Shown piece by piece: positions 1-64,000 of a stretch of 64,000 bases of DNA. The stretch comes from Mycolicibacter hiberniae. Its GTDB lineage: Bacteria > Actinomycetota > Actinomycetes > Mycobacteriales > Mycobacteriaceae. The stretch covers positions 3,968,001-4,032,000 of the forward strand of contig NZ_AP022609.1 in assembly GCF_010729485.1 (NCBI RefSeq), given 5' to 3'. The stretch's first letter is position 1. The number at the start of each line of letters is the position of its first letter. The notes below the pieces were generated by a model that was not told the DNA's origin, did no database searches, and worked only from the letters and a program-made list of their open reading frames with translations. Position numbers and translations under genes: made by a program.

Positions 1-3000
1 GGTGGTCTCGGCGGCAACGGTGGCAACGGTGGTGCCGGCGGCACCATCTCCGGCGACGCGGGCAACGGTGGCGCCGGTGGCGCCGGCGGTGCTGGTGGAC
101 GCGGTGGTTACGGCGCCGACGGCGCGAATGCCGCTGCGGTGGCGTTCGGCAGCGGGCTCGACGGCGGCAACGGTGGCCACGGCGGCAGCGGTGGCATCGG
201 TGGACTCGGTGGCAACGGTGGCAACGGCGGCCAGGGTGGTCTCGCCACCCTCGGCGCTGACGGCCTGGTCGGTGCCGGCGGTGTCGGCGGCCAGGGTGGT
301 GCCGCGGGTAACGCCGGCAACGGCGGTATCGGTGCCAACGGTGCCGGTGGCGGCCTGAACGCGATCGCGGGCAAGGGTGGTAACGGCGGCGACGGCGGCG
401 ACCGCGGCCAGTTCGGCTTCGGTGGTGTGGGCGGCTTGAGCGGCGCCGGCCAGCAGGCCGGCAACGGCGGCAACGGCGGCATCGGTTCGGGCGGCAACGG
501 CGGGGCCGCTGGTCGCGGCGGCAACGGCGCGGTCCTGCCCAGTGGCAACCCGCAGGCCGGCGGTGCCGGCGGCGCGGGCGGTAACGCCGGAACCATCGGC
601 AACGGTGGCGCAGGTGGCGCCGGTGGCTCGGGCAGCATCGGCGGCAACGGCGCGAACGGCAATGCGCTCGGCGTGATCCACGGTGCGAACGGTCAGTCCG
701 GTGGGGACGCCGGTGCCGGTGGTGCCGGTGGTGCCGGTGGCTCGATCTCGGGTAACGGCGGTGCGGGCGGTGGCGCCGGCGTGGCGGGCACCGGAGGCAA
801 CGGTGGTAACGGCGCGCTCGGCAAGGCCGGTCTCGACGCCCCGGCAGGCAGCGGCGGTGTCGGCAGCAACGGCGGCAACGGTGGCAACGGCGGCAACGGT
901 GGCCACGGTGGTGCCGGCGGTAACGGTGGTGTCGGCGGTGCCGCCACCAACGGTGTGGCCGGCGCCAACGGCCTGGGCTCGGTGGGCGGCAGCGGCGGTA
1001 ACGCCGGCACGGGTGCCGACGGTGGCCGCGGTGGTCACGGTGCCGGTGGTGGCGTGAACCCGATCGCCGGCACCGGTGGTAACGGCGGTAGCGGCGGCGA
1101 CATCGGCGCGGCCGGCATCGGAGGCACGGGCGGCTTCAACGGTGACGGCACCCAGCGTGCCGACGGCGCGGACGGCGCGGCCGCTGCTCATGGCGGCAAC
1201 GGTGGGGCCGGCGGCAACGGCGGTAACGGGGCGCTCGGCTCCGGCCAGGCCGGCGGCAAGGCCGGCCACGGTGGCGCCGGCGGCAACGTCGGTAACGGTG
1301 GCGCGGGCGGTAACGGTGGTAACGGCGCGGACGGCTCGGCCGGAGTCACCGGCGGCGACGGCAACGGCACCAACGGTGGTTCGGGCGCTGCGGCAGGTAT
1401 TGGCGGTAACGGTGGCGCCGGCGGTTCCCTCGCCGGTGACGGCGGTGCGGGCGGTAGCGGTGGCCGCGGCGGTAACGGCGGCAACGGCGGTAACGGTGCT
1501 GCCGGCGTCAGCGGCAGTAATGGCGGCCACGGCGGTAACGGCGGCCACTCGTCCGACGGCGCGGCCGGCGGTCTGGGCGGCAACGCCGTGGCGGGCAACG
1601 CGGGTGTCGGCGGTAACGGCGGCGCGGCCGGTAACGCCGGCAACGGTGGCGCTGGTGGTGTCGGCGGTGGCGGCGGCAACAACGCCGTGGCCGGCAACGG
1701 CGGCAACGGTGGCGTGGGTGGCAACCGGCTCGGTATCGCCGGCACCGGCGGTGCCGGTGGCTTCGGCCAAGGCGGTCAGGCGGACGCCGGCGCCAACGGC
1801 GCTGCGGGCAGTGGCGGCGACGGCGGCGCCGGTGGAAACGGTGGCGCCGGTCAGGTCTTGGCCGACCGGTCGTCGCAGGCAGGCGGTAACGGTGGCATCG
1901 GTGGTGCCGCGGGCATCATCGGCAACGGTGGCGCCGGCGGTAACGGTGGCGCCGGTGCGACCGGTGCCACGGGCCTCGTCGACCTCAACGGCAACGGCAC
2001 CAACGGTGTCGGCGGCGCTACCGGTGGTAACGGCGGCGTCGGTGGCGCCGGCGGCAGCCAGTTCGGTAACGGTGGTGCCGGTGGACGCGGCGGTAACGGT
2101 GGTGCCGGTGGCGGCGGTGGCGTGGCCAACGGCATCGACGGCGCGCACGCAGCGGCGGGCAGTGGCAACTCCGGCGGCGACGGCACCGACGCGGGCCTCA
2201 GTGGTAACGGTGGTGTCGGCGGCCAGGGTGGCGCCGGTGCGCTCGGTGGCACCGCCACCAACGGTGCCCAGGGCGCTGCGGGTGTCGGCGGTAAGGGTGG
2301 CGACGGCGGTGTCGGTGGTGACGCCGGTCGCGGTGGTAACGGCGGTAACGGTGCTGGCGGCGGCGTGAACAACATCGCCGGCGATGGTGGTGCCGGTGGC
2401 CGCGGCGGCTTCGCGGGCGTCGGTGCGGCCGGCGGCGCGGGCGGCATCGGCGCCAACGGCCAGATCGCTGCCGGTGGAGCACACGGAGCGGCCGGTAACG
2501 CCGCCACCGGTAACGGTGGTAACGGCGGTCACGGCGGCGCAGGCGTCCTGCTGGGCAGCGGAATCTCGCAGTCCGGCGGTGACGGCGGCGCCGGTGGCGC
2601 GGGCGGCGCAGTGGGCACCGGCGGTGCCGGCGGTAACGGTGGTGCGGGCGCTGCCGGCACCAACGGCGCCACGCAGGGCACCGGCGAGGGTTCGCACGGC
2701 ACCAACGGCGGCCACGGCGGTTCCGGCGGCACCGGCGGCAAGGGCGGCCTGACCTCCGGTAACGGCGGCGCGGGCGGTTTCGGTGGTGCCGGTGGCATCG
2801 GCGGCAACGGCGGAAACGCGGCCAACGGCGCCAACGGCGCCAACGCGGCTGCCAACAGCGGCTTGGCCGGCGGCAACGGCGGCGACGCCAACGGCCACGG
2901 CGGTAACGGCGGCGTCGGCGGTAACGGCGGCAACGGCGGCCTCGGCGGTACCGCGACCAACGGGTCCGCGGGCACCAACGGCGTCGGCGGCGCCGGCGCC

Positions 3001-4005
3001 CGGGGCGGCAACGCCGGTAACGCCGGCAGCGGTGGTAACGGTGGCAACGGCGGCACCCTCACGGTCGGTGCCGGCACGGTCGCCGGCGCCGGCGGCAACG
3101 GCGGCAACAGCAACAGCAACGCGGGCGCGGCCGGCATCGGCGGAACCGGCGGCTGGAACGGCAACCACACCGCGCAGGCAGCCAATGGGGCGATCGGTTC
3201 GGCCGGCGCCGTGGGTCACGGCGGTAACGGCGGTAACGGCGCCAACGGTGCCAACGGCAACGCCTCCAACCACGGCCAGTCCGGTGGCGCCGGTGGCGCC
3301 GGCGGCAGCGCGTTGCTCGACGGCAACGGCGGCAAGGGCGGTAACGGCGGTAACGGCGGCACCGGCAACACGGCCGGTACGGCGGGTACCACCGGAACTC
3401 AACCGGCAGCCCAATCCGGCCTCAAGGGTGGCACCGGTGGTGCCGGCAACGACGGCAAGAACGGCGGGAACGGCGGTGCGGGTGGTACCGGCGGTGCCAG
3501 CGGCTCCAACTCGGGTAACGCCGGGTCCGGCGGTAACGGCGGCAACGGTGCTACCGGTTCGGCCGGTGGCGCCGGTGGTAAGGGCGGTACCGGTGCTACG
3601 GGTAACAGCGCCACCATGGTCGGTGGCGAGGGCGGTGACGGCGGCGTCGGCGGTAAGGGCGGCAACGGCGGCACTGGCGGTACCGCGGGAGCGGCCGGCG
3701 CCCTCAACAACGGCAATGGAACTGCCGGCAGCAGCGGCACCACCGGTAACAACGCGGCCGGCGGCGCGGGCGGCAAGGGCGGCACCGGCGGCAACGGCGG
3801 CACGACCAGCAACTCCGGCGGTACCTTGCAGGGCGGCATAGGCGGTACCGGCGGCACCGGTGGCCAGGGCGGCACCAGCGGCGGCGGCAACATAGCCAAC
3901 CCCGGCACCCCCGGCAACGCCGGCGGCAACCCGTCGGGTACCGGCAGTCGCACCGGCGGCACCGGTGGTGCCGGCGGTGCCGGCAGCGCGGGGGCCACCG
4001 GATGA
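1..4005 (+). CDS. PGRS-repeat protein, 3' part of gene (5' end outside window)
   Basis: The frame is open from the first base and stops with TGA at 4003-4005, so about 1,334 C-terminal residues are visible. The protein is almost entirely Gly-Gly-Ala/Gly-Gly-Asn/Gly-Gly-Val triplets, the PGRS type of mycobacterial surface or secreted proteins. Longer super-modules recur: an (I/V)AGxGGNGG element followed by a GG(W/F/L)N-like stretch starts near 361, 1063, 1687, 2374 and 3080, each module ending in a DLNGNGT- or SGNGG-like block. The last ~130 residues are richer in Thr and Ser and end in SAGATG without a recognisable C-terminal domain. No PE domain or signal can be judged because the N-terminus is missing. 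PGRS domains are described as surface-exposed and possibly Ca-binding in pathogenic mycobacteria; function here is unknown. The downstream PGRS gene is co-directional, 229 bp away. Confidence 0.9.
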   Translation, partial: GGLGGNGGNGGAGGTISGDAGNGGAGGAGGAGGRGGYGADGANAAAVAFGSGLDGGNGGHGGSGGIGGLGGNGGNGGQGGLATLGADGLVGAGGVGGQGGAAGNAGNGGIGANGAGGGLNAIAGKGGNGGDGGDRGQFGFGGVGGLSGAGQQAGNGGNGGIGSGGNGGAAGRGGNGAVLPSGNPQAGGAGGAGGNAGTIGNGGAGGAGGSGSIGGNGANGNALGVIHGANGQSGGDAGAGGAGGAGGSISGNGGAGGGAGVAGTGGNGGNGALGKAGLDAPAGSGGVGSNGGNGGNGGNGGHGGAGGNGGVGGAATNGVAGANGLGSVGGSGGNAGTGADGGRGGHGAGGGVNPIAGTGGNGGSGGDIGAAGIGGTGGFNGDGTQRADGADGAAAAHGGNGGAGGNGGNGALGSGQAGGKAGHGGAGGNVGNGGAGGNGGNGADGSAGVTGGDGNGTNGGSGAAAGIGGNGGAGGSLAGDGGAGGSGGRGGNGGNGGNGAAGVSGSNGGHGGNGGHSSDGAAGGLGGNAVAGNAGVGGNGGAAGNAGNGGAGGVGGGGGNNAVAGNGGNGGVGGNRLGIAGTGGAGGFGQGGQADAGANGAAGSGGDGGAGGNGGAGQVLADRSSQAGGNGGIGGAAGIIGNGGAGGNGGAGATGATGLVDLNGNGTNGVGGATGGNGGVGGAGGSQFGNGGAGGRGGNGGAGGGGGVANGIDGAHAAAGSGNSGGDGTDAGLSGNGGVGGQGGAGALGGTATNGAQGAAGVGGKGGDGGVGGDAGRGGNGGNGAGGGVNNIAGDGGAGGRGGFAGVGAAGGAGGIGANGQIAAGGAHGAAGNAATGNGGNGGHGGAGVLLGSGISQSGGDGGAGGAGGAVGTGGAGGNGGAGAAGTNGATQGTGEGSHGTNGGHGGSGGTGGKGGLTSGNGGAGGFGGAGGIGGNGGNAANGANGANAAANSGLAGGNGGDANGHGGNGGVGGNGGNGGLGGTATNGSAGTNGVGGAGARGGNAGNAGSGGNGGNGGTLTVGAGTVAGAGGNGGNSNSNAGAAGIGGTGGWNGNHTAQAANGAIGSAGAVGHGGNGGNGANGANGNASNHGQSGGAGGAGGSALLDGNGGKGGNGGNGGTGNTAGTAGTTGTQPAAQSGLKGGTGGAGNDGKNGGNGGAGGTGGASGSNSGNAGSGGNGGNGATGSAGGAGGKGGTGATGNSATMVGGEGGDGGVGGKGGNGGTGGTAGAAGALNNGNGTAGSSGTTGNNAAGGAGGKGGTGGNGGTTSNSGGTLQGGIGGTGGTGGQGGTSGGGNIANPGTPGNAGGNPSGTGSRTGGTGGAGGAGSAGATG
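361..3780 (+). repeat. PGRS super-repeat array, about 620-706 bp period
   Basis: Within the first PGRS gene a recurring landmark encoding (I/V)AGxGG begins near 361, 1063, 1687, 2374 and 3080, giving spacings of about 702, 624, 687 and 706 bp. Each unit has the same order of sub-blocks (AGxGGNGG, a short non-Gly patch, GNGGxGGxG, an LxxGxxQ(A/S)GG patch, [12 protein letters not shown]). The triplet repeat is therefore organised in modules of about 210-235 residues. Positions were estimated by eye. Confidence 0.65.
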
Positions 4006-4234
4006 TGACCCGCGCCTGCCCACCCCAGCCAGGACGTCCGTGGACGGCGGCGCCGTCGGCGATCTGCTCGCCGACGGGGCTGTCGCCCCGGGCCCGCGTC
4101 GGCGTGCCGCGCGGCGGCCTGACTGATCTTCGACCTCTTCCCCGCGGTGCTGAGACCTCGGTACCGACAACATCAAAAACTTGATCCGAGAAAGCATCAC
4201 CGACATGGGTTCGTCGCAGAATAGGGAGTCCCGC

Positions 4235-7200
4235 ATGACTGGTAAGCAGCACCGCACAGGGCGTCGTGGTTTCACGGGCGCAGAGGCCCGACGGCGTAGT
4301 CGGAGCGTTGCGGCGGCCGGTAGTGCGGTTGGGGCGTTTTTGACGTTTGGGATGGCGCCGTTGTCTGCGGCGCCTGCGGCGCATGCTGATGAGTTTGATT
4401 GGGTTGTGGACCTGCTGGGTGATGACCTGGCGGGTGCGTTCGCGGATCTGAGTCAGGCGTCGTCGTGGGAGACGTTGTTTGACGCGGGTTCGTGGGAGCC
4501 GTTGCTGTCGAACGTGGGGTTGTCGTTTGATGCGTCGGTGGCGGACCTGCCGGGTGGGGCGGCTGCGGATGACTGGTTCGGTTCGCTGTTCTACCAGCCG
4601 TTGTATGAGCTGGGGCAGGCTTGGATTCTGAGCCCGATCGGTGAGCAGGTCAATTCGTTTATCAACCTGTTCGGTTTCGGTCAGATGCTGATCGGTAACG
4701 GTGAAGACGGTATCGACGGTGGCACGTTGGCTGAGGCTGCTGGTGGTACCGGTGGTCTGTGGTTCGGTGATGGTGGTGCTGCGGGTACGTCGCTTGACGG
4801 TATCGGTGGTGTCGGTGGTTCGGCCGGCATGTTCGGTAATGGTGGCGTCGGTGGTGACGGTTTTGACGGCGGCGATGGTGGTGCTGGTGGTGCCGGCGGT
4901 TGGTTGATGGGCATCGGTGGTGATGGTGGTGCTGGTGGCGCTGGCATTGCTGGTGGTGATGGTGGCCTCGGTGGCGCCGGTGGTGCGGGTATCGGTCTGT
5001 TCTACGGCGTTGGTGGTAACGGTGGTCTCGGTGGCGACGGCGCGCTGGGTGCGGCCGGTGTGGCTGGTTTGGCCGGGCTGGACGGGTTGGCCGGTGACAA
5101 CGGTGGTGCCGGCGGTGCTGGTGGTGCCGGTGGTCGGGGTTCGTGGCTGATCGGTTCCGGTGGTAAGGGCGGCGCCGGTGGTGCCGGTGGCGCCGGTGGT
5201 GCCGGCGGCAATGGTGGTGCCGGTATCGACGGTGTGCTGGCCGGTGAAGACGGTGGCGACGCCGGTGACGGTGGCAACGGCGGTAATGGTGGTGCCGCGG
5301 GTGCTGCCGGTGCTGGTGGTGTCGGCGGTTGGATCGGTTCCAACGGTCTGGCCGGTGCGGTGGGTATCGGCGGTAATGGTGGCGCTGCCGGTATTGGTGG
5401 TAACGGTGGTGCGGGTGCTGACGGTGACGCGTCGAATCTTGATGGTGGTGCCGGTGGTCGTGGTGGCGACGCCGGTGTAGCCGGTAACGCGGGCGGCGCT
5501 GGTGGTGTCGCGGGTGCGGCGGCGACCTCCGGTGGTAACGGTGGCCGCGGTGGCGATGCTGCCGATGCGTTGGTGGCCGGTGGCAATGGTGGTGTGGGTG
5601 GTCGCGGTGGTGACGCGGGCAACCTGGGCGATGGTGGCGCCGGCGGTAACGGTGGTGCCGGTGCGGCCGGTGTCGCGGGCGCGACGGTCGGTGCCGATGG
5701 CACCGAGGGCCAGGCCGGTGGTAACGGTGGCGCTGGTGGTGCCGGTGGTGCGGCCGGTTCGCTGGCCGGTAACGGTGGCGCTGGTGGTGTCGGTGGTGCC
5801 GGCGCCGCGGGTGGTGCCGGTGGTGCTGCGGCTGATGGGGACGCGGGTCTTAACGCGGTGGCCGGTAGCGGTGCTGACGGTGGCGGCGGTGGCGATGCGA
5901 CCGGTACCGCGGGCAACGGTGGCGCCGGTGGTCTTGGTGGTGACGGTGGCGCTGGTGGTGCGTCGGCGAAGGGTCTGGCCGGTGTGCACGGTGCCGGTGG
6001 TGTCGGTGGCGACGGTGGCGCCGGTGGCGCGGCCGGTAACGGTGGCACCGGTGGTGCTGGTGCCGGCGGTGGACTTTCCGCGGTGGCCGGTGCCGGTGGT
6101 AAGGGCGGTAACTCCAGCTCGGCGGCCGGTGCCGGTGGCGTCGGTGGTGCGGGTGGCTCCAGTGGCGGGTTGTTGGCGGCCTCGGGTGCTGACGGTGGCG
6201 AGGGTGCGGCCGGTAACGGTGGCGACGGTGGTGTCGGTGGCGCGGGCCAGGTCCTCGGTGATGGCACCGTCCAGGCCGGTGGTGCCGGTGGTGCCGGTGG
6301 CGACGCCGCCGACCACGGCAACGGCGGTAACGGTGGAGCCGGCGGCCAAGGCGCAACCGGCCAAGGCGGCAGCACCGACCTCAACGGCAACGGCACGACC
6401 GGTGGCACCGGCGCAGCCGGTGGCGTCGGCGGTACCGGTGGCGCCGGCGGACAGTACTCCGGCAACGGCGGTAACGGTGGTACCGGCGGCGTAGGTGGTA
6501 CCGGTGGTGTCGGTGGCCGCGGCTACGACGGCGAGGACGGCATCGACGCGGCGGCCGGCAGTGGCGGCAGCGGTACCGACGGTGTGGACGCCGGCAACGG
6601 TGGCAACGGTGGCGTCGGTGGTGTCGGCGGCCAGGGTGGTGCCGGTGGTACGGCCGCAGCGGGCGCCGCCGGTCTCCAGGGTGACGGTGGTGCGGGTGGC
6701 CTCGGCGGTGCCGCCGGCGACGCCGGTAACGGCGGTAACGGTGGTGCGGGCGCCGGGGGCGGCGTCAACGCCACGGCGGGATCCGGCGGTAACGGTGGCG
6801 CCGGTGGTAACCGCGGTACGTCCGGTGCCGGTGGTGCCGGCGGTTGGAACGCGGACAACACCGCCCAGGCATCCTCCGGTGAGGCCGGGGCTGCCGGCAA
6901 CGGCGGCAACGGCGGCGCGGGCGGTAAGGGCGGCGACGGCGACCTGCTCGGCGGCATCGTCGCTCAGCACGGCGGCAACGGTGGCGCGGGTGGCGCCGCC
7001 GGAAACGACGGCGACGGTGGCGCCGGTGGCGCCGGCGGTATCGGCGCATCCGGTGTTCACGGGACGACCGTCGTCATCGACGGCACCGCTGGTGGTGCCG
7101 GTGCTCTTGGCGGCAACGGCGGCGCGGGTGGTGCCGGTGGAGCCAACTCCGGAACCGGCGGCGCCGGTGGCGCCGGTGGCGCCGGTGGTCACGGTGGTAA

Positions 7201-10200
7201 CGGCGGCGCCGCAGACGACGGTTACCTGCTGGACGGTGCGGGCGGCAACGGCGGTCACGCCGGCGCCGGTGGCGCGGGCGGCAGCGGCGGCGTCGGTGGT
7301 AACTCGGCCACCGGCACCGGTGGTGCGGGCGGTGACGCGGGTACCGGCGGTAACGCCGGCACCGCAGCAGCCGGCGGCCAGGGCAGTGGCGGTGGCGGCG
7401 GCACCAACGCCGGCGCGGGCGGCAACGGTGGCGATGGCGCCGTCGGCGGCGCGGCCGGCAAGGCGGGTGCAGGCGGCCTCGGCGTCATCGGTGGTGCCGC
7501 GGGTGCCGCGGGCGCGGCAGGCAGCAACACTGACGGTGCCGACGGCGGTCGTGGAGGCGACGGATTCGGGCTGATCACCGCGACCAACGTCGGCCAGGGT
7601 GGCGGCACCGGCGGCAGTGGCGGTAACGCCGCTGCGGTCGGAAATGGCGGCGCGGGTGGCACCGGTGGAACCGGCGCCACTGTCGACGGTGTGACCGGGA
7701 ACGACGGCCACGGCACCGAGGGTGCTGTCGGTGGCGTCGGCGGTGACGGCGGGGTTGGCGGCGCGGGTGGTAGCACCTCCGGCAACGGTGGCGCGGGTGG
7801 CTTCGGCGGTATCGGCGGCCAGGGCGGTGCCGGTGGAGCCGGCGCGGACGCCACCGTCGCAGACGCGAACGGCGGCAACGGCGGTAACGCCGGGGTCGGC
7901 GGTTCCGGCGGCAACGGCGGTCAAGGCGGCTCGGCCACCAACGGCACCGGGGGCGACGGCGGGAACGCCGGCGTCGGCGGAGACGGCGGTGTGGCCGGGG
8001 CTGGTGGCGCGGGCCTCGGTGGCGGCGGTGCCGCGACCGCCGGCAACGGCGGTACCGGCGGTGACGGTGCCCTCGGTGGTTCGGCCGGCAAGGCGGGTGT
8101 TGGCGGTACTGGAACGACCAACGGGGCCAATGGATCCGCTCGCGAAGACGGGGTCGCCAGCGACGGCGGCGTCGGCGGCCAGGGCGGCCACGGCAGCGGC
8201 CTGTGGGGCCTCGTCGGCCAGGGCGGCGGTAACGGTGGTACCGGCGGCAACGCGGCCGCGGTCGGCAATGGTGGAGCCGGTGGAGCCGGTGGCATCGGGG
8301 CGACCGTCGACGGCATCACCGCTGGAGACGGCCACGGCACGAATGGTTACGTCGGTGGTGTCGGCGGAAACGGTGGTGTCGGCGGTCTCGGTGGCACCAC
8401 GTCCGGTAACGGTGGCGCCGGTGGTAACGGTGGCGCCGGTGGCAAGGGCGGCGCCGGTGGCGCGGGTGCGGACGCGACGATCGCGGACGGCCACGGCGGC
8501 AACGCCGGCAACGCCGCAGCTGGCGGCGCGGGCGGCCACGGTGGCCAGGGCGGCGTGGCGAGCGCCGGTGTCGGTGGCGTCGGCGGTGACGCAGGCGACG
8601 GTGGTGCCGGCGGTGCCGGTGGTATCGGCGGTACCGGCCTCGGTGGCGGTGGCGGCACCAACGCGGGCAACGGTGGCGCGGGCGGTAACGGTGCCGATGG
8701 CGCCGCCGCAGGTGTCGCGGGTCTGGGTGGCGTCGGTTCGGAGGGCGACGGTGCCTCTGGAAGCAGCGGTGTTGCGGGGCTCGGCAGCGATGGTGGCGCG
8801 GGCGGTAACGGTGGTGCCGGCCTCGGCGTGATCGGCAGCACCGACATCGGCCAGGGCGGTGGTACCGGTGGCCTGGGCGGTAACGCGGCGACCTCTGGTA
8901 ACGGTGGCGCGGGCGGTGCCGGTGGCGCGGGTGCAGCGGGCGCGGCCGGGATCACCGAGGTGGATGGCCACGGCACCAACGGCACCCACGGCGGCGTCGG
9001 CGGATCCGGCGGTATCGGTGGCCAGGGCGGCTCGGCCGCGGGCAACGGTGGCGCCGGCGGTGTCGGTGGCGCTGGTGGTGCCGGTGGTGACGCGGGTCAT
9101 GGCGCGGACGGCATCAGCGCTGCGGTGGTCGCGATCGGCAGCGGTGCGTCCGGTGGCGACGGCACCGACGGCGGTAACGGTGGCATCGGCGGTAACGGTG
9201 GTGCCGGTGGCACCGGTGGAGTCGGCGGCACGGCGGCCAACGGCGCGGCGGGCGTTCAAGGCGCCGGCGGTGCCGGCGGTAACGCCGGTAACGCGGGCAA
9301 CGCCGGTAACGGTGGACGCGGTGCCGACGGCACCGGCGGCGGTAGCGGTGCGGTTGCGGGCTCCGGCGGTAACGGCGGGCACGGTGGTGACCGTGGTTCG
9401 GCCGGCACGGCGGGTGTCGGCGGCTGGAACGCCTCCCACACCAGCCAGGCGGCCGCCGGCAGCGCCGGTACTGCGGCAATCGGCGGTAACGGTGGCGCGG
9501 GCGGTAAGGGCGGCAGCGGCTTGCTGCTGGGCGACGGCACCGCGCAGATCGGTGGCGCCGGCGGTCACGGCGGTAACGCCGGAACCATCGGTACCGGTGG
9601 CGCGGGCGGTAACGGCGGCGCGGGCGCGTCCGGTGCGACCGGGTCGGTCGCGACGGCCCACGGCGGAACGGGCGGCAACGGTGCCGCCGGCGGCAACGCC
9701 GGTAGCGGCGGTAAGGGCGGCACGATCTCCGGTAACGGCGGTCTCGGTGGTGTCGGTGGCGCCGGAGGTAACGGCGGCACCGGCGGCGCGGGCATCCAGG
9801 GCATCGCGGGTGCCGATGCGGTCGCGGGCAGCGGCGGCAACGGCGGCGACGGAACCAACGGTGGCAACGGTGGCGACGGCGGCCACGGTGGCGCCGGCGG
9901 TAACGGCGGCAAGGGTGGCTCCGCAACCAACGGTGCCGCGGGCCTGGAAGGCAGCGGCGGCCTGGGCGGCAACGGCGGTGCTTCCGGGCAGGCCGGCAAC
10001 GGTGGTCACGGCGGCGCGGGTGCCGGCGGCGGTGTCGGCGACACGGCCGGAAACGGTGGCAACGGTGGAACCGGTGGCGACCGTGGTGTCGGCGGTGCGG
10101 CCGGCAAGGGCGGCCTGAGCGGTGACGGCGTCACCTACCGTGCCGACGGTTCGCTGGGCGCTGACGGCGGCGGCGGCAACGGCGGTAACGGCGGCGCCGG

Positions 10201-13200
10201 CGGTAACGGTTCGCTGCTCGCGGACGGCGTGAACGGCCAGGCCGGTGGCCTCGGTGGTAACGGTGGCGCCGCAGGCATCATCGGAACCGGTGGCGCCGGC
10301 GGTGCGGGCGGCCACGGCGGTAGCGGTGTCCTGGGTATCACCGACATTGACGGCAACGGCACGCTCGGCGGCAACGGTGGTGTCGGTGGAGCCGGTGGCC
10401 ACGGCGGCCAGGGTGGTGCCGTCTCCGGCGCCGGTGGCCTCGGCGGCGCCGGAGGCACCGGCGGCAGCGGTGGCAACGGTGGCGACGGCAACCTCGCCGT
10501 GGCCGGTGGCACCGGTGGTAACGGTGGCCAGGGCGGCAACGCCGCCGCCGGTGGTGCCGGTGGTCTCGGCGGTAACGCCGCCAACGGCGCAGGCGGTGTC
10601 GGTGGTGCCGGCGGTAACGCGGGCGACGCCGGTAACGGTGGTGCCGGTGGTCACGGCGGTGACGGCGGTGTCGGCCTGGCTGCCGGTAACGGTGGCCACG
10701 GCGGCACGGGTGGTGACCGCAGCGTCGGCGGTGCCGGCGGTGCCGGCGGTCTCGGCGCGGGCGGCCAGGCCGGCAGCGGCCTGACGGGCACCAATGGTGC
10801 CGGCGGTGACGGTGGTGCCGGTGGTAACGGCGGCCACGGTGTCCTGCAGGCGGGCAACGTCGCCCAGGACGGTGGCGCCGGTGGTAGCGGTGGCGCAGCG
10901 GGTGCGATCGGTACCGGTGGCGCGGGCGGTAACGGTGGTGCCGGTACGGCCGGCGTCGACGGGATCACCGACGGGCTCGGCGATGGAACCGCGGGTACCG
11001 CGGGCGGTAACGGTGGCAGCGGCGGCCAGGGTGGTGCCGGTGGCACCACCGCGGGCAACGGTGGCACCGGCGGTCTCGGCGGCGGCGGTGGCGCGGGTGG
11101 CCACGGTGGCGCGGGTGCCAACGCGGCGCACGGTGGCGACGCGGCTGCCGGCAGCGGTGGCAACGGTGGCGACGGTTCCGACGCGACCAGCACCAACGGC
11201 AACGGTGGCGCGGGCGGTAACGGTGGCGCCGGTGGTGCCGGCGGCAACGCCAGCAACGGCGAGGCCGGACTGGACGGGGCCGGTGGCGCCGGTGGCGCCG
11301 GTGGAAACACCGGTAACGGCGCGAACGGCGGCAACGGCGGTCATGGCGCAGGTGGCGGCATAGAGGCGGTCGCCGGCTCGGGCGGTAACGGTGGTGCCGG
11401 TGGTATCGCCGGTACGGCGGGTGCCGGTGGCGCCGGTGGTCTCGGCGGCGATGGCATCGCGGCCGGCGCAGGCCTGGACGGCGCGATCCTCGGCGGAAAC
11501 GGCGGCAACGGCGGTACCGGCGGTAACGCCGCGCTCGGACAGCTCGGCGGTAACGGCGGTAACGGTGGTGCGGCGACCACCATCGGCACCGGTGGCGCCG
11601 GTGGTGACGGCGGCGCCGGAGCCGACGGCGTGGCCGGCAGCACCGACGGATCCGGCAACGGCACGGACGGTACGGCCGGCACCGCGGGTGGTCACGGCGG
11701 CCAGGGTGGTGCCGGTGGCGCCATCGCCGGCGACGGCGGCCTCGGCGGTAACGGTGGCGTCGGCGGACACGGTGGTGCCGGTGGCCATGCGGCCAACGGC
11801 GCGGATGGCGTCCACGCCACTGCGGGCAGCGGTGCCAACGGTGGTGTCGGCGGCAACGCGACCGGAGTCGCAGGTCACGGCGCCGCAGGTGGTGCGGGCG
11901 GTAACGGCGGTACCGGTGGTGCCGCAACTGTCGGCAACGCCGGCGCGGACGGCGCCGGTGGCGTCGGTGGCGACGGTGGCGCGGGCGGTAACGCCGGCGT
12001 CGGCGGCCGCGGCGGCGACGGTGCGGGCGGCGGTTCCAACCTGGTGGCCGGTACCGGCGGTAACGGCGGTAACAGCAGCAGCATCGCGGGCACTGGTGGC
12101 GCGGCTGGCTCCGGTGGCCTCGGTGGCGACGGCGTGACGCAGGCCGACAGCGGTGCCGCGGGCAACGGCGGCAACGTCGCTACCGGTGGTACGGGCGGCA
12201 AGGGCGGCAACGGCGTGGTGCTGGGCAGCGGCCAGGCCCAGGCCGGCGGTAACGGCGGCTCGGGCGGTAACGCCTTCGGCGAGTACGGCAACGGCGGTGT
12301 CGGCGGTAACGGCGGTAACGGCGCCAACGGCACCTCCGGTACCAGCGCCGTGAACGGTGCCGGCGCCGCCGGCGGTAACGGCGGTAACGGCGGTGCGGCT
12401 GCCCAGCACGGCACCGGCGGCAATGGCGGTACCGCCGGCAACGGTGGCAACGCCGGGAACAACACCTCGGTTGCGGCGAACGGCGGGACCGGTGCCGTCA
12501 GCAAGGACATCAACGGCAACTCGATGCCCGGTGGAATCGGCGGCACCGGAGTCAAGGGCGCTAGCGGGTTTGCCGGCGGAGCCGGCGGCCGCGGTGGCGT
12601 GGGCGGTGCCGGTGGCACCGTCACCGGTGACGGCGGCCAGGGCGGCCTCGGCGGTAGCGGCGGCATCGGCGGCGGTGGCGGCAAGGGCGGCAACGGCGGT
12701 ACGGGTGGCGCCGGTGGCGCCGGTGCCCTCGGTCTGCCCGGCCGTACCGGTGGTACCGGTGGCTTCGGCGGCCAGGGTGGCGACGGCGGCGTCGGCGGCG
12801 CGGCCGGCCTGGGCGGCGCCGGCGGTGTCGCACTGGGTGACGGGCAGTCCGGTGCACAGGGCGCCGGGGGCGTCGGCGGTAAGGGTGGCACCGGCGGTGT
12901 CGCCGGTAACGGTGGTCTCGGTGGTGCTGGTGGCGCCGGCTACAACGGCCTCGTCGGTCAGGGCACCGGCGGTGGTGGTACCGGTGGCTCCGGCGGCGTC
13001 GGCGGCCAGGGTGGCACCGGCGGTCAGGGCGGCCTGAACCCCGACGGCACCTATGGCCCGGGCGGTTCCGGCGGTCTTGGCGGTAACGGCGGCAATGGTG
13101 TCAACGGTGCCTCCCGGCCGAGCAAGTCCAACTGGGCAGGCGCCGGCGGTAGCGGTGGCCAGGGTGGTTCCGGCGGCACCAACGGCGACGGAGTCACCGG

Positions 13201-13303
13201 CGGTGCGGGTACCAACGGTGTCGCCGGCACTCCGGCGGGCGCTGGTAAGGGCCCGGCCGGCGTGGGCGGTGCCGGCGGTAAGGGCGGCGTCGGCGCACCG
13301 TAA
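4235..13303 (+). CDS. Giant secreted PGRS-repeat protein without PE domain (3,022 aa)
   Basis: I chose ATG 4235 because AGGGAG lies six bases upstream; the frame opens earlier with TTG 4181. Residues 1-51 form an export signal: a basic n-region with a twin-arginine-like RRGF at 11-14, a hydrophobic stretch at about 25-47 and an A-H-A cleavage motif at 49-51. Residues 52-148 are a non-repetitive Trp/Asp/Leu-rich domain. At about 149-158 comes [10 protein letters not shown], which resembles the GRPLIGNG linker between PE and PGRS domains in PE_PGRS proteins. The rest is PGRS repeat ending in GGVGAP. So the usual PE domain (ESX-5 targeting) is replaced by a general secretion signal plus a short unique domain. 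The intergenic space before it (4006-4234) holds a small palindrome ATCAA-N4-TTGAT at 4172-4185 and no other gene. Role inferred as cell-surface or secreted; substrate unknown. Confidence 0.92.
6082..12720 (+). repeat. PGRS super-repeat array in the second gene
   Basis: The same (V/T/A)AGxGGxGG landmark appears near 6082, 6771, 9352, 10039, 10678, 11368 and 12043, with typical spacings of 640-690 bp. Between about 7000 and 9300 a second module class replaces it, marked by a hydrophobic GL(I/V)...GQGGG patch near 7565, 8195 and 8830 (about 630 bp apart). Two related super-module families therefore alternate in one protein, which points to growth by unequal recombination. Estimated by eye. Confidence 0.6.
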
Positions 13304-13340
13304 CGGGCGGTCAGTCCGGGCGGTCCGAGAACGGCTGCAC

Positions 13341-13395
13341 AAGGACGAATCCCCGGTCCGACACTTCGGTGTCGGGTCCGGGGATTCGTCCTTTT
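13341..13395 (+). terminator. Strong intrinsic terminator after the PGRS gene
   Basis: A near-perfect inverted repeat starts AAGGACGAATCCCCGG and closes on a TTCG tetraloop; the other arm ends ATTCGTCC followed by TTTT. One small bulge interrupts the roughly 23-bp stem. It lies 38 bases after the PGRS stop and fits a rho-independent terminator for that gene. Confidence 0.85.
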
Positions 13396-13421
13396 CGGGT
13401 GAGCGGTGGTGCCGGCAAACG

Positions 13422-13462
13422 CACAAGGGCGGTGACGGAGTTGATCCGTCACCGCCCTTGTG
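13422..13462 (-). terminator. Hairpin terminator for the acyltransferase gene
   Basis: Perfect 18-bp inverted repeat (CACAAGGGCGGTGACGGA and its complement) with a 5-base loop, 16 bases past the stop of the minus-strand acyltransferase. There is no long T tract on either side. Together with the hairpin at 13341 it insulates two convergent genes. Confidence 0.7.
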
Positions 13463-13478
13463 GCGCTGGTCTATGGCC

Positions 13479-14090
13479 TCAGGCCGGGGTCTCCTCTGTG
13501 GGCCGCGGCCAGGCGAACAGTGCGATGTGCTGGTCCCATTTGGCGATGTAGTGCTCGCCGAGGAACTGCCCGCCCCGTCGCTCCCAGAACCGGCGGCCAT
13601 GCGAGCCGGCGGCCTGGGAATCCCCGATGACTCGTCGACACTGCGACTCGGCCGCGAAGATGCTGGTGACCAGCGGGCCGAAAATGTTTGCCCCGTGGCC
13701 CTTCTCGACCATGTTGGGGTCGGCCATGGCACCGTGCAAGCCGATGTCGTACGGGTGAGCGTCGTAGACAGTCGCGATGTCGTCCTGTGCGGCCCGGAAC
13801 AGCTCCATGTATCCCAACGGCTCGCCATGCAGGTTGTAGACGTAGGGGCGCGAGTAGGCGCCCTCGTGCTGGATCTCCAGGTGGCGGCGCCATTGGTCGG
13901 GCGGGTAGTCATAACCCCAGGTCGCGGCAAGGTGGGGCCGATTCATCCACTCGGAGATCATCGCGGAATCTTCGACCGGGTCCGCGAACCGGATGCTGTA
14001 GGGCTCGGCAAGGATCGGCAGTGGCGGTGGTGGAACCGCGAGTACCTCAGCGCTCAGGCCAACCCGCTGACGTGGCATGGGCGCGCTCAT
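13479..14090 (-). CDS. mbtK: MbtK-like lysine N-acyltransferase (GNAT fold)
   Basis: A 203-residue protein of the siderophore acyltransferase family (IucB/MbtK type). In mycobactin synthesis MbtK transfers a fatty acyl group to the epsilon-amino group of a lysine residue. The sequence closely follows my memory of M. tuberculosis Rv1347c: EWMNRPHLAA near residue 47, YDAHPYDIGLH, CRR(V/I) and FLGEHY near the C-terminus. The conserved His-Pro-His region and the acyl-CoA-binding part of the GNAT fold are present. Start is ATG 14090, which overlaps the TGA of a 15-codon leader ORF (ATGA), implying translational coupling. No mycobactin synthetase genes are nearby and I see no clear IdeR box upstream, so iron regulation is not shown. 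A paralogue with another acyl substrate is possible. Confidence 0.78.
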   Translation of the reverse strand: MSAPMPRQRVGLSAEVLAVPPPPLPILAEPYSIRFADPVEDSAMISEWMNRPHLAATWGYDYPPDQWRRHLEIQHEGAYSRPYVYNLHGEPLGYMELFRAAQDDIATVYDAHPYDIGLHGAMADPNMVEKGHGANIFGPLVTSIFAAESQCRRVIGDSQAAGSHGRRFWERRGGQFLGEHYIAKWDQHIALFAWPRPTEETPA

Positions 14091-14134
14091 GATGCAGCCG
14101 ATCCACTTGTCGCCGGGCCGGATTCGGTAGCCAT
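14087..14134 (-). CDS. Putative 15-codon leader peptide upstream of mbtK-like gene
   Basis: ATG 14134 has the best ribosome binding site of the area (AGGAGGA at 14141-14147, six to seven bases upstream). It reads only MATESGPATSGSAAS before a TGA that overlaps the ATG of the acyltransferase. The acyltransferase ATG itself has no good site. The mini-ORF is in a different frame, so it is either a translated leader that delivers ribosomes by reinitiation, or the sign of an indel near the true N-terminus. Seen in sequence; translation is inference. Confidence 0.5.
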   Translation of the reverse strand: MATESGPATSGSAAS

Positions 14135-14237
14135 GAAAAATCCTCCTGAAAGTGCTTAGACGGCAACGCCGTCACCGATCGGTGCATCGCTAATGCTACG
14201 TGCATACCGCCGGTATCAGCGTTGATATGCCGAACCC

Positions 14238-15206
14238 CTACAGCGTCAGGATCACCTTGCCGGTCACCTCGCCCGAGGACAGCAGCCGGTGCGCCTCACC
14301 CGCCTGCTCGATGGGCAGGCGGGCGCCGATCACCGGTGTGATCCGGCCGTCGCCCACCATCGGCCACACCTTTTCGGTCACCGCGGCCACCACCACGGCC
14401 TTACCGTTCGGTCCGTCCACCGGCCGGGCCCGCAGCGCGGTGCCGATCACCCGGGCCCGCTTGGCGATCAGCTTGCCCAGGTTCAGCTCGCCCTTGACCC
14501 CGCCCTGCATTCCGATCACCACCAGCTGCCCGTCGTTGGCCAGGGCGTCGATGTTGCGGTCCAGGTACGCCGCACCCATGATGTCCAGAATCACGTCGGC
14601 GCCGCCGGCTTCGCGAATCCGCGATACGAAGTCCTCATCCCGGTAGTTCACGGTGATCTCGGCGCCCAGGTCTCGGCAGAACGCCAACTTGGCCGCTGAG
14701 CCCGCGGTGACCGCCACCCACGCACCGAGTTGACGCGCGATCTGGATGGCGTGGCTGCCCACGCCGCTGGCGCCGCCGTGCACCAATAGCAGCTGCCCCT
14801 CGGACAACCCGGCCGTCAGCACCAGATTCGACCACACCGTGCACGCCACCTCGGGCAGGGCGGCGGCATCGGCCAGGTCCACGCCTTTGGGGATCGGGAG
14901 TACCTGTTGCGCCGGCACCGCGACGTACTCCGCGTAGCCGCCGCCGGCCAGCAGTGCGCAAACGCCTTGGCCAACCGCCCATTCCGTCACGCCGTCGCCC
15001 ACCGCCGCGACGATTCCCGAGACCTCCAGGCCGATGATCTCGCTGGCCCCCGGCGGCGGGGGATACAGGCCGGCGGCCTGCAGCAGGTCGGCCCGGTTCA
15101 CCCCGGCGGCCGCCACCCGGATCAGCACCTCGCCCGGTGCGGCGGTGACGTCGGGTACTTCCTGCCAGCTCAGTTCCTTGGGGGATTCGGCGATGATCGC
15201 ACGCAT
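14238..15206 (-). CDS. NAD(P)H:quinone oxidoreductase, zinc-independent MDR family (Rv3777-like)
   Basis: A 322-residue medium-chain dehydrogenase/reductase of the quinone oxidoreductase (crotonase-independent, QOR/TP53I3-like) type, expected to reduce quinones or activated alkenes with NADPH in the cytoplasm. It begins MRAIIAESP at ATG 15206. An N-terminal GroES-like domain (residues 1-120, GVNRADLLQAAGLYPPPP) is followed by a Rossmann domain with the nucleotide-binding HGGASGVGSHAIQIA at about 145-160 and the late motif GYRDEDF-like NYRDEDF. The ligands for structural zinc are absent, as usual for QORs. The open frame continues upstream to 15668, but the homologous start and the tRNA gene at 15231 argue against it. 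It is divergent from the tRNA-Ser gene 24 bases away. Confidence 0.88.
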   Translation of the reverse strand: MRAIIAESPKELSWQEVPDVTAAPGEVLIRVAAAGVNRADLLQAAGLYPPPPGASEIIGLEVSGIVAAVGDGVTEWAVGQGVCALLAGGGYAEYVAVPAQQVLPIPKGVDLADAAALPEVACTVWSNLVLTAGLSEGQLLLVHGGASGVGSHAIQIARQLGAWVAVTAGSAAKLAFCRDLGAEITVNYRDEDFVSRIREAGGADVILDIMGAAYLDRNIDALANDGQLVVIGMQGGVKGELNLGKLIAKRARVIGTALRARPVDGPNGKAVVVAAVTEKVWPMVGDGRITPVIGARLPIEQAGEAHRLLSSGEVTGKVILTL

Positions 15207-15230
15207 GATGGCCAGGGTACGATCTCCCAC

Positions 15231-15320
15231 GGTGGCGTGGCAGAGCGGCCTAATGCACTCGCCTTGAAAGCGAGAGACGGCTAACACCGTCCGGGGGTTC
15301 AAATCCCTCCGCCACCGCCA
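15231..15320 (+). tRNA. tRNA-Ser (anticodon TGA)
   Basis: The acceptor stem GGTGGCG pairs with CGCCACC at 15310-15316, followed by G and an encoded CCA. The anticodon loop is CTTGAAA, anticodon TGA, which reads UCA/UCG-type serine codons. The T-loop GGTTCAAATCC and a long variable arm typical of serine tRNAs are present. Confidence 0.95.
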
Positions 15321-15335
15321 CGAGGTCAGCTCATC

Positions 15336-15390
15336 GACTCTGCGTCCACCAGGCATCGCACTCGAACTTCTGCCTGGTGGGCGCAGAGTC
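15336..15390. terminator. 20-bp hairpin between tRNA-Ser and lipE
   Basis: GACTCTGCG...CCAGGCA at 15336-15355 pairs with 15371-15390, with a single T/G wobble and a 15-base loop. The right arm overlaps the lipE stop codon. It sits between two convergent units and could terminate both; no T tract follows. Confidence 0.6.
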
Positions 15391-16630
15391 AACGCGAAGA
15401 GATGGGGATCTGCGCGGTGATGGTGTTCATCAACGCCGTATAGCGTTTGACCTCCGGATCCTGTCCGGGCTTGCCGCTGGAGATCAGGCCGGCCGACAGC
15501 CCCCGCTCGGGGTCGGTCCAGATGGCGCAGTTGACCAGCCCGAGATGCCCGAAGGCGGCCGGCGCGTTCCGCCCGAAGGGCCCGAACCGCGCCGAACCCA
15601 ACATGAATCCGGTTCCCCAGCGCAGCGGCGCCAGACCGGTCGCGACATCCGGCCGCAGCCGGCGGCACTGCGCCGTCGCGGCCCGCAGCGTCTGCGGTGT
15701 CAGCACCCGCACCCCATCGAGTTCGCCACCGCGGCGCCAGATCTCGGCGAACCGGGACAACTCGAACGCGGTGGAGATGGTGTTCGACGACGGCACCACC
15801 GTGGTGAGGAAGAACGGACTGTTGGTCACCGGGATGATCTCGTACACCGAGCCGCCGATGGCCTTACGGAACACCGCGACCGCCGCGCCCGTAGGCTGCT
15901 TGCCGGTCGCGTGACTGGGCGCCACCAGTGGAATGTCCTGCGGTGCAACGCCGTAATTGGTCCATCGGAATCCCAGTGGATCCAGGATCTCGGTCGCCAG
16001 GACCTCCCGGATGTCCTTACCGGTGGCCGCCCGCACGATCTCGCGGGTCAGCGGCCCCCAGGTCAGCGCGTGGTACATGTGCATCAAACCTGGGCGATAC
16101 ACCGGCCGCAGCTTGGCCAGCTGTGCCTGGGCGTACTCGGGGTCGTCGGCGCGGTTCAGGTCGGGCTTGGGCCCGGTGGCGAACGGCACCCCGGCGCTGT
16201 GGGTCATCACGTGCCGAATGGTGGTGCGGTGCTTGCCGTGACTGGTGTATTCCGGCAGGTAGTCGCACACCTTGTCGTCGAGTGCGAAGGCGCCGCGCTC
16301 GGCCAGCATGTGCATCACGGTGCTGGTGATGGCCTTGGCGGTCGAATACACGCAGAACGGGGTATCGACGCTCACCGGAACGTGTTCGGCGTCCTCGGGA
16401 TCCTCCGGGCCGTTGCCCCAGCCGTGCCCGATCGCCCGGTTGAGGATTACGCGGCCGTTGTGGCGCAGGCACAACTGGATGGCGGGGTGCAGGCCGCCGG
16501 CATACCAGTACCGGGCGGCCTGCCAGATCCGCTCCACGGCCGCCGGGTCGATACCGGAGTGGTCCTCTTCGCCGACCGCGGTGACGGCGTCGAGGTCGGC
16601 GGGGATACGGACGGTGCCGTCGGGTGTCAT
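15389..16630 (-). CDS. lipE: LipE-type esterase of the class C beta-lactamase fold
   Basis: A 413-residue serine hydrolase of the beta-lactamase/EstB family, matching M. tuberculosis LipE (Rv3775) in length and neighbours. The nucleophile motif is S-T-A-K at residues 96-99 (SxxK), inside CVYSTAKAITS. The tyrosine motif lies in MYHALTWGPL, and the late H-L-G of AFGHLGLVN corresponds to the KTG/HxG element. No signal peptide is visible at the N-terminus (MTPDGTVRIP), so a cytoplasmic or loosely associated location is likely. Substrates are probably short-chain esters or lipids; true beta-lactamase activity is not expected. Start ATG 16630. Confidence 0.87.
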   Translation of the reverse strand: MTPDGTVRIPADLDAVTAVGEEDHSGIDPAAVERIWQAARYWYAGGLHPAIQLCLRHNGRVILNRAIGHGWGNGPEDPEDAEHVPVSVDTPFCVYSTAKAITSTVMHMLAERGAFALDDKVCDYLPEYTSHGKHRTTIRHVMTHSAGVPFATGPKPDLNRADDPEYAQAQLAKLRPVYRPGLMHMYHALTWGPLTREIVRAATGKDIREVLATEILDPLGFRWTNYGVAPQDIPLVAPSHATGKQPTGAAVAVFRKAIGGSVYEIIPVTNSPFFLTTVVPSSNTISTAFELSRFAEIWRRGGELDGVRVLTPQTLRAATAQCRRLRPDVATGLAPLRWGTGFMLGSARFGPFGRNAPAAFGHLGLVNCAIWTDPERGLSAGLISSGKPGQDPEVKRYTALMNTITAQIPISSR

Positions 16631-16663
16631 GCCCGCCAGGTTACGTGGGCGGGTCGGCAGGCC

Positions 16664-17536
16664 TCAGCGTCGCGCGCCGCGGCCGAAATAGAGTTCCTGG
16701 GTGGCCAGGCAGACCAGCTGCCCCGTCCGGTTGTACATGGTCGAGGTCGTCAGGCCGCGCCCGGCGATGCCGCTGGGCGTGAACTGATCCGACAGCACCC
16801 AGTCGGCCAGGTCGACGGGCCGCTGAAACCACAGGGCGTGGTCGATCAGAGCGTTGAAGGTGCTGGCCTGGTCGGTGCGTCGCATGGCCAGCGCCGCCTC
16901 GACCATCTTCGTTCCGGACAGGTACGTCAGCAGGGCGCTGTGCATCACCGGATCAGCGGACACCGCCTCGACCGGCTTCCACCACATCCGCAGCCGCGGC
17001 GACGGCTCCCCGTGTTCCGCGGCCAACCGCGGCGGCGTGTCGACATAGCGCACGTCGAACGGGTGGGGCTGCACCCAGTAGCCGCCCAGTTCCTCGGCGT
17101 AGGCCGCGTGTTGCTGCTGCGCCGTCGGCAGCGACTCCGGGTCGGGAACGGCCGGCATCGGCTGCTGGTACTCGGGGGCGTCGACGGCGGTGGTGAACGA
17201 CGAGAGCACTTCCAGCAGGATCTGGCCGTCCTGGCGGGCGGTGACCTGCCGCGTCGACAGCGTGCCGCCGTCGCGGGCCACCTCGACGTGCAGGTCGACC
17301 GGGCGGCGCGCATCCCCGGCCCGCAGGTAGTAGACGTGCATGCTGTGCGGCACCCGTTCCGGCGCGGTCCGGCTGGCGGCGATCAGCGCCTGACCGGCGA
17401 TGTGCCCGCCGACGATGTGGTGAGCCGGATTGTCGAGTTGGGTGGCCACGAAGTGTTCGTCGTCCACCCGGTCGACGTCGAGGGTGGCGACGATGTCGGC
17501 CAACTCCGGTTGACGGTGCGCCATCCGGTCGCTCAT
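16664..17536 (-). CDS. tesB: Acyl-CoA thioesterase II (TesB, double hot-dog)
   Basis: A 290-residue TesB-like thioesterase that hydrolyses acyl-CoA to fatty acid and CoA. The two hot-dog halves are visible: the first with the GGHIAGQAL helix near residue 45 and MHVYYLRAGD near 68, the second with IDHALWFQRP near 230 and a C-terminal YNRTGQLVCLATQE segment carrying the expected Thr/Gln catalytic positions. ATG 17536 overlaps the TGA of the upstream SMR gene (ATGA), so the pair is translationally coupled. The three-gene order echA21-SMR-tesB suggests a link to fatty acyl turnover. The frame upstream of 17536 stays open but lies inside the SMR gene. Confidence 0.9.
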   Translation of the reverse strand: MSDRMAHRQPELADIVATLDVDRVDDEHFVATQLDNPAHHIVGGHIAGQALIAASRTAPERVPHSMHVYYLRAGDARRPVDLHVEVARDGGTLSTRQVTARQDGQILLEVLSSFTTAVDAPEYQQPMPAVPDPESLPTAQQQHAAYAEELGGYWVQPHPFDVRYVDTPPRLAAEHGEPSPRLRMWWKPVEAVSADPVMHSALLTYLSGTKMVEAALAMRRTDQASTFNALIDHALWFQRPVDLADWVLSDQFTPSGIAGRGLTTSTMYNRTGQLVCLATQELYFGRGARR

Positions 17537-17859
17537 GCGTGTGCCCCGATCTCCAGCAGGTAGACACCCGCGCCGATCAGCACCACGCCGCCGGCCATCG
17601 TCGGGGTGAACGGATCGTCGAACAGGAACCGGGCCAGCACCGCGGTCAACGTCAGCCCCACCCCCGACCACACTCCGTAGGCCACACCGACCGGGACGCC
17701 GCGCTTGAGCACCATGGCCAGCAACACGAAGGACACCACGTAGCCCACGGCGACCGGCAGCGCCCACTGCCACCGGCTGAAGCCGTCGGAGGCGCGCAAC
17801 GACAGCGTCCCGGCAACCTCGAACCCGATCGCCCCGAGCAGCAGCAGCCAGGCCATCAC
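17533..17859 (-). CDS. Small multidrug resistance (SMR) transporter, EmrE/Mmr-like
   Basis: A 108-residue inner-membrane protein with four hydrophobic helices, the length of EmrE and mycobacterial Mmr. The essential membrane glutamate of helix 1 is E14 (GAIGFEVAGT), and the family signature GVAYGVWSGVG is present in helix 3. Such proteins exchange cationic drugs, guanidinium or metabolites for protons as antiparallel dimers. The start could be GTG 17859 (overlapping the echA21 stop as GTGA) or ATG 17856 (TGATG overlap). Its placement between an enoyl-CoA hydratase and a thioesterase, all overlapping, is unusual and may mean it exports a metabolite rather than a drug; that is inference. Confidence 0.9.
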   Translation of the reverse strand: MMAWLLLLGAIGFEVAGTLSLRASDGFSRWQWALPVAVGYVVSFVLLAMVLKRGVPVGVAYGVWSGVGLTLTAVLARFLFDDPFTPTMAGGVVLIGAGVYLLEIGAHA

Positions 17860-18680
17860 TCGCCGGTGAAATGCGGCTTGCGTTTGCCCATCACGGCGCC
17901 GATACCCTCCAGCAGGTCCTTCGACGCCAGGAAGGCCGAGTTCCAGGCCGCGACGTAGCGCAGGCTGGCCGACACCCGGTCGGTGCGCTGCTGGTCGAGC
18001 ACATCCTTGACCCCCGACACGGTCAGCGGAGGGTTGGCGGCAATCTCTGCCGCGGTGGCGTGTGCGGCGGCCAGGCAGGCGTCGGCGTCGGCGTAGACGT
18101 CATTGACCAGACCGATCTTCTCCGCCCGTGCCGCGTCGATGTCCTTGCCGGTCAGCGCGAGTTCCCGCAGGTGGCCGTCGGACAGGATCAGCGGAAGCCG
18201 GGCCAGGCTGCCGACGTCGGCGACGATCGCCAGCTTGACCTCGCGCACGCTGAACTTGGCGTCGGCAGACGCGTAGCGGAAGTCGACCGCGGAGATCAGG
18301 TCGACCCCACCGCCGATGCACCAGCCGTGCACCGACGCGATGGTCGGCGTCCGGCAGTCGGCCACCGCGGTGATCGCGGCCTGCATGCTCTGCAGGTCGC
18401 GGTGGAACTCCGCCCGCGGCCGGGCCAGCGCGCCCTCAGCCAACATCGGGGTCATGGTGCCGCCCATCGCGGCCAGATCCAGCCCGTAGCTGAAGTTCTT
18501 GCCGGAGCCGCTCAGCACGATCGCCCGCACGTCGCGGTCGGCGTCCAACGCGGCGAAGGCCTGCGGCAACTCCGCCCAGAATGCGGGGCCCATCGCGTTG
18601 CCCTTGCCCGGCCCGATCAAGGTGACCTGGGCAATGTGGTCTTTGATCTCTACGGTGAGCGACTCATAGGTCTCGGCCAT
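17856..18680 (-). CDS. echA21: Enoyl-CoA hydratase/isomerase EchA21
   Basis: A 274-residue crotonase-fold protein, the length I recall for M. tuberculosis EchA21 (Rv3774), with the same neighbours (lipE and a mycothiol-type protein). The oxyanion-hole segments are KNFSYGLDLAAM near residue 60 and HGWCIGGGVDL near 118. The pattern FSVREVKLAIVADVGSLARLP places an aspartate (ADVG) where dienoyl-CoA isomerases (ECH1 type) have their catalytic acid, so delta3,5-delta2,4-dienoyl-CoA isomerisation is more likely than plain hydration. First gene of a coupled operon with the SMR and TesB genes; it starts 23 bp from the divergent gene at 18704, so both promoters are compressed or leaderless. Confidence 0.9.
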   Translation of the reverse strand: MAETYESLTVEIKDHIAQVTLIGPGKGNAMGPAFWAELPQAFAALDADRDVRAIVLSGSGKNFSYGLDLAAMGGTMTPMLAEGALARPRAEFHRDLQSMQAAITAVADCRTPTIASVHGWCIGGGVDLISAVDFRYASADAKFSVREVKLAIVADVGSLARLPLILSDGHLRELALTGKDIDAARAEKIGLVNDVYADADACLAAAHATAAEIAANPPLTVSGVKDVLDQQRTDRVSASLRYVAAWNSAFLASKDLLEGIGAVMGKRKPHFTGE

Positions 18681-18703
18681 ACCACAGACCGTAGCGTGGT
18701 CAC

Positions 18704-19279
18704 ATGGCCTCCGATCTGCGACCCGGTCCCAACGATCCGCCTGCCGACGAGCTCGCCGCGGCCGAAGCCGCGTGGGCGGTGCTCGAGCAGGTGCTCAGCG
18801 GCATCACCAGCGACCAGTGGTCCAATCCGACGCCGTGCTCGGAGTTCGACGTGGCGCATCTGACCGAGCACCTGCTGCGCTCCATCACCCTGCTCGGCGG
18901 CGTGGCGGGCGCGCAGTTCGGGCCCGGCGAGCCCGGCGAGGCGCTCGCCGCGCGAGTCGGCTCGAAGGCCCGGCCCACCCTGGACGCCTGGCAACGCCGC
19001 GGGCTGGACGTAACCGTGTCGATCGGCGAGCATGAGCTGCCGGCGAGGGTCGCGGCCGGAATCCTGTCGGTGGAATTCCTGGTGCACGCCTGGGACTACG
19101 CGCAGGCGACCGGCCGCAGCGTGGACGCCGGCGAGCCGCTGGCGCAGTACGTGCTCGACTTGGCGCGCGCGATCATCACCCCGGAAGGCCGGGTGCAGGC
19201 GGGGTTCGACGAGCCTGTCGCGGTCGCCGACTCCGAACCGGCATTACGCCGGCTCCTCGCTTTCACCGGCCGGTCATAG
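18704..19279 (+). CDS. DinB-like/maleylpyruvate isomerase-family protein (Rv3773c-like, TIGR03086 type)
   Basis: A 191-residue protein of the DinB/mycothiol-dependent maleylpyruvate isomerase superfamily. Visible features are the N-terminal helix ending WSNPTPCSEFDVAHLTEHLL (residues about 40-58), with the first metal-binding His, and FLVHAWDYAQATGRS (about 128-142), with the second His pair. These four-helix-bundle enzymes bind zinc and often use mycothiol as cofactor in actinobacteria. The substrate is unknown. It is divergent from echA21 and is followed 56 bp later by the TerC gene on the same strand. Confidence 0.82.
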   Translation: MASDLRPGPNDPPADELAAAEAAWAVLEQVLSGITSDQWSNPTPCSEFDVAHLTEHLLRSITLLGGVAGAQFGPGEPGEALAARVGSKARPTLDAWQRRGLDVTVSIGEHELPARVAAGILSVEFLVHAWDYAQATGRSVDAGEPLAQYVLDLARAIITPEGRVQAGFDEPVAVADSEPALRRLLAFTGRS

Positions 19280-19305
19280 CTTCGCTACCTGCGCGCCAGC
19301 CGTCT

Positions 19306-19333
19306 GTCGCCCACGCCGTCTAGCGTGGGTGAC
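19306..19333 (+). promoter_or_regulatory. Inverted repeat at the ribosome binding region of terC-like gene
   Basis: GTCGCCCACGC at 19306-19316 pairs with GCGTGGGTGAC at 19323-19333 (10 of 11 positions, 6-base spacer), ending two bases before the ATG. It covers the place where a ribosome binding site should be. It could be a protein operator or a hairpin that controls translation. No riboswitch consensus is recognised. Confidence 0.5.
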
Positions 19334-19335
19334 AC

Positions 19336-20295
19336 ATGAACGTCGCGGGGTGGGTTTGGGGGCTGACCGTCGTCGGCCTGATGGGGCTCGTGGTTTTCGA
19401 CTTCGTCTTCCACGTGCGGGAACCGCACGTCCCGACGCTGCGGGAGGCCGCGATCTGGTCGGCCGGCTATGTCGGCGTCGCGGTGGCCTTCGGGCTCGGC
19501 CTGCTCGTGTTCGGCGGGGCCGGCGCCGGCTCGGAGTACTTCGCCGGCTACATCACCGAAAAGGCCCTCTCGGTCGACAACCTCTTCGTCTTCCTGGTCA
19601 TCATCACCTCGTTCGGTGTTCCCCGCGAGCAGCAGCAGAAGGTGTTGCTGTTCGGGATCACCCTGTCCCTGCTCGCCCGGACCGGCTTCATCTTCCTCGG
19701 CGCCGCCCTGATCAGCACCTTCTCCTGGGCGTTCTACTTCTTCGGTCTGATCCTGCTGCTCACCGCTCACAAAATGCTGCGGTCGGGTCGGCGCGAAGCG
19801 TCGCACCAGGCCCACGCCGGCGTCGTCCGGTTGGCCCGGAAGGTCGTCGGGGGCCCGATGCTGCTGGTGATGACCGCTATCGCCGGCACGGATGTGATCT
19901 TCGCCCTCGACTCGATTCCGGCGATCTTCGGGCTCACCCAGAACACCTACATCGTGTTCACCGCCACGGCGTTCTCGCTGCTGGGCCTGCGGCAGCTCTA
20001 CTTCTTGATCGACGGCCTGCTCGACCGGCTCGTCTACCTGTCCCAGGGCCTGTCGGTGATCCTCGGGTTCATCGGGGTGAAGCTGATCCTGCACGCATTG
20101 CACGACAACAACCTGCCGATGATCAACGGCGGCAAACCGGTCAACGTCATCGAGATCGGCACCGGGCCGTCACTGTTGGTGATCCTCGGCATATTGGGCG
20201 TCACCGTCGTCGCGTCGCTGGGCCACCGACGGGAAGCGCGGGACGCACATCAGAGCGAGACCGGGCGCCATCGAGAGCTTGCGCGGCGGCGCTGA
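19336..20295 (+). CDS. TerC-family integral membrane protein
   Basis: A 319-residue polytopic membrane protein with about eight hydrophobic helices. The TerC signatures are EKALSVDNLFVF (residues 75-86) and FALDSIPAIFGL (about 192-203); their acidic residues lie in the membrane. TerC/Alx proteins are linked to tellurite resistance, manganese export and metalation of secreted enzymes. The C-terminal 25 residues are basic and hydrophilic (HRREARDAHQ), likely cytoplasmic. Start ATG 19336 follows a hairpin immediately upstream. No other tellurium or manganese genes are adjacent, so the metal cannot be named. Confidence 0.9.
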   Translation: MNVAGWVWGLTVVGLMGLVVFDFVFHVREPHVPTLREAAIWSAGYVGVAVAFGLGLLVFGGAGAGSEYFAGYITEKALSVDNLFVFLVIITSFGVPREQQQKVLLFGITLSLLARTGFIFLGAALISTFSWAFYFFGLILLLTAHKMLRSGRREASHQAHAGVVRLARKVVGGPMLLVMTAIAGTDVIFALDSIPAIFGLTQNTYIVFTATAFSLLGLRQLYFLIDGLLDRLVYLSQGLSVILGFIGVKLILHALHDNNLPMINGGKPVNVIEIGTGPSLLVILGILGVTVVASLGHRREARDAHQSETGRHRELARRR

Positions 20296-20319
20296 GTCCC
20301 TGATCGCCGCGCAACGGCT

Positions 20320-20508
20320 TTAGCGGCGGTCGCCCTCGGTGTCGTCGAAGAACCGCCACTGGCCGTCGAGATCGACTTCCATCCGCCACCCCAATTCGGT
20401 GTTGTCGGCCTTGACGTCGACAAACCAGGCGTGCGCGTCTTCGGCACTGGCGATGTCTTTGGTGTCCACGACTTCGCCTCGTGGGTCCAGTACTCGATAG
20501 GTTGACAT
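20320..20508 (-). CDS. Conserved small hypothetical protein (62 aa)
   Basis: A 62-residue acidic protein, MSTYRVLDPRGEVVD at its start, with Trp/Glu-rich core (AWFVDVKAD, LGWRMEVDLDG) and an FFDDTEG tail. No Cys, signal or membrane segment. The evenly spread aromatic residues and plausible two-strand/helix/two-strand pattern look like a real folded domain, and I believe similar short proteins occur across mycobacteria, but I cannot assign a function. It shares its strand with the DUF4334 gene upstream (70 bp gap) and converges on the TerC gene. Confidence 0.65.
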   Translation of the reverse strand: MSTYRVLDPRGEVVDTKDIASAEDAHAWFVDVKADNTELGWRMEVDLDGQWRFFDDTEGDRR

Positions 20509-20578
20509 GCATTGGGGGTTCCCGCACGTCGGCGCGGCGAATCGTGGTTGTCCGCCGCAATCACGCTGAAGCGCGGCG

Positions 20579-21046
20579 CTACACCCGCTCGAGATAGAAG
20601 TAGAAGTACTTGCCGTTGTCCAGCACGCCCTTGCCGTTCATGATGCCCAGCACGGTGTCGTTGTCGATCCGCTTGAAGTGGTCGTGAGTGGGCTGGCCGT
20701 CGTAGACCATGGTCGCCACGACCTCGCCGCGGAACTCCTCGGCCCACAGGCTCGCCTCGCCCTTGCCGAGCTTGACGTTGGAGAACTTGTTGCCGTCGTC
20801 ATCCAGGCACACCAGCGGCTGGACATCGGTCACCGAGTTGAAGGTCTTGCCGAACCAGCGGGCCTTTTCCAGCAGGCCGTTCATCCGGTGGCCGGTGACG
20901 AACTCCCCGCCGTGCCACTCGCCGATCATCTGGTCGAGGGTGGCCGGCGGCAGCAACGCCCAGAACTCGTCGATCTCGGCGTCGGGGATCTGCCCGGTGC
21001 GCTCCCGCAGGGCATTAAAGGTGGTGCGGGCCTGTTCTTCGTTCAT
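20579..21046 (-). CDS. DUF4334 / GXWXG-domain protein
   Basis: About 155 residues. The N-terminal half carries the GxWxG-type motif (IGEWHGGEFVTGH, near residue 45) and the C-terminal half a DUF4334 domain with MVYDGQPTHDHFKR and a FYFYLERV tail. These proteins look like lipocalin-type ligand binders; function is unknown. I prefer ATG 21046 because AAAGGA lies nine bases upstream; ATG 21055 sits directly on that site. It is followed on the same strand by the small hypothetical and preceded, 14 bases away, by an SRPBCC protein, suggesting a ligand-handling operon. Confidence 0.8.
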   Translation of the reverse strand: MNEEQARTTFNALRERTGQIPDAEIDEFWALLPPATLDQMIGEWHGGEFVTGHRMNGLLEKARWFGKTFNSVTDVQPLVCLDDDGNKFSNVKLGKGEASLWAEEFRGEVVATMVYDGQPTHDHFKRIDNDTVLGIMNGKGVLDNGKYFYFYLERV

Positions 21047-21060
21047 GGTGGACATTCCTT

Positions 21061-21474
21061 TCAGGCGGCCTTGTTCACGGCCCGCTTGAGGCCGAACAGC
21101 AGGGCGTGGGAGAGCGCCGTGGCGATCCCGGGCAGGCGATTGTCGGCGCTGACGGTGTAACGGATCTCGGTACCGGATCCCGTCGGCCGCAGGGCCACTT
21201 CGCCGACGTAGTTGCGGAACGGGATGCCCGACACGCCCCGGTAGCTCAACCGCTGTTCCGGCTCGAACGCGATGATCTCCTCCACCAGCGGCGCCATCCC
21301 CGGCACGGCCTGAATACGACGCTGGGCGCCGACGCCGTTGGGCGCCGGGGTTCCCGGCGCGATCACGGTGATCTTCAGACCGGGTGCCCAGGCGGACATG
21401 CCCTCATAGTCGGTGAGCACCGCCCACACGTGAGCCGCGGATGCGGCGACGTTGGCAGTCGCGGTCGCGTGCAT
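21061..21474 (-). CDS. SRPBCC (START-like) family protein
   Basis: A 137-residue single-domain protein of the polyketide cyclase/SRPBCC fold, which binds hydrophobic ligands in a helix-grip cavity. The typical N-terminal pattern ASAAHVWAVLTDYEGMSAWAP (residues about 10-30) and the strand YRGVSGIPFRNYVGEV are visible; the long C-terminal helix is ALSHALLFGLKRAVNKAA. Start ATG 21474 is backed by GAGGAGG seven bases upstream. The longer open frame to 21699 overlaps hisC2 and lacks this support. Ligand unknown. Confidence 0.83.
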   Translation of the reverse strand: MHATATANVAASAAHVWAVLTDYEGMSAWAPGLKITVIAPGTPAPNGVGAQRRIQAVPGMAPLVEEIIAFEPEQRLSYRGVSGIPFRNYVGEVALRPTGSGTEIRYTVSADNRLPGIATALSHALLFGLKRAVNKAA

Positions 21475-21484
21475 AAGTTCCTCC

Positions 21485-22543
21485 TCAGCGGTACGTCTGT
21501 GCGAACCGTAACAGCGCGTCGTTCTCCTCGGGCGCGCCGATGGTGACCCGGACGCCGTCCTGCCCGTAGGGGCGGACCACGATGGCCGCCGCCGCGGCGG
21601 CAGCCACGAAGTCGCCGGTGCGCTCGGCCAGCGGCAGCCACACGAAGTTGGACTGCGAATCCGGCAGTTCGAACCCGGCCGCTCGCAGCGCGGCGGCAAC
21701 CCGGGACCGTTCGGCCACGACCGCGTCGGTGCGGGCCATCAGCTCATCTGCGGCGTCCAGCGACGCGATGCCGGCGACCTGCGCCGCGCTGGAGACCGTG
21801 AACGGGACGTAGACCTTGCCCAGCGCGGTGATGATCTCCGGATCGCCGACCGCATAGCCCAGTCGCAGGCCGGCCAGCCCGTAGGCTTTCGAGAAGGTCC
21901 GCAGCACAACCACATTCGGGTACCGGCGGACCAGCCCCAGGCTGTCGGGAACCAGGCCGTCGCGAATGTACTCCACGTAGGCCTCGTCGATGGCGACCAG
22001 AATGTGCGAGGGCACCGCGGCGACGAACCGTGCCAGCGCGGCGGGGTCGACCACGGTGGAGGTCGGATTGTTGGGATTGCACACGAAGATCAGCCGCGTG
22101 CGGTCGGTGATGGCGGCCAGCATCGCGTCCAGGTCGTAGGTGTGTTCGCGTAGGGGCACCTGCACCGGCACGGCGCCGGCGGTGCGCACCTGCAGGGGAT
22201 AGATCTCGAAGCTGCGCCAGCCGAACACCACCTCGTCGCCCGCGCCGGCGCTGATCTGGATGAGCTGCTGGCACAGACTGACCGACCCGCAGCCGGCCGC
22301 GACGTGCTGCGGGCCGAAACCGACGTGCTCGGCCAGTCGGGCACGCAGGGCGGCGTAGCCGTTGTCGGGGTAGCGGTTCGTGTTGGCCAGGGCGGCCTCG
22401 ACGGCCTTGACCACGCTGGGCAGCGGGGGCAACACCGTCTCGTTGCTGGCGAGTTTGATCGAACCCGGGACCGTCTTGCCCTCGACGTAGGCTGGCAGAG
22501 CGGCCATCTCGGGGCGCAGTCTGGCGGTCACGGACCACAGCAT
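21485..22543 (-). CDS. hisC2: Aromatic/histidinol-phosphate aminotransferase, HisC2/Pat type
   Basis: A 352-residue class I/II PLP aminotransferase that is very close to my memory of M. tuberculosis Rv3772 (353 residues), which acts on aromatic amino acids (phenylpyruvate/prephenate step) and is called HisC2, Pat or ArAT. Counting from ATG 22543, the PLP lysine is K219 in FSKAYGLAG, the pyridine-N aspartate is D186 in AIDEAY and N158 lies in CNPNNPTS. The homologue starts MTARLRPE, so GTG 22531 is a possible start. The physiological link to tyrA in this window (prephenate to tyrosine) is consistent, though the genes are 12 kb apart. The frame remains open upstream through two tRNA genes, which is not coding. 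Confidence 0.9.
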   Translation of the reverse strand: MLWSVTARLRPEMAALPAYVEGKTVPGSIKLASNETVLPPLPSVVKAVEAALANTNRYPDNGYAALRARLAEHVGFGPQHVAAGCGSVSLCQQLIQISAGAGDEVVFGWRSFEIYPLQVRTAGAVPVQVPLREHTYDLDAMLAAITDRTRLIFVCNPNNPTSTVVDPAALARFVAAVPSHILVAIDEAYVEYIRDGLVPDSLGLVRRYPNVVVLRTFSKAYGLAGLRLGYAVGDPEIITALGKVYVPFTVSSAAQVAGIASLDAADELMARTDAVVAERSRVAAALRAAGFELPDSQSNFVWLPLAERTGDFVAAAAAAAIVVRPYGQDGVRVTIGAPEENDALLRFAQTYR

Positions 22544-22618
22544 ATGTGGGCCGGTACTGGCGTTGTGCCCCGCGGTTTCAGAAGTCGGGGAGTGATCCGG
22601 TACCCTCAACGAGTTCGA

Positions 22619-22707
22619 GGAGGCGTGCCAGAGCGGCCGAATGGGACTCACTGCTAATGAGTTGTCCCCTTTACGGGGGACCGGAGGTTCAAATCCTCTC
22701 GCCTCCG
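22619..22707 (+). tRNA. tRNA-Ser (anticodon GCT)
   Basis: Acceptor GGAGGCG pairs with CGCCTCC at 22700-22706; discriminator G 22707, CCA not encoded. The anticodon loop CTGCTAA gives GCT, reading AGC/AGU. A long variable arm (TTGTCCCC...CGGGGGAC) marks it as serine. Confidence 0.95.
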
Positions 22708-22744
22708 CAACGGCCGAGCTTGCTCGACCGACAACTGAAGACCG

Positions 22745-22817
22745 GCGCCCGTAGCTCAACGGATAGAGCATCTGACTACGGATCAGAAGGTTGGGGGTTC
22801 GAATCCCTTCGGGCGCA
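22745..22817 (+). tRNA. tRNA-Arg (anticodon ACG)
   Basis: Acceptor GCGCCCG pairs with CGGGCGC at 22810-22816; discriminator A 22817, no encoded CCA. The anticodon loop CTACGGA gives ACG, whose A34 needs conversion to inosine by TadA (gene at 35882). The 3' two-thirds of this gene overlaps, antisense, the end of a membrane-protein frame. Confidence 0.95.
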
Positions 22818-23550
22818 CGCACGGTTCGTCCCGGCGCAGGTTGGGCCGGAACCACGCGTTCTTGGCCTGCCACGATCGCGCCAGTCCGTAGGCGAAGACA
22901 GCCACCGACAGGCTGACGCATACCAAGATGGCCGGGCCGCCGAATCGGCCCAGACAGATCGAGACGATTGCGACCACGCCGCCGGCCACCGCGAACCCCA
23001 TGGCTGTCGAGTAGAGGACCAGCGTCGTCCTGGCCCGCTGATCGCGCCGTAGCGACCACATCAGCCGGCCGACATAGCCGGTCAGGAACGTCAGCAACGT
23101 GCACGTCGTCACTGCGAAGACGGTCAGCCAGCGATCGCCGGTCTGCCGGGTGAGCATGTCCGGCTCAAACGTGAGTGGGGAACTGACGAACGCCACCAGC
23201 ATCACCGCGACACCCAGGCCCACCGGCATCAGGAGGTGCTTGCGCATGATCGGCCACACGTGCGGCGGGGCGGTGAGGCGCACCAGCATGTGGTAGATGT
23301 TGCCGATCACACCGGCGATAAGGCACAGCCAACCGGCCAGCTGCTGTACGTACCACAGCCCGAACAGGCCGTGCAGGGCCGGGCCCAGCTGGGTGCCGAC
23401 CCACGGCGTCAGCAGGAACAGCGCGCACCCCTCCATCGCGATGGCGAAGGTGGCGCCGGCCTCCCACCGCGACCGCCAGGTGTCGCGGCGAACCCACAGG
23501 CAGTAACCGACGATCATCAGGGTGGCCGCGGTGATGGCAGATGTCAGCAC
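22783..23550 (-). CDS. 7-TM membrane protein, tandem paralogue 1 (reads into tRNA-Arg)
   Basis: About 255 residues with seven predicted hydrophobic helices. It shares with the next two genes the blocks LWVRRDTWRSRWE (residues 18-30), a P-W after helix 2, GxWxxQQLAGWLC, NIYHML and a C-terminal RSWQAKNAWF. The homologous part ends at AWF; its siblings stop 7-18 residues later, but this frame has no stop there and continues as RPNLRRDEPCVRPKGFEPPTF-type sequence that is simply the antisense of tRNA-Arg, ending at 22783 inside the tRNA. Start GTG 23550, seven bases after the stop of paralogue 2. Family not firmly recognised; the layout resembles the membrane part of MAB_1171c-family putative transporters (from memory). 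Confidence 0.75.
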   Translation of the reverse strand: MLTSAITAATLMIVGYCLWVRRDTWRSRWEAGATFAIAMEGCALFLLTPWVGTQLGPALHGLFGLWYVQQLAGWLCLIAGVIGNIYHMLVRLTAPPHVWPIMRKHLLMPVGLGVAVMLVAFVSSPLTFEPDMLTRQTGDRWLTVFAVTTCTLLTFLTGYVGRLMWSLRRDQRARTTLVLYSTAMGFAVAGGVVAIVSICLGRFGGPAILVCVSLSVAVFAYGLARSWQAKNAWFRPNLRRDEPCVRPKGFEPPTF

Positions 23551-23557
23551 TGGCCGT

Positions 23558-24280
23558 TCACCGCCGCCTGTCGCCGGGGGCGAACCAGGCGCTCTTGGCC
23601 TTCCAGGACCGAGCAGACCCGTAGGCGAAGGTTCCCCCCGCCACACAGATGCAGAACCAGATGCCGGGGCTGGCGTCGTCCCCGGCGACCCAGGACGAGC
23701 CGACCACGAGCAGGCCCGCGGCGATGGCAGCCGTCATCGAGACCAGGTGCAGGTCCAAGGTGCGCTTGGCGCGCGGATCATGGCGCAACGCCAACATCAG
23801 CCGGCTGGAGTAGGCGCTCAGGTAAAGCGCCAGCGAGCCGCCGACCAGGAAGTACACCAGCATCCAGCCATCGGCCCGGGGTGCGGCCAGCACATCGCGC
23901 TGGTAGGTCTGATCGGAACGCAGGTAGGCCAGCACCATCACGGCAACCCCCAGAACGATCGGAATCAGCAGGTGGCGGCGCATGATGACCCGCACGTGAA
24001 CGGGGTCGGCGAGCCGCAGCAGCATGTGGTAGATGTTCGCCGTCACGGCCACGATCAGGCATAGGTGGCCGACCAGCGCCGGGGTGTTCCACACCCCGAG
24101 GACGTCGTGGAGCACTGGGCCGATGTCGGCTGCGGCCCACGGCGACATCAGGAGCAGCGCACAGGCCAGGAGCGCCAACGCGAGGGTGGCGGCGTTCTCC
24201 CAGCGCGTCGACCAGGTGTCGCGGCGCACCCAGAGGCTATAGGCGAGCAGCGCCAACGTGGCGATCAGGATTCCGGTCAT
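23558..24280 (-). CDS. 7-TM membrane protein, tandem paralogue 2
   Basis: 240 residues, seven hydrophobic helices, no signal peptide. Shared blocks are YSLWVRRDTWSTRWE (residues 14-28), MSPWAA, LGVWNTPALVGHLC, NIYHMLLRL, HDPRAK and SARSWKAKSAWF before a short basic tail. Start ATG 24280; the stop of paralogue 3 is nine bases upstream. The repeated Trp/Arg motif at the end of helix 1 and the RSWxAK motif at the end of helix 7 would both face the same side of the membrane. Function unknown; inferred to act with its two siblings. Confidence 0.82.
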   Translation of the reverse strand: MTGILIATLALLAYSLWVRRDTWSTRWENAATLALALLACALLLMSPWAAADIGPVLHDVLGVWNTPALVGHLCLIVAVTANIYHMLLRLADPVHVRVIMRRHLLIPIVLGVAVMVLAYLRSDQTYQRDVLAAPRADGWMLVYFLVGGSLALYLSAYSSRLMLALRHDPRAKRTLDLHLVSMTAAIAAGLLVVGSSWVAGDDASPGIWFCICVAGGTFAYGSARSWKAKSAWFAPGDRRR

Positions 24281-24289
24281 CGCGTGTTC

Positions 24290-25042
24290 TCAGGACAGGG
24301 CTTGCGGGGGATTCGGCTGCGCCACCGGGCGTTCGGAGCTGGTGAACCACGCGGCTTTGGCCTGCCAGGACCGGGCCGAGCCGTAGGCGAAGATACAGAT
24401 GGCTGCGCACACGCACAGCCAGACCAGGGTGCTCAGGTCGGCGTGGATCCAGGTGGTGCTCAACTGCGCCAGCATGCCCGCCAGGCCGAAGCCTGATGAC
24501 AGCGTGTAGAGCTCGACGGTCTCCTTGGCCCGCGGATCCGACCGCGATATCAGTAACAGCCGGGTAGCGACGATGCCCAGGTAGATCAGCGTGGAGGAGA
24601 CCACCGCCCAGTACGCGGTGTGCCAGTGGTTGGAGCCCACGGTTGCGAAGCCGTCCGCGTTGTAGCCGGAGTCGGCGGCCAGGAACAGCGCGACCATCGC
24701 GACCATGGCGACCTGGACTGGGCGCGCCACCCTCCGGCGGAACCAGGGACCCATCTGGTCCAGCGAGGCCACGCGTGCCAGGACGTGGTAGGCATTGGCC
24801 GCGACGGCGATGACGAAGCAGAGGTGACCGGCCAGCTGCTGAAGGTTCCACACCCCGGTGGCCCGGTGCATCAACGGCCCGAGAGTTTCGGAGACCCACG
24901 GCGACATCAGCGCCAATCCGATGGCCTCCAGCGCCAGGGCCAGGGTGACGCCGATCTCCCAGCGCGACCACCAGGTGTGGCGGCGCACCCACAGGCTGTA
25001 CAGCGTCACCAGCACGGTGACACCCATGAGGGCCGACATCAT
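24290..25042 (-). CDS. 7-TM membrane protein, tandem paralogue 3 (first in operon)
   Basis: About 250 residues (ATG 25042, or 25039), seven hydrophobic helices: roughly 3-18, 30-48, 66-88, 110-126, 145-167, 178-200 and 208-228. Shared blocks are YSLWVRRHTWWSRWE, MSPWVSETLGPLMH, TGVWNLQQLAGHLC and SARSWQAKAAWF. The hydrophilic tail is Pro-rich (RPVAQPNPPQALS). The open frame extends to 25108 but that would overlap the HTH gene. Its order TM1-RR-TM2-P...H-TGVxN-TM3 resembles the N-terminal membrane region of MAB_1171c-family putative transporters, which also sit beside small HTH genes; this comparison is from memory and not a firm assignment. Confidence 0.8.
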   Translation of the reverse strand: MMSALMGVTVLVTLYSLWVRRHTWWSRWEIGVTLALALEAIGLALMSPWVSETLGPLMHRATGVWNLQQLAGHLCFVIAVAANAYHVLARVASLDQMGPWFRRRVARPVQVAMVAMVALFLAADSGYNADGFATVGSNHWHTAYWAVVSSTLIYLGIVATRLLLISRSDPRAKETVELYTLSSGFGLAGMLAQLSTTWIHADLSTLVWLCVCAAICIFAYGSARSWQAKAAWFTSSERPVAQPNPPQALS

Positions 25043-25070
25043 GGGTCGACCGTACTTCGTGGCGACGCCG

Positions 25071-25388
25071 CTATACGGGCGGTTTGTCCAGATTGGCTTT
25101 GAGATCACCCAAGCGCAGCGGGGGCGTCGGGGGCGGCGCCGTTTCCAGGTATTCGGCCACGGCGTCGTGCTCGATCAATCCGAACCGCACCTGAAGGTCG
25201 ACGGGATTGAGCCCGAAATACCTCGCCACTCGGATCAGGTTGTCCGCACTGATCAACCGCCCTTCATGGGCCGCTTTGTAGTAGGCGGACTTGCGGTAGC
25301 CGAATGCCTCGTAGACCTCGCTCGCGCCGAGCGGCCTGCCCACAAGGTACGGCAACACTACGGTTGGGTCTTTGTGACGATCGTCCAC
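25071..25388 (-). CDS. Small HTH regulator heading the 7-TM operon
   Basis: 105 residues from GTG 25388. The core reads GASEVYEAFGYRKSAYY (residues 21-37) and SADNLIRVARYFGLNPVDLQVRFGLI (about 46-71), a helix-turn-helix pattern of the XRE/Cro-like type often seen in actinobacterial regulators that sit beside membrane-protein genes. The C-terminal 30 residues are Pro-rich (ETAPPPTPP) and probably disordered. It lies 28 bp before the first 7-TM gene on the same strand. The upstream gap 25389-25455 is unusually AT-rich for this genome and, on the minus strand, has TAAAAT that could serve as a -10 element. Probably an autoregulator of the operon; inference. Confidence 0.7.
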   Translation of the reverse strand: MDDRHKDPTVVLPYLVGRPLGASEVYEAFGYRKSAYYKAAHEGRLISADNLIRVARYFGLNPVDLQVRFGLIEHDAVAEYLETAPPPTPPLRLGDLKANLDKPPV

Positions 25389-25455
25389 AGCAATACACCT
25401 TAGCTCTCGTTCGTGGACCGCACAAGTATTTTAGCGACTCGGCGGAGCGTAATTC

Positions 25456-26703
25456 CTACTGAGACCGACTGGGAGTAAGCAATTCAAGCATCCCACGGGC
25501 CGCAATCCTGGTTCCGGCCGGGATAGCGGAAAGGTCGATCACATAGTCCGGCGAATGCGGGGCATAAGGGAACAATTGACCCCGTTCAGCGCACTTCGCG
25601 TACACCTTCGGATCGGCGATTCCGACCAGGAGATACGCCAGCGGCACCTCATGATGTGGCCCTTTGAGCAGGTGACAGTCCTCCGAGCCCGTCCCCGCCG
25701 GCAGGTCACGCAAGACGTGGGATTCGCCCAGCAGATCGCCCAGCGCGGTGGCCACCCGATCGGTGAGAGCCGGGTCGTTGACCAGCGGGGGTGCGCCGCC
25801 GGCCATGGTGATGGTGGGCAACCGGTCATCGGGCATGCCGTAGCTGCGCGCTATCCCGGTGCAGATCGCCCGAATGCCGGTGAGCATCTGCTCGCGCACC
25901 TGCGGGTTGAACCAGCGCAGGTTGACCTTGAGCAGCGCCCGGTCCGGGATCACGTTGTAGGTGCCGCCGGCCTGCACCGAACCGACTGTGAGCACCGCGG
26001 TCTCGTTCGGCGCGATGGTGCGGCTGACGATCGACTGGAACTGCACGACGGCCTGCGCGGCCATCAACACGGTGTCGCGGGCCAACTGCGGCATCGACCC
26101 GTGCCCGCCGACGCCGTGGAAAACCACGTCGAGCTGGTCGGTGCCGGCCATCCGCTCGCCGCCGGCCGCGGCCACCATCCCCACCGGTAGCGGGACGGTG
26201 TGCAGGGCCAGGAACGCATCCGGCCGTGGGGCGACGTCGTAGAGGCCACCGGCGACCATGGCCGCCGCGCCGGCGATCAGCTCCTCGGCCGGCTGACCGA
26301 CCAACACCGCCGTACCCGACCACGAGTCGGTGGTCTGGGCCAGCACCTTGGCCATCCCCAGCATCCAGGTGACGTGCGCGTCGTGGCCGCACATGTGGCC
26401 CAGTTCCGGGCTGCTGCTCGCGTAGTCCAGTCCGGTGGCCTCCGGCACGTGCAGCGCGTCCATGTCGGCGCGGTACATCACCACCGGGCCCGGGCCGTTG
26501 GCCAGCACAGCGACCACCCCGGTCTGGCCGATCCCGGTGGTCACCGTCAGGCCCAGGTCACTGAGTGCCTGTGCGACGGTTCGCGCGGTACGCACTTCGT
26601 GAAACCCCAACTCGGGGTGACGATGCAGATCCTTGAAGATCTCGACCAACCGCCGGGTATCGGCGGCGACGATGTCGTCGACGCGCTCGGCCAGGCCGGT
26701 CAC
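25456..26703 (-). CDS. M20 family amidohydrolase (AmiA/HipO-like)
   Basis: A 415-residue zinc-dependent amidohydrolase/carboxypeptidase of the M20D group, which removes acyl or indole-acetyl groups from amino acids or cleaves small amides. Metal-site motifs are YRADMDALHVPE (about residue 80), GHMCGHDAHV (about 107) and GQPAEE (about 141); the lid domain carries GVGGHGSMPQ (about 186). A late H is in LKGPHHEVPLAY. GTG 26703 overlaps the TGA of the upstream phosphotransferase gene, so translation is coupled. The frame runs open to 26865 within that gene. M. tuberculosis has paralogues AmiA1/AmiB1; exact orthology is not claimed. Cytoplasmic: no signal peptide. Confidence 0.9.
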   Translation of the reverse strand: MTGLAERVDDIVAADTRRLVEIFKDLHRHPELGFHEVRTARTVAQALSDLGLTVTTGIGQTGVVAVLANGPGPVVMYRADMDALHVPEATGLDYASSSPELGHMCGHDAHVTWMLGMAKVLAQTTDSWSGTAVLVGQPAEELIAGAAAMVAGGLYDVAPRPDAFLALHTVPLPVGMVAAAGGERMAGTDQLDVVFHGVGGHGSMPQLARDTVLMAAQAVVQFQSIVSRTIAPNETAVLTVGSVQAGGTYNVIPDRALLKVNLRWFNPQVREQMLTGIRAICTGIARSYGMPDDRLPTITMAGGAPPLVNDPALTDRVATALGDLLGESHVLRDLPAGTGSEDCHLLKGPHHEVPLAYLLVGIADPKVYAKCAERGQLFPYAPHSPDYVIDLSAIPAGTRIAARGMLELLTPSRSQ

Positions 26704-27728
26704 GTCGCACCCGCCATCCAAGTGGTCTGGGCGCGCTCGAAAAGCCAGACGGCGGCCTGGTGCAAGGTCTCGCCGACTTCCCGGTCGGCCATTCCGGCGG
26801 AGGCCCGTGCCAGCGTTCCCTCGATCACGATGGCCAGTTTGAACCCGGCCATCACCGTGTACCACCCGATCTGCGACAGATCGCGGGAGCTGCCCGCGGC
26901 GTAGCGCTGAATCAGATCAGCGGTGGAGGCCAGCCCATCCATGCCCGTCAGCGTGTGGCTGAACACGCTCGACCCGTCGTCTTGGCGCCAGGTGGCCAGC
27001 AACCAGCCCAGGTCCAGCAGCGGGTCCCCGATGGTCGACATCTCCCAGTCCACGATCGCCGCCACTTCCGGTCCGGTGGGCGAGAACATCACGTTGGCAG
27101 CGTGATAGTCGCCGTGCAGGATTCCCGGTTGCCACGATGTCGGCACGTTGCGCTGCAGCCAGGCGGCGACCTCGTGCAACCCCGGCAGGTCCGGCCCCGG
27201 ATAGTTCTCGAACTGCCCGTAGGAGTCCAGCTCGGCCAGCCAACGCGGAACCTGGCGTTCCAGGAAGCCGTCCGGCTTTCCGTAATCCGCCAACCCCACC
27301 GCGACATGGTCGACGGCGCCGAGCTTGGCCAGCGCGTCGGCCATCGACAGCCCCATCCCATACCGGACCGTCGGATCACCGGCGTGCAGGGCCGGCAGGT
27401 CGCCGCTGGCGTTGAACCCGTCGACGGGCTCCATCAGATAGAACACGGCGTCGCCGAGCACCGCCGCGTCGTCGCAGACGGCGATCAGGCCCGGGTGCGG
27501 CACATCGGTACCGGCCAGCGCGGCCAGCAGCCGGGTCTCGCGCAGCATCACCGCGTTGCTCCGTGGCCGCAGGTGCCGCGGACCGCGCCGCAGGACGTAG
27601 CTGCGACCGGCCCGGGTGAACCGCAGCATGACGTTCTGGGTGCCACCGGACAGCTCGGTGACGTCGTCCAGCGGGCCCTCGCCCAGGCCCTGAGCGGACA
27701 TCCACGCCGCCACCGCTTCAAGGTTCAC
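26700..27728 (-). CDS. Aminoglycoside-phosphotransferase-like kinase (Rv3761c, 'FadE36' type)
   Basis: A 342-residue protein kinase-like phosphotransferase (APH/choline kinase fold). The nucleotide loop is near SGGTQNVMLRF (residues 27-37), the catalytic loop is ILHGDYHAANVMF (about 203-215) and the metal-binding DFG equivalent is IVDWEMSTIGDPLLDLG (about 225-241). In mycobacteria the locus was annotated fadE36, as an acyl-CoA dehydrogenase-related gene, because fused homologues in eukaryotes (ACAD10/11) carry this kinase domain; by sequence it is a kinase, not a dehydrogenase. ACAD10/11 kinase domains act on 4-hydroxy fatty acids, a plausible but unproven role. Start GTG 27728; coupled to the M20 gene. 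Confidence 0.87.
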   Translation of the reverse strand: MNLEAVAAWMSAQGLGEGPLDDVTELSGGTQNVMLRFTRAGRSYVLRRGPRHLRPRSNAVMLRETRLLAALAGTDVPHPGLIAVCDDAAVLGDAVFYLMEPVDGFNASGDLPALHAGDPTVRYGMGLSMADALAKLGAVDHVAVGLADYGKPDGFLERQVPRWLAELDSYGQFENYPGPDLPGLHEVAAWLQRNVPTSWQPGILHGDYHAANVMFSPTGPEVAAIVDWEMSTIGDPLLDLGWLLATWRQDDGSSVFSHTLTGMDGLASTADLIQRYAAGSSRDLSQIGWYTVMAGFKLAIVIEGTLARASAGMADREVGETLHQAAVWLFERAQTTWMAGAT

Positions 27729-27782
27729 GGGGGGAAACCTACCCCCCGCCGCAGCGCGCTTGCGTGGAATTGCCGACCCGCG

Positions 27783-28127
27783 TCAGCTTTTCGGCCGCGC
27801 CTGCTGGGAGATCGTCTGCACCCGGATCGAGTCGTCGCCGAACACGAAGGTGTCCACCCCGTCGACTTCGAATGCCGCGGCCGCCAGCGACCATTCCAGC
27901 AGCAGCACATCGCCGCTGTAGGTCTGCGACTTGATCTCGAACTCGGCGTCGGCCAGTGCTGCCGACAGCTGGCTGAACGCGGCCCGGATTTCACCTCGGC
28001 CCCGCGCCACGCCGGCGGCGGTGATCAGCTCCGAGTCGTCGCTGTAGTCGACCAGCAGCTCGTCGACGTCGCCGGCGAGCAGGGCCTTGAGGTGGTGGTC
28101 GAAGATCTCTTGCGGTGAACGTGCCAT
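27783..28127 (-). CDS. NTF2-like/SnoaL-like small protein
   Basis: A 114-residue cone-shaped NTF2-like domain: helix MARSPQEIFDHHLKALLAGD, then YSDDSELITAAGVARGRGEIRAAF and strands ending VFGDDSIRVQTISQQ. This fold includes ketosteroid isomerase-type enzymes and ligand binders; the residues expected for isomerase catalysis cannot be assigned. Start ATG 28127 lies 39 bp from the divergent tcrX-like gene, so both share one short promoter region. The open frame upstream to 28925 runs antisense through the regulator and is not coding. Confidence 0.8.
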   Translation of the reverse strand: MARSPQEIFDHHLKALLAGDVDELLVDYSDDSELITAAGVARGRGEIRAAFSQLSAALADAEFEIKSQTYSGDVLLLEWSLAAAAFEVDGVDTFVFGDDSIRVQTISQQARPKS

Positions 28128-28166
28128 CGGAAGAACATATCCGCGCGACCGACATACTGGAAGGCG

Positions 28167-28907
28167 ATGACGGCGCCACGGGGATCGGTCGAGCGGGTGG
28201 TGATGGCGCGCGCCGACGGAAAGCCCATCACCGTGCTGGTGGTCGACGACGAGACGGTGCTGGCCGAGATGGTGTCGATGGCGCTGCGCTACGAGGGCTG
28301 GACCACCGTGACCGCCGGTGACGGCGCCTCGGCGATAGCCGCGGCGAAAGCCGAGCGTCCCGATGTCGTGGTGCTCGACGTGATGCTGCCCGACATGAGC
28401 GGGCTGGACGTGCTGCACCGGCTGCGGGACATCAACCCGCGGCTGCCGGTGCTGTTCCTGACGGCCAAGGACGGCCTGGAGGACCGCCTCGCGGGGCTGA
28501 CCGCAGGCGGCGACGACTACGTCACCAAGCCGTTCAGCATCGAAGAGGTGGTGCTGCGGCTGCGGGCGCTGCTGCGCCGGTCCGGGGTGAGCACCGCCGA
28601 GGCCGGCGCTCAGATCGTGGTCGGGGACCTGGTGCTCGACGAGGACTCCCACGAGGTGACCCGCGGCGGTGACCCGATCACGCTGACGTCCACCGAGTTC
28701 GAGCTGCTGCGGTATCTGATGCACAACGCCAGACGGGTGCTGTCCAAGGCGCAGATATTGGACCGGGTGTGGGGCTATGACTTCGGTGGCCGGGCCAATA
28801 TCGTCGAGCTCTACATCTCCTACCTGCGGAAGAAAATCGACAACGGTCGAGAACCGATGATCCACACGCTGCGCGGCGCCGGCTATGTGCTCAAGCCGGC
28901 TGGGTAA
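28167..28907 (+). CDS. tcrX: OmpR-family response regulator TcrX
   Basis: Receiver domain (acidic pair DD at 27-28, phospho-acceptor D71 in VVLDVMLPD, K in VTKPFS) followed by a winged-helix DNA-binding domain with STEFELLRYLM and the recognition helix RANIVELYISYLRKK. From ATG 28167 the protein has 246 residues; from ATG 28203 it has 234, the length I recall for M. tuberculosis TcrX (Rv3765c). GGAAGG is only two bases before ATG 28167, so the site is not decisive. The kinase gene overlaps its end. In M. tuberculosis TcrXY responds to iron limitation; whether it controls nearby lipid genes here is unknown. Confidence 0.88.
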   Translation: MTAPRGSVERVVMARADGKPITVLVVDDETVLAEMVSMALRYEGWTTVTAGDGASAIAAAKAERPDVVVLDVMLPDMSGLDVLHRLRDINPRLPVLFLTAKDGLEDRLAGLTAGGDDYVTKPFSIEEVVLRLRALLRRSGVSTAEAGAQIVVGDLVLDEDSHEVTRGGDPITLTSTEFELLRYLMHNARRVLSKAQILDRVWGYDFGGRANIVELYISYLRKKIDNGREPMIHTLRGAGYVLKPAG

Positions 28908-30402
28908 ATCGCCGCACGCCGGCACCGGGCGAAACTGGTCGCTGCGGGCGCGGCTGCTGGTCAGTCAGATCGTCCTGCTGACCGTGGCCTGCCTGGGGAT
29001 CGGCGCGGTCACCGAACTGGCCCTGTACCAGTTCTTGGTCAGTCAGCTCGATCACCAGCTCCAAGACGCCTCGCATCGCTCGGCGCGGCTGCACGGTCAT
29101 CCGCTGGCCGCGCACCGGCATCACCGGCCCCGTCCGGGTCCCGGCCCGGACTTCCTGGACGCGCCCGGGCAGCCGGCGGGCATGGTCGGTGCGGTGGTGG
29201 ATCCCGGCGGCCCGACCGCAGAAGGTCCCGATGTGCAGGCCGGCTATCTGAGTACCTCCGGCCAGCGCGAGCAGCTGAGTCCGTCGGCCGCAGCGCAATT
29301 GAGCGAGGTGACTGCGGGCGCCCCGGCGGTGACGCGCCGCCTCGAGGGGATCGGCCGCTACCGCGTGGTGGCGACCACCGCCCGTCGCGGTGACGATGTG
29401 GTGGTCACCGGGCTGCCGCTGGCGGCGGTGGAGGACACCATGGTCCGGGTGCTGCTGATCTTCGGGCTGGTAACCCTGGTTGCGGTGGCCGCGGTGGCCG
29501 CGGCCGCAGGCGTGGTCACCCGGCGCGCGCTGGCGCCGCTGCGCCGCGTCGCGCAGACCGCGGGCGAAGTAGCCGGCCTGCCCCTGGACCGCGGTGAGGT
29601 GACGCTGCCGGTGCGCGTCGCCGAATCCGACGCCAACCCCCGCACCGAGGTCGGGCAACTGGGCGCCGCGGTCAACCGGATGCTCGATCACATGGCCGCG
29701 GCACTGGCGACCCGGCAGGCCAGTGAGACCCGGGTGCGTCAGTTCGTCGCCGACGCCAGTCATGAGCTGCGCACGCCACTGACCGCGATCCGCGGTTATA
29801 CCGAACTGGCGCAGCGTATTCCCGTCTCGGACGGTGCGGACTCCGCAGCGCTGTCGCACGCGCTGAGCCGGGTGCAGTCCGAGACCGAGCGGATGACCCA
29901 ACTGGTCGAAGATCTGCTGCTGCTGGCGCGGCTGGACTCCGGCCGCCCCTTGGAGCACGAGCCGGTGGACCTGTCGCGGCTGGCGGTCGACACGGTCAGC
30001 GATGCCCACGTCGGCGGCCCGGAGCACCACTGGCGCCTCGAGCTGCCCGACGAGCCGGTGATCGTGCCCGGCGACGCCGCCCGGTTGCACCAGGTGGTGG
30101 CCAACCTGCTCACCAACGCCGCCGTCCACACCGGTCCGGGCACCATGGTCACGCTGCGGCTGGGCGTCGACGGCCGGGAGGCGGTGCTCAGCGTCACCGA
30201 CGACGGCCCCGGCATCCAGGCGCAGTTCGCGGCGGAGATCTTCCAGCGGTTCGCCCGCGGAGACACCTCACGGTCCCGCACCGGGGGCAGCACCGGCCTG
30301 GGGTTGGCGATCGCCTCGGCGGTGGTCCGGGCGCACCGCGGGAGCATCGCCGTCAGCAGTGCACCGGGCCGCACCGTGTTCACCGTGCGCCTGCCCCGCT
30401 AG
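28885..30402 (+). CDS. tcrY: Sensor histidine kinase TcrY
   Basis: 505 residues from ATG 28885, overlapping the regulator gene by 23 bases. Helix 1 is at about 22-44, an extracytoplasmic sensor loop (about 45-185) rich in His, Arg and Pro (AHRHHRPRPGPG) follows, and helix 2 is at about 190-212. Then come a HAMP segment, the H-box with phospho-acceptor H293 in DASHELRTPL, an N-box (NLLTNAAVHT), a G1 box DDGPGI and a G2 box GSTGLGLAIA. The His-rich patch in the sensor loop could bind metal, an inference that fits reports of iron-linked regulation of TcrXY. Paired with tcrX. Confidence 0.88.
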   Translation: MCSSRLGKSPHAGTGRNWSLRARLLVSQIVLLTVACLGIGAVTELALYQFLVSQLDHQLQDASHRSARLHGHPLAAHRHHRPRPGPGPDFLDAPGQPAGMVGAVVDPGGPTAEGPDVQAGYLSTSGQREQLSPSAAAQLSEVTAGAPAVTRRLEGIGRYRVVATTARRGDDVVVTGLPLAAVEDTMVRVLLIFGLVTLVAVAAVAAAAGVVTRRALAPLRRVAQTAGEVAGLPLDRGEVTLPVRVAESDANPRTEVGQLGAAVNRMLDHMAAALATRQASETRVRQFVADASHELRTPLTAIRGYTELAQRIPVSDGADSAALSHALSRVQSETERMTQLVEDLLLLARLDSGRPLEHEPVDLSRLAVDTVSDAHVGGPEHHWRLELPDEPVIVPGDAARLHQVVANLLTNAAVHTGPGTMVTLRLGVDGREAVLSVTDDGPGIQAQFAAEIFQRFARGDTSRSRTGGSTGLGLAIASAVVRAHRGSIAVSSAPGRTVFTVRLPR

Positions 30403-30447
30403 CACATCCCGGGTTTGCGCCCGGCCCCAGGCGGGTAGGCGATCGGG

Positions 30448-30612
30448 ATGAATCCCGAACTGCCGCCCGAACCGGGCCGGCCGGACGAGCCACCGGAGCG
30501 CTTGGCGCCCGCGGAGACACCGGAACGCCTGGCGCCCGCCGAAGTGCCGGAACGGCTGGTCCCCGAAGACCCGCCGGAGGACTCCGCGCAGGCGGTGACC
30601 GATGCGCGCTGA
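30448..30612 (+). CDS. Micro-protein with PERLAPAE repeats (54 aa)
   Basis: ATG 30448 to TGA 30612 encodes 54 residues that are half Pro and Glu. A decapeptide unit P(P/E)ERLAPAE(T/V) occurs three times in a row (EPPERLAPAE, TPERLAPAE, VPERLVPED). No Cys or hydrophobic segment; it should be disordered. Codon use is typical of the neighbourhood and the next micro-ORF overlaps its end. It follows tcrY by 45 bp on the same strand, so it may belong to that operon. No homologue recognised. Confidence 0.45.
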   Translation: MNPELPPEPGRPDEPPERLAPAETPERLAPAEVPERLVPEDPPEDSAQAVTDAR

Positions 30613-30736
30613 AGAAGGCGACGAATCGATCCGCGACTACGCCCGCGAGGCACGCGAGACCCGGGACCGGGTCGCCCGCCCCTCGTGGCCGGCGCGGCTG
30701 CGCCACGCATTGACCGCGTTTCGGCGCCGCCGCTGA
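30602..30736 (+). CDS. Basic micro-protein overlapping the PERLAPAE ORF (44 aa)
   Basis: ATG 30602 to TGA 30736, 44 residues: acidic start (MRAEEGDESIRDY), then a run of Arg-rich helix (AREARETRDRVARPSWPARLRHALTAF in pieces) and an RRRR end. Overlaps the previous ORF by 11 bases. An acidic/disordered and a basic/helical micro-protein encoded back to back suggests a small complex, but this is inference; either could be chance. Confidence 0.4.
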   Translation: MRAEEGDESIRDYAREARETRDRVARPSWPARLRHALTAFRRRR

Positions 30737-30773
30737 CGCCTGCGGCCCGGCCCGCGGTGGCAAGCTGTGCGCC

Positions 30774-32645
30774 ATGGACAACCAGCCGGTCAGCGCGTCG
30801 ATCGAGGCCGCCCACGCGCAGCTGCGCGCCACCCTGCCCTTCGATGACACCGCCGATTTCGCCGATGCCGACCGCGGGTTCATCGCCGCCCTGACGCCCT
30901 GCGTCATCACCGCCGCCGACGGCCGGGTGGTCTGGGACAACGACAGTTACGACTTTCTCGCCGGCGATCCGCCCACATCGGTGCATCCCTCGCTGTGGCG
31001 ACAATCCCAACTGGCCGCCAAGCAGGGTCTCTACGAAGTGGTCGAGGGCATCTACCAGGTGCGCGGCTTGGACATCTCCAACATCACCTTCGTCGAGGGC
31101 GACCACGGGGTCATCGTCATCGACCCGCTGATCTCCACCGAGGTCGCCGCCGCGGCACTGGCCCTCTACCGCGCGCACCGCGGCGGTGACCGGCCCGTCA
31201 CCGCGGTCATCTACACGCACAGCCACATCGATCACTTCGGCGGCGTGCTGGGCGTGACGTCCCAGGTCGACGTCGACGCCGGCCGGGTGGCCGTGGTCGC
31301 GCCGGAGGGCTTCATCGAACACGCGGTGGCCGAAAACGTCTACGCCGGCACCGCGATGCTGCGCCGGGCCGGCTACATGTACGGCACCGTGCTGGCGCGG
31401 GGCCCGCGCGGGCAGGTCGGCTGCGGACTGGGGCAGAACACCTCGACCGGGGAAGTGTCGGTCATCGTCCCGACCGTCAGCATCTCCCATACCGGCCAAA
31501 CACTGGACATCGACGGAGTGCGGATCGAATTCCAGATGGCGCCGGGAACCGAGGCGCCGGCGGAGATGCACTTCTACTTCCCGCAGTTCCGGGCGCTGTG
31601 CATGGCCGAGAACGCCACCCACAATCAGCACAACCTGCTCACACTGCGCGGCGCGCTGGTGCGCGACCCGCGGGCCTGGGCGGGCTATCTCACCGAGGCC
31701 ATCGACACCTTCGCCGGGCGGTCCGATGTGGTGTTCGCCTCGCACCACTGGCCGACGTGGGGAACCGAGCGGATCGCGCAATACCTGGGGCTGCAGCGCG
31801 ATCTGTACGCCTACCTGCATGACCAGACATTGCGCCTGCTCAACCGCGGTTTCACCGGAGCCGAGATTGCCGAGGAGTTCGCGCTGCCGCCCGCCCTGGA
31901 CAACGCGTGGCACGCCCGTGGCTACTACGGGTCGGTGAGCCACAACGTCAAAGCCGTCTATCAGCGGTACCTGGGCTGGTTCGACGGCAACCCCGCCCGG
32001 CTGTGGCCGCACCCGCCCGAAGCCCTGGGCCCGCGCTATACGGCGGCTATGGGCGGGCTGGACCGGGTGGTCGAACTGGCCGCGGCCGCCTTCGAAGACG
32101 GTGATTTCCGGTGGGCGGCAACACTGCTCGATCATGCGATGTTCACCGACTCCGATCACGCCGGGGCGCGGGCGCTCTACGCCGACACGCTCGAACAGCT
32201 GGCCTTCGGCTCGGAGAACGCGACCTGGCGCAACTTCTTCCTGTCCGGGGCCACCGAACTGCGGACCGGCACCTTCGGGACTGCCGGCAACGTCACCTCG
32301 GCGGCGCTGCTCGCCCAGCTGAGCCCCGAGCAACTCTTCGAGAGCCTGGCGATCCGGGTCAATGGGCCGCGGGCCTGGGACCTGGAGCTGGCCCTGGATG
32401 TCGTGTTCGCCGACACCGGTGTCAACTACCGGCTCACCCTGTGCAACGGCGTGCTGGTGCACCGCAAGACGCCCGCGGACCCGGGCAGTGCGGATCTGAC
32501 CGTCACGGCGGCCGACAAGTCGGCACTGCTGATGGCGCTGGTGGGCGCCGGGACTGTGGAGTTCTCCGGCGACCCCACCGCGTGGACCACCCTGCGCGAC
32601 GTGCTCGAGCACCCTGACCCGAACTTCAACATCGTCACCCCGTGA
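30774..32645 (+). CDS. Alkyl sulfatase, metallo-beta-lactamase/SdsA1 type (Rv3762c-like)
   Basis: 623 residues. The class III alkyl sulfatases (SdsA1, BDS1) hydrolyse primary or secondary alkyl sulfates using two zinc ions. The metal motif is THSHIDHFGG at about 147-156; further ligands are expected in ENATHNQHN (about 281-289) and SHHWPTWG (about 323-330). A dimerisation region and a C-terminal SCP2-like lipid-binding domain (about 510-620, ending NFNIVTP) follow. No signal peptide is visible, so it is probably cytoplasmic unlike SdsA1. Neighbouring Rv3761c-type kinase in M. tuberculosis is adjacent; here tcrXY lies between them. Start ATG 30774. Confidence 0.92.
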   Translation: MDNQPVSASIEAAHAQLRATLPFDDTADFADADRGFIAALTPCVITAADGRVVWDNDSYDFLAGDPPTSVHPSLWRQSQLAAKQGLYEVVEGIYQVRGLDISNITFVEGDHGVIVIDPLISTEVAAAALALYRAHRGGDRPVTAVIYTHSHIDHFGGVLGVTSQVDVDAGRVAVVAPEGFIEHAVAENVYAGTAMLRRAGYMYGTVLARGPRGQVGCGLGQNTSTGEVSVIVPTVSISHTGQTLDIDGVRIEFQMAPGTEAPAEMHFYFPQFRALCMAENATHNQHNLLTLRGALVRDPRAWAGYLTEAIDTFAGRSDVVFASHHWPTWGTERIAQYLGLQRDLYAYLHDQTLRLLNRGFTGAEIAEEFALPPALDNAWHARGYYGSVSHNVKAVYQRYLGWFDGNPARLWPHPPEALGPRYTAAMGGLDRVVELAAAAFEDGDFRWAATLLDHAMFTDSDHAGARALYADTLEQLAFGSENATWRNFFLSGATELRTGTFGTAGNVTSAALLAQLSPEQLFESLAIRVNGPRAWDLELALDVVFADTGVNYRLTLCNGVLVHRKTPADPGSADLTVTAADKSALLMALVGAGTVEFSGDPTAWTTLRDVLEHPDPNFNIVTP

Positions 32646-32679
32646 TGCCGGGCGTAACCGGCCCCTTAGGGTGGCAGGC

Positions 32680-33315
32680 GTGCAGTTGCTGCTGATCCGC
32701 CATGCGCTCCCGCTGCGCAGCGAGTATGGCCAGGGCTCAGACCCGGAGCTGTCCGAGACCGGATTCGCCCAAGCCCAGCGCCTGCCGGATGCGTTGGCTC
32801 GCTTCCCGATCACCCGCCTGGTCAGCAGCCCGCAGCGCCGGGCGATCCAGACCGCCGAGCCGCTCGCGGAGCAGCTCGGTCTCGGTATCGACATCGATGA
32901 GCGGTTCGCCGAATACGACCGGGAACTGGCCGGCTACCTACCGATCGAACAACTGCGCACCGAGCGGCCCCAGGACTGGGCGCGCATGGCCCAGGGGCAT
33001 CTGCCCGCCGGTGTCGACGAGGCCGCGTTCTGCGCGCGGGTCGCCGCCGCCCTCGCCGATGTGGCCGCCGGCGCGGCACCAGACGACACCATCGCGGTAT
33101 TCAGTCACGGCGGTGTGATCAACGTGGTGCTGCACCAGATTCTGGGCACCCAGCGGCTGCTGTCGTTTCCCATCGACTACGTGTCGGTCACCCGGCTGCT
33201 GTACTCCCGGTCGGGTCAGGCCGCGGTGGCGTCGACGAACTGCACCGAGCACGTGTGGGACCTGCTGCCGCGCAACCAGGCCCGGTTGCCCGGCGGCCAG
33301 CACGCCGCGGGCTGA
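32680..33315 (+). CDS. Histidine phosphatase (phosphoglycerate mutase-like)
   Basis: About 211 residues from GTG 32680 (MQLLLIRHA); GTG 32671 is also in frame. RHG-type catalytic motif is R7-H8 (IRHALPLR), with SSPQRRAIQTAEPLA carrying the second Arg and VFSHGGVINVVLHQ carrying the second catalytic His. The SHGG and ETGFAQAQ patterns fit the broad-specificity phosphatase branch. Substrate unknown; mycobacterial relatives act on phosphosugars or nucleotides. It follows the alkyl sulfatase by 34 bp and converges with the LapA-domain gene. Confidence 0.87.
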   Translation: MQLLLIRHALPLRSEYGQGSDPELSETGFAQAQRLPDALARFPITRLVSSPQRRAIQTAEPLAEQLGLGIDIDERFAEYDRELAGYLPIEQLRTERPQDWARMAQGHLPAGVDEAAFCARVAAALADVAAGAAPDDTIAVFSHGGVINVVLHQILGTQRLLSFPIDYVSVTRLLYSRSGQAAVASTNCTEHVWDLLPRNQARLPGGQHAAG

Positions 33316-33323
33316 GCGGCGGG

Positions 33324-33653
33324 TTACCGCTGAGCCGCGATGTTGCGCTTGGCGGCGCGCCGCAGCTGGAAGATCCGCGCGGTGCCGACCAGGGCGGTCA
33401 GCAGGCCGCCGCTGATCGCGGCCAGCAGGATCGCCACCCCCTTCGGCAGATTCCAGGTCCAGGCGAAAAATGCCAGGTCCACCGGTCCGGTGTTTTGCAT
33501 GATGAATACCAGTAACACGATCAGGACCAGGAACCCGGCGATCAGCGCGCTCCACAGCGCACCGGCTCGGGTGAACGGCATCGACGCCGGCGGCGGCGGC
33601 GGTGTACTGGGGTGGCCCTGCGGGTCGACGGGCATTGTCGAGTCGCTGCTCAT
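33324..33653 (-). CDS. LapA-domain (DUF1049) membrane protein
   Basis: 109 residues. A Pro-rich hydrophilic N-terminus (GHPSTPPPPPASM) is followed by a helix at about 32-52 (ALIAGFLVLIVLLVFIMQN), the typical NTGPVDLAFFAWTWNLP linker, a second helix at about 68-88 and a basic end (RRAAKRN). This is the lipopolysaccharide-assembly-protein-A fold, which in bacteria without LPS occurs in envelope homeostasis roles that are not defined. Start ATG 33653 is chosen; the frame is open to 33710 with weak signals. Confidence 0.83.
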   Translation of the reverse strand: MSSDSTMPVDPQGHPSTPPPPPASMPFTRAGALWSALIAGFLVLIVLLVFIMQNTGPVDLAFFAWTWNLPKGVAILLAAISGGLLTALVGTARIFQLRRAAKRNIAAQR

Positions 33654-33701
33654 AAAGACATCTTGCCGGTTGGGCGCCCGAAATGGATCGGATCTCGCGG
33701 G

Positions 33702-33758
33702 TTTGCGCACCGGGGGCCGGTTTGCGCACCGGGGGCCGGTCTGCGGACCGGGGCCCGG
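33702..33758. repeat. Three tandem 19-bp units upstream of glycolipid-binding gene
   Basis: TTTGCGCACCGGGGGCCGG occurs exactly at 33702-33720 and 33721-33739; a third unit at 33740-33758 differs at several positions. The array ends 17 bases before the ATG at 33776 and covers where the promoter of that gene should be. Variable copy number could alter expression. Confidence 0.75.
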
Positions 33759-33775
33759 TCCCTTACGGTGGGCTG

Positions 33776-34372
33776 ATGAGCGCAGCCCCCTCTGGCCCGT
33801 GGCCAGCGATTTTGACCTGGCGGGCGCCCGACGCCCCCCGGATGGAGTCGGTGCGGGTGCAGCTGTCGGGAAACCGGATCAGGGCCAATGGCCGGATCGT
33901 GGCCGGAGCCACCACCGAGCACCCGGCGTTCGGTGTCTACTACGACCTGCACACCGATGAGTCCGGCGCCACCAAACGGCTGGGACTGACCGTCACGCTC
34001 GCCGAACGGGAACGTCAGCTGGTGATCGCCCGCGACGAGGAGAACATGTGGCTCATCACCGATGCCCGGGGACAGTCCCGCGCCGGGTATGACGGAGCCC
34101 TGGACGTCGACATGCTGTTCAGCCCGTTCTTCAACACCCTGCCGATCCGGCGGGCCCGGCTGCACGAGCGGGCGGCGGCGATCACCTTGCCCACGCTGTA
34201 CCTGAACCTGCCCGAGATGTCCGTGGTGGCGGCGACCGCCACCTACAGCAGTGTCGGCACCGGGCCCGGGATCAAGGTGATCACCCCGGGAACCGACGCG
34301 CGCGGCACCATCGTGACCGTCGACTCAGAGGGGTTCGTCATCGACTATCCCGGGTTGGCAACGCGGATCTGA
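33776..34372 (+). CDS. Putative glycolipid-binding protein (Rv3755c-like)
   Basis: 198 residues, matching the roughly 199-residue Rv3755c and the Glycolipid_bind (PF06475) family as I remember it. The fold is a beta-barrel; landmarks are [15 protein letters not shown] near residue 15, [11 protein letters not shown] near 47, [16 protein letters not shown] near 105 and [13 protein letters not shown] near 160. The name derives from a structure with lipid-like ligand; biological role is undefined. The last 35 bases overlap the 3' end of tyrA on the other strand. Start ATG 33776. Confidence 0.85.
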
Positions 34373-35306
34373 TCACCCCGCCGGCCCGGCCCGCGGCGGC
34401 CAGCTCCCGGCGCCAGTCCTCGGCTCCGACGACCACCGTGACGATCTCAGTGCGCGGGAAGCTGTCGTAGCGGGTGCGCGCGGCATGTCCCTTGTTGACC
34501 AGTTCGGCCACCGAATCCGACGCCGACAGGGAGTCGCGCGCATCCGACAGCAGCGCGATGGCGCGGTCCAGCGCCGGCAGCAGTCGTCGCCAGTTGGCCT
34601 CGCACATCGCCCGGACCAGGTCCGGTGCCGTCCCGGCGACCCGGGTGCCGTCCCGGAACGATCCGGCGGCCAGCGCGAACGCCAACGGGACGTCGGCTGC
34701 GGTGACGGCCAGTGCCTCGGCCAGCAGATGCGGCAGATGGGAGATGGCGGCCGCGGCCGCGTCGTGCTCCTCCGAGCGTGCGGGCACCGCCACCGAACCG
34801 CAGTCCAGAATCAGGTCCAGCACCGTGGTGAACACCGCCGGATCCACATGGTCGTCGACGCTGATCACCCACGGTGCGCCCTTGAACAGATCTGCGTGCC
34901 CGGCCGGCCAGCCGGAGTGGGCGGTCCCGGCCATCGGGTGACCGCCGACGAAACGGGCTTGCAGCCCGGCGGCGGCGATCTCGTCGAGCACCGGGTTCTT
35001 GACGCTGGTGACATCGGTCAGGGGGCAGTCGGGGGCGAGCCGGGCGATGGGGCCGAGCAGCATCTGCAGCGCCGGTACCGGTACCGCGATCACGATCAGC
35101 GCATCGGTGTCAGCGGCGCGCGTCAGGGCCCTGTCCAGCTCGGTGGTGGCGTCGAAGCCGTCGGCTGTCGCGGCGTTCACCCCGTCTGCCGACCGGTTGT
35201 AGCCGAACGCGGTGCGGCCCGCCGCGGCGGCCGCGCGCAACACCGAGCCGCCGATCAGACCGAGCCCCAAGACACACACCGGAGTTTTCACTGTGCTTAC
35301 CGCCAC
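34338..35306 (-). CDS. tyrA: Prephenate dehydrogenase TyrA
   Basis: 322 residues from GTG 35306. NAD(P) fold motif GLGLIGGS at 14-21; catalytic region [13 protein letters not shown] (about 120-132), in which the His assists decarboxylation; helical dimerisation half with [12 protein letters not shown] and [11 protein letters not shown]. It converts prephenate to 4-hydroxyphenylpyruvate for tyrosine synthesis in the cytoplasm. An additional in-frame M exists at 35333, but the divergent gene start and homologue pattern favour 35306 (or 35300). The end overlaps the convergent glycolipid-binding gene. In M. tuberculosis tyrA (Rv3754) also neighbours the TadA pair, as here. Confidence 0.92.
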
Positions 35307-35363
35307 GTGTCCAGGTTGGCACACGCTGGTCAAGGGCGTGGACGGCGACTACCGTAGGCGCCC

Positions 35364-35885
35364 ATGGAAGCACAGGGTCCGTCCACGCAGGACCGTCCAG
35401 CCGACACGCTGGACGGTTTCGGGATGGCCGTTGTGCGGGAAGACGGCCGGTGGCGTTGCACGTCGATGCGCGCCGCCGCGTTGACCAGTTTGGCCGGGGC
35501 GGAGACGGAGCTGCGCGAGTTGCGAAGCTCGGGCGCGGTGTTCGGTCTGATCAACGTGGACCACGAATTCTTCGTGATCGTGCGCCCGGGTCCGGCCGGT
35601 ACCCGGCTGCTGCTCTCGGATGCCACGGCCGCCTTGGACTATGACCTGGCCGACGAGGTGCTCGAGGCGATCGACGCCGATATCGACACCGCCGACCTGG
35701 AGGATGCCGACCCGTTCGAGGAGGGCGACCTGGGGGTGCTCGCCGACATCGGGCTGCCCGCCGCGGTGCTCAGCGTCATCCTGGACGAGGCCGACCTGGC
35801 AATCGAGGAGCAGCTGCACCGGATCGCCAGCGAGATGGGGTTCGACGACGAGCTCAGCGCGGCACTGCCGCGGCGCCGTCGGTGA
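35364..35885 (+). CDS. tRNA adenosine deaminase-associated protein (Rv3753c-like)
   Basis: 173 residues, acidic. N-terminal half has a beta-rich domain (GMAVVREDGRWRCTSM; FFVIVRPGPAGTRLLLSDATAA); C-terminal half is helical and very acidic (DADIDTADLEDADPFEEGDLG), ending EMGFDDELSAALPRRRR. This family is named for its invariable position before tadA in actinobacteria; the biochemical role is not known. The TGA overlaps the tadA GTG (GTGA), so the two are translationally coupled. It is divergent from tyrA with a 57-bp gap. Confidence 0.88.
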   Translation: MEAQGPSTQDRPADTLDGFGMAVVREDGRWRCTSMRAAALTSLAGAETELRELRSSGAVFGLINVDHEFFVIVRPGPAGTRLLLSDATAALDYDLADEVLEAIDADIDTADLEDADPFEEGDLGVLADIGLPAAVLSVILDEADLAIEEQLHRIASEMGFDDELSAALPRRRR

Positions 35886-36349
35886 CCGGCTCGCCCAGCG
35901 ACGAGGATCTGATCCGCGCGGCCCTGGTGGCTGCCGGGCAGGCCGGGCCCCGTGACGTTCCGGTGGGAGCGGTGGTGGTGGGCGCCGACGGCACCGTGCT
36001 CGCCCAGGCGGCCAACGCCAGAGAAGCGCTGGCAGACCCCACCGCGCACGCCGAAATGCTGGCGATCCGCGCAGCGGCCGCCGTGCTGGGCGACGGTTGG
36101 CGGCTGACCGGCGCCACCCTGGCCGTCACGCTGGAGCCGTGCACCATGTGCGCCGGCGCACTGGTGGCCGCGCGGGTGGCCCGGCTGGTGTTCGGGGCGT
36201 TCGAACCCAAGACCGGCGCGGTCGGCTCGCTGTGGGACGTGGCGCGTGATCGCCGGCTCAACCACCGGCCCCAAGTGCGCGGCGGGGTGCTGGCCGCGGA
36301 GTGCGCTGCACCACTGGAAGCGTTCTTCGCCCGGCAGCGATTGGGCTGA
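35882..36349 (+). CDS. tadA: tRNA-specific adenosine deaminase TadA
   Basis: 155 residues from GTG 35882. Zinc-dependent deaminase motifs are complete: H56-A-E58 (catalytic proton shuttle E58) and P-C87-T-M-C90. It deaminates A34 to inosine in tRNA-Arg(ACG), whose gene is in this window at 22745. The C-terminal helix QVRGGVLAAECAAPLEAFF matches the TadA RNA-binding end. Coupled to the upstream associated protein; the tRNA-Ser gene follows 29 bp later. Confidence 0.92.
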   Translation: MTGSPSDEDLIRAALVAAGQAGPRDVPVGAVVVGADGTVLAQAANAREALADPTAHAEMLAIRAAAAVLGDGWRLTGATLAVTLEPCTMCAGALVAARVARLVFGAFEPKTGAVGSLWDVARDRRLNHRPQVRGGVLAAECAAPLEAFFARQRLG

Positions 36350-36378
36350 GAGCCCCTTTGTTGGGTACGCTGTCCCGC

Positions 36379-36469
36379 GGTGGCGTGTCCGAGCGGCCTA
36401 AGGAGCACGCCTCGAAAGCGTGTGTGGGGTAACCCCCCACCGAGGGTTCAAATCCCTCCGCCACCGCCA
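36379..36469 (+). tRNA. tRNA-Ser (anticodon CGA)
   Basis: Acceptor GGTGGCG pairs with CGCCACC at 36459-36465, then G and encoded CCA (36467-36469). Anticodon loop CTCGAAA gives CGA, reading UCG. The long variable arm (GTGGGGTAACCCCCCAC) is serine-type. Its last 26 bases are nearly identical to those of the TGA isoacceptor at 15231. Confidence 0.95.
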
Positions 36470-36497
36470 CGTGATGAATCACATCGGTCACGGATTT

Positions 36498-36526
36498 CCC
36501 CGGCCTCGTGCCGGGGTTTTCTGTTT
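36498..36526 (+). terminator. Intrinsic terminator after tRNA-Ser(CGA)
   Basis: CCCCGGC at 36498-36504 pairs with GCCGGGG at 36510-36516 around a 5-base loop, followed by TTTTCTGTTT. A classical rho-independent terminator 28 bases past the tRNA. Confidence 0.9.
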
Positions 36527-36764
36527 GTCGGGCCGCATGCAGGCGACTCCGCCGGGGCCGAGGCGGCCTGTGACTGCGCGGTCCAGACCCTCGCCCGACG
36601 CTCCGATCGACGGTTCGGTGGAGAAGGCAGTACACCCGTTGTCCAGGTGAGTTTTTCGCCGCAGGAGCGGTGGGGCCCGCAGTGGGGGAGCAACGCTGCG
36701 GACGGCCCCACCGGCCGGTTGCCAACCGCGGTTGCGTCTGCGGCGCGCTGCGGGCGGGCCATGG
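36527..36764. other. Non-coding spacer before the Rieske operon
   Basis: No convincing gene on either strand. It contains an imperfect stem-loop at 36670-36711 (GTGGGGC-CCGCAG pairing with CTGCGG-acg-GGCCCCAC), which might terminate or attenuate transcription from upstream. Open frames here are shadows without ribosome binding sites. Confidence 0.5.
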
Positions 36765-36791
36765 ATATACATCCTTGTATATCCAATACAG
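36765..36791 (-). promoter_or_regulatory. Three-half-site operator before the Rieske gene
   Basis: On the minus strand the site reads CTGTATT-N2-ATATACA-N4-TGTATAT, the same pattern as at 39497-39523 on the plus strand (21 of 27 positions shared). The inner part is a perfect palindrome, GGATATACA-N4-TGTATATCC (36763-36784). It lies about 105 bases before ATG 36897. Best read as the operator of the TetR-family regulator at 38793. Confidence 0.75.
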
Positions 36792-36896
36792 AAATGTAGA
36801 GTTGTGGCTGCGATCACGTTCAGCCCCTTCCTCCGGCGCTTGGCCCGCTGCCCGCCGAGGTCTCCGGCCCGGGATGCCCCGACCCAAGGAGCAGAT

Positions 36897-38258
36897 ATGC
36901 AGTCGACGAAGCCCGGTGACTGGGTCGAGACCGCACCCACCCTCGAGGACATCGACTTCGCCGGGTACCGGATGAACATCCCCACCGATCGCTACATCTG
37001 TCCGGAGATCGCCGAGCGCGAGGCCGAGCAGATCTGGAAGAAGGTCTGGCGCGTGGTGGGCCGGGTCAGTGAACTGCCCGAGACGGGGGACTGGAAGGAA
37101 TACCGCATCCGCGACCAGTCCTATGTGATCGTCCGGGGCAAGGACGAGCGGATCCGGGGCTTCGTCAATGCCTGCCGGCACCGGGGGAACCGACTGTGCG
37201 AGGGCGCCGGCAACGCCAAGCGGGGCCTGCTCTGCCAATACCACCTGTGGTCCTACGGCCTCGATGGCCATCTGCGGGGCGTGCTGCGGGAGAAGGAGAA
37301 CACACTGTCCCCGCTGGACAAGGAGGGGCTCTCGCTGCTGCCGGTGGCGGTCGAGTGCCTCGCCGGCTTCATCTTCCTCAATCCCGACCCTGATGCCGAA
37401 CCGCTGAGTGAGTTTCTGGGACCCGAAATCGCCGAGATGCTCCAGCCCTACCACCTCGATGAGATGGTCACGGTGATGGACGTCAAAGAGGACCTGGAAT
37501 GTAACTGGAAGGTTGTCATGGACGCCTTCGAGGAGGGCTATCACATCTCCGGGATCCACCCCCAGTTGCTGCGCGTCATCATGATCGACCCCTACAAGAG
37601 TCGGTACAAGCTTCTGGACAAGCACAGCATCTCCATGGCCCCGTTCGAAGTGGCCAATGCCGACACGTACAGCGCCGAAGAGCAAGTCGAAGGAATCCTG
37701 GAGCTGCCCGAGACCTTCCCCTCGGTGCAGGCGTCACTGCCACGGTTTCAGGAGCTGGTCGACGAATACCGGGATCAGGGGCGCGAGCTGGCGTTCCCCG
37801 AGGGGGTCACCGCGCGCACCCTGCTGCAGCGGGCAACCCGGGAAACCCTGCGCGGGATGGGCCTGGACGTCGACGGGTTGACCGATGCGCAGATGAGCGA
37901 CAACCACGGCTGGGTGCTGTTCCCGAATTTCTTCATGACGATCCGTGCCGGTGAGGCAACCGTCATCATGTCCGAACCGCACCCCAGCGGTGATCCGAAC
38001 AGATGCTCCTGGCACATCATGAGTTTCATGTGGCTGCCCGAAGAGCACCGCGGCGCCTTCAAGGCCGAGCCCATCGTGGTGGACGAGCCGGGTTCATACA
38101 AGTATTTCCTTGCCCTGCAGCAGGATTACGAACAGATGCCGCGTCAGCAGATCGGTCTGCGCAACGAGCGGTTGAAGCACATGTCATTGGTCAAAGAGGA
38201 GATCGTGATCGCCCATTACCACTCCGTCGTCGACCGCTACCTGGCCGGCGCCATCTAG
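36897..38258 (+). CDS. Rieske non-heme iron oxygenase, alpha subunit
   Basis: 453 residues; AAGGAG six bases before ATG 36897 decides the start. Rieske [2Fe-2S] ligands C93-x-H95 and C113-x2-H116 (CRH...CQYH). The catalytic domain follows: NWKVVMDAFEEGYHISGIHP (about 202-221) carries the His-x4-His iron pair, and the third ligand Asp is expected in the helix near DNHGWVLFP (about 335). Such enzymes insert oxygen into aromatic, terpenoid or steroidal compounds with NAD(P)H via ferredoxin and reductase partners, which are not encoded nearby. It heads an island with two NTF2-like proteins, a TetR and a P450; the NTF2-like proteins could be small-subunit analogues. Substrate unknown. Confidence 0.9.
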   Translation: MQSTKPGDWVETAPTLEDIDFAGYRMNIPTDRYICPEIAEREAEQIWKKVWRVVGRVSELPETGDWKEYRIRDQSYVIVRGKDERIRGFVNACRHRGNRLCEGAGNAKRGLLCQYHLWSYGLDGHLRGVLREKENTLSPLDKEGLSLLPVAVECLAGFIFLNPDPDAEPLSEFLGPEIAEMLQPYHLDEMVTVMDVKEDLECNWKVVMDAFEEGYHISGIHPQLLRVIMIDPYKSRYKLLDKHSISMAPFEVANADTYSAEEQVEGILELPETFPSVQASLPRFQELVDEYRDQGRELAFPEGVTARTLLQRATRETLRGMGLDVDGLTDAQMSDNHGWVLFPNFFMTIRAGEATVIMSEPHPSGDPNRCSWHIMSFMWLPEEHRGAFKAEPIVVDEPGSYKYFLALQQDYEQMPRQQIGLRNERLKHMSLVKEEIVIAHYHSVVDRYLAGAI

Positions 38259-38313
38259 TCTTGCCCGGGCATCGCGACTCAGCCATCCTCTCAACAAGAT
38301 TGGGGCGACCTCG

Positions 38314-38778
38314 ATGAGCGATATCGACTCCGTGATCGACAACCACCACGGCAACACGCGCACGGTATTGGAGTACAGCCGCACCGTGGGCAGGTTGGTG
38401 CACGAAGCCAAGAAGCCGGGGTTCACCGTCGAAAGCTGGGCTCCGCTCGCGCGGCTGGTCGACACCGAGAACTTCGTGCGTGTCGGGAACTTCAAAGAAG
38501 TCATGAACTGGGCGCAATACACGGCCTTTCTGACGGGCTGGGCAACGGCGTCCCTGTGGGACGCCACCTTCCGGCGGATCAGCACGGTCGAGGGGATTGT
38601 GTTCCTCGAGCTCGAGGAACACAGCACGATCGGGGACTTCCACAGCGTGGTGAACTCGGCCAGCATCTACGAGTTCGACGATGCCGGCAGGATCGCCCGC
38701 GTCGATGTCTACCTACAGATGGAACTGCCCAGCCCGGATCTGCTCGCCGGCGGGCTGAGCGGAGACACCGCGCAGTGA
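38314..38778 (+). CDS. NTF2-like protein in the Rieske operon
   Basis: 154 residues. The helix-strand pattern of the SnoaL/NTF2 cone fold is visible: VLEYSRTVGRLVHEAK, FVRVGNFKEVMNWAQYTAFLTGWA, EGIVFLELEEHSTIGDF and a C-terminal sheet YEFDDAGRIARVDVYLQMELP. It follows the Rieske gene by 55 bp, so is probably co-transcribed. Small subunits of many ring-hydroxylating dioxygenases share this fold, so it may be a distant beta subunit, or a ketosteroid-isomerase-like enzyme acting on the oxygenated product. The catalytic residues cannot be named. Confidence 0.8.
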   Translation: MSDIDSVIDNHHGNTRTVLEYSRTVGRLVHEAKKPGFTVESWAPLARLVDTENFVRVGNFKEVMNWAQYTAFLTGWATASLWDATFRRISTVEGIVFLELEEHSTIGDFHSVVNSASIYEFDDAGRIARVDVYLQMELPSPDLLAGGLSGDTAQ

Positions 38779-38792
38779 TGCCGCCCCGCGGG

Positions 38793-39431
38793 TCAGCTGC
38801 CGCGCTGTGAACCGGGGCGGTTGCCGGCCGCCGGCTTGGGTCGCACACTGGCCAGCACCATCTGCAGAAACGGCGTCTGGAGGTCTTCGCCGTCCAGGTA
38901 GGAGCCGATGGTGATGCCCTCATTGGTGGCGACCAGCACCTTGGCCAGCTGGTGGGCCGGTACGGTCAGCTCTCCGCCGAGCCGGCTGCTGTGTTTTTCG
39001 ATGTAGTCGGCCAGCGAGTTCAGGGCCTGTCGCCGCTTGCCCGCCAGGCGTTCGCGAGCCTCGGGATTGCGCAGCAGGAACAGCGAAAACTCATGGCCCA
39101 GGGCGGCGCTGTCGGGACCGCCTGTCACCAGCTCACGCCACCGCTGGGCGAACTGCGCCACATCGAGTTCCTCCAGCGTCTCGAACGAGCTGATGACGTC
39201 TTCGAAGCTGGACAAAAAGCGCTGCAGGTGCCGCTCGATGACGGCCAGGAACAACTCCTCCTTGGCCCCGAAATGCGAGTAGATCGCGCCGCGGGTGTAC
39301 CCGGCGGCATCGGCGATGTCCTCAAGGGCCGCCCCGGCGTAGCCCCGCCGGGCGAACACCTCCTCGGCGGCGTCCAGCAACACGCTGCGGGTGTGTTCCA
39401 CGCGCCGTTGCCGGGTCCATCGTTCCGCCAC
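38793..39431 (-). CDS. TetR-family repressor of the catabolic island
   Basis: 212 residues from GTG 39431. The N-terminal HTH reads RSVLLDAAEEVFARRGYAGAALEDIADAAGYTRGAIYSHFGAKEELF in order (residues about 12-57). The C-terminal ligand domain ends GEDLQTPFLQMVLASVRPK. It is transcribed away from the NTF2/P450 unit (39629) with an operator between them at 39497-39523 and a second copy before the Rieske gene. That arrangement is the signature of an autoregulated local repressor, presumably released by the pathway substrate. The frame is open upstream to 39602, but no better start is visible. Confidence 0.87.
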   Translation of the reverse strand: MAERWTRQRRVEHTRSVLLDAAEEVFARRGYAGAALEDIADAAGYTRGAIYSHFGAKEELFLAVIERHLQRFLSSFEDVISSFETLEELDVAQFAQRWRELVTGGPDSAALGHEFSLFLLRNPEARERLAGKRRQALNSLADYIEKHSSRLGGELTVPAHQLAKVLVATNEGITIGSYLDGEDLQTPFLQMVLASVRPKPAAGNRPGSQRGS

Positions 39432-39496
39432 GGGATTTATTGTCCCAGCCCGGTTGCCATTGCGCCCACCAACGCCCCCAAACCCTAGATACGACG

Positions 39497-39523
39497 CTGT
39501 ATTCAATATACAGTCCTGTATAT
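39497..39523 (+). promoter_or_regulatory. Three-half-site operator between TetR and NTF2-P450 unit
   Basis: CTGTATT-CA-ATATACA-GTCC-TGTATAT. Two overlapping palindromes (TGTAT-N5-ATACA and ATATACA-N4-TGTATAT) share the middle half site. Located 66 bases from the TetR start and about 106 bases from the GTG at 39629, matching the 106-base distance at the Rieske gene. Confidence 0.78.
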
Positions 39524-39628
39524 GGTGCTGACGTGTCGTGCGGCTCGTGCCCGCCGAGCCGGCCGCGGCCCTCGTCGCCTTTCGCGAAACGTCTTTCACC
39601 ACAACTTGTCACGTGAGGGAGGCCTGCT

Positions 39629-40153
39629 GTGAAGCTGGAGGATCGGATAGCCAAGCACCGCCGGATGGCGGAAAGCTACCGCGACAAGTACGTACTGCAG
39701 CAGGTTCAAGACGGCGAGACCTACGACGAATGGGAGTTCACCGACGACGCGGTCTACACGTCGCCGTACTTTGTGGCCGATCAGGAGTTGGTACTCAAAG
39801 ACGTGGCCACCCATTGGAGCACCGCGGCCACCATCGAAGCCAAGGCCTACGGTTTGACCTTCCCGGACTGGAAACCCGTGGAATTCAAAGTCTGGCCCGC
39901 CGAAAACGGTTTCGTCCAGCGCTATCGCTGGGAGGGAACCAACGTCAACACCGGGCACGTCCAGGGCTTCTACTCGATCAGCTTCGTCGAGACCGACGAC
40001 GACTGCAAGATTGTGCACTGGTCGACCTATGTCAACGACGACGAGTACGGACCCTTTCTGGAGGCGGCGATCGGCGCGCGTGGACCGTTCCACGGGGACG
40101 GCTATATGCAAGCCCTGGCAAGCCATTTCGAGAAGCACGGCATCACTTTCTAG
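39629..40153 (+). CDS. NTF2-like protein preceding the P450
   Basis: 174 residues from GTG 39629 with AGGGAGG six bases upstream. Typical NTF2/SnoaL features: helix KLEDRIAKHRRMAESYRDKYVLQQV, TDDAVYTSPYF, TFPDWKPVEFKVWPAE and WEGTNVNTGHVQGFYSISFVETDDDCKIVHWSTYV. Rich in Trp, Tyr and Asp, suggesting a polar aromatic pocket. It shares no obvious close identity with the NTF2-like protein at 38314. Likely an enzyme or carrier for the island's substrate; inference. The P450 starts 67 bp later on the same strand. Confidence 0.8.
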   Translation: MKLEDRIAKHRRMAESYRDKYVLQQVQDGETYDEWEFTDDAVYTSPYFVADQELVLKDVATHWSTAATIEAKAYGLTFPDWKPVEFKVWPAENGFVQRYRWEGTNVNTGHVQGFYSISFVETDDDCKIVHWSTYVNDDEYGPFLEAAIGARGPFHGDGYMQALASHFEKHGITF

Positions 40154-40220
40154 TCGCCGGGTCGGTGCGCCGGAGCGCGGCGCCGGGTTTGCGGCTGGTA
40201 TTCGGACGAAGGAACACACC

Positions 40221-41429
40221 ATGACCACCAGTGCCGTCGACGAGTTGTACTACGACCCGTGGGACGCCGACCTCAACGCCGACCCGTACCCGATGTTCAA
40301 ACGGTTCCGCGACGAGGCGCCCGTGTACTACAACGCCGCACACGACTTCTGGGCGGTGAGCCGCTTCGCCGACGTCAACCGGACGCTCCTCGACCACCAG
40401 ACGTTCAGCTCCGCACGCGGCGTGGTGCTGGAGATCATCAAGTCCGGTATGGAGATCCCACCGGGAATGCTGATCTTCGAGGACCCGCCGATCCACGATA
40501 TCCATCGGTCGCTGCTGGCGCGGGCGTTCACCCCGCGCAAGATCAGCGCCCTGGAGCCCAAGATCCGGGAGCTCACGCGAAAGTGCTTGGACCCCTTGAT
40601 CGGCGGTGACCGCATCGACTTCGTCAAAGACCTGGGATCGGTGATGCCGCTGCGGGTGGTCGGGATGCTGTTCGGAATCCCGCAGGACTACCAGCGCCGC
40701 ATTCAGGAAGACGGCGACAAGCACGTGCGCACCCAGCGCGGCGGGCAGATGACCGACAACGCCGACGGCGTCCTGGCCGACGGCCAACTGTTCGCCGAGT
40801 TCATCGACCATCGCGTCCGCCACCCGGCAGACGACCTCACCACCGAACTGCTCAACGTCGAGTTCGAGGACGAAACCGGAACCACCCGAAAGATGCGCCG
40901 CGACGAGCTGCTGATGTTCATGAACGTCGTCGCCGTTGCCGGCGCCGAGACCACCACCCGGCTTATCGGATGGACCGGCAAACTGCTCTCCGAACATCCC
41001 CACCAGCGCCGGCACCTCGCCGCCGACCGCTCCGCGCTGCCGCAGGCAATCGAGGAGATCCTGCGCTACGAGCCGCCGGCGCTGCAAGCGGCCCGCTACG
41101 TGACCCGCGACGTCGACGTCGCCGGAACCACCATCCCTGCAGGCAGTTCCATCCTGGCTCTGGTCGGCGCGGCCAATCGCGACGAGCGGCGGTTTGGGTC
41201 CGACGCCGAGTACTTCGATGTCCTCCGGCCACCGCGCAGCCACCTGACCTTCGGGGTCGGCGCGCACTACTGCCTGGGCAACGCCCTGGCGCGCATCGAA
41301 GGACGGGTCGCCCTCGACGAGATCCTGAACCGCTTCCCGGACTGGACCGTCGATCTGGACGAGGCGGTCTTCTCCTCCTCCTCGGCCGTGCGCGGGTGGG
41401 ACAGCATGCCCGCCCGCCTCGGCACCTGA
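40221..41429 (+). CDS. Cytochrome P450
   Basis: 402 residues from ATG 40221 (GAAGGAA eight bases upstream). Heme-thiolate motif FGVGAHYCLG at 344-353 with axial C351; I-helix oxygen-activation motif AGAETTTR near 237-244; ExxR in EEILRY near 276-281. Class I bacterial P450 needing ferredoxin and reductase, none of which is encoded nearby. N-terminal sequence (MTTSAVDELYYDPWDADLNA) is of a type common in mycobacterial P450s of sterol- or terpene-linked clusters, but I cannot name the CYP family. Probably acts on the same substrate as the Rieske oxygenase. Confidence 0.93.
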   Translation: MTTSAVDELYYDPWDADLNADPYPMFKRFRDEAPVYYNAAHDFWAVSRFADVNRTLLDHQTFSSARGVVLEIIKSGMEIPPGMLIFEDPPIHDIHRSLLARAFTPRKISALEPKIRELTRKCLDPLIGGDRIDFVKDLGSVMPLRVVGMLFGIPQDYQRRIQEDGDKHVRTQRGGQMTDNADGVLADGQLFAEFIDHRVRHPADDLTTELLNVEFEDETGTTRKMRRDELLMFMNVVAVAGAETTTRLIGWTGKLLSEHPHQRRHLAADRSALPQAIEEILRYEPPALQAARYVTRDVDVAGTTIPAGSSILALVGAANRDERRFGSDAEYFDVLRPPRSHLTFGVGAHYCLGNALARIEGRVALDEILNRFPDWTVDLDEAVFSSSSAVRGWDSMPARLGT

Positions 41430-41465
41430 CGGCCTACGCCGCGGCGCTCCGTCGTCGGCCGGGAA

Positions 41466-42068
41466 TCAGCGCGGCCGGTCCACCGCATAGGTCCCGGCGT
41501 CGTCGGCGAACTCCACCAGCACCTGGCGTAAGGCGCCGTCGACCAGCACCGTGCAGGTGAAGCTGGCGCCCCTGCGCACCGTCGGGTTGCCCCCGTTGTT
41601 GCATCGGACGTCGGTCACGTCGTCGCGGCCGTAGCCGTTGACGGGGTCGGTCAGCACCCGGCGGACACCGTCTTGGGCTGCCCGCACGTCGAGTTGTATC
41701 TGCTCGGAATCGCCGACGGTGGCGCGCAGCACCCAGGCCAGGAGTACGCCCAGGGCGAGCAGCGCGGTGACGCCCGCGGTGATCAACAGGGTCCGGTTCG
41801 ACGGGCGCTGCAGGTCGGGTTTCTGCGCGGCGGCATCCGGGGAGACCTGCGCGGGCCGCGGACGCGGGGCGGGCGCCAGCGGTCGCGCGCCCGGCGGTGG
41901 CCGGTGCGTCCGGGGCGGCGGTGCCGGTCGGCGGAACTCCAGATACCAGGGTTGCTCGGGCGGGCGTGGGCGCTGGTTTGCGGGGCCGGTCGGCCGGTGT
42001 GGTTGCTGTGGCGGCCGCGGAATCGGCCGGCCCTGCGGCGGCTTGCGCGGATCTTCCGGAGCGTTCAT
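41466..42068 (-). CDS. DUF4333 protein with Pro-rich cytoplasmic tail
   Basis: 200 residues from ATG 42068. Residues 1-90 are Pro/Arg-rich and probably disordered (PRPPQQPHRP, HRPPPGARP); one helix at about 93-115 (LLITAGVTALLALGVLLAWVL); then an extracytoplasmic DUF4333 domain with two Cys (VRCNNGG and SFTCTVL), likely a disulfide. The domain is common in actinobacterial envelope proteins; no function is known. It follows the LpqM-like gene by 10 bp on the same strand. Confidence 0.82.
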   Translation of the reverse strand: MNAPEDPRKPPQGRPIPRPPQQPHRPTGPANQRPRPPEQPWYLEFRRPAPPPRTHRPPPGARPLAPAPRPRPAQVSPDAAAQKPDLQRPSNRTLLITAGVTALLALGVLLAWVLRATVGDSEQIQLDVRAAQDGVRRVLTDPVNGYGRDDVTDVRCNNGGNPTVRRGASFTCTVLVDGALRQVLVEFADDAGTYAVDRPR

Positions 42069-42078
42069 GACCTGCCGC

Positions 42079-43545
42079 TCATCCCGGGAACCGCTCGAAG
42101 CAGCCGTCGGTGTCGCCGTAGAGCCCGGACCGGAACGCGAGGATGCGGGTGAAACCCGCCGGCACGGTGTTGTCGTCGACGTCACTGGCGACGATCCCAT
42201 TCATCAGCAGACCGGTGACCGCCTCGTCGAGGTCGCCGCCGGCCAGCATCAGACCCGGTCCGCCGGCCACCGTCATCGGTGCGGACATCCGGCGTTGGGC
42301 GACCCCGCTCAGACATGCGGTTCGCAACGCCGCGGTCGCCGACTCCAGGCCCGCTTCGCGCTCACGCTGCACCGCCAGCGCATAGCGCGACGTCACGGCC
42401 GACAAGCCGGTGTTGTCGCCCTGCGGCATACCGAGAGTCGATTGGTCTGTCGGCGCGCTGAGCTCCTGCAGTCCGGCCATGTCGACGACGATCAGGTTGG
42501 ACTCCGGGCAGTAGGCCACCGGATCGGGATGGTGGCCGCTGGGGCACTTGCCCGACGTGGACAGCTCCGGCGGACGGGACAGGCCGAAGATCTGGCCCAG
42601 CTGTTCCATCAGGGTCGACAACACCGACTCGTCGATCGTGAGATCGCTTTGGGGAGTCTGCGCGTCGAACAGCGAGCCCGGCAGGTTGCCGCGGCGCTTG
42701 CGGACGTCATCCATGGTGATCTCGGCGCACATCTGCGCGTCGCCGTCGAAGCCGGTCTGGAAAGCGCCGACCCGGTCCAGCGCGGTGCCGTGTTCGTCGG
42801 AGACCGACACCGGATTGTCCGCCGTCGACACGGGGTCGCGGATCACGATCAGGCCGGCCAGTACGTGGTTGAGGCCGTCGCCGGTACTCAGCTGCAGCCG
42901 GGGGGAATTGCCCGCCGCCACCCACCGCAGGTACACGCCGGCGAAGCAGTCGGCCTGCTGTTCGCGGACCAGGGTGCGCGTCAGCGGGTTGACGGTGCCG
43001 GCCATGTGCTGCAGGGCGTGGCCGTATTCGTGCGCCAGCGTGCCGCTGATCGCCGTGTCGCCGAAGTACTTTCGCGCCGTGGGCAGAAATTTGGCGCGGT
43101 CCCAGGCGAGGGTGTCCGGCTTTCGGCAGTACATCGCGTTCGGCAGGTGGTAGACGTCGCCGCCGCACACCGACGGGCCGTCGGGATCGGTGGAGTCGTA
43201 GGACATCAGCGTCGAGACCGGGTCGAAGCGTCCCGGCAGCATCTGCGCGTAGTGCTGCGTCCAGAAATCCTCGATGTCGTCGATGGCCAGCAGCGACAAC
43301 CGGTCGATCTGCCCACCGTCGCTGTTGTGCACTCGGGGGGTGACCGGGCCGACCTCACCGCGCGGCCCGCTGGGGCCTTCCGCGGTGGGCAAGCCGCCGA
43401 CCCGCCCGGGGTCGTACAGCATTGCCATCGCGTGGCCGGCGATCACCGTCGGTGCGGTGGGCTCGGCGCAGGAGCACAACGCCAGCAGCAGGGCCGCCAC
43501 CCCGAAAAGCGTTGCGGTCCGTCGGTGAGATCTGCGTCGCGGCAT
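42079..43545 (-). CDS. lpqM: Lipoprotein zinc metallopeptidase, LpqM-like
   Basis: 488 residues. The signal ends in a lipobox LALC-S at about 22-26, so it is a lipoprotein of the outer leaflet of the plasma membrane. The peptidase core has HExxH as HEYGH near residue 172 (TLAHEYGHALQHMAG) and a downstream glutamate-bearing EQQADCFAGVYLRW, the pattern of neutral zinc metallopeptidases. Length and motifs match M. tuberculosis LpqM (Rv0419) from memory. Cys pairs in the C-terminal half may form disulfides. Start ATG 43545 lies two bases after the ami1 stop, so the three genes ami1-lpqM-DUF4333 look like a cell-envelope operon. Confidence 0.82.
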   Translation of the reverse strand: MPRRRSHRRTATLFGVAALLLALCSCAEPTAPTVIAGHAMAMLYDPGRVGGLPTAEGPSGPRGEVGPVTPRVHNSDGGQIDRLSLLAIDDIEDFWTQHYAQMLPGRFDPVSTLMSYDSTDPDGPSVCGGDVYHLPNAMYCRKPDTLAWDRAKFLPTARKYFGDTAISGTLAHEYGHALQHMAGTVNPLTRTLVREQQADCFAGVYLRWVAAGNSPRLQLSTGDGLNHVLAGLIVIRDPVSTADNPVSVSDEHGTALDRVGAFQTGFDGDAQMCAEITMDDVRKRRGNLPGSLFDAQTPQSDLTIDESVLSTLMEQLGQIFGLSRPPELSTSGKCPSGHHPDPVAYCPESNLIVVDMAGLQELSAPTDQSTLGMPQGDNTGLSAVTSRYALAVQREREAGLESATAALRTACLSGVAQRRMSAPMTVAGGPGLMLAGGDLDEAVTGLLMNGIVASDVDDNTVPAGFTRILAFRSGLYGDTDGCFERFPG

Positions 43546-43547
43546 TT

Positions 43548-44279
43548 TCACCTGCTCAGGTAGGCCACGATTCCCGTGGCGACCGCCGCGGCGTACTGCG
43601 CTCGCCCGTCGGCGCTGTCCAACAGCGCCGCGTCCTGCGGGTTGCGCATGTTGCCCAGCTCGACCAGCACCGCCGGATATTCGGCCAGGTTCAGCCCGGC
43701 CAGATCCGCCCGCCCGTAGAGGCCGTCGGCGCCCAGGTAGCTCGACGGCGCGATCCCGGCGGCGCTCAGGGCATCCCGGATGTCGCCGGCCAGCGCCACG
43801 GCTGGGCCGGACTGGGCGTCGTTGAGCGGCGGGCTGGAGTAGTTGACGTGAAAGCCCCGGCCCGAGGCCGGCCCGCCGTCGGCGTGGATGGACACGATCG
43901 CGTCCGGGCGCGCGGCGTTGGCCGCGGCGGCCCGGGCGTCGATGCACGGGGCGGGCGAGGAGTCGTCACCGCGGGAGAGCTCGGTGTGCACGCCCAGGCT
44001 CTCCAGTTGCGCCCGGATCCGGTTGGTCACGTCCCAGTTCAGGCTGTGTTCGGGGTAGCCGGCGTCGGTTGCGGTTCCGCTGGTCTGGCACGGCTTGGTG
44101 CCGCCGCGGCCGTTGGGAACCTGCCGGGAGCTCGAAGCGTCGTTGGCGCCGCTGTGCCCCGGGTCCAGAAACACCGTCTTGCCGGCGACGCCGGGATCGG
44201 CCGAAGCGGTGGGCGCCACGATGCCGACCGCGAGTAAGCACGCGGCCGAGGCGACACAGACAACGGTCCGGCGACGCAC
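43548..44279 (-). CDS. ami1: N-acetylmuramoyl-L-alanine amidase Ami1 (Rv3717-like)
   Basis: 243 residues from GTG 44279. Signal peptide 1-27 with cleavage after ASA (TASADPG). Amidase_3 domain: zinc ligands His in FLDPGHSG (about 39-46), Glu in GYPEHSLNWD (about 74-83) and His in SIHADGG (about 130-136); catalytic Glu in AVLVELGNMRN (about 205). Ami1 cleaves the bond between MurNAc and L-Ala in peptidoglycan and is needed for daughter-cell separation. Length fits Rv3717 (241 residues). No SH3 or other wall-binding domain is present, as in the family. Confidence 0.92.
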   Translation of the reverse strand: MRRRTVVCVASAACLLAVGIVAPTASADPGVAGKTVFLDPGHSGANDASSSRQVPNGRGGTKPCQTSGTATDAGYPEHSLNWDVTNRIRAQLESLGVHTELSRGDDSSPAPCIDARAAAANAARPDAIVSIHADGGPASGRGFHVNYSSPPLNDAQSGPAVALAGDIRDALSAAGIAPSSYLGADGLYGRADLAGLNLAEYPAVLVELGNMRNPQDAALLDSADGRAQYAAAVATGIVAYLSR

Positions 44280-44328
44280 GGGCCAAGACTAGCAAGCGGC
44301 AACGGGTGGGCCGGGGTGTAATAGATCG

Positions 44329-45693
44329 ATGCAGCTGATGTCACCGCTCGATTCAGTATTCCTTCTGACCGAGACGCGTGAGCATCCGATGCACGTCGGC
44401 GGGCTGATGTTGCTGGAGCCGCCCGAGGGCGCCGGGCTGGAGTTCGTCGGCGAGATCTACCGGGACATGCTGGGTGCCCGGGACCTGCAGCCGGCTTTCC
44501 GCAAGCGCCCGGCGTCGCCGCTCGGGGGAGTCTCCAGCGTGGCCTGGGCCTTCGACGACGACGACGACGTCGACCTGGAGTACCACGTGCGGCGTTCGGC
44601 GCTGCCGGTGCCGGGCCGGGTGCGCGATCTGCTGGAGCTGACCTCACGGCTGCACGGCAGCCTGCTCGACCGGCACCGCCCGCTGTGGGAAGCCCACGTG
44701 GTCGAAGGCCTCAACGACGGCCGGTTCGCCGTCTACGTCAAGGTGCACCACAGCCTGATCGACGGTGTCTCGCTTTTGCGGCTGCTGGGCCGCACCCTTT
44801 CGACCGATCCGCGCGATCCCCAGCTGCGGACCCCGTGGACGGTCCGGCCCTCGTCGCGGCCGCGCCGTCCCGCCCCGTCCCGGCTGGGCGAACTGGCTCA
44901 GCTGGTCAAAGACACTGCGGCCCTGGGGCCCTCGACGGTGAAATTGGCGCGTGCCGCGCTGCTCGAGCAGCAGCTGACCCTGCCGTTCGAAGCGCCGCGC
45001 ACCATGCTCAACGTCAAGATCGGCGGTGCCCGCCGCTGCGCGGCGCAGTCCTGGCCGGTGCACCGCGTGGCCGCGATCAAACGGGCGGCGGGGGTCACCC
45101 TCAACGACGTGGTGCTCGCGATGTGCGCCGGGGCGCTGCGCGCCTACCTCGACGAGCGCGATGCCCTGCCGGAGCATCCGCTGGTGGCGATGGTCCCGGT
45201 GAGCCTGCGCACCGAAGCCGAGGCCGACTCCGGCGGCAACCTGGTCGGCACCATCTTGTGCAACCTGGCCACCGACCTGAGCGACCCCGCTGCGCGGCTG
45301 GCGACCATCAGCGAGTCCACCCGCAGCAACAAGAAGGTGTTCAGCGAGCTGCCGCGCGCTCAGGCGCTGGCGCTGTCGGCGGCCAACATGGCGCCGTTGG
45401 CGCTGGCCGCCGTCCCGGGCTTCGTCTCGGTGGCCAAGCCGCCGTTCAACGTCGTCATCTCCAACGTGCCCGGCCCGGCGGAGCCGCTGTACTGGCGGGG
45501 CGCCCGCCTCGACGGCAACTACCCGATGTCGATCGCCCTGGATGGGCAGGCGCTGAACATCACGGTGATCAGCAACGCCGGCAACCTCGACTTCGGGCTG
45601 GTCGGCTGCCGGCGCTCGGTTCCGCACCTGCAACGGCTGCTGGGGCACCTGGACACCGCGCTGGAAGACCTGGAACGCGCTGTGGGTGTGTGA
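44329..45693 (+). CDS. tgs2: Wax ester synthase/diacylglycerol acyltransferase Tgs2
   Basis: 454 residues, the length of M. tuberculosis Tgs2 (Rv3734c), which also pairs with a Nudix gene. Catalytic HHxxxDG is HHSLIDG at about 140-146. Other landmarks: MSPLDSVFLLTETREHPMH in pieces at the N-terminus, RPLWEAHVVEG near 124, and the C-terminal NVVISNVPGP motif near 373. It transfers fatty acyl-CoA to diacylglycerol or fatty alcohol, producing storage lipid at the membrane. ATG 44329 or the internal ATG 44338 could start it. Its end overlaps the Nudix start (GTGA). Confidence 0.9.
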   Translation: MQLMSPLDSVFLLTETREHPMHVGGLMLLEPPEGAGLEFVGEIYRDMLGARDLQPAFRKRPASPLGGVSSVAWAFDDDDDVDLEYHVRRSALPVPGRVRDLLELTSRLHGSLLDRHRPLWEAHVVEGLNDGRFAVYVKVHHSLIDGVSLLRLLGRTLSTDPRDPQLRTPWTVRPSSRPRRPAPSRLGELAQLVKDTAALGPSTVKLARAALLEQQLTLPFEAPRTMLNVKIGGARRCAAQSWPVHRVAAIKRAAGVTLNDVVLAMCAGALRAYLDERDALPEHPLVAMVPVSLRTEAEADSGGNLVGTILCNLATDLSDPAARLATISESTRSNKKVFSELPRAQALALSAANMAPLALAAVPGFVSVAKPPFNVVISNVPGPAEPLYWRGARLDGNYPMSIALDGQALNITVISNAGNLDFGLVGCRRSVPHLQRLLGHLDTALEDLERAVGV

Positions 45694-46169
45694 GCGTGGC
45701 CAGGCGCAGCGCCGGACTGCTGCTGTACCGGTGGGGGACCGGCGGTGGCGTCGAGGTGTTGATCGCCCACCCCGGCGGACCGTTCTGGGCGCGCAAGGAC
45801 GACGGCGCATGGTCGATCCCCAAGGGGGAGCAACCCGACGGCGAGGACCCGTGGCAGACCGCGCGCCGGGAATTCGCCGAAGAGATCGGCCTGGAGCCGC
45901 CCGACGGTGCCCGGACCGAGCTCGGCGTGCTGCGTCAGGCCGGCGGCAAACTGGTCACGGTGTTCGCGGTGTGCGGCGATCTGGATGTCACCGGCGCACG
46001 CAGCAACACCTTCGAACTGGAGTGGCCGCCGCGGTCGGGGAAGCTTCGAGAGTTTCCCGAGGTCGACCGGGTCGGCTGGTTCCCGATCGAGCAGGCGCGC
46101 GTCAAACTATTGGCCGGACAGCGCCTCGCCCTGGACCGGTTGACGGGTCACCTGGGGATCGAGCCCTAG
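45690..46169 (+). CDS. Nudix hydrolase (Rv3733c-like)
   Basis: 159 residues from GTG 45690, overlapping the tgs2 stop. The complete Nudix box GEQPDGEDPWQTARREFAEEIGL pattern (G-x5-E-x7-R-E-x2-E-E-x-G-L) spans 46-68. Family members hydrolyse nucleoside diphosphates linked to other moieties, for example CoA derivatives or modified nucleotides. A CoA-related substrate would suit the coupling with Tgs2 but is not shown. The stop codon TAG at 46167 overlaps, on the other strand, the stop of the fatty acyl-AMP ligase. Confidence 0.9.
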   Translation: MSVARRSAGLLLYRWGTGGGVEVLIAHPGGPFWARKDDGAWSIPKGEQPDGEDPWQTARREFAEEIGLEPPDGARTELGVLRQAGGKLVTVFAVCGDLDVTGARSNTFELEWPPRSGKLREFPEVDRVGWFPIEQARVKLLAGQRLALDRLTGHLGIEP

Positions 46170-48007
46170 CCCTGGGGCGGCGGCGTTCCCTGTTGCTGCG
46201 AACGCCGCTGCGCCAAGCTGGAGACGATCATCCGGGCCAGCGTGCTCGCGCCCGTTGCCTGCGCGGACTGCACGGCGGGCGCGGCTGCGGCATGCCACTG
46301 CGCCAGCGGATTCAGTTCGCCGGCGAGGAACTGTCGCCGGCATTCGCCCCGCTGAATCTTGCCGCTTGAGGTGGTGGGCACCCGCATCGCCGGCACCAGC
46401 AACACGTCGTGGGTCACTAGGCCGTGCTGCTCGCGGACCGCCGCTCGGATGGACTCCATGATTGCGTCGTACTCGCTCTCGGCGACCTGCTGCCGAAAGT
46501 CCAGTTCCTGCACGACCACCAGTCGGGTGTCGCCATTCGGTTTCGGTTGCACCGAGAAGACCGCGCCGCGGTCCGCCAGCAGCCCCGGATGGCTGGCCTG
46601 CACCGTCGGCTCGATGTTGTTGGGGTAGTAGGTGCTGTCGCCGATGGTGATGAGGTCCTTCCACCGCCCGGTGACGAACACCTCGCCCTGGCAGAGGAAT
46701 CCCATGTCGCCGGTGCGCAGAAAGGGGCCTTCGTCGGTGTCGGACAGGAATCCGGCGAAGGTGTGCGCGTTCTCTATCGGCCGTGCCCAGTAACCCTGCG
46801 CAACGCTGGGCCCGGACACCCAGATCTCGCCGACCTCGTCCGGTCCGAGACAGCGACGGGTCTCCGGGTCGGCGATCACGACCCGTTGGCCGTAGACCGG
46901 TGGGCCGCAGCTGACCACCGCGACCGCGGCGGTGTCGGCGGTGACGTCCACGGCGCGGTTCTCGCTGAGCGCCTTGCTGTCGACGTAGCGCACACCGGCG
47001 ACGTCAGGAGTGGGGTCTGCCGAGACCAGCAGGGTGGCCTCGGCCAGGCCGTAGCACGGCAGAAACGACTGGATGCGGAATCCCGCCGGAGCGAACGCGT
47101 CGGCGAACTCCTGAATGGTCGACGCGTGGATCTGCTCGGAACTGCTTGCGGCGGTGGTCCAGTGCGACAGGTCCAGTGCCGCGCGCTCGTCGGGGGTGCT
47201 GTTTTTGACGCACAACCGGTAGGCGCTGTTGGGTGCTGCGGTCGTGTTGGCCTTGAACCGGGACATGGCCTCCAGCCACGCCATGGGCCGCTGGAAGAAG
47301 ACGATCGGTGACATCAAGACGGTGGTGCAGCCGACGTAGATCATCTCCAGGACTCCGCCGATCAGTCCCATGTCGTGCTGCTGCGGCAGGAAGTAGACGG
47401 CTGTCTCATGCTCGTTGCCGTGGTAGGCCCGGCGGATGGACTCCAGGTTGTGCATGAGGTTGCCGTGCGTCACCACGACGCCCTTGGGTGATTTGGTCGA
47501 ACCGGAGGTGTACTGGATCATCGCCGTGGTGCTCGGGTCGATGTCGGGCGGTTGCCACGCTTCGGGGGCGAGGTCTTGGTCGGTGGCAGACCACCGCAGC
47601 GCCGACATACCGGGCACATCGGCGGCCGCCATCCGAAGTTGGGTCTGCGTGGTGGAGGTCGCCACCGCGAAGATGGGCCGCGCGTCGGGTGCGACCAGTT
47701 TCAGGCGGGCCAGGGGGGTGTCGACCGGCACCGCGATCGCCCCGGCGTAAAAGCAGCCGAAAATGCTGATGATGCTGTCCAGGCCCGGTCGGCAGATCGC
47801 CAGCACCCGCTGCCCGGCGGCACCCTGGCGTTGCAGGTCGGCCGCCACCGCCCGAGCCTTGGCGTCGAGTTCCCGATACGTCAGGCTGGCCGTGACGTTA
47901 TTGCCGTCCGGGGCGAAGCGGAACGCGACTTTGTCCCCATACCGGTCGGCTTGTATCCGCAGCATGTCCACTAAGGTGTGGGCGTCTGGCATGAACTGCT
48001 CTGGCAT
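46166..48007 (-). CDS. Fatty acyl-AMP ligase (FadD/FAAL family)
   Basis: 613 residues from ATG 48007; ATG 47992 is an alternative. Adenylation motif YTSGSTKSPKGVVVTHGN at about 163-180; a large N-terminal domain with NSAYRLC and CYGLAEATLLV typical of FAAL (fatty acyl-AMP ligases), an RTGDMGF core and a C-terminal TSSGKIQRGECR near 555-566. FAALs activate fatty acids to acyl-AMP and pass them to an acyl carrier or polyketide synthase, with an insertion that prevents CoA use. No PKS or ACP gene is adjacent, so the partner is elsewhere. The 46-residue C-terminus is Gln/Pro-rich (RRSQQQGTPPPQG). The frame upstream of 48007 is not coding. Confidence 0.9.
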   Translation of the reverse strand: MPEQFMPDAHTLVDMLRIQADRYGDKVAFRFAPDGNNVTASLTYRELDAKARAVAADLQRQGAAGQRVLAICRPGLDSIISIFGCFYAGAIAVPVDTPLARLKLVAPDARPIFAVATSTTQTQLRMAAADVPGMSALRWSATDQDLAPEAWQPPDIDPSTTAMIQYTSGSTKSPKGVVVTHGNLMHNLESIRRAYHGNEHETAVYFLPQQHDMGLIGGVLEMIYVGCTTVLMSPIVFFQRPMAWLEAMSRFKANTTAAPNSAYRLCVKNSTPDERAALDLSHWTTAASSSEQIHASTIQEFADAFAPAGFRIQSFLPCYGLAEATLLVSADPTPDVAGVRYVDSKALSENRAVDVTADTAAVAVVSCGPPVYGQRVVIADPETRRCLGPDEVGEIWVSGPSVAQGYWARPIENAHTFAGFLSDTDEGPFLRTGDMGFLCQGEVFVTGRWKDLITIGDSTYYPNNIEPTVQASHPGLLADRGAVFSVQPKPNGDTRLVVVQELDFRQQVAESEYDAIMESIRAAVREQHGLVTHDVLLVPAMRVPTTSSGKIQRGECRRQFLAGELNPLAQWHAAAAPAVQSAQATGASTLARMIVSSLAQRRSQQQGTPPPQG

Positions 48008-48041
48008 CCAGACACCATAATGCGTGCGGCCCGCGGCGGGG

Positions 48042-48176
48042 CTAGGAGCGGGGCGACTCCGCGTGGCCGGCGCACCACTGATCGGGCGGCACCTGCGCGC
48101 GTACGTCGGCGATGTGGTCGCCGCAGCCGTCCCAGGTGATCTTGCCGCAGACCCGACACGGCACGGGATAGCACAT
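48042..48176 (-). CDS. Cys-rich mini protein (44 aa)
   Basis: ATG 48176 with AAAGGAG six to seven bases upstream; TAG at 48042-48044. It begins MCYPVPCRVCGKITW and contains Cys at 2, 7, 10, 18 and 35 plus His at 21 and 38. The Cx2C (CRVC) with later Cys/His looks like a zinc ribbon or metal knuckle. I believe nearly identical short proteins (MCYPVxCxxCGKxTWxGCG) occur across bacteria and fungi, function unknown. Lies 22 bp downstream of the DUF302 gene on the same strand. Confidence 0.75.
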   Translation of the reverse strand: MCYPVPCRVCGKITWDGCGDHIADVRAQVPPDQWCAGHAESPRS

Positions 48177-48198
48177 CGGCGGCTCCTTTCAGGTGGCG

Positions 48199-48615
48199 TC
48201 AGGTGGCGCGAAACGCAACCGCCAGAGTATCGATGACGTTGCGGATCTTCTCGCTCACCTCGGCGGCGATCTCCGCCAGCGCCGGGTTGTCGACGATCTC
48301 GGCCATCAGCTGCGGGTTCATCGCCTCCACCAGCACCGTGCCCGGGTGCTCGGTGTCCTCGCGGACCACGACGTTGCACGGCAGCAGCACCCCGATGCGC
48401 TTCTCGGCCGTCACGGCGCGGTGCGCCAGGGGCGGGTTGCAGGCGCCCAGGATCAGGTAGCGCTCGATCTGCTCGCCCAGCTTCGCTTTCAGCGTGGCCT
48501 GCACATCGATCTCGGTCAACACGCCGAAGCCGTTGTCTTTCAGAACCTCTCGCGTTTTTTCGGTAACCGCGTCGAAATCGGCGCCGGTCACCGCAGTGCT
48601 CAATGCCACGGACAT
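48199..48615 (-). CDS. DUF302-domain protein
   Basis: 138 residues from ATG 48615, with GAGGAGG-type sequence before it. A DUF302 domain with landmarks TREVLKDNGFGVLTEID near 20-36, ILGACNPPLAHRA near 56-68 and LLPCNVVVRE near 78-87. DUF302 proteins often sit beside persulfide, copper or redox-stress genes controlled by CsoR-type repressors. Two Cys (GAC, LPC) are at positions typical for this family. The divergent promoter carries overlapping palindromes (48655-48674). It probably forms an operon with the 44-residue Cys-rich protein. Confidence 0.88.
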   Translation of the reverse strand: MSVALSTAVTGADFDAVTEKTREVLKDNGFGVLTEIDVQATLKAKLGEQIERYLILGACNPPLAHRAVTAEKRIGVLLPCNVVVREDTEHPGTVLVEAMNPQLMAEIVDNPALAEIAAEVSEKIRNVIDTLAVAFRAT

Positions 48616-48654
48616 GGGAACCTCCTCGGTTGGGATGCGATCAGTGTATCAGAC

Positions 48655-48674
48655 ACCCCCGGGGGTATATACCC
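48655..48674. promoter_or_regulatory. Overlapping 12-bp palindromes in a divergent promoter
   Basis: ACCCCCGGGGGT at 48655-48666 and GGGTATATACCC at 48663-48674 are both perfect palindromes sharing four bases. They lie between the DUF302 gene (start 48615) and the dehalogenase gene (start 48693). Runs of C and G flanked by TAT resemble CsoR-family operators; no CsoR gene is in the window. Confidence 0.65.
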
Positions 48675-48692
48675 GCCCGGTATCGTCACCGC

Positions 48693-49598
48693 ATGCACAC
48701 CCTGCGCACGCCCGAGGACAGGTTCGCCGGCCTCCCGGATTTCGCCTACCCGCCGCAGTTCTGCGACCTCGACGACGATGACGGCGGCACGCTGCGGGTG
48801 GCGTGGGTGCACGACGGTCCCGAGGACGGCGAACCGGTTCTGATGCTGCACGGTGAGCCGTCGTGGTCGTTCCTGTACCGCAAGATGATGCCGATCCTGG
48901 CGAAGGCCGGATATCGGGTGATCTGCCCGGATCTGGTCGGGTTCGGCCGGTCCGACAAGCCGGCCCGCGCTCACGACCACACCTATGCACGCCACGTCGA
49001 GTGGATGCGCGCGCTGGCGTTCGACGTCCTCGACCTGCATGGGGTGACCCTGGTGTGCCAGGACTGGGGAGGGCTGATCGGGCTGCGGGTGCTGGCGGAG
49101 AACCCGGACCGGTTCCGTGGCGTCGTCGTGGCCAACACCGGACTGCCCACCGGCGACATCGCGATGCCGGAGGTCTGGTGGCGTTTCCGGGAGGCGATCC
49201 AGGCCGCGCCCACGATCGACGTCGGCCGGTTCGTGCAGGCCGGGTGCCGTCGGTCGATGAGCGATGAGGTGCGGGCCGGCTACGACGCCCCGTTCCCCGA
49301 CGACAGGTATTGCGTGGGACCGCGGACCATGCCGTCGCTGATCCCGACCACCCCCGAGGATCCCGCGGCCGCGGCCAACCGGGTGGCGTGGGCCGCGCTG
49401 TGCGCTTCGCAGATCCCGATGCTGGTCGCGTTCAGCGACAGCGACCCGATCACCGGCGCCATGGGGCCGATCTTCCAGCGCACGATGGCCGGTGCGCGGG
49501 GTCGCTCTCACCCGGTGATCGAAAACGCCGGGCATTTCCTGCAGGAGGATGCCGGCGAAGAGCTCGCGCGCCACGTGGTGGAGTTCCTGCGCCGCTGA
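48693..49598 (+). CDS. dhmA: Haloalkane dehalogenase / alpha-beta hydrolase (DhmA-like)
   Basis: 301 residues from ATG 48693. HGxP oxyanion motif in MLHGEPSWSFLYR (about 52-64), nucleophile Asp in CQDWGGLIGLR (about 123-133), late base His in ENAGHFLQEDAG (about 279-290) and a cap region with GYDAPFPDDRYCVGPRTMP. It resembles M. tuberculosis DhmA (Rv2296). Haloalkane dehalogenases replace a halogen by hydroxyl; the halide-stabilising Trp next to the nucleophile (DW) is present. Natural substrates in mycobacteria are unknown. It is divergent from the DUF302 gene. Confidence 0.83.
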   Translation: MHTLRTPEDRFAGLPDFAYPPQFCDLDDDDGGTLRVAWVHDGPEDGEPVLMLHGEPSWSFLYRKMMPILAKAGYRVICPDLVGFGRSDKPARAHDHTYARHVEWMRALAFDVLDLHGVTLVCQDWGGLIGLRVLAENPDRFRGVVVANTGLPTGDIAMPEVWWRFREAIQAAPTIDVGRFVQAGCRRSMSDEVRAGYDAPFPDDRYCVGPRTMPSLIPTTPEDPAAAANRVAWAALCASQIPMLVAFSDSDPITGAMGPIFQRTMAGARGRSHPVIENAGHFLQEDAGEELARHVVEFLRR

Positions 49599-49649
49599 CG
49601 GTGTGCGCCCCCGGAGGGGTCTCGCTGGGGCGCGTCAGCCGGGGGAGAG

Positions 49650-49760
49650 GGCTCCCGCCGGGGAGCGTCCGCCGGGGAGTGATCCCGCCGGGGAGCGTCC
49701 GCCGGGGGGAGTGATCCCGCCGGGGAGCTTCCGCTGGGGAGTGATCCCGCCGGAGAGGCA
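49650..49760. repeat. Tandem 30-32 bp repeat downstream of dhmA
   Basis: Units built on GATCCCGCCGGGGAGC-N2-CCGCCGGGGAGT occur at 49650-49680, 49681-49712 and 49713-49742, with a partial fourth unit to about 49760. They differ in the number of G residues and single substitutions. No protein is encoded. Between 49599 and 49909 nothing else is seen except the long hairpin at 49763. Confidence 0.75.
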
Positions 49761-49762
49761 TT

Positions 49763-49855
49763 GTGATGTCTGCCCGCCTTTGAGCGACAACGTCGCCAGT
49801 CCGGCGCGGGCGGGCTGCGGTTTGTCGCTCAGAGGTGGGCAATAGACACATCACC
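49763..49855. repeat. Long imperfect inverted repeat before ligC
   Basis: TGCCCGCCTTTGAGCGACAA at 49771-49790 pairs with 49822-49841 (18 of 20 positions), and outer bases GTGATGTC and GACACATCAC extend the stem, giving a hairpin of about 28 bp with a 31-base loop. I recall similar TTGTCGCTC-type sequences between genes in other mycobacteria, so it may be a dispersed palindromic element. Confidence 0.6.
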
Positions 49856-49909
49856 CGCTGCGCCGTGAATTCTGTGACAGACGAGGTCGCAGCATCCATC
49901 ATGGACACT

Positions 49910-50944
49910 ATGGACCTGCCCGTGGCCCCGCCGGTGGCTCCGATGCTCGCCAAGGCGGCGGCCAAGGTTCCCGCCGACGACGGGGCAGTCGGAGCCTGGT
50001 CCTACGAACCGAAATGGGATGGCTTTCGTGCCATCGTGTTTCGCGACGGCGACGACGTGCTGCTGCAGTCCCGCAACGGCAAACCGCTGAGCCGCTACTT
50101 TCCCGAACTGCTGGACGCAGTGCGTGCCGAAGTCGCCCCGCGTTGCGTGCTCGACGGCGAGGTGGTGGTGCCGCGCCAGATCGGCGGCCGCACCCGGCTG
50201 GACTGGGACTCGCTGAGTCAGCGCATTCATCCCGCCCAGAGCCGCGTGCGCCTGCTGGCCGAACAGACGCCGGCGCAGTTCATCGCCTTCGACGCGCTGG
50301 CCGCCGGCGACACCGCCCTGCTCGACGAGCCGTTTCGGGTGCGGCGGGCGGCCCTGTCCGAGCTGATCACCGGTGGCGCCAGCTGTCATGTCACCCGCGC
50401 CACCGAGGACCCCGAGCAGGCCATGCGCTGGCTCATCACCTTCGAGGGTGCCGGGCTGGACGGGGTGGTGGCCAAGCGGACCGACGGGCCGTATCTGCCG
50501 GGCAAGCGGGAGATGGTCAAGATCAAGCACCACCGCGACGCCGACTGCGTGGTGATGGGATACCGCATCCACAAGAGCGGTGCGGGTATCGGTTCGCTGC
50601 TGCTGGGGCTCTACCGTCCCGACGGCGAGCTCGCGATGGTCGGCGGTGCGGCCTCGTTCAGCGACGCCGACCGGCTGGCGCTGCACCGCGAGCTGGAGCC
50701 GCTGCGCATCGGTGACGTCCGCGACGGCGAGCCCAGCCGGTGGAACTCGGCGGCCGACAAGCAGTGGATTCCGATCCGGCCGGAGCGCGTCGCCGAGGTC
50801 GCCTACGACCAGATGGAAGGAAACCGCTTCCGGCACACCGTGAAGCTGCTGCGGTGGCGCCCCGATCGGGACCCGGCCAGCTGCACCTTCGACCAGCTTG
50901 AGGTGCCGCTGAACTACGACCTCGCCGACGTGTTGGCGACCTGA
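49910..50944 (+). CDS. ligC: ATP-dependent DNA ligase LigC
   Basis: 344 residues from ATG 49910, chosen because the M. tuberculosis LigC (Rv3731) begins in the same way (M-x-LPV-x-PPV-x-PMLAK); ATG 49901 is nine bases upstream. The active-site lysine is K35 in EPKWDGFR. Further ligase motifs are LDGEVVVP (about 85), GAGLDGVVAKR (about 189) and VKIKHHRDADCVV (about 210), then the OB-fold with RPERVAEVAYDQMEG. LigC seals nicks in non-homologous end joining and base excision repair backup. It is directly followed by a polymerase gene. Confidence 0.92.
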   Translation: MDLPVAPPVAPMLAKAAAKVPADDGAVGAWSYEPKWDGFRAIVFRDGDDVLLQSRNGKPLSRYFPELLDAVRAEVAPRCVLDGEVVVPRQIGGRTRLDWDSLSQRIHPAQSRVRLLAEQTPAQFIAFDALAAGDTALLDEPFRVRRAALSELITGGASCHVTRATEDPEQAMRWLITFEGAGLDGVVAKRTDGPYLPGKREMVKIKHHRDADCVVMGYRIHKSGAGIGSLLLGLYRPDGELAMVGGAASFSDADRLALHRELEPLRIGDVRDGEPSRWNSAADKQWIPIRPERVAEVAYDQMEGNRFRHTVKLLRWRPDRDPASCTFDQLEVPLNYDLADVLAT

Positions 50945-50945
50945 C

Positions 50946-51962
50946 ATGGCCGAGCCCGAGGTGCTGGACGTCGACGGTGTCCCGGTCCGGCTCACCAGCC
51001 CCGACAAGGTCTATTTCCCCCGGTTGGGCGCCGGGGGCACCAAGCGGGCGCTGGCCGCGTACTACCTGGCGGTGGCGCGTGGCCCGCTGCTGCATGCCCT
51101 GGCCGACCGGCCCAGCCACCTGCAACGGTTCCCCGACGGCATCGACGGCGCCGAGGTCTACCAGAAACGACTGCCCAAGGGGCACCCACCGGAGCTGGAG
51201 ACCTGCCGGGTCACGTTCCCGTCCGGGCGTACTGCCGATGCTCTGAAGGTCACCCGGCCCGCCGACATCCTGTGGGCGGTGCAGATGAGCACCGTGACCT
51301 TCCACCCCTGGCCGGTGCGCTGCGGTGACACCGACCACCCCGACGAGCTGCGGATCGACCTGGACCCGCAGCCCGGCACCGGATTCGACGAGGCCCGAGC
51401 GGTCGCGCTGCAGGTGCTGCGCCCGCTGCTCGACGAACTCGGGCTGATCGGCCACGTCAAGACCTCCGGTGGTCGCGGCCTGCACGTGTATCTGCGGATC
51501 AAGACCGACTGGGACTTCGTCGCGGTCCGCCGGGCCGGTATTGCGCTGGCCCGCGAAGTGGAGCGGCGCGCGCCGGAGGCGGTCACCACGTCGTGGTGGA
51601 AGGAAGAACGCGGCGCGCGGATCTTCGTCGACTTCAACCAGAACGCCCGCGATCGCACCATGGCATCGGCCTATTCGGCGCGGGCCACGCCGATCGCCAC
51701 CGTCTCGACCCCGTTGACCTGGGACGAGTTGTCCGGAGCCGACCCCGACGACTACACCATCGCCACGGTGCCGGACTTGATCGCGCGGCGCGGCGATCCC
51801 TGGAGCGCCATAGATGACGTCGAACAGTCCCTCGACCCGCTGTTGGCCCTGGCGGCCGACGACGAGGCCCGCGGGCTCGGCGACCTGCCCTACCCGCCGA
51901 ACTATCCGAAAATGCCCGGCGAACCCAAACGGGTGCAGCCGAGCCGGGAAAGATCAGACTGA
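50946..51962 (+). CDS. NHEJ primase-polymerase PolD1 (LigD polymerase domain)
   Basis: 338 residues from ATG 50946, one base after the ligC stop. AEP primase-polymerase motifs: two catalytic Asp in ELRIDLDPQPG (about 134-143), HVKTSGGRGLHVYLR (about 171-185) with the basic nucleotide site, and the later IATVPDLIARRGDPW. It adds ribonucleotides and fills gaps at DNA ends. It is the stand-alone counterpart of the polymerase domain of LigD and matches Rv3730c in length and partner. Here it is co-directional with ligC, forming a two-gene repair operon. Its stop lies one base from the convergent TetR gene. Confidence 0.9.
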   Translation: MAEPEVLDVDGVPVRLTSPDKVYFPRLGAGGTKRALAAYYLAVARGPLLHALADRPSHLQRFPDGIDGAEVYQKRLPKGHPPELETCRVTFPSGRTADALKVTRPADILWAVQMSTVTFHPWPVRCGDTDHPDELRIDLDPQPGTGFDEARAVALQVLRPLLDELGLIGHVKTSGGRGLHVYLRIKTDWDFVAVRRAGIALAREVERRAPEAVTTSWWKEERGARIFVDFNQNARDRTMASAYSARATPIATVSTPLTWDELSGADPDDYTIATVPDLIARRGDPWSAIDDVEQSLDPLLALAADDEARGLGDLPYPPNYPKMPGEPKRVQPSRERSD

Positions 51963-51963
51963 G

Positions 51964-52629
51964 TCATTTCGGGGAGGACAGCAGTCCGATGCAGGTTGCG
52001 GTGAGTAGTCGGGTCAAAGCGGTGGTGAAGTTCAAATTCCAATCCGGGGGAACCTGAGCCTCCAACGCGTAGGCGTCGGCGAGGTCCGCGGAGGGATGGG
52101 CGATCTGCCACAACGGCGCCGCCAGCGAGTACGAGGCCAGCAGCAGGTCCAGGGCGCCTTCCTTGCCGAGACTGGGCAGGGCACGCTCGATGGCGTCGGC
52201 CATGGCCAGTCCCGCCGCGGTGCTCTTCCGCCGGACCTCGACGACGACGTCGGCGTCGACCTCATGTTCCAGATGCAGGTGCAGATTGGCCAGCATGTCG
52301 CAGAACAGCGGGTCTGCGACCAATCCGCTGGTCAGGGTGGTCGCGACACGTGCCGGGGACATCGGGCCGGGCTCGCTCAGTGCCGTGCAGACGTGGGATT
52401 CCCAGCGTTCCCAGCTCTCGGCCGCCAGCCGGAGCAGTACTTCCTTATGGGAGCTGAAGTAGCGCCGTACCGCCGAATAGTGCACTCCGGCGCGACCGGC
52501 GACAGCCGTCAGCGTCACCGACGCGACTCCGGTCTCGGACGCGACCGATCGGGCTGCCTCCATCAGCGCTTCGGCCCGCTGGCGCTTCTTCTCCTCGCTG
52601 CGGGCGCGTTGGAAGGTCGCCTGACGCAC
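51964..52629 (-). CDS. TetR-family regulator of the mmpS-mmpL locus
   Basis: 221 residues from GTG 52629; GTG 52650 would place the start inside an operator palindrome. HTH: ALMEAARSVASETGVASVTLTAVAGRAGVHYSAVRRYFSSHKEVL in order (about 18-62 from 52629). Ligand domain: FCDMLANLHLHLEHEVD and LLLASYSLAAPLWQIAHP. Divergent from mmpS with 101 bp between starts and a perfect palindrome in the gap, as in other MmpL efflux/export loci under TetR control (inference). Ligand unknown. Confidence 0.85.
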   Translation of the reverse strand: MRQATFQRARSEEKKRQRAEALMEAARSVASETGVASVTLTAVAGRAGVHYSAVRRYFSSHKEVLLRLAAESWERWESHVCTALSEPGPMSPARVATTLTSGLVADPLFCDMLANLHLHLEHEVDADVVVEVRRKSTAAGLAMADAIERALPSLGKEGALDLLLASYSLAAPLWQIAHPSADLADAYALEAQVPPDWNLNFTTALTRLLTATCIGLLSSPK

Positions 52630-52641
52630 AGCGACGAGGAT

Positions 52642-52660
52642 AACGCACACGATGTGCGTT
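52642..52660. promoter_or_regulatory. Operator between TetR and mmpS
   Basis: Perfect palindrome AACGCACA-CGA-TGTGCGTT. A second, weaker one, AGCGT-N6-ACGCT, is at 52684-52699. Both lie in the 101-bp divergent gap. Arm length and spacing suit a TetR dimer. Confidence 0.75.
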
Positions 52661-52730
52661 GCAGGTCTCCGCGGAAGTGCTGTAGCGTGCGCTTACGCTC
52701 GTGAACGTGGGTTAGGGTACCCAAAGATGC

Positions 52731-53180
52731 TTGGCGAAGGGGACTCCGATTATCAAGGTATTGAGTCGGGTGTGGATACCCCTGGTGATACTGGCCGTGG
52801 CCGGTGTCGCCGCATTCACGGTTACGCGTATCCACGGCTTGTTCGGCTCCGAGAAACGCCCCTCCTACTCCGACGGCCAACTCGACGAGACCAAGCCCTT
52901 CAACCCCAAGCGATTGACCTACGAAATCTTCGGACCGCCCGGAACAGTCGCCGACATCAGCTATTTCGACGTCAACTCCGAGCCGCAACGCGTCCAGGAC
53001 GTCCCGCTGCCGTGGCATCTGGACATCGTCACCACGCTCCCCTCCGTGGTGGGCAGCATCATGGCGCAGGGCAACAGTGACAGCATCGGCTGCCGCATCA
53101 CCGTCGACGGCGAGGTCAAGGCCGAACGTATCTCCAACCAGGTGAACGCCTACACGTTCTGCCTGCTGAAGGCCGCATGA
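52731..53180 (+). CDS. MmpS-family accessory protein
   Basis: 149 residues if TTG 52731 is used; TTG 52761 would give a shorter N-terminus that matches the usual start before RVWIPLVIL. One helix at about 12-32, then an extracytoplasmic beta-sandwich with [25 protein letters not shown] in pieces and a Cys pair ([11 protein letters not shown] and YTFCLLKAA). MmpS proteins assist their MmpL partner in lipid or siderophore export across the periplasm. The stop overlaps the mmpL ATG (ATGA). Start not certain; no convincing ribosome binding site is seen for either. Confidence 0.88.
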
Positions 53181-56083
53181 GCGGGCCCGAAACCCACGGC
53201 GCCGGCGCGCAGCCTCACCGACCGTTCATCGCACGCACCATTCGGCGATTCGCCATACCCATCATCCTGGGCTGGCTGGCCCTGATCGGGGTCCTGGTGG
53301 CCACCGTTCCGCCCCTGGAGGTGGTCAGCAAGCAGAACGCCGTCTCGGCGAGCCCCGCAGACGCGCCCTCCATGCTGGCCATGACCGAGATGGGCCGGGT
53401 CTTCCAGGAGTCGGACTACGACAGCACCGCCATGATCGTGCTCGAGGCCGACCACGAGCTGGGTGATGCTGAGCACGCCTACTACGCCGAACTGGTCGAC
53501 AAGCTGCGCGCCGACACCGCACACGTCCAGCACATCCAGGATTTCTGGGGCGATCCGATGACCGCGGTCGGCGCCCAAAGTCCCGACGGCAGAGCCACCT
53601 ACGTCCAATTGAACCTGGTCGGCAACATCGGGCAGTCCGCCGCGAACGAATCCATCGAGGCGGTCCGCGACATCGTGGACTCCGTCGAGACCCCGCCGGG
53701 GCTGACCGTCTATGTCACCGGCACCGCGGCGCTGGCCGCCGACATGAACCATGCCGGCGACAAGTCGATGTTCAAGATGATGGCGGTCACCATTCTGGTG
53801 ATCCTGACCATGCTGCTGCTGGTCTACCGATCGATCACCACGGTCGTGCTGCTGCTGGGCATGGTCTATATGGAGATGAACGCCGCCAGCGGCGTGGTGG
53901 CGTTCATGGGCCATCACCACTGGGTCGGACTGACGACGTTCTCGGTGAACCTGCTGGTGTCGCTGGCGATCGCCGCCGGCACCGACTACGCGATCTTCCT
54001 GATCGGCCGCTACCACGAGGCGCGCCAGGCCGGCGAAGACCGGGAATCGGCGTACTACACCGCATTCGCGGGTGTCGCTCACGTCATCCTGGGCTCGGGG
54101 CTGACCATCGCCGGAGCGGTGTTCTGCCTGCACTTCACCCGCATGCCCTACTTCGTCACGCTGGGCATCCCCTGCGCCGTGGGAATGACCATCTCGGTCC
54201 TGGCGGCGTTGACGCTGGGCCCGGCGTTCATCACCGTCGGCAGCCGGTTCGGCCTGTTCGACCCCAAGCGCGCCACCAGCACCCGCGGCTGGCGGCGGGT
54301 CGCCACGGTGATCGTCCGCTGGCCCGGCCCGGTGCTGGTCGCCTCGCTGGCGGTCGCGGCCGTCGGCCTGCTGACCCTGCCCGGATACGCCCCGGCCTAC
54401 GACGACCGCAAATACATCCCGGCCGACATCCCCGCCAACGAAGGCTTCTCCGCGGCGGACCGGCACTTCTCGCAGTCCCGGATGCTGCCGGAGGTCTTGC
54501 TGATCGAGTCCGACCACGACATGCGGAACCCGTCGGACTTCCTGATCATCGACAAGCTGGCCAAGTCGGTGTTCAAGGTCGTCGGGATCTCGCGGGTTCA
54601 GGCGATCACCCGCCCGCAGGGGACGCCGCTGGAACACACCTCGATCCCGTTCCAGATCAGCATGCAGAACGCCGGCCAGCTCCAGACCATGCAGTTCCAG
54701 AAGAAGCGCATGGACGACATGCTGACCCAGGCCGAGGCGATGGCGCAGACCATCGCCACCATGCGCCAGATGTACGGCTACATGAGCCAACTGGCCGGCA
54801 CCACCCACGAGATGGTCGGCGACATGGACGTCCTGCAGCAGCAGATCTACGAGATCCGCGACCACATCGCCGATTTCGAAGACTTCTGGCGTCCGATCCG
54901 CAACTACTTCTACTGGGAACCGCACTGCTACGACATCCCCATCTGCTTCTCGCTGCGCTCGGCGTTCGACGTGGTCGACAGCGTCGATCCGATGAGCGAC
55001 AGCATGGACAAGATGATCGCGCACATGGGCGACATGGATGCCCTCATGCCGCAGATGCTGACCACCTTCCCGCCGATGATCGAGACCATGGAAACCATGC
55101 GGACGATGATGCTGACGATGCACAGCACCATGTCCGGCATCTTCGAGCAGATGGACGAGATGAGCGAGAACGCCACCGCGATGGGTAAGGCGTTCGACGA
55201 GTCCAAGAATGACGATTCGTTCTATCTGCCGCCGGAGGTCTTCGAGAACCCCGACTTCAAGCGTGCGATGAACATGTTCTTCTCCCCAGACGGTAAGGCC
55301 GTCCGGATGATGATCTCGCACCGCGGCAATCCGGCCACGGCCGAAGGAATTTCGCACATCGACAAGATCCGCGTCGCCGCGGAGGAAGCGCTCAAGGGAA
55401 CGCCCCTCGAGGACGCCAAGATCTATCTCGGCGGAACCGCATCGCTGTTCAAGGACATGCACGACGGTTCCAACTACGACCTGCTGATCGCCGGAATCGC
55501 TTCGCTGTGCCTGATTTTCATCATCATGCTGCTGATCACCCGGGCACTGATCGCCGCGCTGGTGATCGTCGGCACGGTGGCGCTGTCGCTCGGCGCCTCG
55601 TTCGGGTTGGCGGTGCTGTTCTGGCAGTACCTCATCGGCGTGCCGCTGCATTGGCTGGTGCTGGTGATGTCGGTGATCATCCTGCTGGCGGTGGGCTCCG
55701 ACTACAACCTGCTGCTGGTGTCACGCTTCAAAGAAGAGATGCACGCCGGACTGCAGACCGGCATCATCCGGGCGATGGGCGGCACCGGCAAGGTCGTGAC
55801 GTCGGCCGGGTTGGTGTTCGCCTTCACCATGACCTCGATGGCTGTGAGCGACCTGCAGATCATCGGCCAGATCGGCACCACCATCGGCCTGGGGTTGATG
55901 TTCGACACGCTGATCGTGCGGGCGTTCATGACGCCGTCGATAGCGGCGCTGCTGGGCCGCTGGTTCTGGTGGCCCATCAACGTGCTGCCCCACGTGGGCG
56001 GGAAAGCGGCCCGGCACCGAGCCGTTGCCGCCCGCGCGCGCGGCGAGGACGCCGAAACGACCGAGAATCTGGCCAACCGGTAG
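53177..56083 (+). CDS. MmpL-family RND transporter
   Basis: 968 residues with the RND plan: helix 1 at about 24-44, a porter loop (45-200), helices 2-6 (about 200-390), a large second loop (about 410-750) and helices 7-12 up to about 940. Key proton-relay Asp-Tyr pairs are in [14 protein letters not shown] (about 270) and [15 protein letters not shown] (about 840). The second loop has a Met-rich helical hairpin ([30 protein letters not shown]) and a CYDIPIC disulfide candidate, as in the MmpL4/MmpL5 group that forms a tall coiled-coil. Substrate could be a lipid, siderophore or drug; not determinable. Coupled to MmpS. Confidence 0.93.
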
Positions 56084-56271
56084 CGGCTGCTCACGGCACC
56101 GGAGGCCGAAAACTAATTAGGTAGCATGGCTAAAGTTATGTAGCATTGGGCATCGCGCCCGGGAGCGCCACGGCCCTCCGCCGCCGCACCCACCTCGCCG
56201 GATCGCCCCGCTCAGTGGCTTATCGGCGGGTTTTGGTGCTCGACAAACTCACAGAGGAAAGGACCGGGGGA
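56084..56271 (+). promoter_or_regulatory. Promoter region of the DUF5078 gene
   Basis: A local AT-rich patch at 56109-56150 stands out: CTAATTAG, then GTAGCAT twice (56121 and 56140, 19 bp apart). TTAGG-N7-GCTAA resembles an incomplete IdeR-type half-site pair, which I do not claim. No ORF besides the extended frame of the next gene. Confidence 0.4.
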
Positions 56272-56763
56272 ATGGCTACAGTGGATCGCATGCGTATGCA
56301 CCGCTCGACTCTCCGCGGGGCCGCCGTGGCCGCTGCTGCCGCAGGCGCGGCGGTGGCCGCCGTGTTGCTTCCTGCGACCGCCTCCGCCGACGCAACCGAC
56401 GACTTCCCGATCCCGCGGCGGGTGATCCACACCGACTGCAGTGCCGAGCAGATGCTGGCCGCCAGCCGTGACCTGTCGCCGATCTACTACGAGCGCTACA
56501 TGATCGACATGCACAACAAGCCGGTGCAGGTGCAGCAGGCCACCATCGACAAGATGCACTGGTTCTTCTCGCTCAGCCCCGAGCAGCGCCGGGCCTACTC
56601 GGAGGAGCTGGCGACCAATTTCGCCGACCCGCTGACCGTGGCCTGGCCCAACCACGCCAAGATCTTCTTCAACAACAAGGGCGTCGTCGCGAAGTCGACA
56701 ACAGCCTGCGATCAGTACCCCCGCGACGACATGTCGGTGTGGGACTGGGCCCCCAAGCCCTAG
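56272..56763 (+). CDS. Secreted DUF5078 protein next to MmpL
   Basis: 163 residues from ATG 56272; AAAGGA and GGGGGA precede it, and ATG 56290 is possible. Signal peptide to about residue 39 (cleavage after ASA in TASADATDD). The mature domain starts [25 protein letters not shown] and contains [26 protein letters not shown] and a final [14 protein letters not shown]; two Cys likely form a disulfide. I recall DUF5078 proteins beside MmpL genes in other mycobacteria. Helical Cys-containing secreted proteins of mycobacteria include hemophores, but heme binding is not shown. Confidence 0.8.
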
Positions 56764-56806
56764 CGGCAAGACCACCGGCCGCCGCACGCCCGCCCGGACT
56801 CGGGCA

Positions 56807-57190
56807 TCACGTGTTCGCGCTGAGCCCCTCGCCGTCACCTCCGGCGAGCTGGTAGCGGCGGGTCAGGGCCCGCGCCTGCTGAGCCCGGTGTTGGTTGTCG
56901 GTCGCCGCATCGGAGACCACCCGGTGAACCTCGTGGGTCTTGGCGGTCAGGAACCGCTGGAATTGGCGGGATCCGGCGGGTGTGTCCAGCCCCGGCCAGG
57001 TCTCGGCCGATTCGCGGACCTCGGCCTCGATGGCATCCAGACGCTGCCGGGCATCGGCGTTGCTCTGCACGGCCTGCCGCAGCAGCGTTTGAAACTCCTG
57101 GTCGGCTGCTGCCGACGCCGCCAACTGCCGCGCAAGCGCGTCGTGGCGCGCGCGTGACGCATCCGCGGAGGTTCCGGGATTCTCGGCCAT
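56807..57190 (-). CDS. DUF4226-like helical protein
   Basis: 127 residues from ATG 57190, nearly all helix. Landmarks: ASRARHDALARQLAASAAADQEFQ, LDAIEAEVRESAETWPGLDTPAGSRQFQRFLTAKTHEV in order, RRYQLAGGDG. LDTPAGxRxFQRFLxxKxxE is the signature I associate with DUF4226, a group often seen near ESX-type loci in mycobacteria; no ESX gene is near here. It precedes lucA's end by 30 bp on the same strand, downstream of it. Function unknown. Confidence 0.75.
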   Translation of the reverse strand: MAENPGTSADASRARHDALARQLAASAAADQEFQTLLRQAVQSNADARQRLDAIEAEVRESAETWPGLDTPAGSRQFQRFLTAKTHEVHRVVSDAATDNQHRAQQARALTRRYQLAGGDGEGLSANT

Positions 57191-57220
57191 AGCGCTCAGG
57201 GTAGTCGGGCCGGATCGGAC

Positions 57221-57937
57221 TCAGTTGTCCTTTTTCGCCCGCCGCTTGCCGGACGGGCGCGGTTTGTCAGCCGTGGCGCCGGCCGTCTCGGGTGCTTCCT
57301 CGCCCGCCGATTCGCCCTCGGGGGTTTCGGCGTCGGCGGTCTCGTCGGCGGTTTCGTCGGCCGCAGCGGTCTCGTCGGTGTCGTCAGCGGTCTCGTCGTC
57401 GCCGGTGTCTTCGTCGGTGTCCGAGTCCTCGGCCTCCGCGGCGTCGGCCTTCTTGTCCCGCCGGCGCTTGCGCTGCTTTTCCGCCTTCGGCTTGATCGGT
57501 TTCGGTGGTGGCGGCGGCATCTCGGCGACAAACGCCAGGTAGAACGCGCCGATGCCCAACAGGGCGATCGCGGCCGCGGCCCCGTAGATGCCGAACAACC
57601 ACATGCCCGCGTCATCCAGCGACAGCCAGATCTCGCTGACCGCGGTGCCGGCGATCATCACGGCGGCCACCGCGTGCGCCACGATTGAGCCGGTCAGCAG
57701 AGTCAGCGCCAGCTGCGGGGTGCCGAACTCCGGCTTGCGGGCCTGCTTCAGCACTGCGGTCACCGGCAGTGCCATCGCCCCGATCAGCACGCCCAGGAGC
57801 ACCCGCATCACGGTGCCCAGCGTGTGCGGGCTGAAGCCGGTCAGCTCCCACCATCGGGGCAGCACGAAGAGGAAGTAGAGGATGGCGGCCAGTGTTGCGA
57901 GTGACGCGTGCCAAACCGTGGCGACGGTACGACTCAC
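57221..57937 (-). CDS. lucA: LucA-type membrane protein (Rv3723-like)
   Basis: 238 residues from GTG 57937, chosen because GGAGG is four bases upstream; ATG 57949 lies on that site. Four hydrophobic helices in the first 140 residues (ATVWHASLATLAAILYFLFV; VMRVLLGVLIGAMALPV; LALTLLTGSIVAHAVAAVMI; LFGIYGAAAAIALLGIGAFYLAFV). Then a basic stretch (KQRKRRRDKK) and a long acidic tail rich in D, E, T and A, ending KRRAKKDN. Position beside tRNA-Ser, ffs and aspC matches Rv3723, LucA, which supports Mce1/Mce4 lipid import in M. tuberculosis by protecting Mce subunits. Orthology inferred from context and topology. Confidence 0.82.
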   Translation of the reverse strand: MSRTVATVWHASLATLAAILYFLFVLPRWWELTGFSPHTLGTVMRVLLGVLIGAMALPVTAVLKQARKPEFGTPQLALTLLTGSIVAHAVAAVMIAGTAVSEIWLSLDDAGMWLFGIYGAAAAIALLGIGAFYLAFVAEMPPPPPKPIKPKAEKQRKRRRDKKADAAEAEDSDTDEDTGDDETADDTDETAAADETADETADAETPEGESAGEEAPETAGATADKPRPSGKRRAKKDN

Positions 57938-57963
57938 GCCACCTCCCATGCTCGTCAGCTAGT

Positions 57964-58013
57964 GATTCAGGTGCGACCGGACCTTGATCGTTCGGTCCGG
58001 CCGCACCTGAATC
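57964..58013. terminator. 20-bp hairpin between lucA and tRNA-Ser(GGA)
   Basis: GATTCAGGTGCG-ACCGGACC (57964-57983) pairs with 57994-58013 with one mismatch and a 10-base loop. It sits just after the tRNA on the minus strand and before lucA, so it may end the tRNA transcript. No T tract. Confidence 0.6.
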
Positions 58014-58018
58014 GGGTG

Positions 58019-58104
58019 CGGAGGATAGGGGATTTGAACCCCTGAGGGCTATTAACCCAACCCGCGTTCCAGGCGAGCGCCATAGGCCACTAGGCGAATC
58101 CTCC
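58019..58104 (-). tRNA. tRNA-Ser (anticodon GGA)
   Basis: Read on the minus strand: acceptor GGAGGAT pairs with ATCCTCC, discriminator G, CCA not encoded. Anticodon loop CTGGAAC gives GGA, reading UCC/UCU. Long variable arm (GGTTGGGTTAATAGCCC). Completes the set of four serine isoacceptors in the window. Confidence 0.95.
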
Positions 58105-58154
58105 GTCGGCAATGGTAGCTGAACCCCGGGCGAGCTCCGCACGCTGCTCATTTC

Positions 58155-58242
58155 CGCCCGGCTTCGCCGCGCTCGCGACCACCGCTGTGCCCGATGGCGG
58201 TGGCCCGCAGCGCCCGGCTTCGCCGCGCTCGCGACCACCGCT
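58155..58242. repeat. Duplicated 32-bp sequence upstream of ffs
   Basis: An exact 32-base segment beginning CGCCCGGCTTCGCCGCGCT occurs at 58155-58186 and again at 58211-58242 (56-base period), separated by GTGCCCGATGGCGGTGG-type sequence. CGGCTTCGCCGCGCTCGCGACC-like words are, from memory, dispersed in mycobacterial intergenic DNA. Lies between tRNA-Ser and the SRP RNA, which starts 13 bases later. Confidence 0.8.
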
Positions 58243-58244
58243 AG

Positions 58245-59651
<1,407 letters not shown>

Positions 59652-59746
59652 GCGTGCCGAAACCGGCGTCCGCGCCGGAGCCGCCGCCTAGCATTCACCG
59701 AAGTTGTGTCAGCAAGGCTGTCGAGAGTCCGGTGGAGGCCCGAGGA

Positions 59747-60358
59747 ATGGCGATCAAGTTCGGTGTCGGCGGCTGCGCGGCGCTGGCGATAGGTCTTAGC
59801 GCGCTCGCGCAGGCACCCGCCGTACTGGCAGATCCCGTTCTCGACGTCTCCTCCGCGCAGGCGCTGGACATCGCCCCCGACACCGCCTTGTCGGCGATGC
59901 CGCCGCGGGTCGCCCAGGAGCTCGACGTCTTTCGGCGGGCCGCCGCCGATGCCGGACTGGGGCATCCCGTGATGTACGGGGACGGCCAGTGCTACCCGCT
60001 GGTCCAGGAGTACATCCACGCGGTGGGTGCCTCGTGGCGCAACAGAGACCCCAGCGGCAACGCCTTCGACCTCTACGAACATTTCCCCACCAATGGACTG
60101 GCCCAGTTCTTCGACCAGGTTCCGTTCGCCGGCGGTCTCAACGAGCCCCAGGTCGGGGACATCGTCGTCTACGGCCCGGGTGGGTATGTCAGCGAGCACG
60201 GGCACGCTGCGGTGGTCACCGATGTCCGCGGCAGCGGTCCCCTGCTGAGCTATGAGGCGGCCGAACAGAACTCCGGCGGCCGGCTGTTCGTGACGCTGAA
60301 CTGGCGCGATTACAACCCCCTGTACAACACATTGGGCTATCTGCGCCCGAAGCTTTAG
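59747..60358 (+). CDS. Secreted CHAP-like cysteine amidase
   Basis: 203 residues from ATG 59747 with GGAGG eight bases upstream. Signal peptide to about 29 (AVLADP). Mature part has helix PPRVAQELDVFRRAAADAG, the catalytic Cys in YGDGQCYPLVQEYIH (about 82) and His in VSEHGHAAVVTDVRG (about 150), with SYEAAEQNSGGR afterwards carrying the third polar residue. CHAP proteins cleave peptidoglycan peptides; here the domain is degenerate at the edges, so role in wall remodelling is inferred. The frame to 59654 has no good start. It follows aspC by 95 bp. Confidence 0.78.
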   Translation: MAIKFGVGGCAALAIGLSALAQAPAVLADPVLDVSSAQALDIAPDTALSAMPPRVAQELDVFRRAAADAGLGHPVMYGDGQCYPLVQEYIHAVGASWRNRDPSGNAFDLYEHFPTNGLAQFFDQVPFAGGLNEPQVGDIVVYGPGGYVSEHGHAAVVTDVRGSGPLLSYEAAEQNSGGRLFVTLNWRDYNPLYNTLGYLRPKL

Positions 60359-60412
60359 CGCTGTGCCTGCGGGGCCTGCACCGCCGTCGGCCCGAGCAAG
60401 TAACCTGCTGGC

Positions 60413-62322
60413 GTGGCGCTCTACCGCAAATACCGGCCGGCAACCTTCGCCGAAGTGGTGGGGCAGGAACACGTCACCGAACCGCTGTGCACCGCCTTGT
60501 CGGCGGGCCGGATCAACCACGCCTACCTGTTCTCGGGGCCTCGGGGCTGCGGCAAGACCTCGTCGGCGCGCATCCTGGCCCGGTCGCTGAACTGTGCCGG
60601 GGGCCCCACGCCGACGCCGTGTGGAACCTGCGACTCGTGCGTGGCGCTGGCCCCCAACGGGCCCGGCAGCATCGACGTCGTCGAACTGGACGCGGCAAGC
60701 CACGGCGGTGTCGACGACACCCGCGATCTGCGGGACCGCGCCTTCTACGCCCCGGCTCAGTCGCGCTACCGGATCTTCATCATCGACGAAGCGCACATGG
60801 TGACCACCGCGGGTTTCAACGCGCTGCTCAAGATCGTTGAGGAGCCGCCCGACCACCTGATCTTCATCTTCGCCACCACCGAGCCCGAGAAGGTGCTGCC
60901 GACCATCCGGTCCCGCACCCACCACTACCCTTTCCGGCTGCTGGCGCCGCGGACCATGCGTGAGTTGATCGGGCGGATCTGCGCGCAGGAGCGAGTCGCG
61001 GTCGATGACGCGGTCTATCCCCTGGTGATCCGTGCCGGCGGGGGATCGCCGCGGGACACCTTGTCGGTGCTCGACCAACTGCTGGCCGGTTCCGAGCCGA
61101 TGCCCGACAGCCCCGACATCAGCCACGTCCACTACCAGCGGGCGCTGGGCCTGCTGGGCGCCACCGACGTCGCCTTGATCGACGAGGCGGTCGACGCCTT
61201 GGCGGCAGGGGACGCCGCGTCGCTGTTCGGTGCGGTGGAATCGGTGGTCGACGCCGGCCATGACCCGCGCCGGTTCGCCGTCGACCTGCTGGAGCGGTTC
61301 CGGGACCTGATCGTGCTGCAGGCCGTCCCCGACGCGGCGGCCAAGGGTGTGGTCGATGCGCCGGAAGACATGCTGGAGCGCATGCACGAGCAGGCCACCC
61401 GGCTGGGCCCGGCCACCCTGGCCCGCTTTGCCGAGGTGGTGCACGCCGGCCTCGGCGAGATGCGCGGTGCGACAGCACCCCGGCTGCTGCTCGAGGTGGT
61501 GTGCGCCCGGCTGCTGTTGCCGTCGGCGTCGGACACCGAAGCCGCACTGCTGCAACGGATCGAACGCATCGAGGGCCGCCTCGACATGTCGATTCCCGCG
61601 GCGCTGGCACGGCCCGGCGCCCCCGCGGGGGCGCCGCCGGCGGCAGCCGAAGCCGCGCAGGCGGCCAAACAGTTCACCCGCCGCTCGTCCCGCGCCGCCG
61701 AGCCCGAACCCGTGCCGGTAGCACCGCCGGCGCCGGCGCCGGAGCCGGCAGCCCCGGCAGCCCCGGCAGCCCCGGTAGCCCCGCCGGCACCGTCTGCCTC
61801 ACCTGCTGCACCCGCACCGGCGCCTGTACCGGTTTCAGAAACGCAACCCGCACCCGCGCCGCGGCCAGTCCCCGAAGCCGCGCCGGCACCCGCGGCGGCA
61901 GCTACCCCCGGTGAGCCGGACGTGGCGGCCGTCCGCGCGATGTGGACCACGGTGCGCGACAAGGTGCGTCAGCGCAGCCGCACCACCGAGGTGATGCTGG
62001 CCGGTGCGACCGTGCGCGCGCTGGACGGCAACACCCTGGTGCTGACCCACGAATCCGCGCCACTGGCCCGGCGGCTGTGCGAACAGCGCAACGCCGAGGT
62101 CATCACCGAGGCACTCAAGGACGCCCTCGGGGTGAACTGGCGGGTGCGGTGCGAAGCCGGTAGCCCGGCCCCGGAAGCGGGCCGTGCGCCCGCGCTCGCC
62201 GAGGTCGACATGGAGTCGGCGCGGCGTGCCGACGAGAGGCGCTGCCGCGGCGCGATCCCGAAGAAGTGGCGCTGGAGCTGTTGCAGAACGAGCTGGGCGC
62301 CCGCCCCGTCCGGGGCGAGTGA
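60413..62322 (+). CDS. dnaX: DNA polymerase III subunit gamma/tau (DnaX), apparent C-terminal frameshift
   Basis: Start GTG 60413. AAA+ clamp loader: Walker A GPRGCGKTS (42-50), zinc Cys C61, C70, C73, C76, Walker B IIDEAHMV (about 122-129), sensor SRC at TIRSRTHHY. Domain III runs to about 400; residues 400-500 are a Pro/Ala-rich linker; then domains IV-V. After residue 608 (GAG at 62234) the frame reads AGGCGCTGC, but shifting by one gives EALPRRDPEEVALELLQNELGAR, the expected end, stopping at TGA 62320-62322. One base G is missing between 62236 and 62237. Without the shift the frame runs antisense through the next gene to 63313. Slippery heptamers are not seen. Either a base-call error or a real mutation. 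Expected length about 636 residues. Confidence 0.85.
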
Positions 62323-62323
62323 T

Positions 62324-63610
62324 CTAGGGCTGCCACCAGGGCCGCAGCGGCAGATCGTCGTCGCCGTCGCCGTCGACATTGCTGGCCAGCACCTGGTGCA
62401 GCTGAAACAGGTTGCGCTCGAAGCACAGCACCGACGCCGCCATGTACAGTCCCCACACCTTGGCCCGGCCCAGCCCCACCTGGGCGACGGCTTCGTCCCA
62501 GTGGGACACCAGGTTGCTGCTCCACTGCCGCAGCGTCATCGCGTAGTGGTGGCGGAAATCCTCTTCGTGCAGCACCTCGAGTCCGGTCTGCTGGATGTCG
62601 GAGATCACCCGTCCCGAGCCGGTGATCTCCCCGTCGGGAAAGACATACCGGTCGGTGAAGGCGTCGCCCCGGTAGATCGAGTTGTCCGGCAGTGTCACAC
62701 ATTGGTTGAGCAGCAGCCCCCCGGTGCGCACCTTCGACTTGAGGCAGCCGAAGAAGGTCTGGTAGTTCTTCACCCCGATGTGCTCGCTGACCCCGATGCT
62801 CGAAACGGCGTCGAAGCCGGTCTCGCGCACATCGCGGTAGTCGCAGTGGCGGACCTCGGCCAACTCCGACAGACCCTCGTCGGCGATGGCGCGCTGCGCC
62901 CACGCCACCTGCTGGGCGGACAGACTCACCCCCAGGGCGTGGACGCCCCGGCGGGCGGCATACCGAACCATGCCGCCCCAGCCGCAGCCCACGTCGAGCA
63001 GGCGGTCACCGGGCTGCAGGCGCAGCTTTTCGAAGATCAGCCGGTACTTGTTCTCCTGGGCCTGCTCCAGGGTGGCATCGGCCGTCGGGTAGATCGCGCA
63101 GCTGTAGGTCATCGACGGACCCAGCACCCACTCGTAGAAGGTGTTGGAGACGTCGTAGTGGTGATGGATCGCATCGGCGTCACGGGTTTTGGAGTGCCGC
63201 AGTCCCTCGGCTGCCCGGCGCCACTTGGGCGGCGCCTCCTCGGGTGGCGGCGCGATCGGCTTGAGGTTCTTCAACCCGATGGACCGGACGATATTGGCCA
63301 GTGCCCGCGGTGACGGGTGCTTGAACTCCAGATCCGTCAGCGCGTTGAGCACCGGATACGGATTGCCCGGATGCACCCCGTGCAGTTCCAGGTCCCCCGC
63401 CACGTAGGCGCGGGCGATCCCGAGTTGCCCCAACGAGGTGGCCAGGTAGTTGGTGGCGCGCGGAGTCAGCAACTCCACGCCCAGGGTCGCATCCGGCGGT
63501 CCGACGCTGCTGCCGTCATAGGCCGAGATCCGCAACGGCGGCGGCCCGCCGCCGGCGAGCAGCATCAAAACCTCGGCCAAGCCGAGGCGGTCTGTCTGGG
63601 TAACCGTCAT
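62324..63610 (-). CDS. Cyclopropane-fatty-acid-synthase-type methyltransferase (Rv3720-like)
   Basis: 428 residues from ATG 63610. SAM motif I LLDVGCGWGGMVRYAA near 185-200; the catalytic core has HHHYDVSNTFYEWVLGPSMTYSC near 140-162, SEHIGVKNYQTFF near 262-274 and a C-terminal HYAMTLRQWSSN plus Cys-containing end. CFA synthases methylate or cyclopropanate double bonds of phospholipid fatty acids with SAM. Rv3720 in M. tuberculosis adjoins dnaX in the same convergent arrangement; its role is uncertain (UfaA1/BfaA-like). It stops one base from the repaired dnaX stop. Confidence 0.88.
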   Translation of the reverse strand: MTVTQTDRLGLAEVLMLLAGGGPPPLRISAYDGSSVGPPDATLGVELLTPRATNYLATSLGQLGIARAYVAGDLELHGVHPGNPYPVLNALTDLEFKHPSPRALANIVRSIGLKNLKPIAPPPEEAPPKWRRAAEGLRHSKTRDADAIHHHYDVSNTFYEWVLGPSMTYSCAIYPTADATLEQAQENKYRLIFEKLRLQPGDRLLDVGCGWGGMVRYAARRGVHALGVSLSAQQVAWAQRAIADEGLSELAEVRHCDYRDVRETGFDAVSSIGVSEHIGVKNYQTFFGCLKSKVRTGGLLLNQCVTLPDNSIYRGDAFTDRYVFPDGEITGSGRVISDIQQTGLEVLHEEDFRHHYAMTLRQWSSNLVSHWDEAVAQVGLGRAKVWGLYMAASVLCFERNLFQLHQVLASNVDGDGDDDLPLRPWWQP

Positions 63611-63775
63611 CGCCGCATCCCCCCGGCGATACCGACAATGGCCCGCCCCCCCCGCGGTGGGCATCGCCTGCCAAAGAGCCTAGGGCCGGCCCATCCGCTG
63701 AGCAAGAGCGCCGCGGAACCGCAAAGAAACCCGTATGGCGTGCTGTCCGTTGTCTGCCCGGTAGCGTGGGCTGGC

Positions 63776-64000
63776 GTGACTGACACCACCACGTGCGCGA
63801 TCGTCGGTGGTGGGCCGGCCGGTATGGTCCTGGGCCTGCTGCTGGCGCGAGCCGGCGTGCGGGTAACGCTGCTGGAGAAGCACTCCGACTTCCTGCGCGA
63901 CTTCCGCGGCGATACCGTGCACCCCAGCACCCTGCGACTCCTCGACGAACTCGGCCTCTGGGAGCGCTTTTCGGCGTTGGCGCACAGCGAGATTCACCAA
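63776..64000 (+). CDS. FAD-dependent monooxygenase, N-terminal part (truncated by window)
   Basis: From GTG 63776, 75 codons are visible. N-terminal dinucleotide fold GGGPAG (about 11-16) and LEKH at the end of the second beta strand, then DFRGDTVHPSTLRLLDELGL, which is the pattern of FAD_binding_3 aromatic hydroxylases of the PHBH/UbiH group. Length and substrate cannot be judged. The interval 63611-63775 separates it from the divergent methyltransferase and shows no further gene. Confidence 0.85.
   Translation, partial: MTDTTTCAIVGGGPAGMVLGLLLARAGVRVTLLEKHSDFLRDFRGDTVHPSTLRLLDELGLWERFSALAHSEIHQ

Follow-up and report, generated by a model that had tools for sequence, protein, structure and literature searches.

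The window analysed here, a stretch of 64,000 nucleotides from Mycolicibacter hiberniae (contig NZ_AP022609.1, positions 3,968,001 to 4,032,000), contains a TetR-family regulator gene with oxygenase genes on both sides (Table 1). It is preceded by genes for the alpha subunit of a Rieske ring-hydroxylating oxygenase and for a small conserved protein, possibly the small subunit of the oxygenase, for which 'SnoaL-like' serves as a label only. Genes for an NTF2-like protein, so named in a preliminary description of this DNA, and a cytochrome P450 follow. The NTF2-like protein is found at 75–98% identity in many relatives, with other copies at 49–55%; neither it nor the 154-aa protein gave a significant match in a Pfam search, nor did the NTF2-like protein in a PDB search. 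The regulator matches the N-terminal TetR_N helix-turn-helix domain (PF00440, E 1.4e-17), and its structure model is mostly helical (pLDDT 84), with helices at residues 36–43 and 47–54. The best NCBIfam match, the ScbR family (NF041196), reaches 73.4 bits over residues 8–89 only, against a curated cut-off of 150 bits, and the regulator was not assigned to the ScbR family autoregulator-binding factors.

Table 1. Genes, predicted operators and candidate promoter elements at the locus (positions in the window).
Feature	Position	Strand	Details
Operator 1 (predicted)	36767..36799	+	ATACA 36767-36771, TGTAT 36776-36780, ATACA 36786-36790, TGTAG 36795-36799; 19/20 consensus bases
Operator 1, complete 18-bp palindromic unit	36765..36782		ATATACATCCTTGTATAT; 0 mismatches to AKATACANNNNTGTATMT
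Operator 1, weaker second unit	36784-36801
Candidate -35, Rieske promoter	36775-36780		TTGTAT; 16-bp spacer to candidate -10
Candidate -10, Rieske promoter	36797..36802	+	TAGAGT; starts inside last half-site
CRP/FNR-like palindrome	36804..36817	+	GTGG-CTGCGA-TCAC; immediately after operator 1
Rieske ring-hydroxylating oxygenase alpha subunit	36897..38258	+	453 aa; ATG at 36897
Small conserved protein	38314..38778	+	154 aa; no Pfam match
TetR-family regulator, predicted cognate repressor	38793..39431	-	212 aa; recognition helix TRGAIYSHF; GTG at 39431
Operator 2 (predicted)	39489..39521	+	ATACG 39489-39493, TGTAT 39498-39502, ATACA 39508-39512, TGTAT 39517-39521; 19/20 consensus bases
Operator 2, weaker other unit	39487-39504
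Operator 2, complete 18-bp palindromic unit	39506..39523		ATATACAGTCCTGTATAT; 0 mismatches to AKATACANNNNTGTATMT
Candidate -10, NTF2-P450 promoter	39521..39526	+	TATGGT; starts at last base of operator 2
NTF2-like protein	39629..40153	+	174 aa; GTG at 39629
Cytochrome P450	40221..41429	+	402 aa; best PDB sequence match CYP130

The preliminary description reported a pair of 27-bp sequences, each with three half-sites, on either side of the regulator gene. Their positions are exact (minus strand 36765-36791, CTGTATTGGATATACAAGGATGTATAT; plus strand 39497-39523, CTGTATTCAATATACAGTCCTGTATAT), a recount again gives agreement at 21 of 27 positions, and the distances hold as well: 106 bp from the nearer site edge to both the Rieske ATG and the NTF2-like GTG, and 66 bp from the second site to the TetR GTG. 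Three perfect half-sites are indeed present in both copies, but the arrangement is not one of three only. A fourth, conserved half-site with four of its five bases (TGTAG and ATACG, respectively) lies just beyond the 27-mer in each copy. With it, the whole site is symmetric over 33 bp, with the form ATACA-N4-TGTAT-N5-ATACA-N4-TGTAT in a consensus built from related genomes; this symmetry accounts for the minus-strand reading of the first match, whose gene lies on the plus strand. Each 33-bp site consists of two palindromic units of about 18 bp with their flanks (A[TG]ATACA-N4-TGTAT[AC]T), repeated with a 19-bp period, and each unit has the 14-bp palindrome ATACA-N4-TGTAT as its core.

At three or fewer mismatches the 27-mer pattern has only two matches in the window and none in 100 dinucleotide shuffles of it. 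A 25-bp form at the same tolerance matches six times in the genome, a single contig of 4,396,654 bp: four of these are the two sites read on each strand, and the other two, with 3 mismatches, lie elsewhere. Its backwards control matches twice. The general four-half-site form, again at three or fewer mismatches, returns only the two operators and a site belonging to a paralog of the regulator. Occurrence at many unrelated genome positions, which the preliminary description had named as a refutation, was scanned for and not seen. Single units with at most two mismatches also occur in this genome at C1:3666177 and C1:4086072.

Conservation among relatives strongly supports the earlier proposal that the two sites are matched operators of the adjoining TetR, as far as comparison of sequences can indicate. 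The 33-bp form matches in 98 of 396 genomes, versus 9 of 396 for its backwards control; it replaced a relaxed three-half-site pattern with two mismatches (97 of 198 genomes), whose backwards control also matched many. The site accompanies a TetR of the regulator's own subgroup in 50 of 198 related genomes; one genome has the TetR only, one the site only and 146 neither. Membership of the subgroup was set at 246 bits and above, a threshold chosen once the gap down to 225 had been noticed. Co-occurrence alone cannot single out the TetR, since the linked Rieske and NTF2 genes co-occur too. When loci were found by the TetR protein alone, a unit of 9/10 or better lay upstream in 66 of 69; 65 of these 66 have another unit, scoring at least 7/10 (mean 9.0 of 10), at gap 5, and each remaining gap between 0 and 40 gives six at most. 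Together with the enzyme genes, the site also occurs in Nocardia, Aldersonia and one Rhodococcus MAG. In an Actinobacteria MAG and an Acidobacteria MAG the site stands by itself, upstream of TetRs with 45% and 38% identity, respectively, and no enzyme of the Rieske/NTF2/P450 set lies beside it. No site was seen at L138 (75% identity) or L157 or within 1200 bp upstream of the TetR of L146, and no clear site in the NTF2 promoter of L119.

The gene that follows the site is of a consistent kind. In 40 chosen regions plus the window, all 53 sites precede a Rieske (34), NTF2 (17) or P450 (2) gene, as do 74 of 79 sites at the TetR-found loci. Operator 2 itself separates the TetR and NTF2-like genes, which diverge from it, and 40 of the 53 sites have a subgroup TetR start no more than 700 bp away. 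Autorepression would not be universal, because the TetR start is 495–599 bp away at eight operators and none lies within 700 bp at 13 of the 53.

Candidate promoter elements fall within or against the sites. In 36 of 53 oriented sites TANNNT begins at operator offset 30, within the last half-site, and in 17 of 53 at offset 32, with operator 2 in the second group only; the TA of this hexamer belongs to the half-site itself, which counts against it as promoter evidence. Downstream of the Rieske operators a further palindrome, GTG-N8-CAC, is present in 56 of 61 cases (shuffled rate 1.7%), at offset 36 or 37 in 54 of the 58 places recorded for all gene types. Its fuller form GTG[AG]-N6-TCAC, found in 51 of 61 Rieske promoters, fits the TGTGA-N6-TCACA-like CRP/FNR consensus (PMC4117774), a matter of similarity only. 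The suggestion that two proteins have overlapping sites is not supported within the 27 bp, although at Rieske promoters this CRP-like palindrome is directly beside the operator.

Paralogs of the regulator mostly have TKG..K in the recognition helix in place of TRG..S, and ATAC[CT] units lie upstream in 34 of 35 paralog regions; between paralogs, the inner base of the half-site tracks the recognition helix. Their sites have a single strong unit of the 14-bp type and a weak second one. For paralog group B we claim no firm tandem, since the second unit scores as high at gap 19 as at gap 5. No unit was seen at the five Actinomadura K-type paralogs.

How many dimers the 33-bp site receives, and where, can be judged from its bases. 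Given that the 14-bp palindrome repeats and the fourth half-site is conserved, each dimer could have a half-site pair of its own, and the involvement of two dimers per operator is likely. That part of the preliminary description would hold; its proposal that two TetR dimers share the middle one of three half-sites is not supported, and we regard it as highly improbable. The three perfect half-sites of both 27-mers did invite it, yet the fourth half-site fills the open end of both copies, 68 of 76 sites, and also the diverged G004 site, retain all eight T-x-C/G-x-A bases, and by reasoning two recognition helices cannot use one half-site together. The T and C of T-x-C are among the most invariant bases of the site. 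A single dimer on the central TGTAT-N5-ATACA, with the outer half-sites as accessory or promoter elements, is only slightly less improbable: the inner palindrome would make a plausible TetR site of 15–17 bp and the last half-site overlaps the candidate -10, but at both ends the outer half-sites are about as conserved as the inner (perfect in 71 and 76 of 106, respectively) and share the A[TG]/[AC]T flank with them. Moreover, longer arrays grow by whole 14-bp units at an equal step (L116; partly L166 and L216), and the single strong unit at the paralogs is of the 14-bp type. No fifth half-site is visible in the flanks of the 33-bp sites in the related-genome consensus.

Among the nearest known systems is DarR, a mycobacterial and rhodococcal TetR that binds c-di-AMP and whose Gly45 and Lys44 specify the T-x-C bases, as described in PMC10636190. 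Its operator palindrome, ATACT(N)4AGTAT, shares the 14-bp geometry, the T-x-C contacts and the AGATACT arms; the spacing TxC-N6-GxA is common to both, the sites here conform to the unit ATAC-N6-GTAT, and T43-K44-G45..Y48 of DarR corresponds to T46-R47-G48..Y51 in our alignment by motif. DarR is not a close, orthologous protein: DarR chains match only over residues ~15–82 at ~45 bits, versus at least 190 bits for paralogs of the regulator's own subfamily, and DarR targets differ. DarR also places its second dimer on an overlapping pseudo-palindrome (PMC10636190), shifted by 3 bp in our reading of its motifs, whereas the present sites have two complete units at a distance of 19 bp. That dimers sit a few base pairs apart on different faces, within a unit or across the centre, as for QacR, CprB and DarR, is the least improbable of the alternatives, though still unlikely. 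The mode is known for several TetR proteins (PMC4150764; PMC10636190), that class likewise has long palindromic operators, and the ScbR family is the best NCBIfam match, though far under the cut-off. Against it, on sequence evidence, a T-x-C-N6-G-x-A motif shifted by 3 bp inside the 33 bp, the DarR-type arrangement, is complete in 0 of 76 sites in either direction and the 6-bp-shifted motifs in 0 and 1 of 76; the inner pair TGTAT-N5-ATACA is opposite in polarity to the DarR unit, and 18-bp units at a 19-bp step do not overlap. Lastly, another regulator might bind in place of the adjoining TetR, as the 13 sites with no subgroup TetR start nearby and the genome G147, which has the site without a subgroup TetR, could suggest. 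This too is very improbable, since the site is present in 50 of 51 TetR-positive genomes and 1 of 147 others, and the half-site inner base follows the recognition helix.

The unit here resembles that of DarR, but the dimers on the present sites would stand 19 bp apart, where those of DarR overlap. Other systems share single traits. Rv3160c–Rv3161c of M. tuberculosis likewise pairs a mycobacterial TetR repressor with a Rieske-type oxygenase gene, and its inner and outer palindromes, at the -10 region, are both required for good binding; that operator, likened here by its description, is ~50 bp long with 12-bp and 8-bp inverted repeats and is drawn with one dimer (PMC7810876). Two dimers on one long operator, with cooperative binding, are reported for the CprB/QacR class, in which they occupy opposite sides of a single 22-bp (CprB) or 28-bp (QacR) site, and the sequences consulted are without a second complete palindrome (PMC4150764). 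MAB_4384 of M. abscessus, also a mycobacterial TetR, has a 27-bp palindrome in a divergent intergenic region and two dimers in its authors' model, but with two degenerate 13-bp arms, a 1-bp spacer and the MmpS5/MmpL5 pump as target (PMC5895659), and is again likened by its description. Titles and abstract openings of the papers retrieved name no operator like the present one; motifs of 30 mycobacterial TetR genes are published as logos, and one of these could match (PMC4482099).

Overall, we consider it probable that both sites are operators of the TetR encoded between them, with paired dimers placed over the promoter and released by a ligand. One dimer would probably dock on each unit, so that two would lie side by side on each operator. 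A -10-like element, and probably also a -35, would lie inside the operator, and bound repressor would block RNA polymerase because the operator carries the -10-like element. The promoters so blocked would be those of the Rieske gene (36.8 kb) and of NTF2-P450 (39.5 kb), and that of TetR itself, since operator 2 is in the divergent intergenic region. At Rieske promoters the CRP/FNR-like palindrome, near the expected transcription start, may supply a second global input, probably a repressive one.

A broader account, which we put forward tentatively and at slightly less than even confidence, is that of an old TetR subfamily whose operator has been retained in mycobacteria and nocardiae and as far away as an acidobacterial MAG. 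Its dimers would bind side by side at a fixed 19-bp step over the promoter, unlike the overlapping pairs of QacR and DarR, and at Rieske promoters a CRP site would accompany them at constant distance. In sister repressors the inner half-site base would have changed along with recognition-helix residues (R to K, S to K), which would make a natural and readable switch of specificity. With the paralog pair (TRG..S with ATACA, TKG..K with ATACC/ATACT), the code by which this TetR branch recognises DNA can be tested directly, and the 19-bp tandem arrangement is unlike the overlapping dimer pairs described in the literature compared here. The predicted repressor–operator pair has an exact, widely conserved design tied to an oxygenase gene set, and the operator can be used both to search for the regulon and to screen for inducers. 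The releasing molecule would be small, probably one that the oxygenases consume or produce. Among nine chosen reading frames per relative (of 51 and 50 listed), the neighbours are acyl-CoA dehydrogenases, a thiolase and SDRs at L132, and an aldehyde dehydrogenase, a luciferase-like protein, an SDR and P450s at L104, a hint of the catabolism of a lipid-like compound that fixes no substrate.

The full operator in this cluster has the form ATACA-N4-TGTAT-N5-ATACA-N4-TGTAT, in which a 14-bp palindromic unit (ATACA-N4-TGTAT) is repeated, and both window sites match it at 19 of 20 bases. The preliminary description had reported two 27-bp matches with three half-sites, at 36765-36791 on the minus strand and 39497-39523 on the plus strand; both are exact, neither arises in shuffled sequence, and their distances to the Rieske, NTF2-like and TetR gene starts are correct, but each site extends to four half-sites when both strands are read. 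The three-half-site reading should therefore be replaced by a symmetric, two-unit operator with four half-sites. Allowing up to three mismatches, 98 of the 396 congeneric genomes searched contain the 33-bp form, compared with 9 of 396 for a backwards control (hand count of the listing).

Features of the cluster and of the paralogous TetR gene in the same genome
Feature	Position	Strand	Remarks
tRNA-Ser(cga) gene	36379-36469		Immediately upstream of the cluster
Operator 1	36767-36799		Before the Rieske gene
Candidate -10, TAGAGT	36797-36802		Rieske gene; TTGTAT 16 bp upstream
CRP/FNR-like palindrome	36804-36817	+	Downstream of operator 1
Operator 2	39489-39521		Between the TetR and NTF2-like genes
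Candidate -10, TATGGT	39521-39526		NTF2-P450 genes
174-aa protein (NTF2-like)	39629-40153		No significant Pfam or PDB match
Rieske oxygenase alpha subunit	window cluster		PF00848, PF00355
TetR regulator	window cluster		PF00440
P450	window cluster		Best PDB sequence match CYP130
154-aa protein	window cluster
Paralog TetR (52%)	G000:C1:3087152-3087775		Own genome; unit AGATACTGATGAGTATAT about 45 bp upstream

We compiled 53 sites scoring at least 17/20 from the window and 40 fetched regions, a non-random sample picked from operator and TetR matches, in which one region (L116) enters twice as its array yields two overlapping sites. Perfect half-sites are about as common inside (76/106) as outside (71/106). 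The outer flank before ATACA favors A then T (0.60, 0.63) and the inner spacer after TGTAT favors [CA] then T, so that every half-site reads A[TG]ATACA. Since the flanks of these 53 sites hold no fifth half-site, the operator resolves into two 18-bp palindromes, 1 bp apart, with a 19-bp period. Arrays of three units with the same step occur in L116 and, partially, in L166 and L216 among the loci listed.

The spacing was also scored in loci found by the TetR protein alone (the best 80, L137-L216, among the matches listed), by scanning 1200 bp upstream of TetR in the 69 with at least 54% TetR identity (L137-L205). A unit scoring at least 9/10 is present in 66 of these 69 listed loci and absent from that interval in L138, L146 and L157. 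At a 5-bp gap the second unit averages 9.0/10 and scores at least 7 in 65 of the 66, against at most 6 of 66 at any other gap from 0 to 40, counts that are non-independent, as the species are related and some are common to both collections.

The operator tracks one TetR subgroup, which is separated by a gap in protein score (at least 246 bits, 55-100% identity) from the paralogs (at most 225 bits), the cutoff of 246 bits having been chosen after the gap was seen. Across 198 genomes, 50 have both operator and subgroup TetR, one has only the TetR (G004), one only the site (G147), and 146 neither (Fisher p ~1e-44, treating genomes as independent despite kinship). In G004 a diverged site of the same geometry precedes the TetR by about 55 bp (L261:6780-6812), with all eight T-x-C bases kept and 7 of the remaining 12 consensus bases changed; judged by its sequence, this is a putative natural specificity variant. 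Matches at many unrelated positions, which the preliminary description had set against its proposal, were not seen in the genome: in the single 4.40-Mb contig, the general four-half-site form (up to three mismatches) finds nothing beyond the two operators and the paralog's site.

In the chosen regions and the window, each of the 53 sites has an enzyme gene within 700 bp downstream of it (Rieske 34, NTF2-like 17, P450 2), and 40 also lie no further than that upstream of a subgroup TetR start. The listed TetR-found loci contain 79 sites (at least 16/20), 61 before Rieske, 11 before NTF2-like and 2 before P450 genes; the script assigned no such gene to the remaining five (one in L143, which falls on the aligned start itself, the second of L151, one in L215, and two overlapping ones in L216). 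A site is missing from 11 of the 80 loci, namely L138, L157 and L206-L214, the last nine being paralogs or more distant. Distant TetRs in an Acidobacteria MAG (L216) and an Actinobacteria MAG (L215) also have the operator upstream, at 4876-4927 (with a partial third unit) and 320-352 respectively, and there the enzyme set does not adjoin.

With the 53 sites oriented towards the enzyme gene, the commonest start positions of a -10-like TANNNT are offsets 30 (36 sites), 32 (17 sites) and 1 (14 sites); every remaining offset, including the equivalent inner half-site place (offset 11), stays below a quarter of the sites. As the TA already belongs to the half-site, what carries the signal is the following T; this pattern would place promoters at the operators. 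Beside the operator, a GTG-N8-CAC palindrome follows in 56 of the 61 Rieske promoters of the listed TetR-found loci (51 in the strict form GTG[AG]-N6-TCAC), in 2 of 11 NTF2 and neither of 2 P450 promoters, and in 1.7% of shuffled downstream sequences; it sits at offset 36 or 37 in 54 of 58 recorded places, all gene types included. Across the window as a whole the motif is no commoner than chance (3 found, 5.2 expected); what lends it weight is where it sits and how well it is conserved. In sequence similarity only, it is close to the CRP consensus TGTGA-N6-TCACA given in PMC4117774, which also describes CRP binding close to the start as accompanying repression in M. tuberculosis.

How a TetR would occupy the operator can be approached through DarR, a mycobacterial TetR that binds ATACT(N)4AGTAT and reads T-x-C with Lys44 and Gly45 (PMC10636190). 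The T-x-C spacing within our unit is identical, these bases are among its most invariant (outer half-site T 0.99, C 0.98 in the 53 sites; all eight kept in 68 of 76 sites), and T46-R47-G48..Y51 of the window TetR corresponds by motif to DarR T43-K44-G45..Y48. By analogy, each 14-bp unit would probably be the docking place of a single TetR dimer. DarR itself has a second dimer overlapping the first, with a 3-bp shift as read from its motifs. An overlapping dimer at a 3-bp or 6-bp shift would require further T-x-C motifs; complete ones occur in 0 of 76 sites in either direction for the 3-bp shift, and in 0 and 1 of 76 in the two directions for the 6-bp shift. Operators bound by two dimers are described for CprB and QacR (PMC4150764) and for MAB_4384 (PMC5895659). 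The nearest functional precedent found, likened by description rather than sequence, is Rv3160c-Rv3161c (PMC7810876): there too the regulator is a mycobacterial TetR, and its inner and outer palindromes cover the -10 region of a gene for a Rieske-type oxygenase. The present operator is unnamed in the titles and abstract openings searched, which covered few subscription papers, with the motif logos of PMC4482099 outside the comparison.

The paralogs use a related unit: among 35 upstream regions, 32 have one with all eight ATAC/GTAT bases, two have one with seven, and L258 has none. The inner base of the left half-site is C or T in paralogs and A (0.85) or G (0.15) in window-type sites, and paralogs show only a weak second unit at the 19-bp step. 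None of five Actinomadura loci (L210-L214) has a unit. The recognition-helix pair in 116 TetR stretches is R..S in 58, R..A in 8, K..K in 44, K..N in 1 and unreadable in 5, the K types being the paralogs. A FastTree tree built from a subset of the proteins (midpoint root, clades read without support values) places these K types in one clade, and both MAG proteins are R-type. The own-genome paralog (in L222, G000:C1:3082000-3092000) has a unit of its own of ATACT/ATACC type; an AveC-like spirocyclase gene runs divergently from it, and another Rieske-type oxygenase frame adjoins.

Identity of the 174-aa protein reaches 75-98% in many relatives, against 49-55% for other copies. Mycolicibacter engbaekii, the nearest named relative among the matches listed (TetR identity 90%), has TetR, NTF2-like and P450 matches in its stretch (L118) and lacks the Rieske match. 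In another relative (G073), tblastn splits the Rieske match (L107, 6379-7605) into three separate parts; the gene may be disrupted, or the sequence may contain an error. The tRNA-Ser(cga) gene is a possible insertion point of the cluster.
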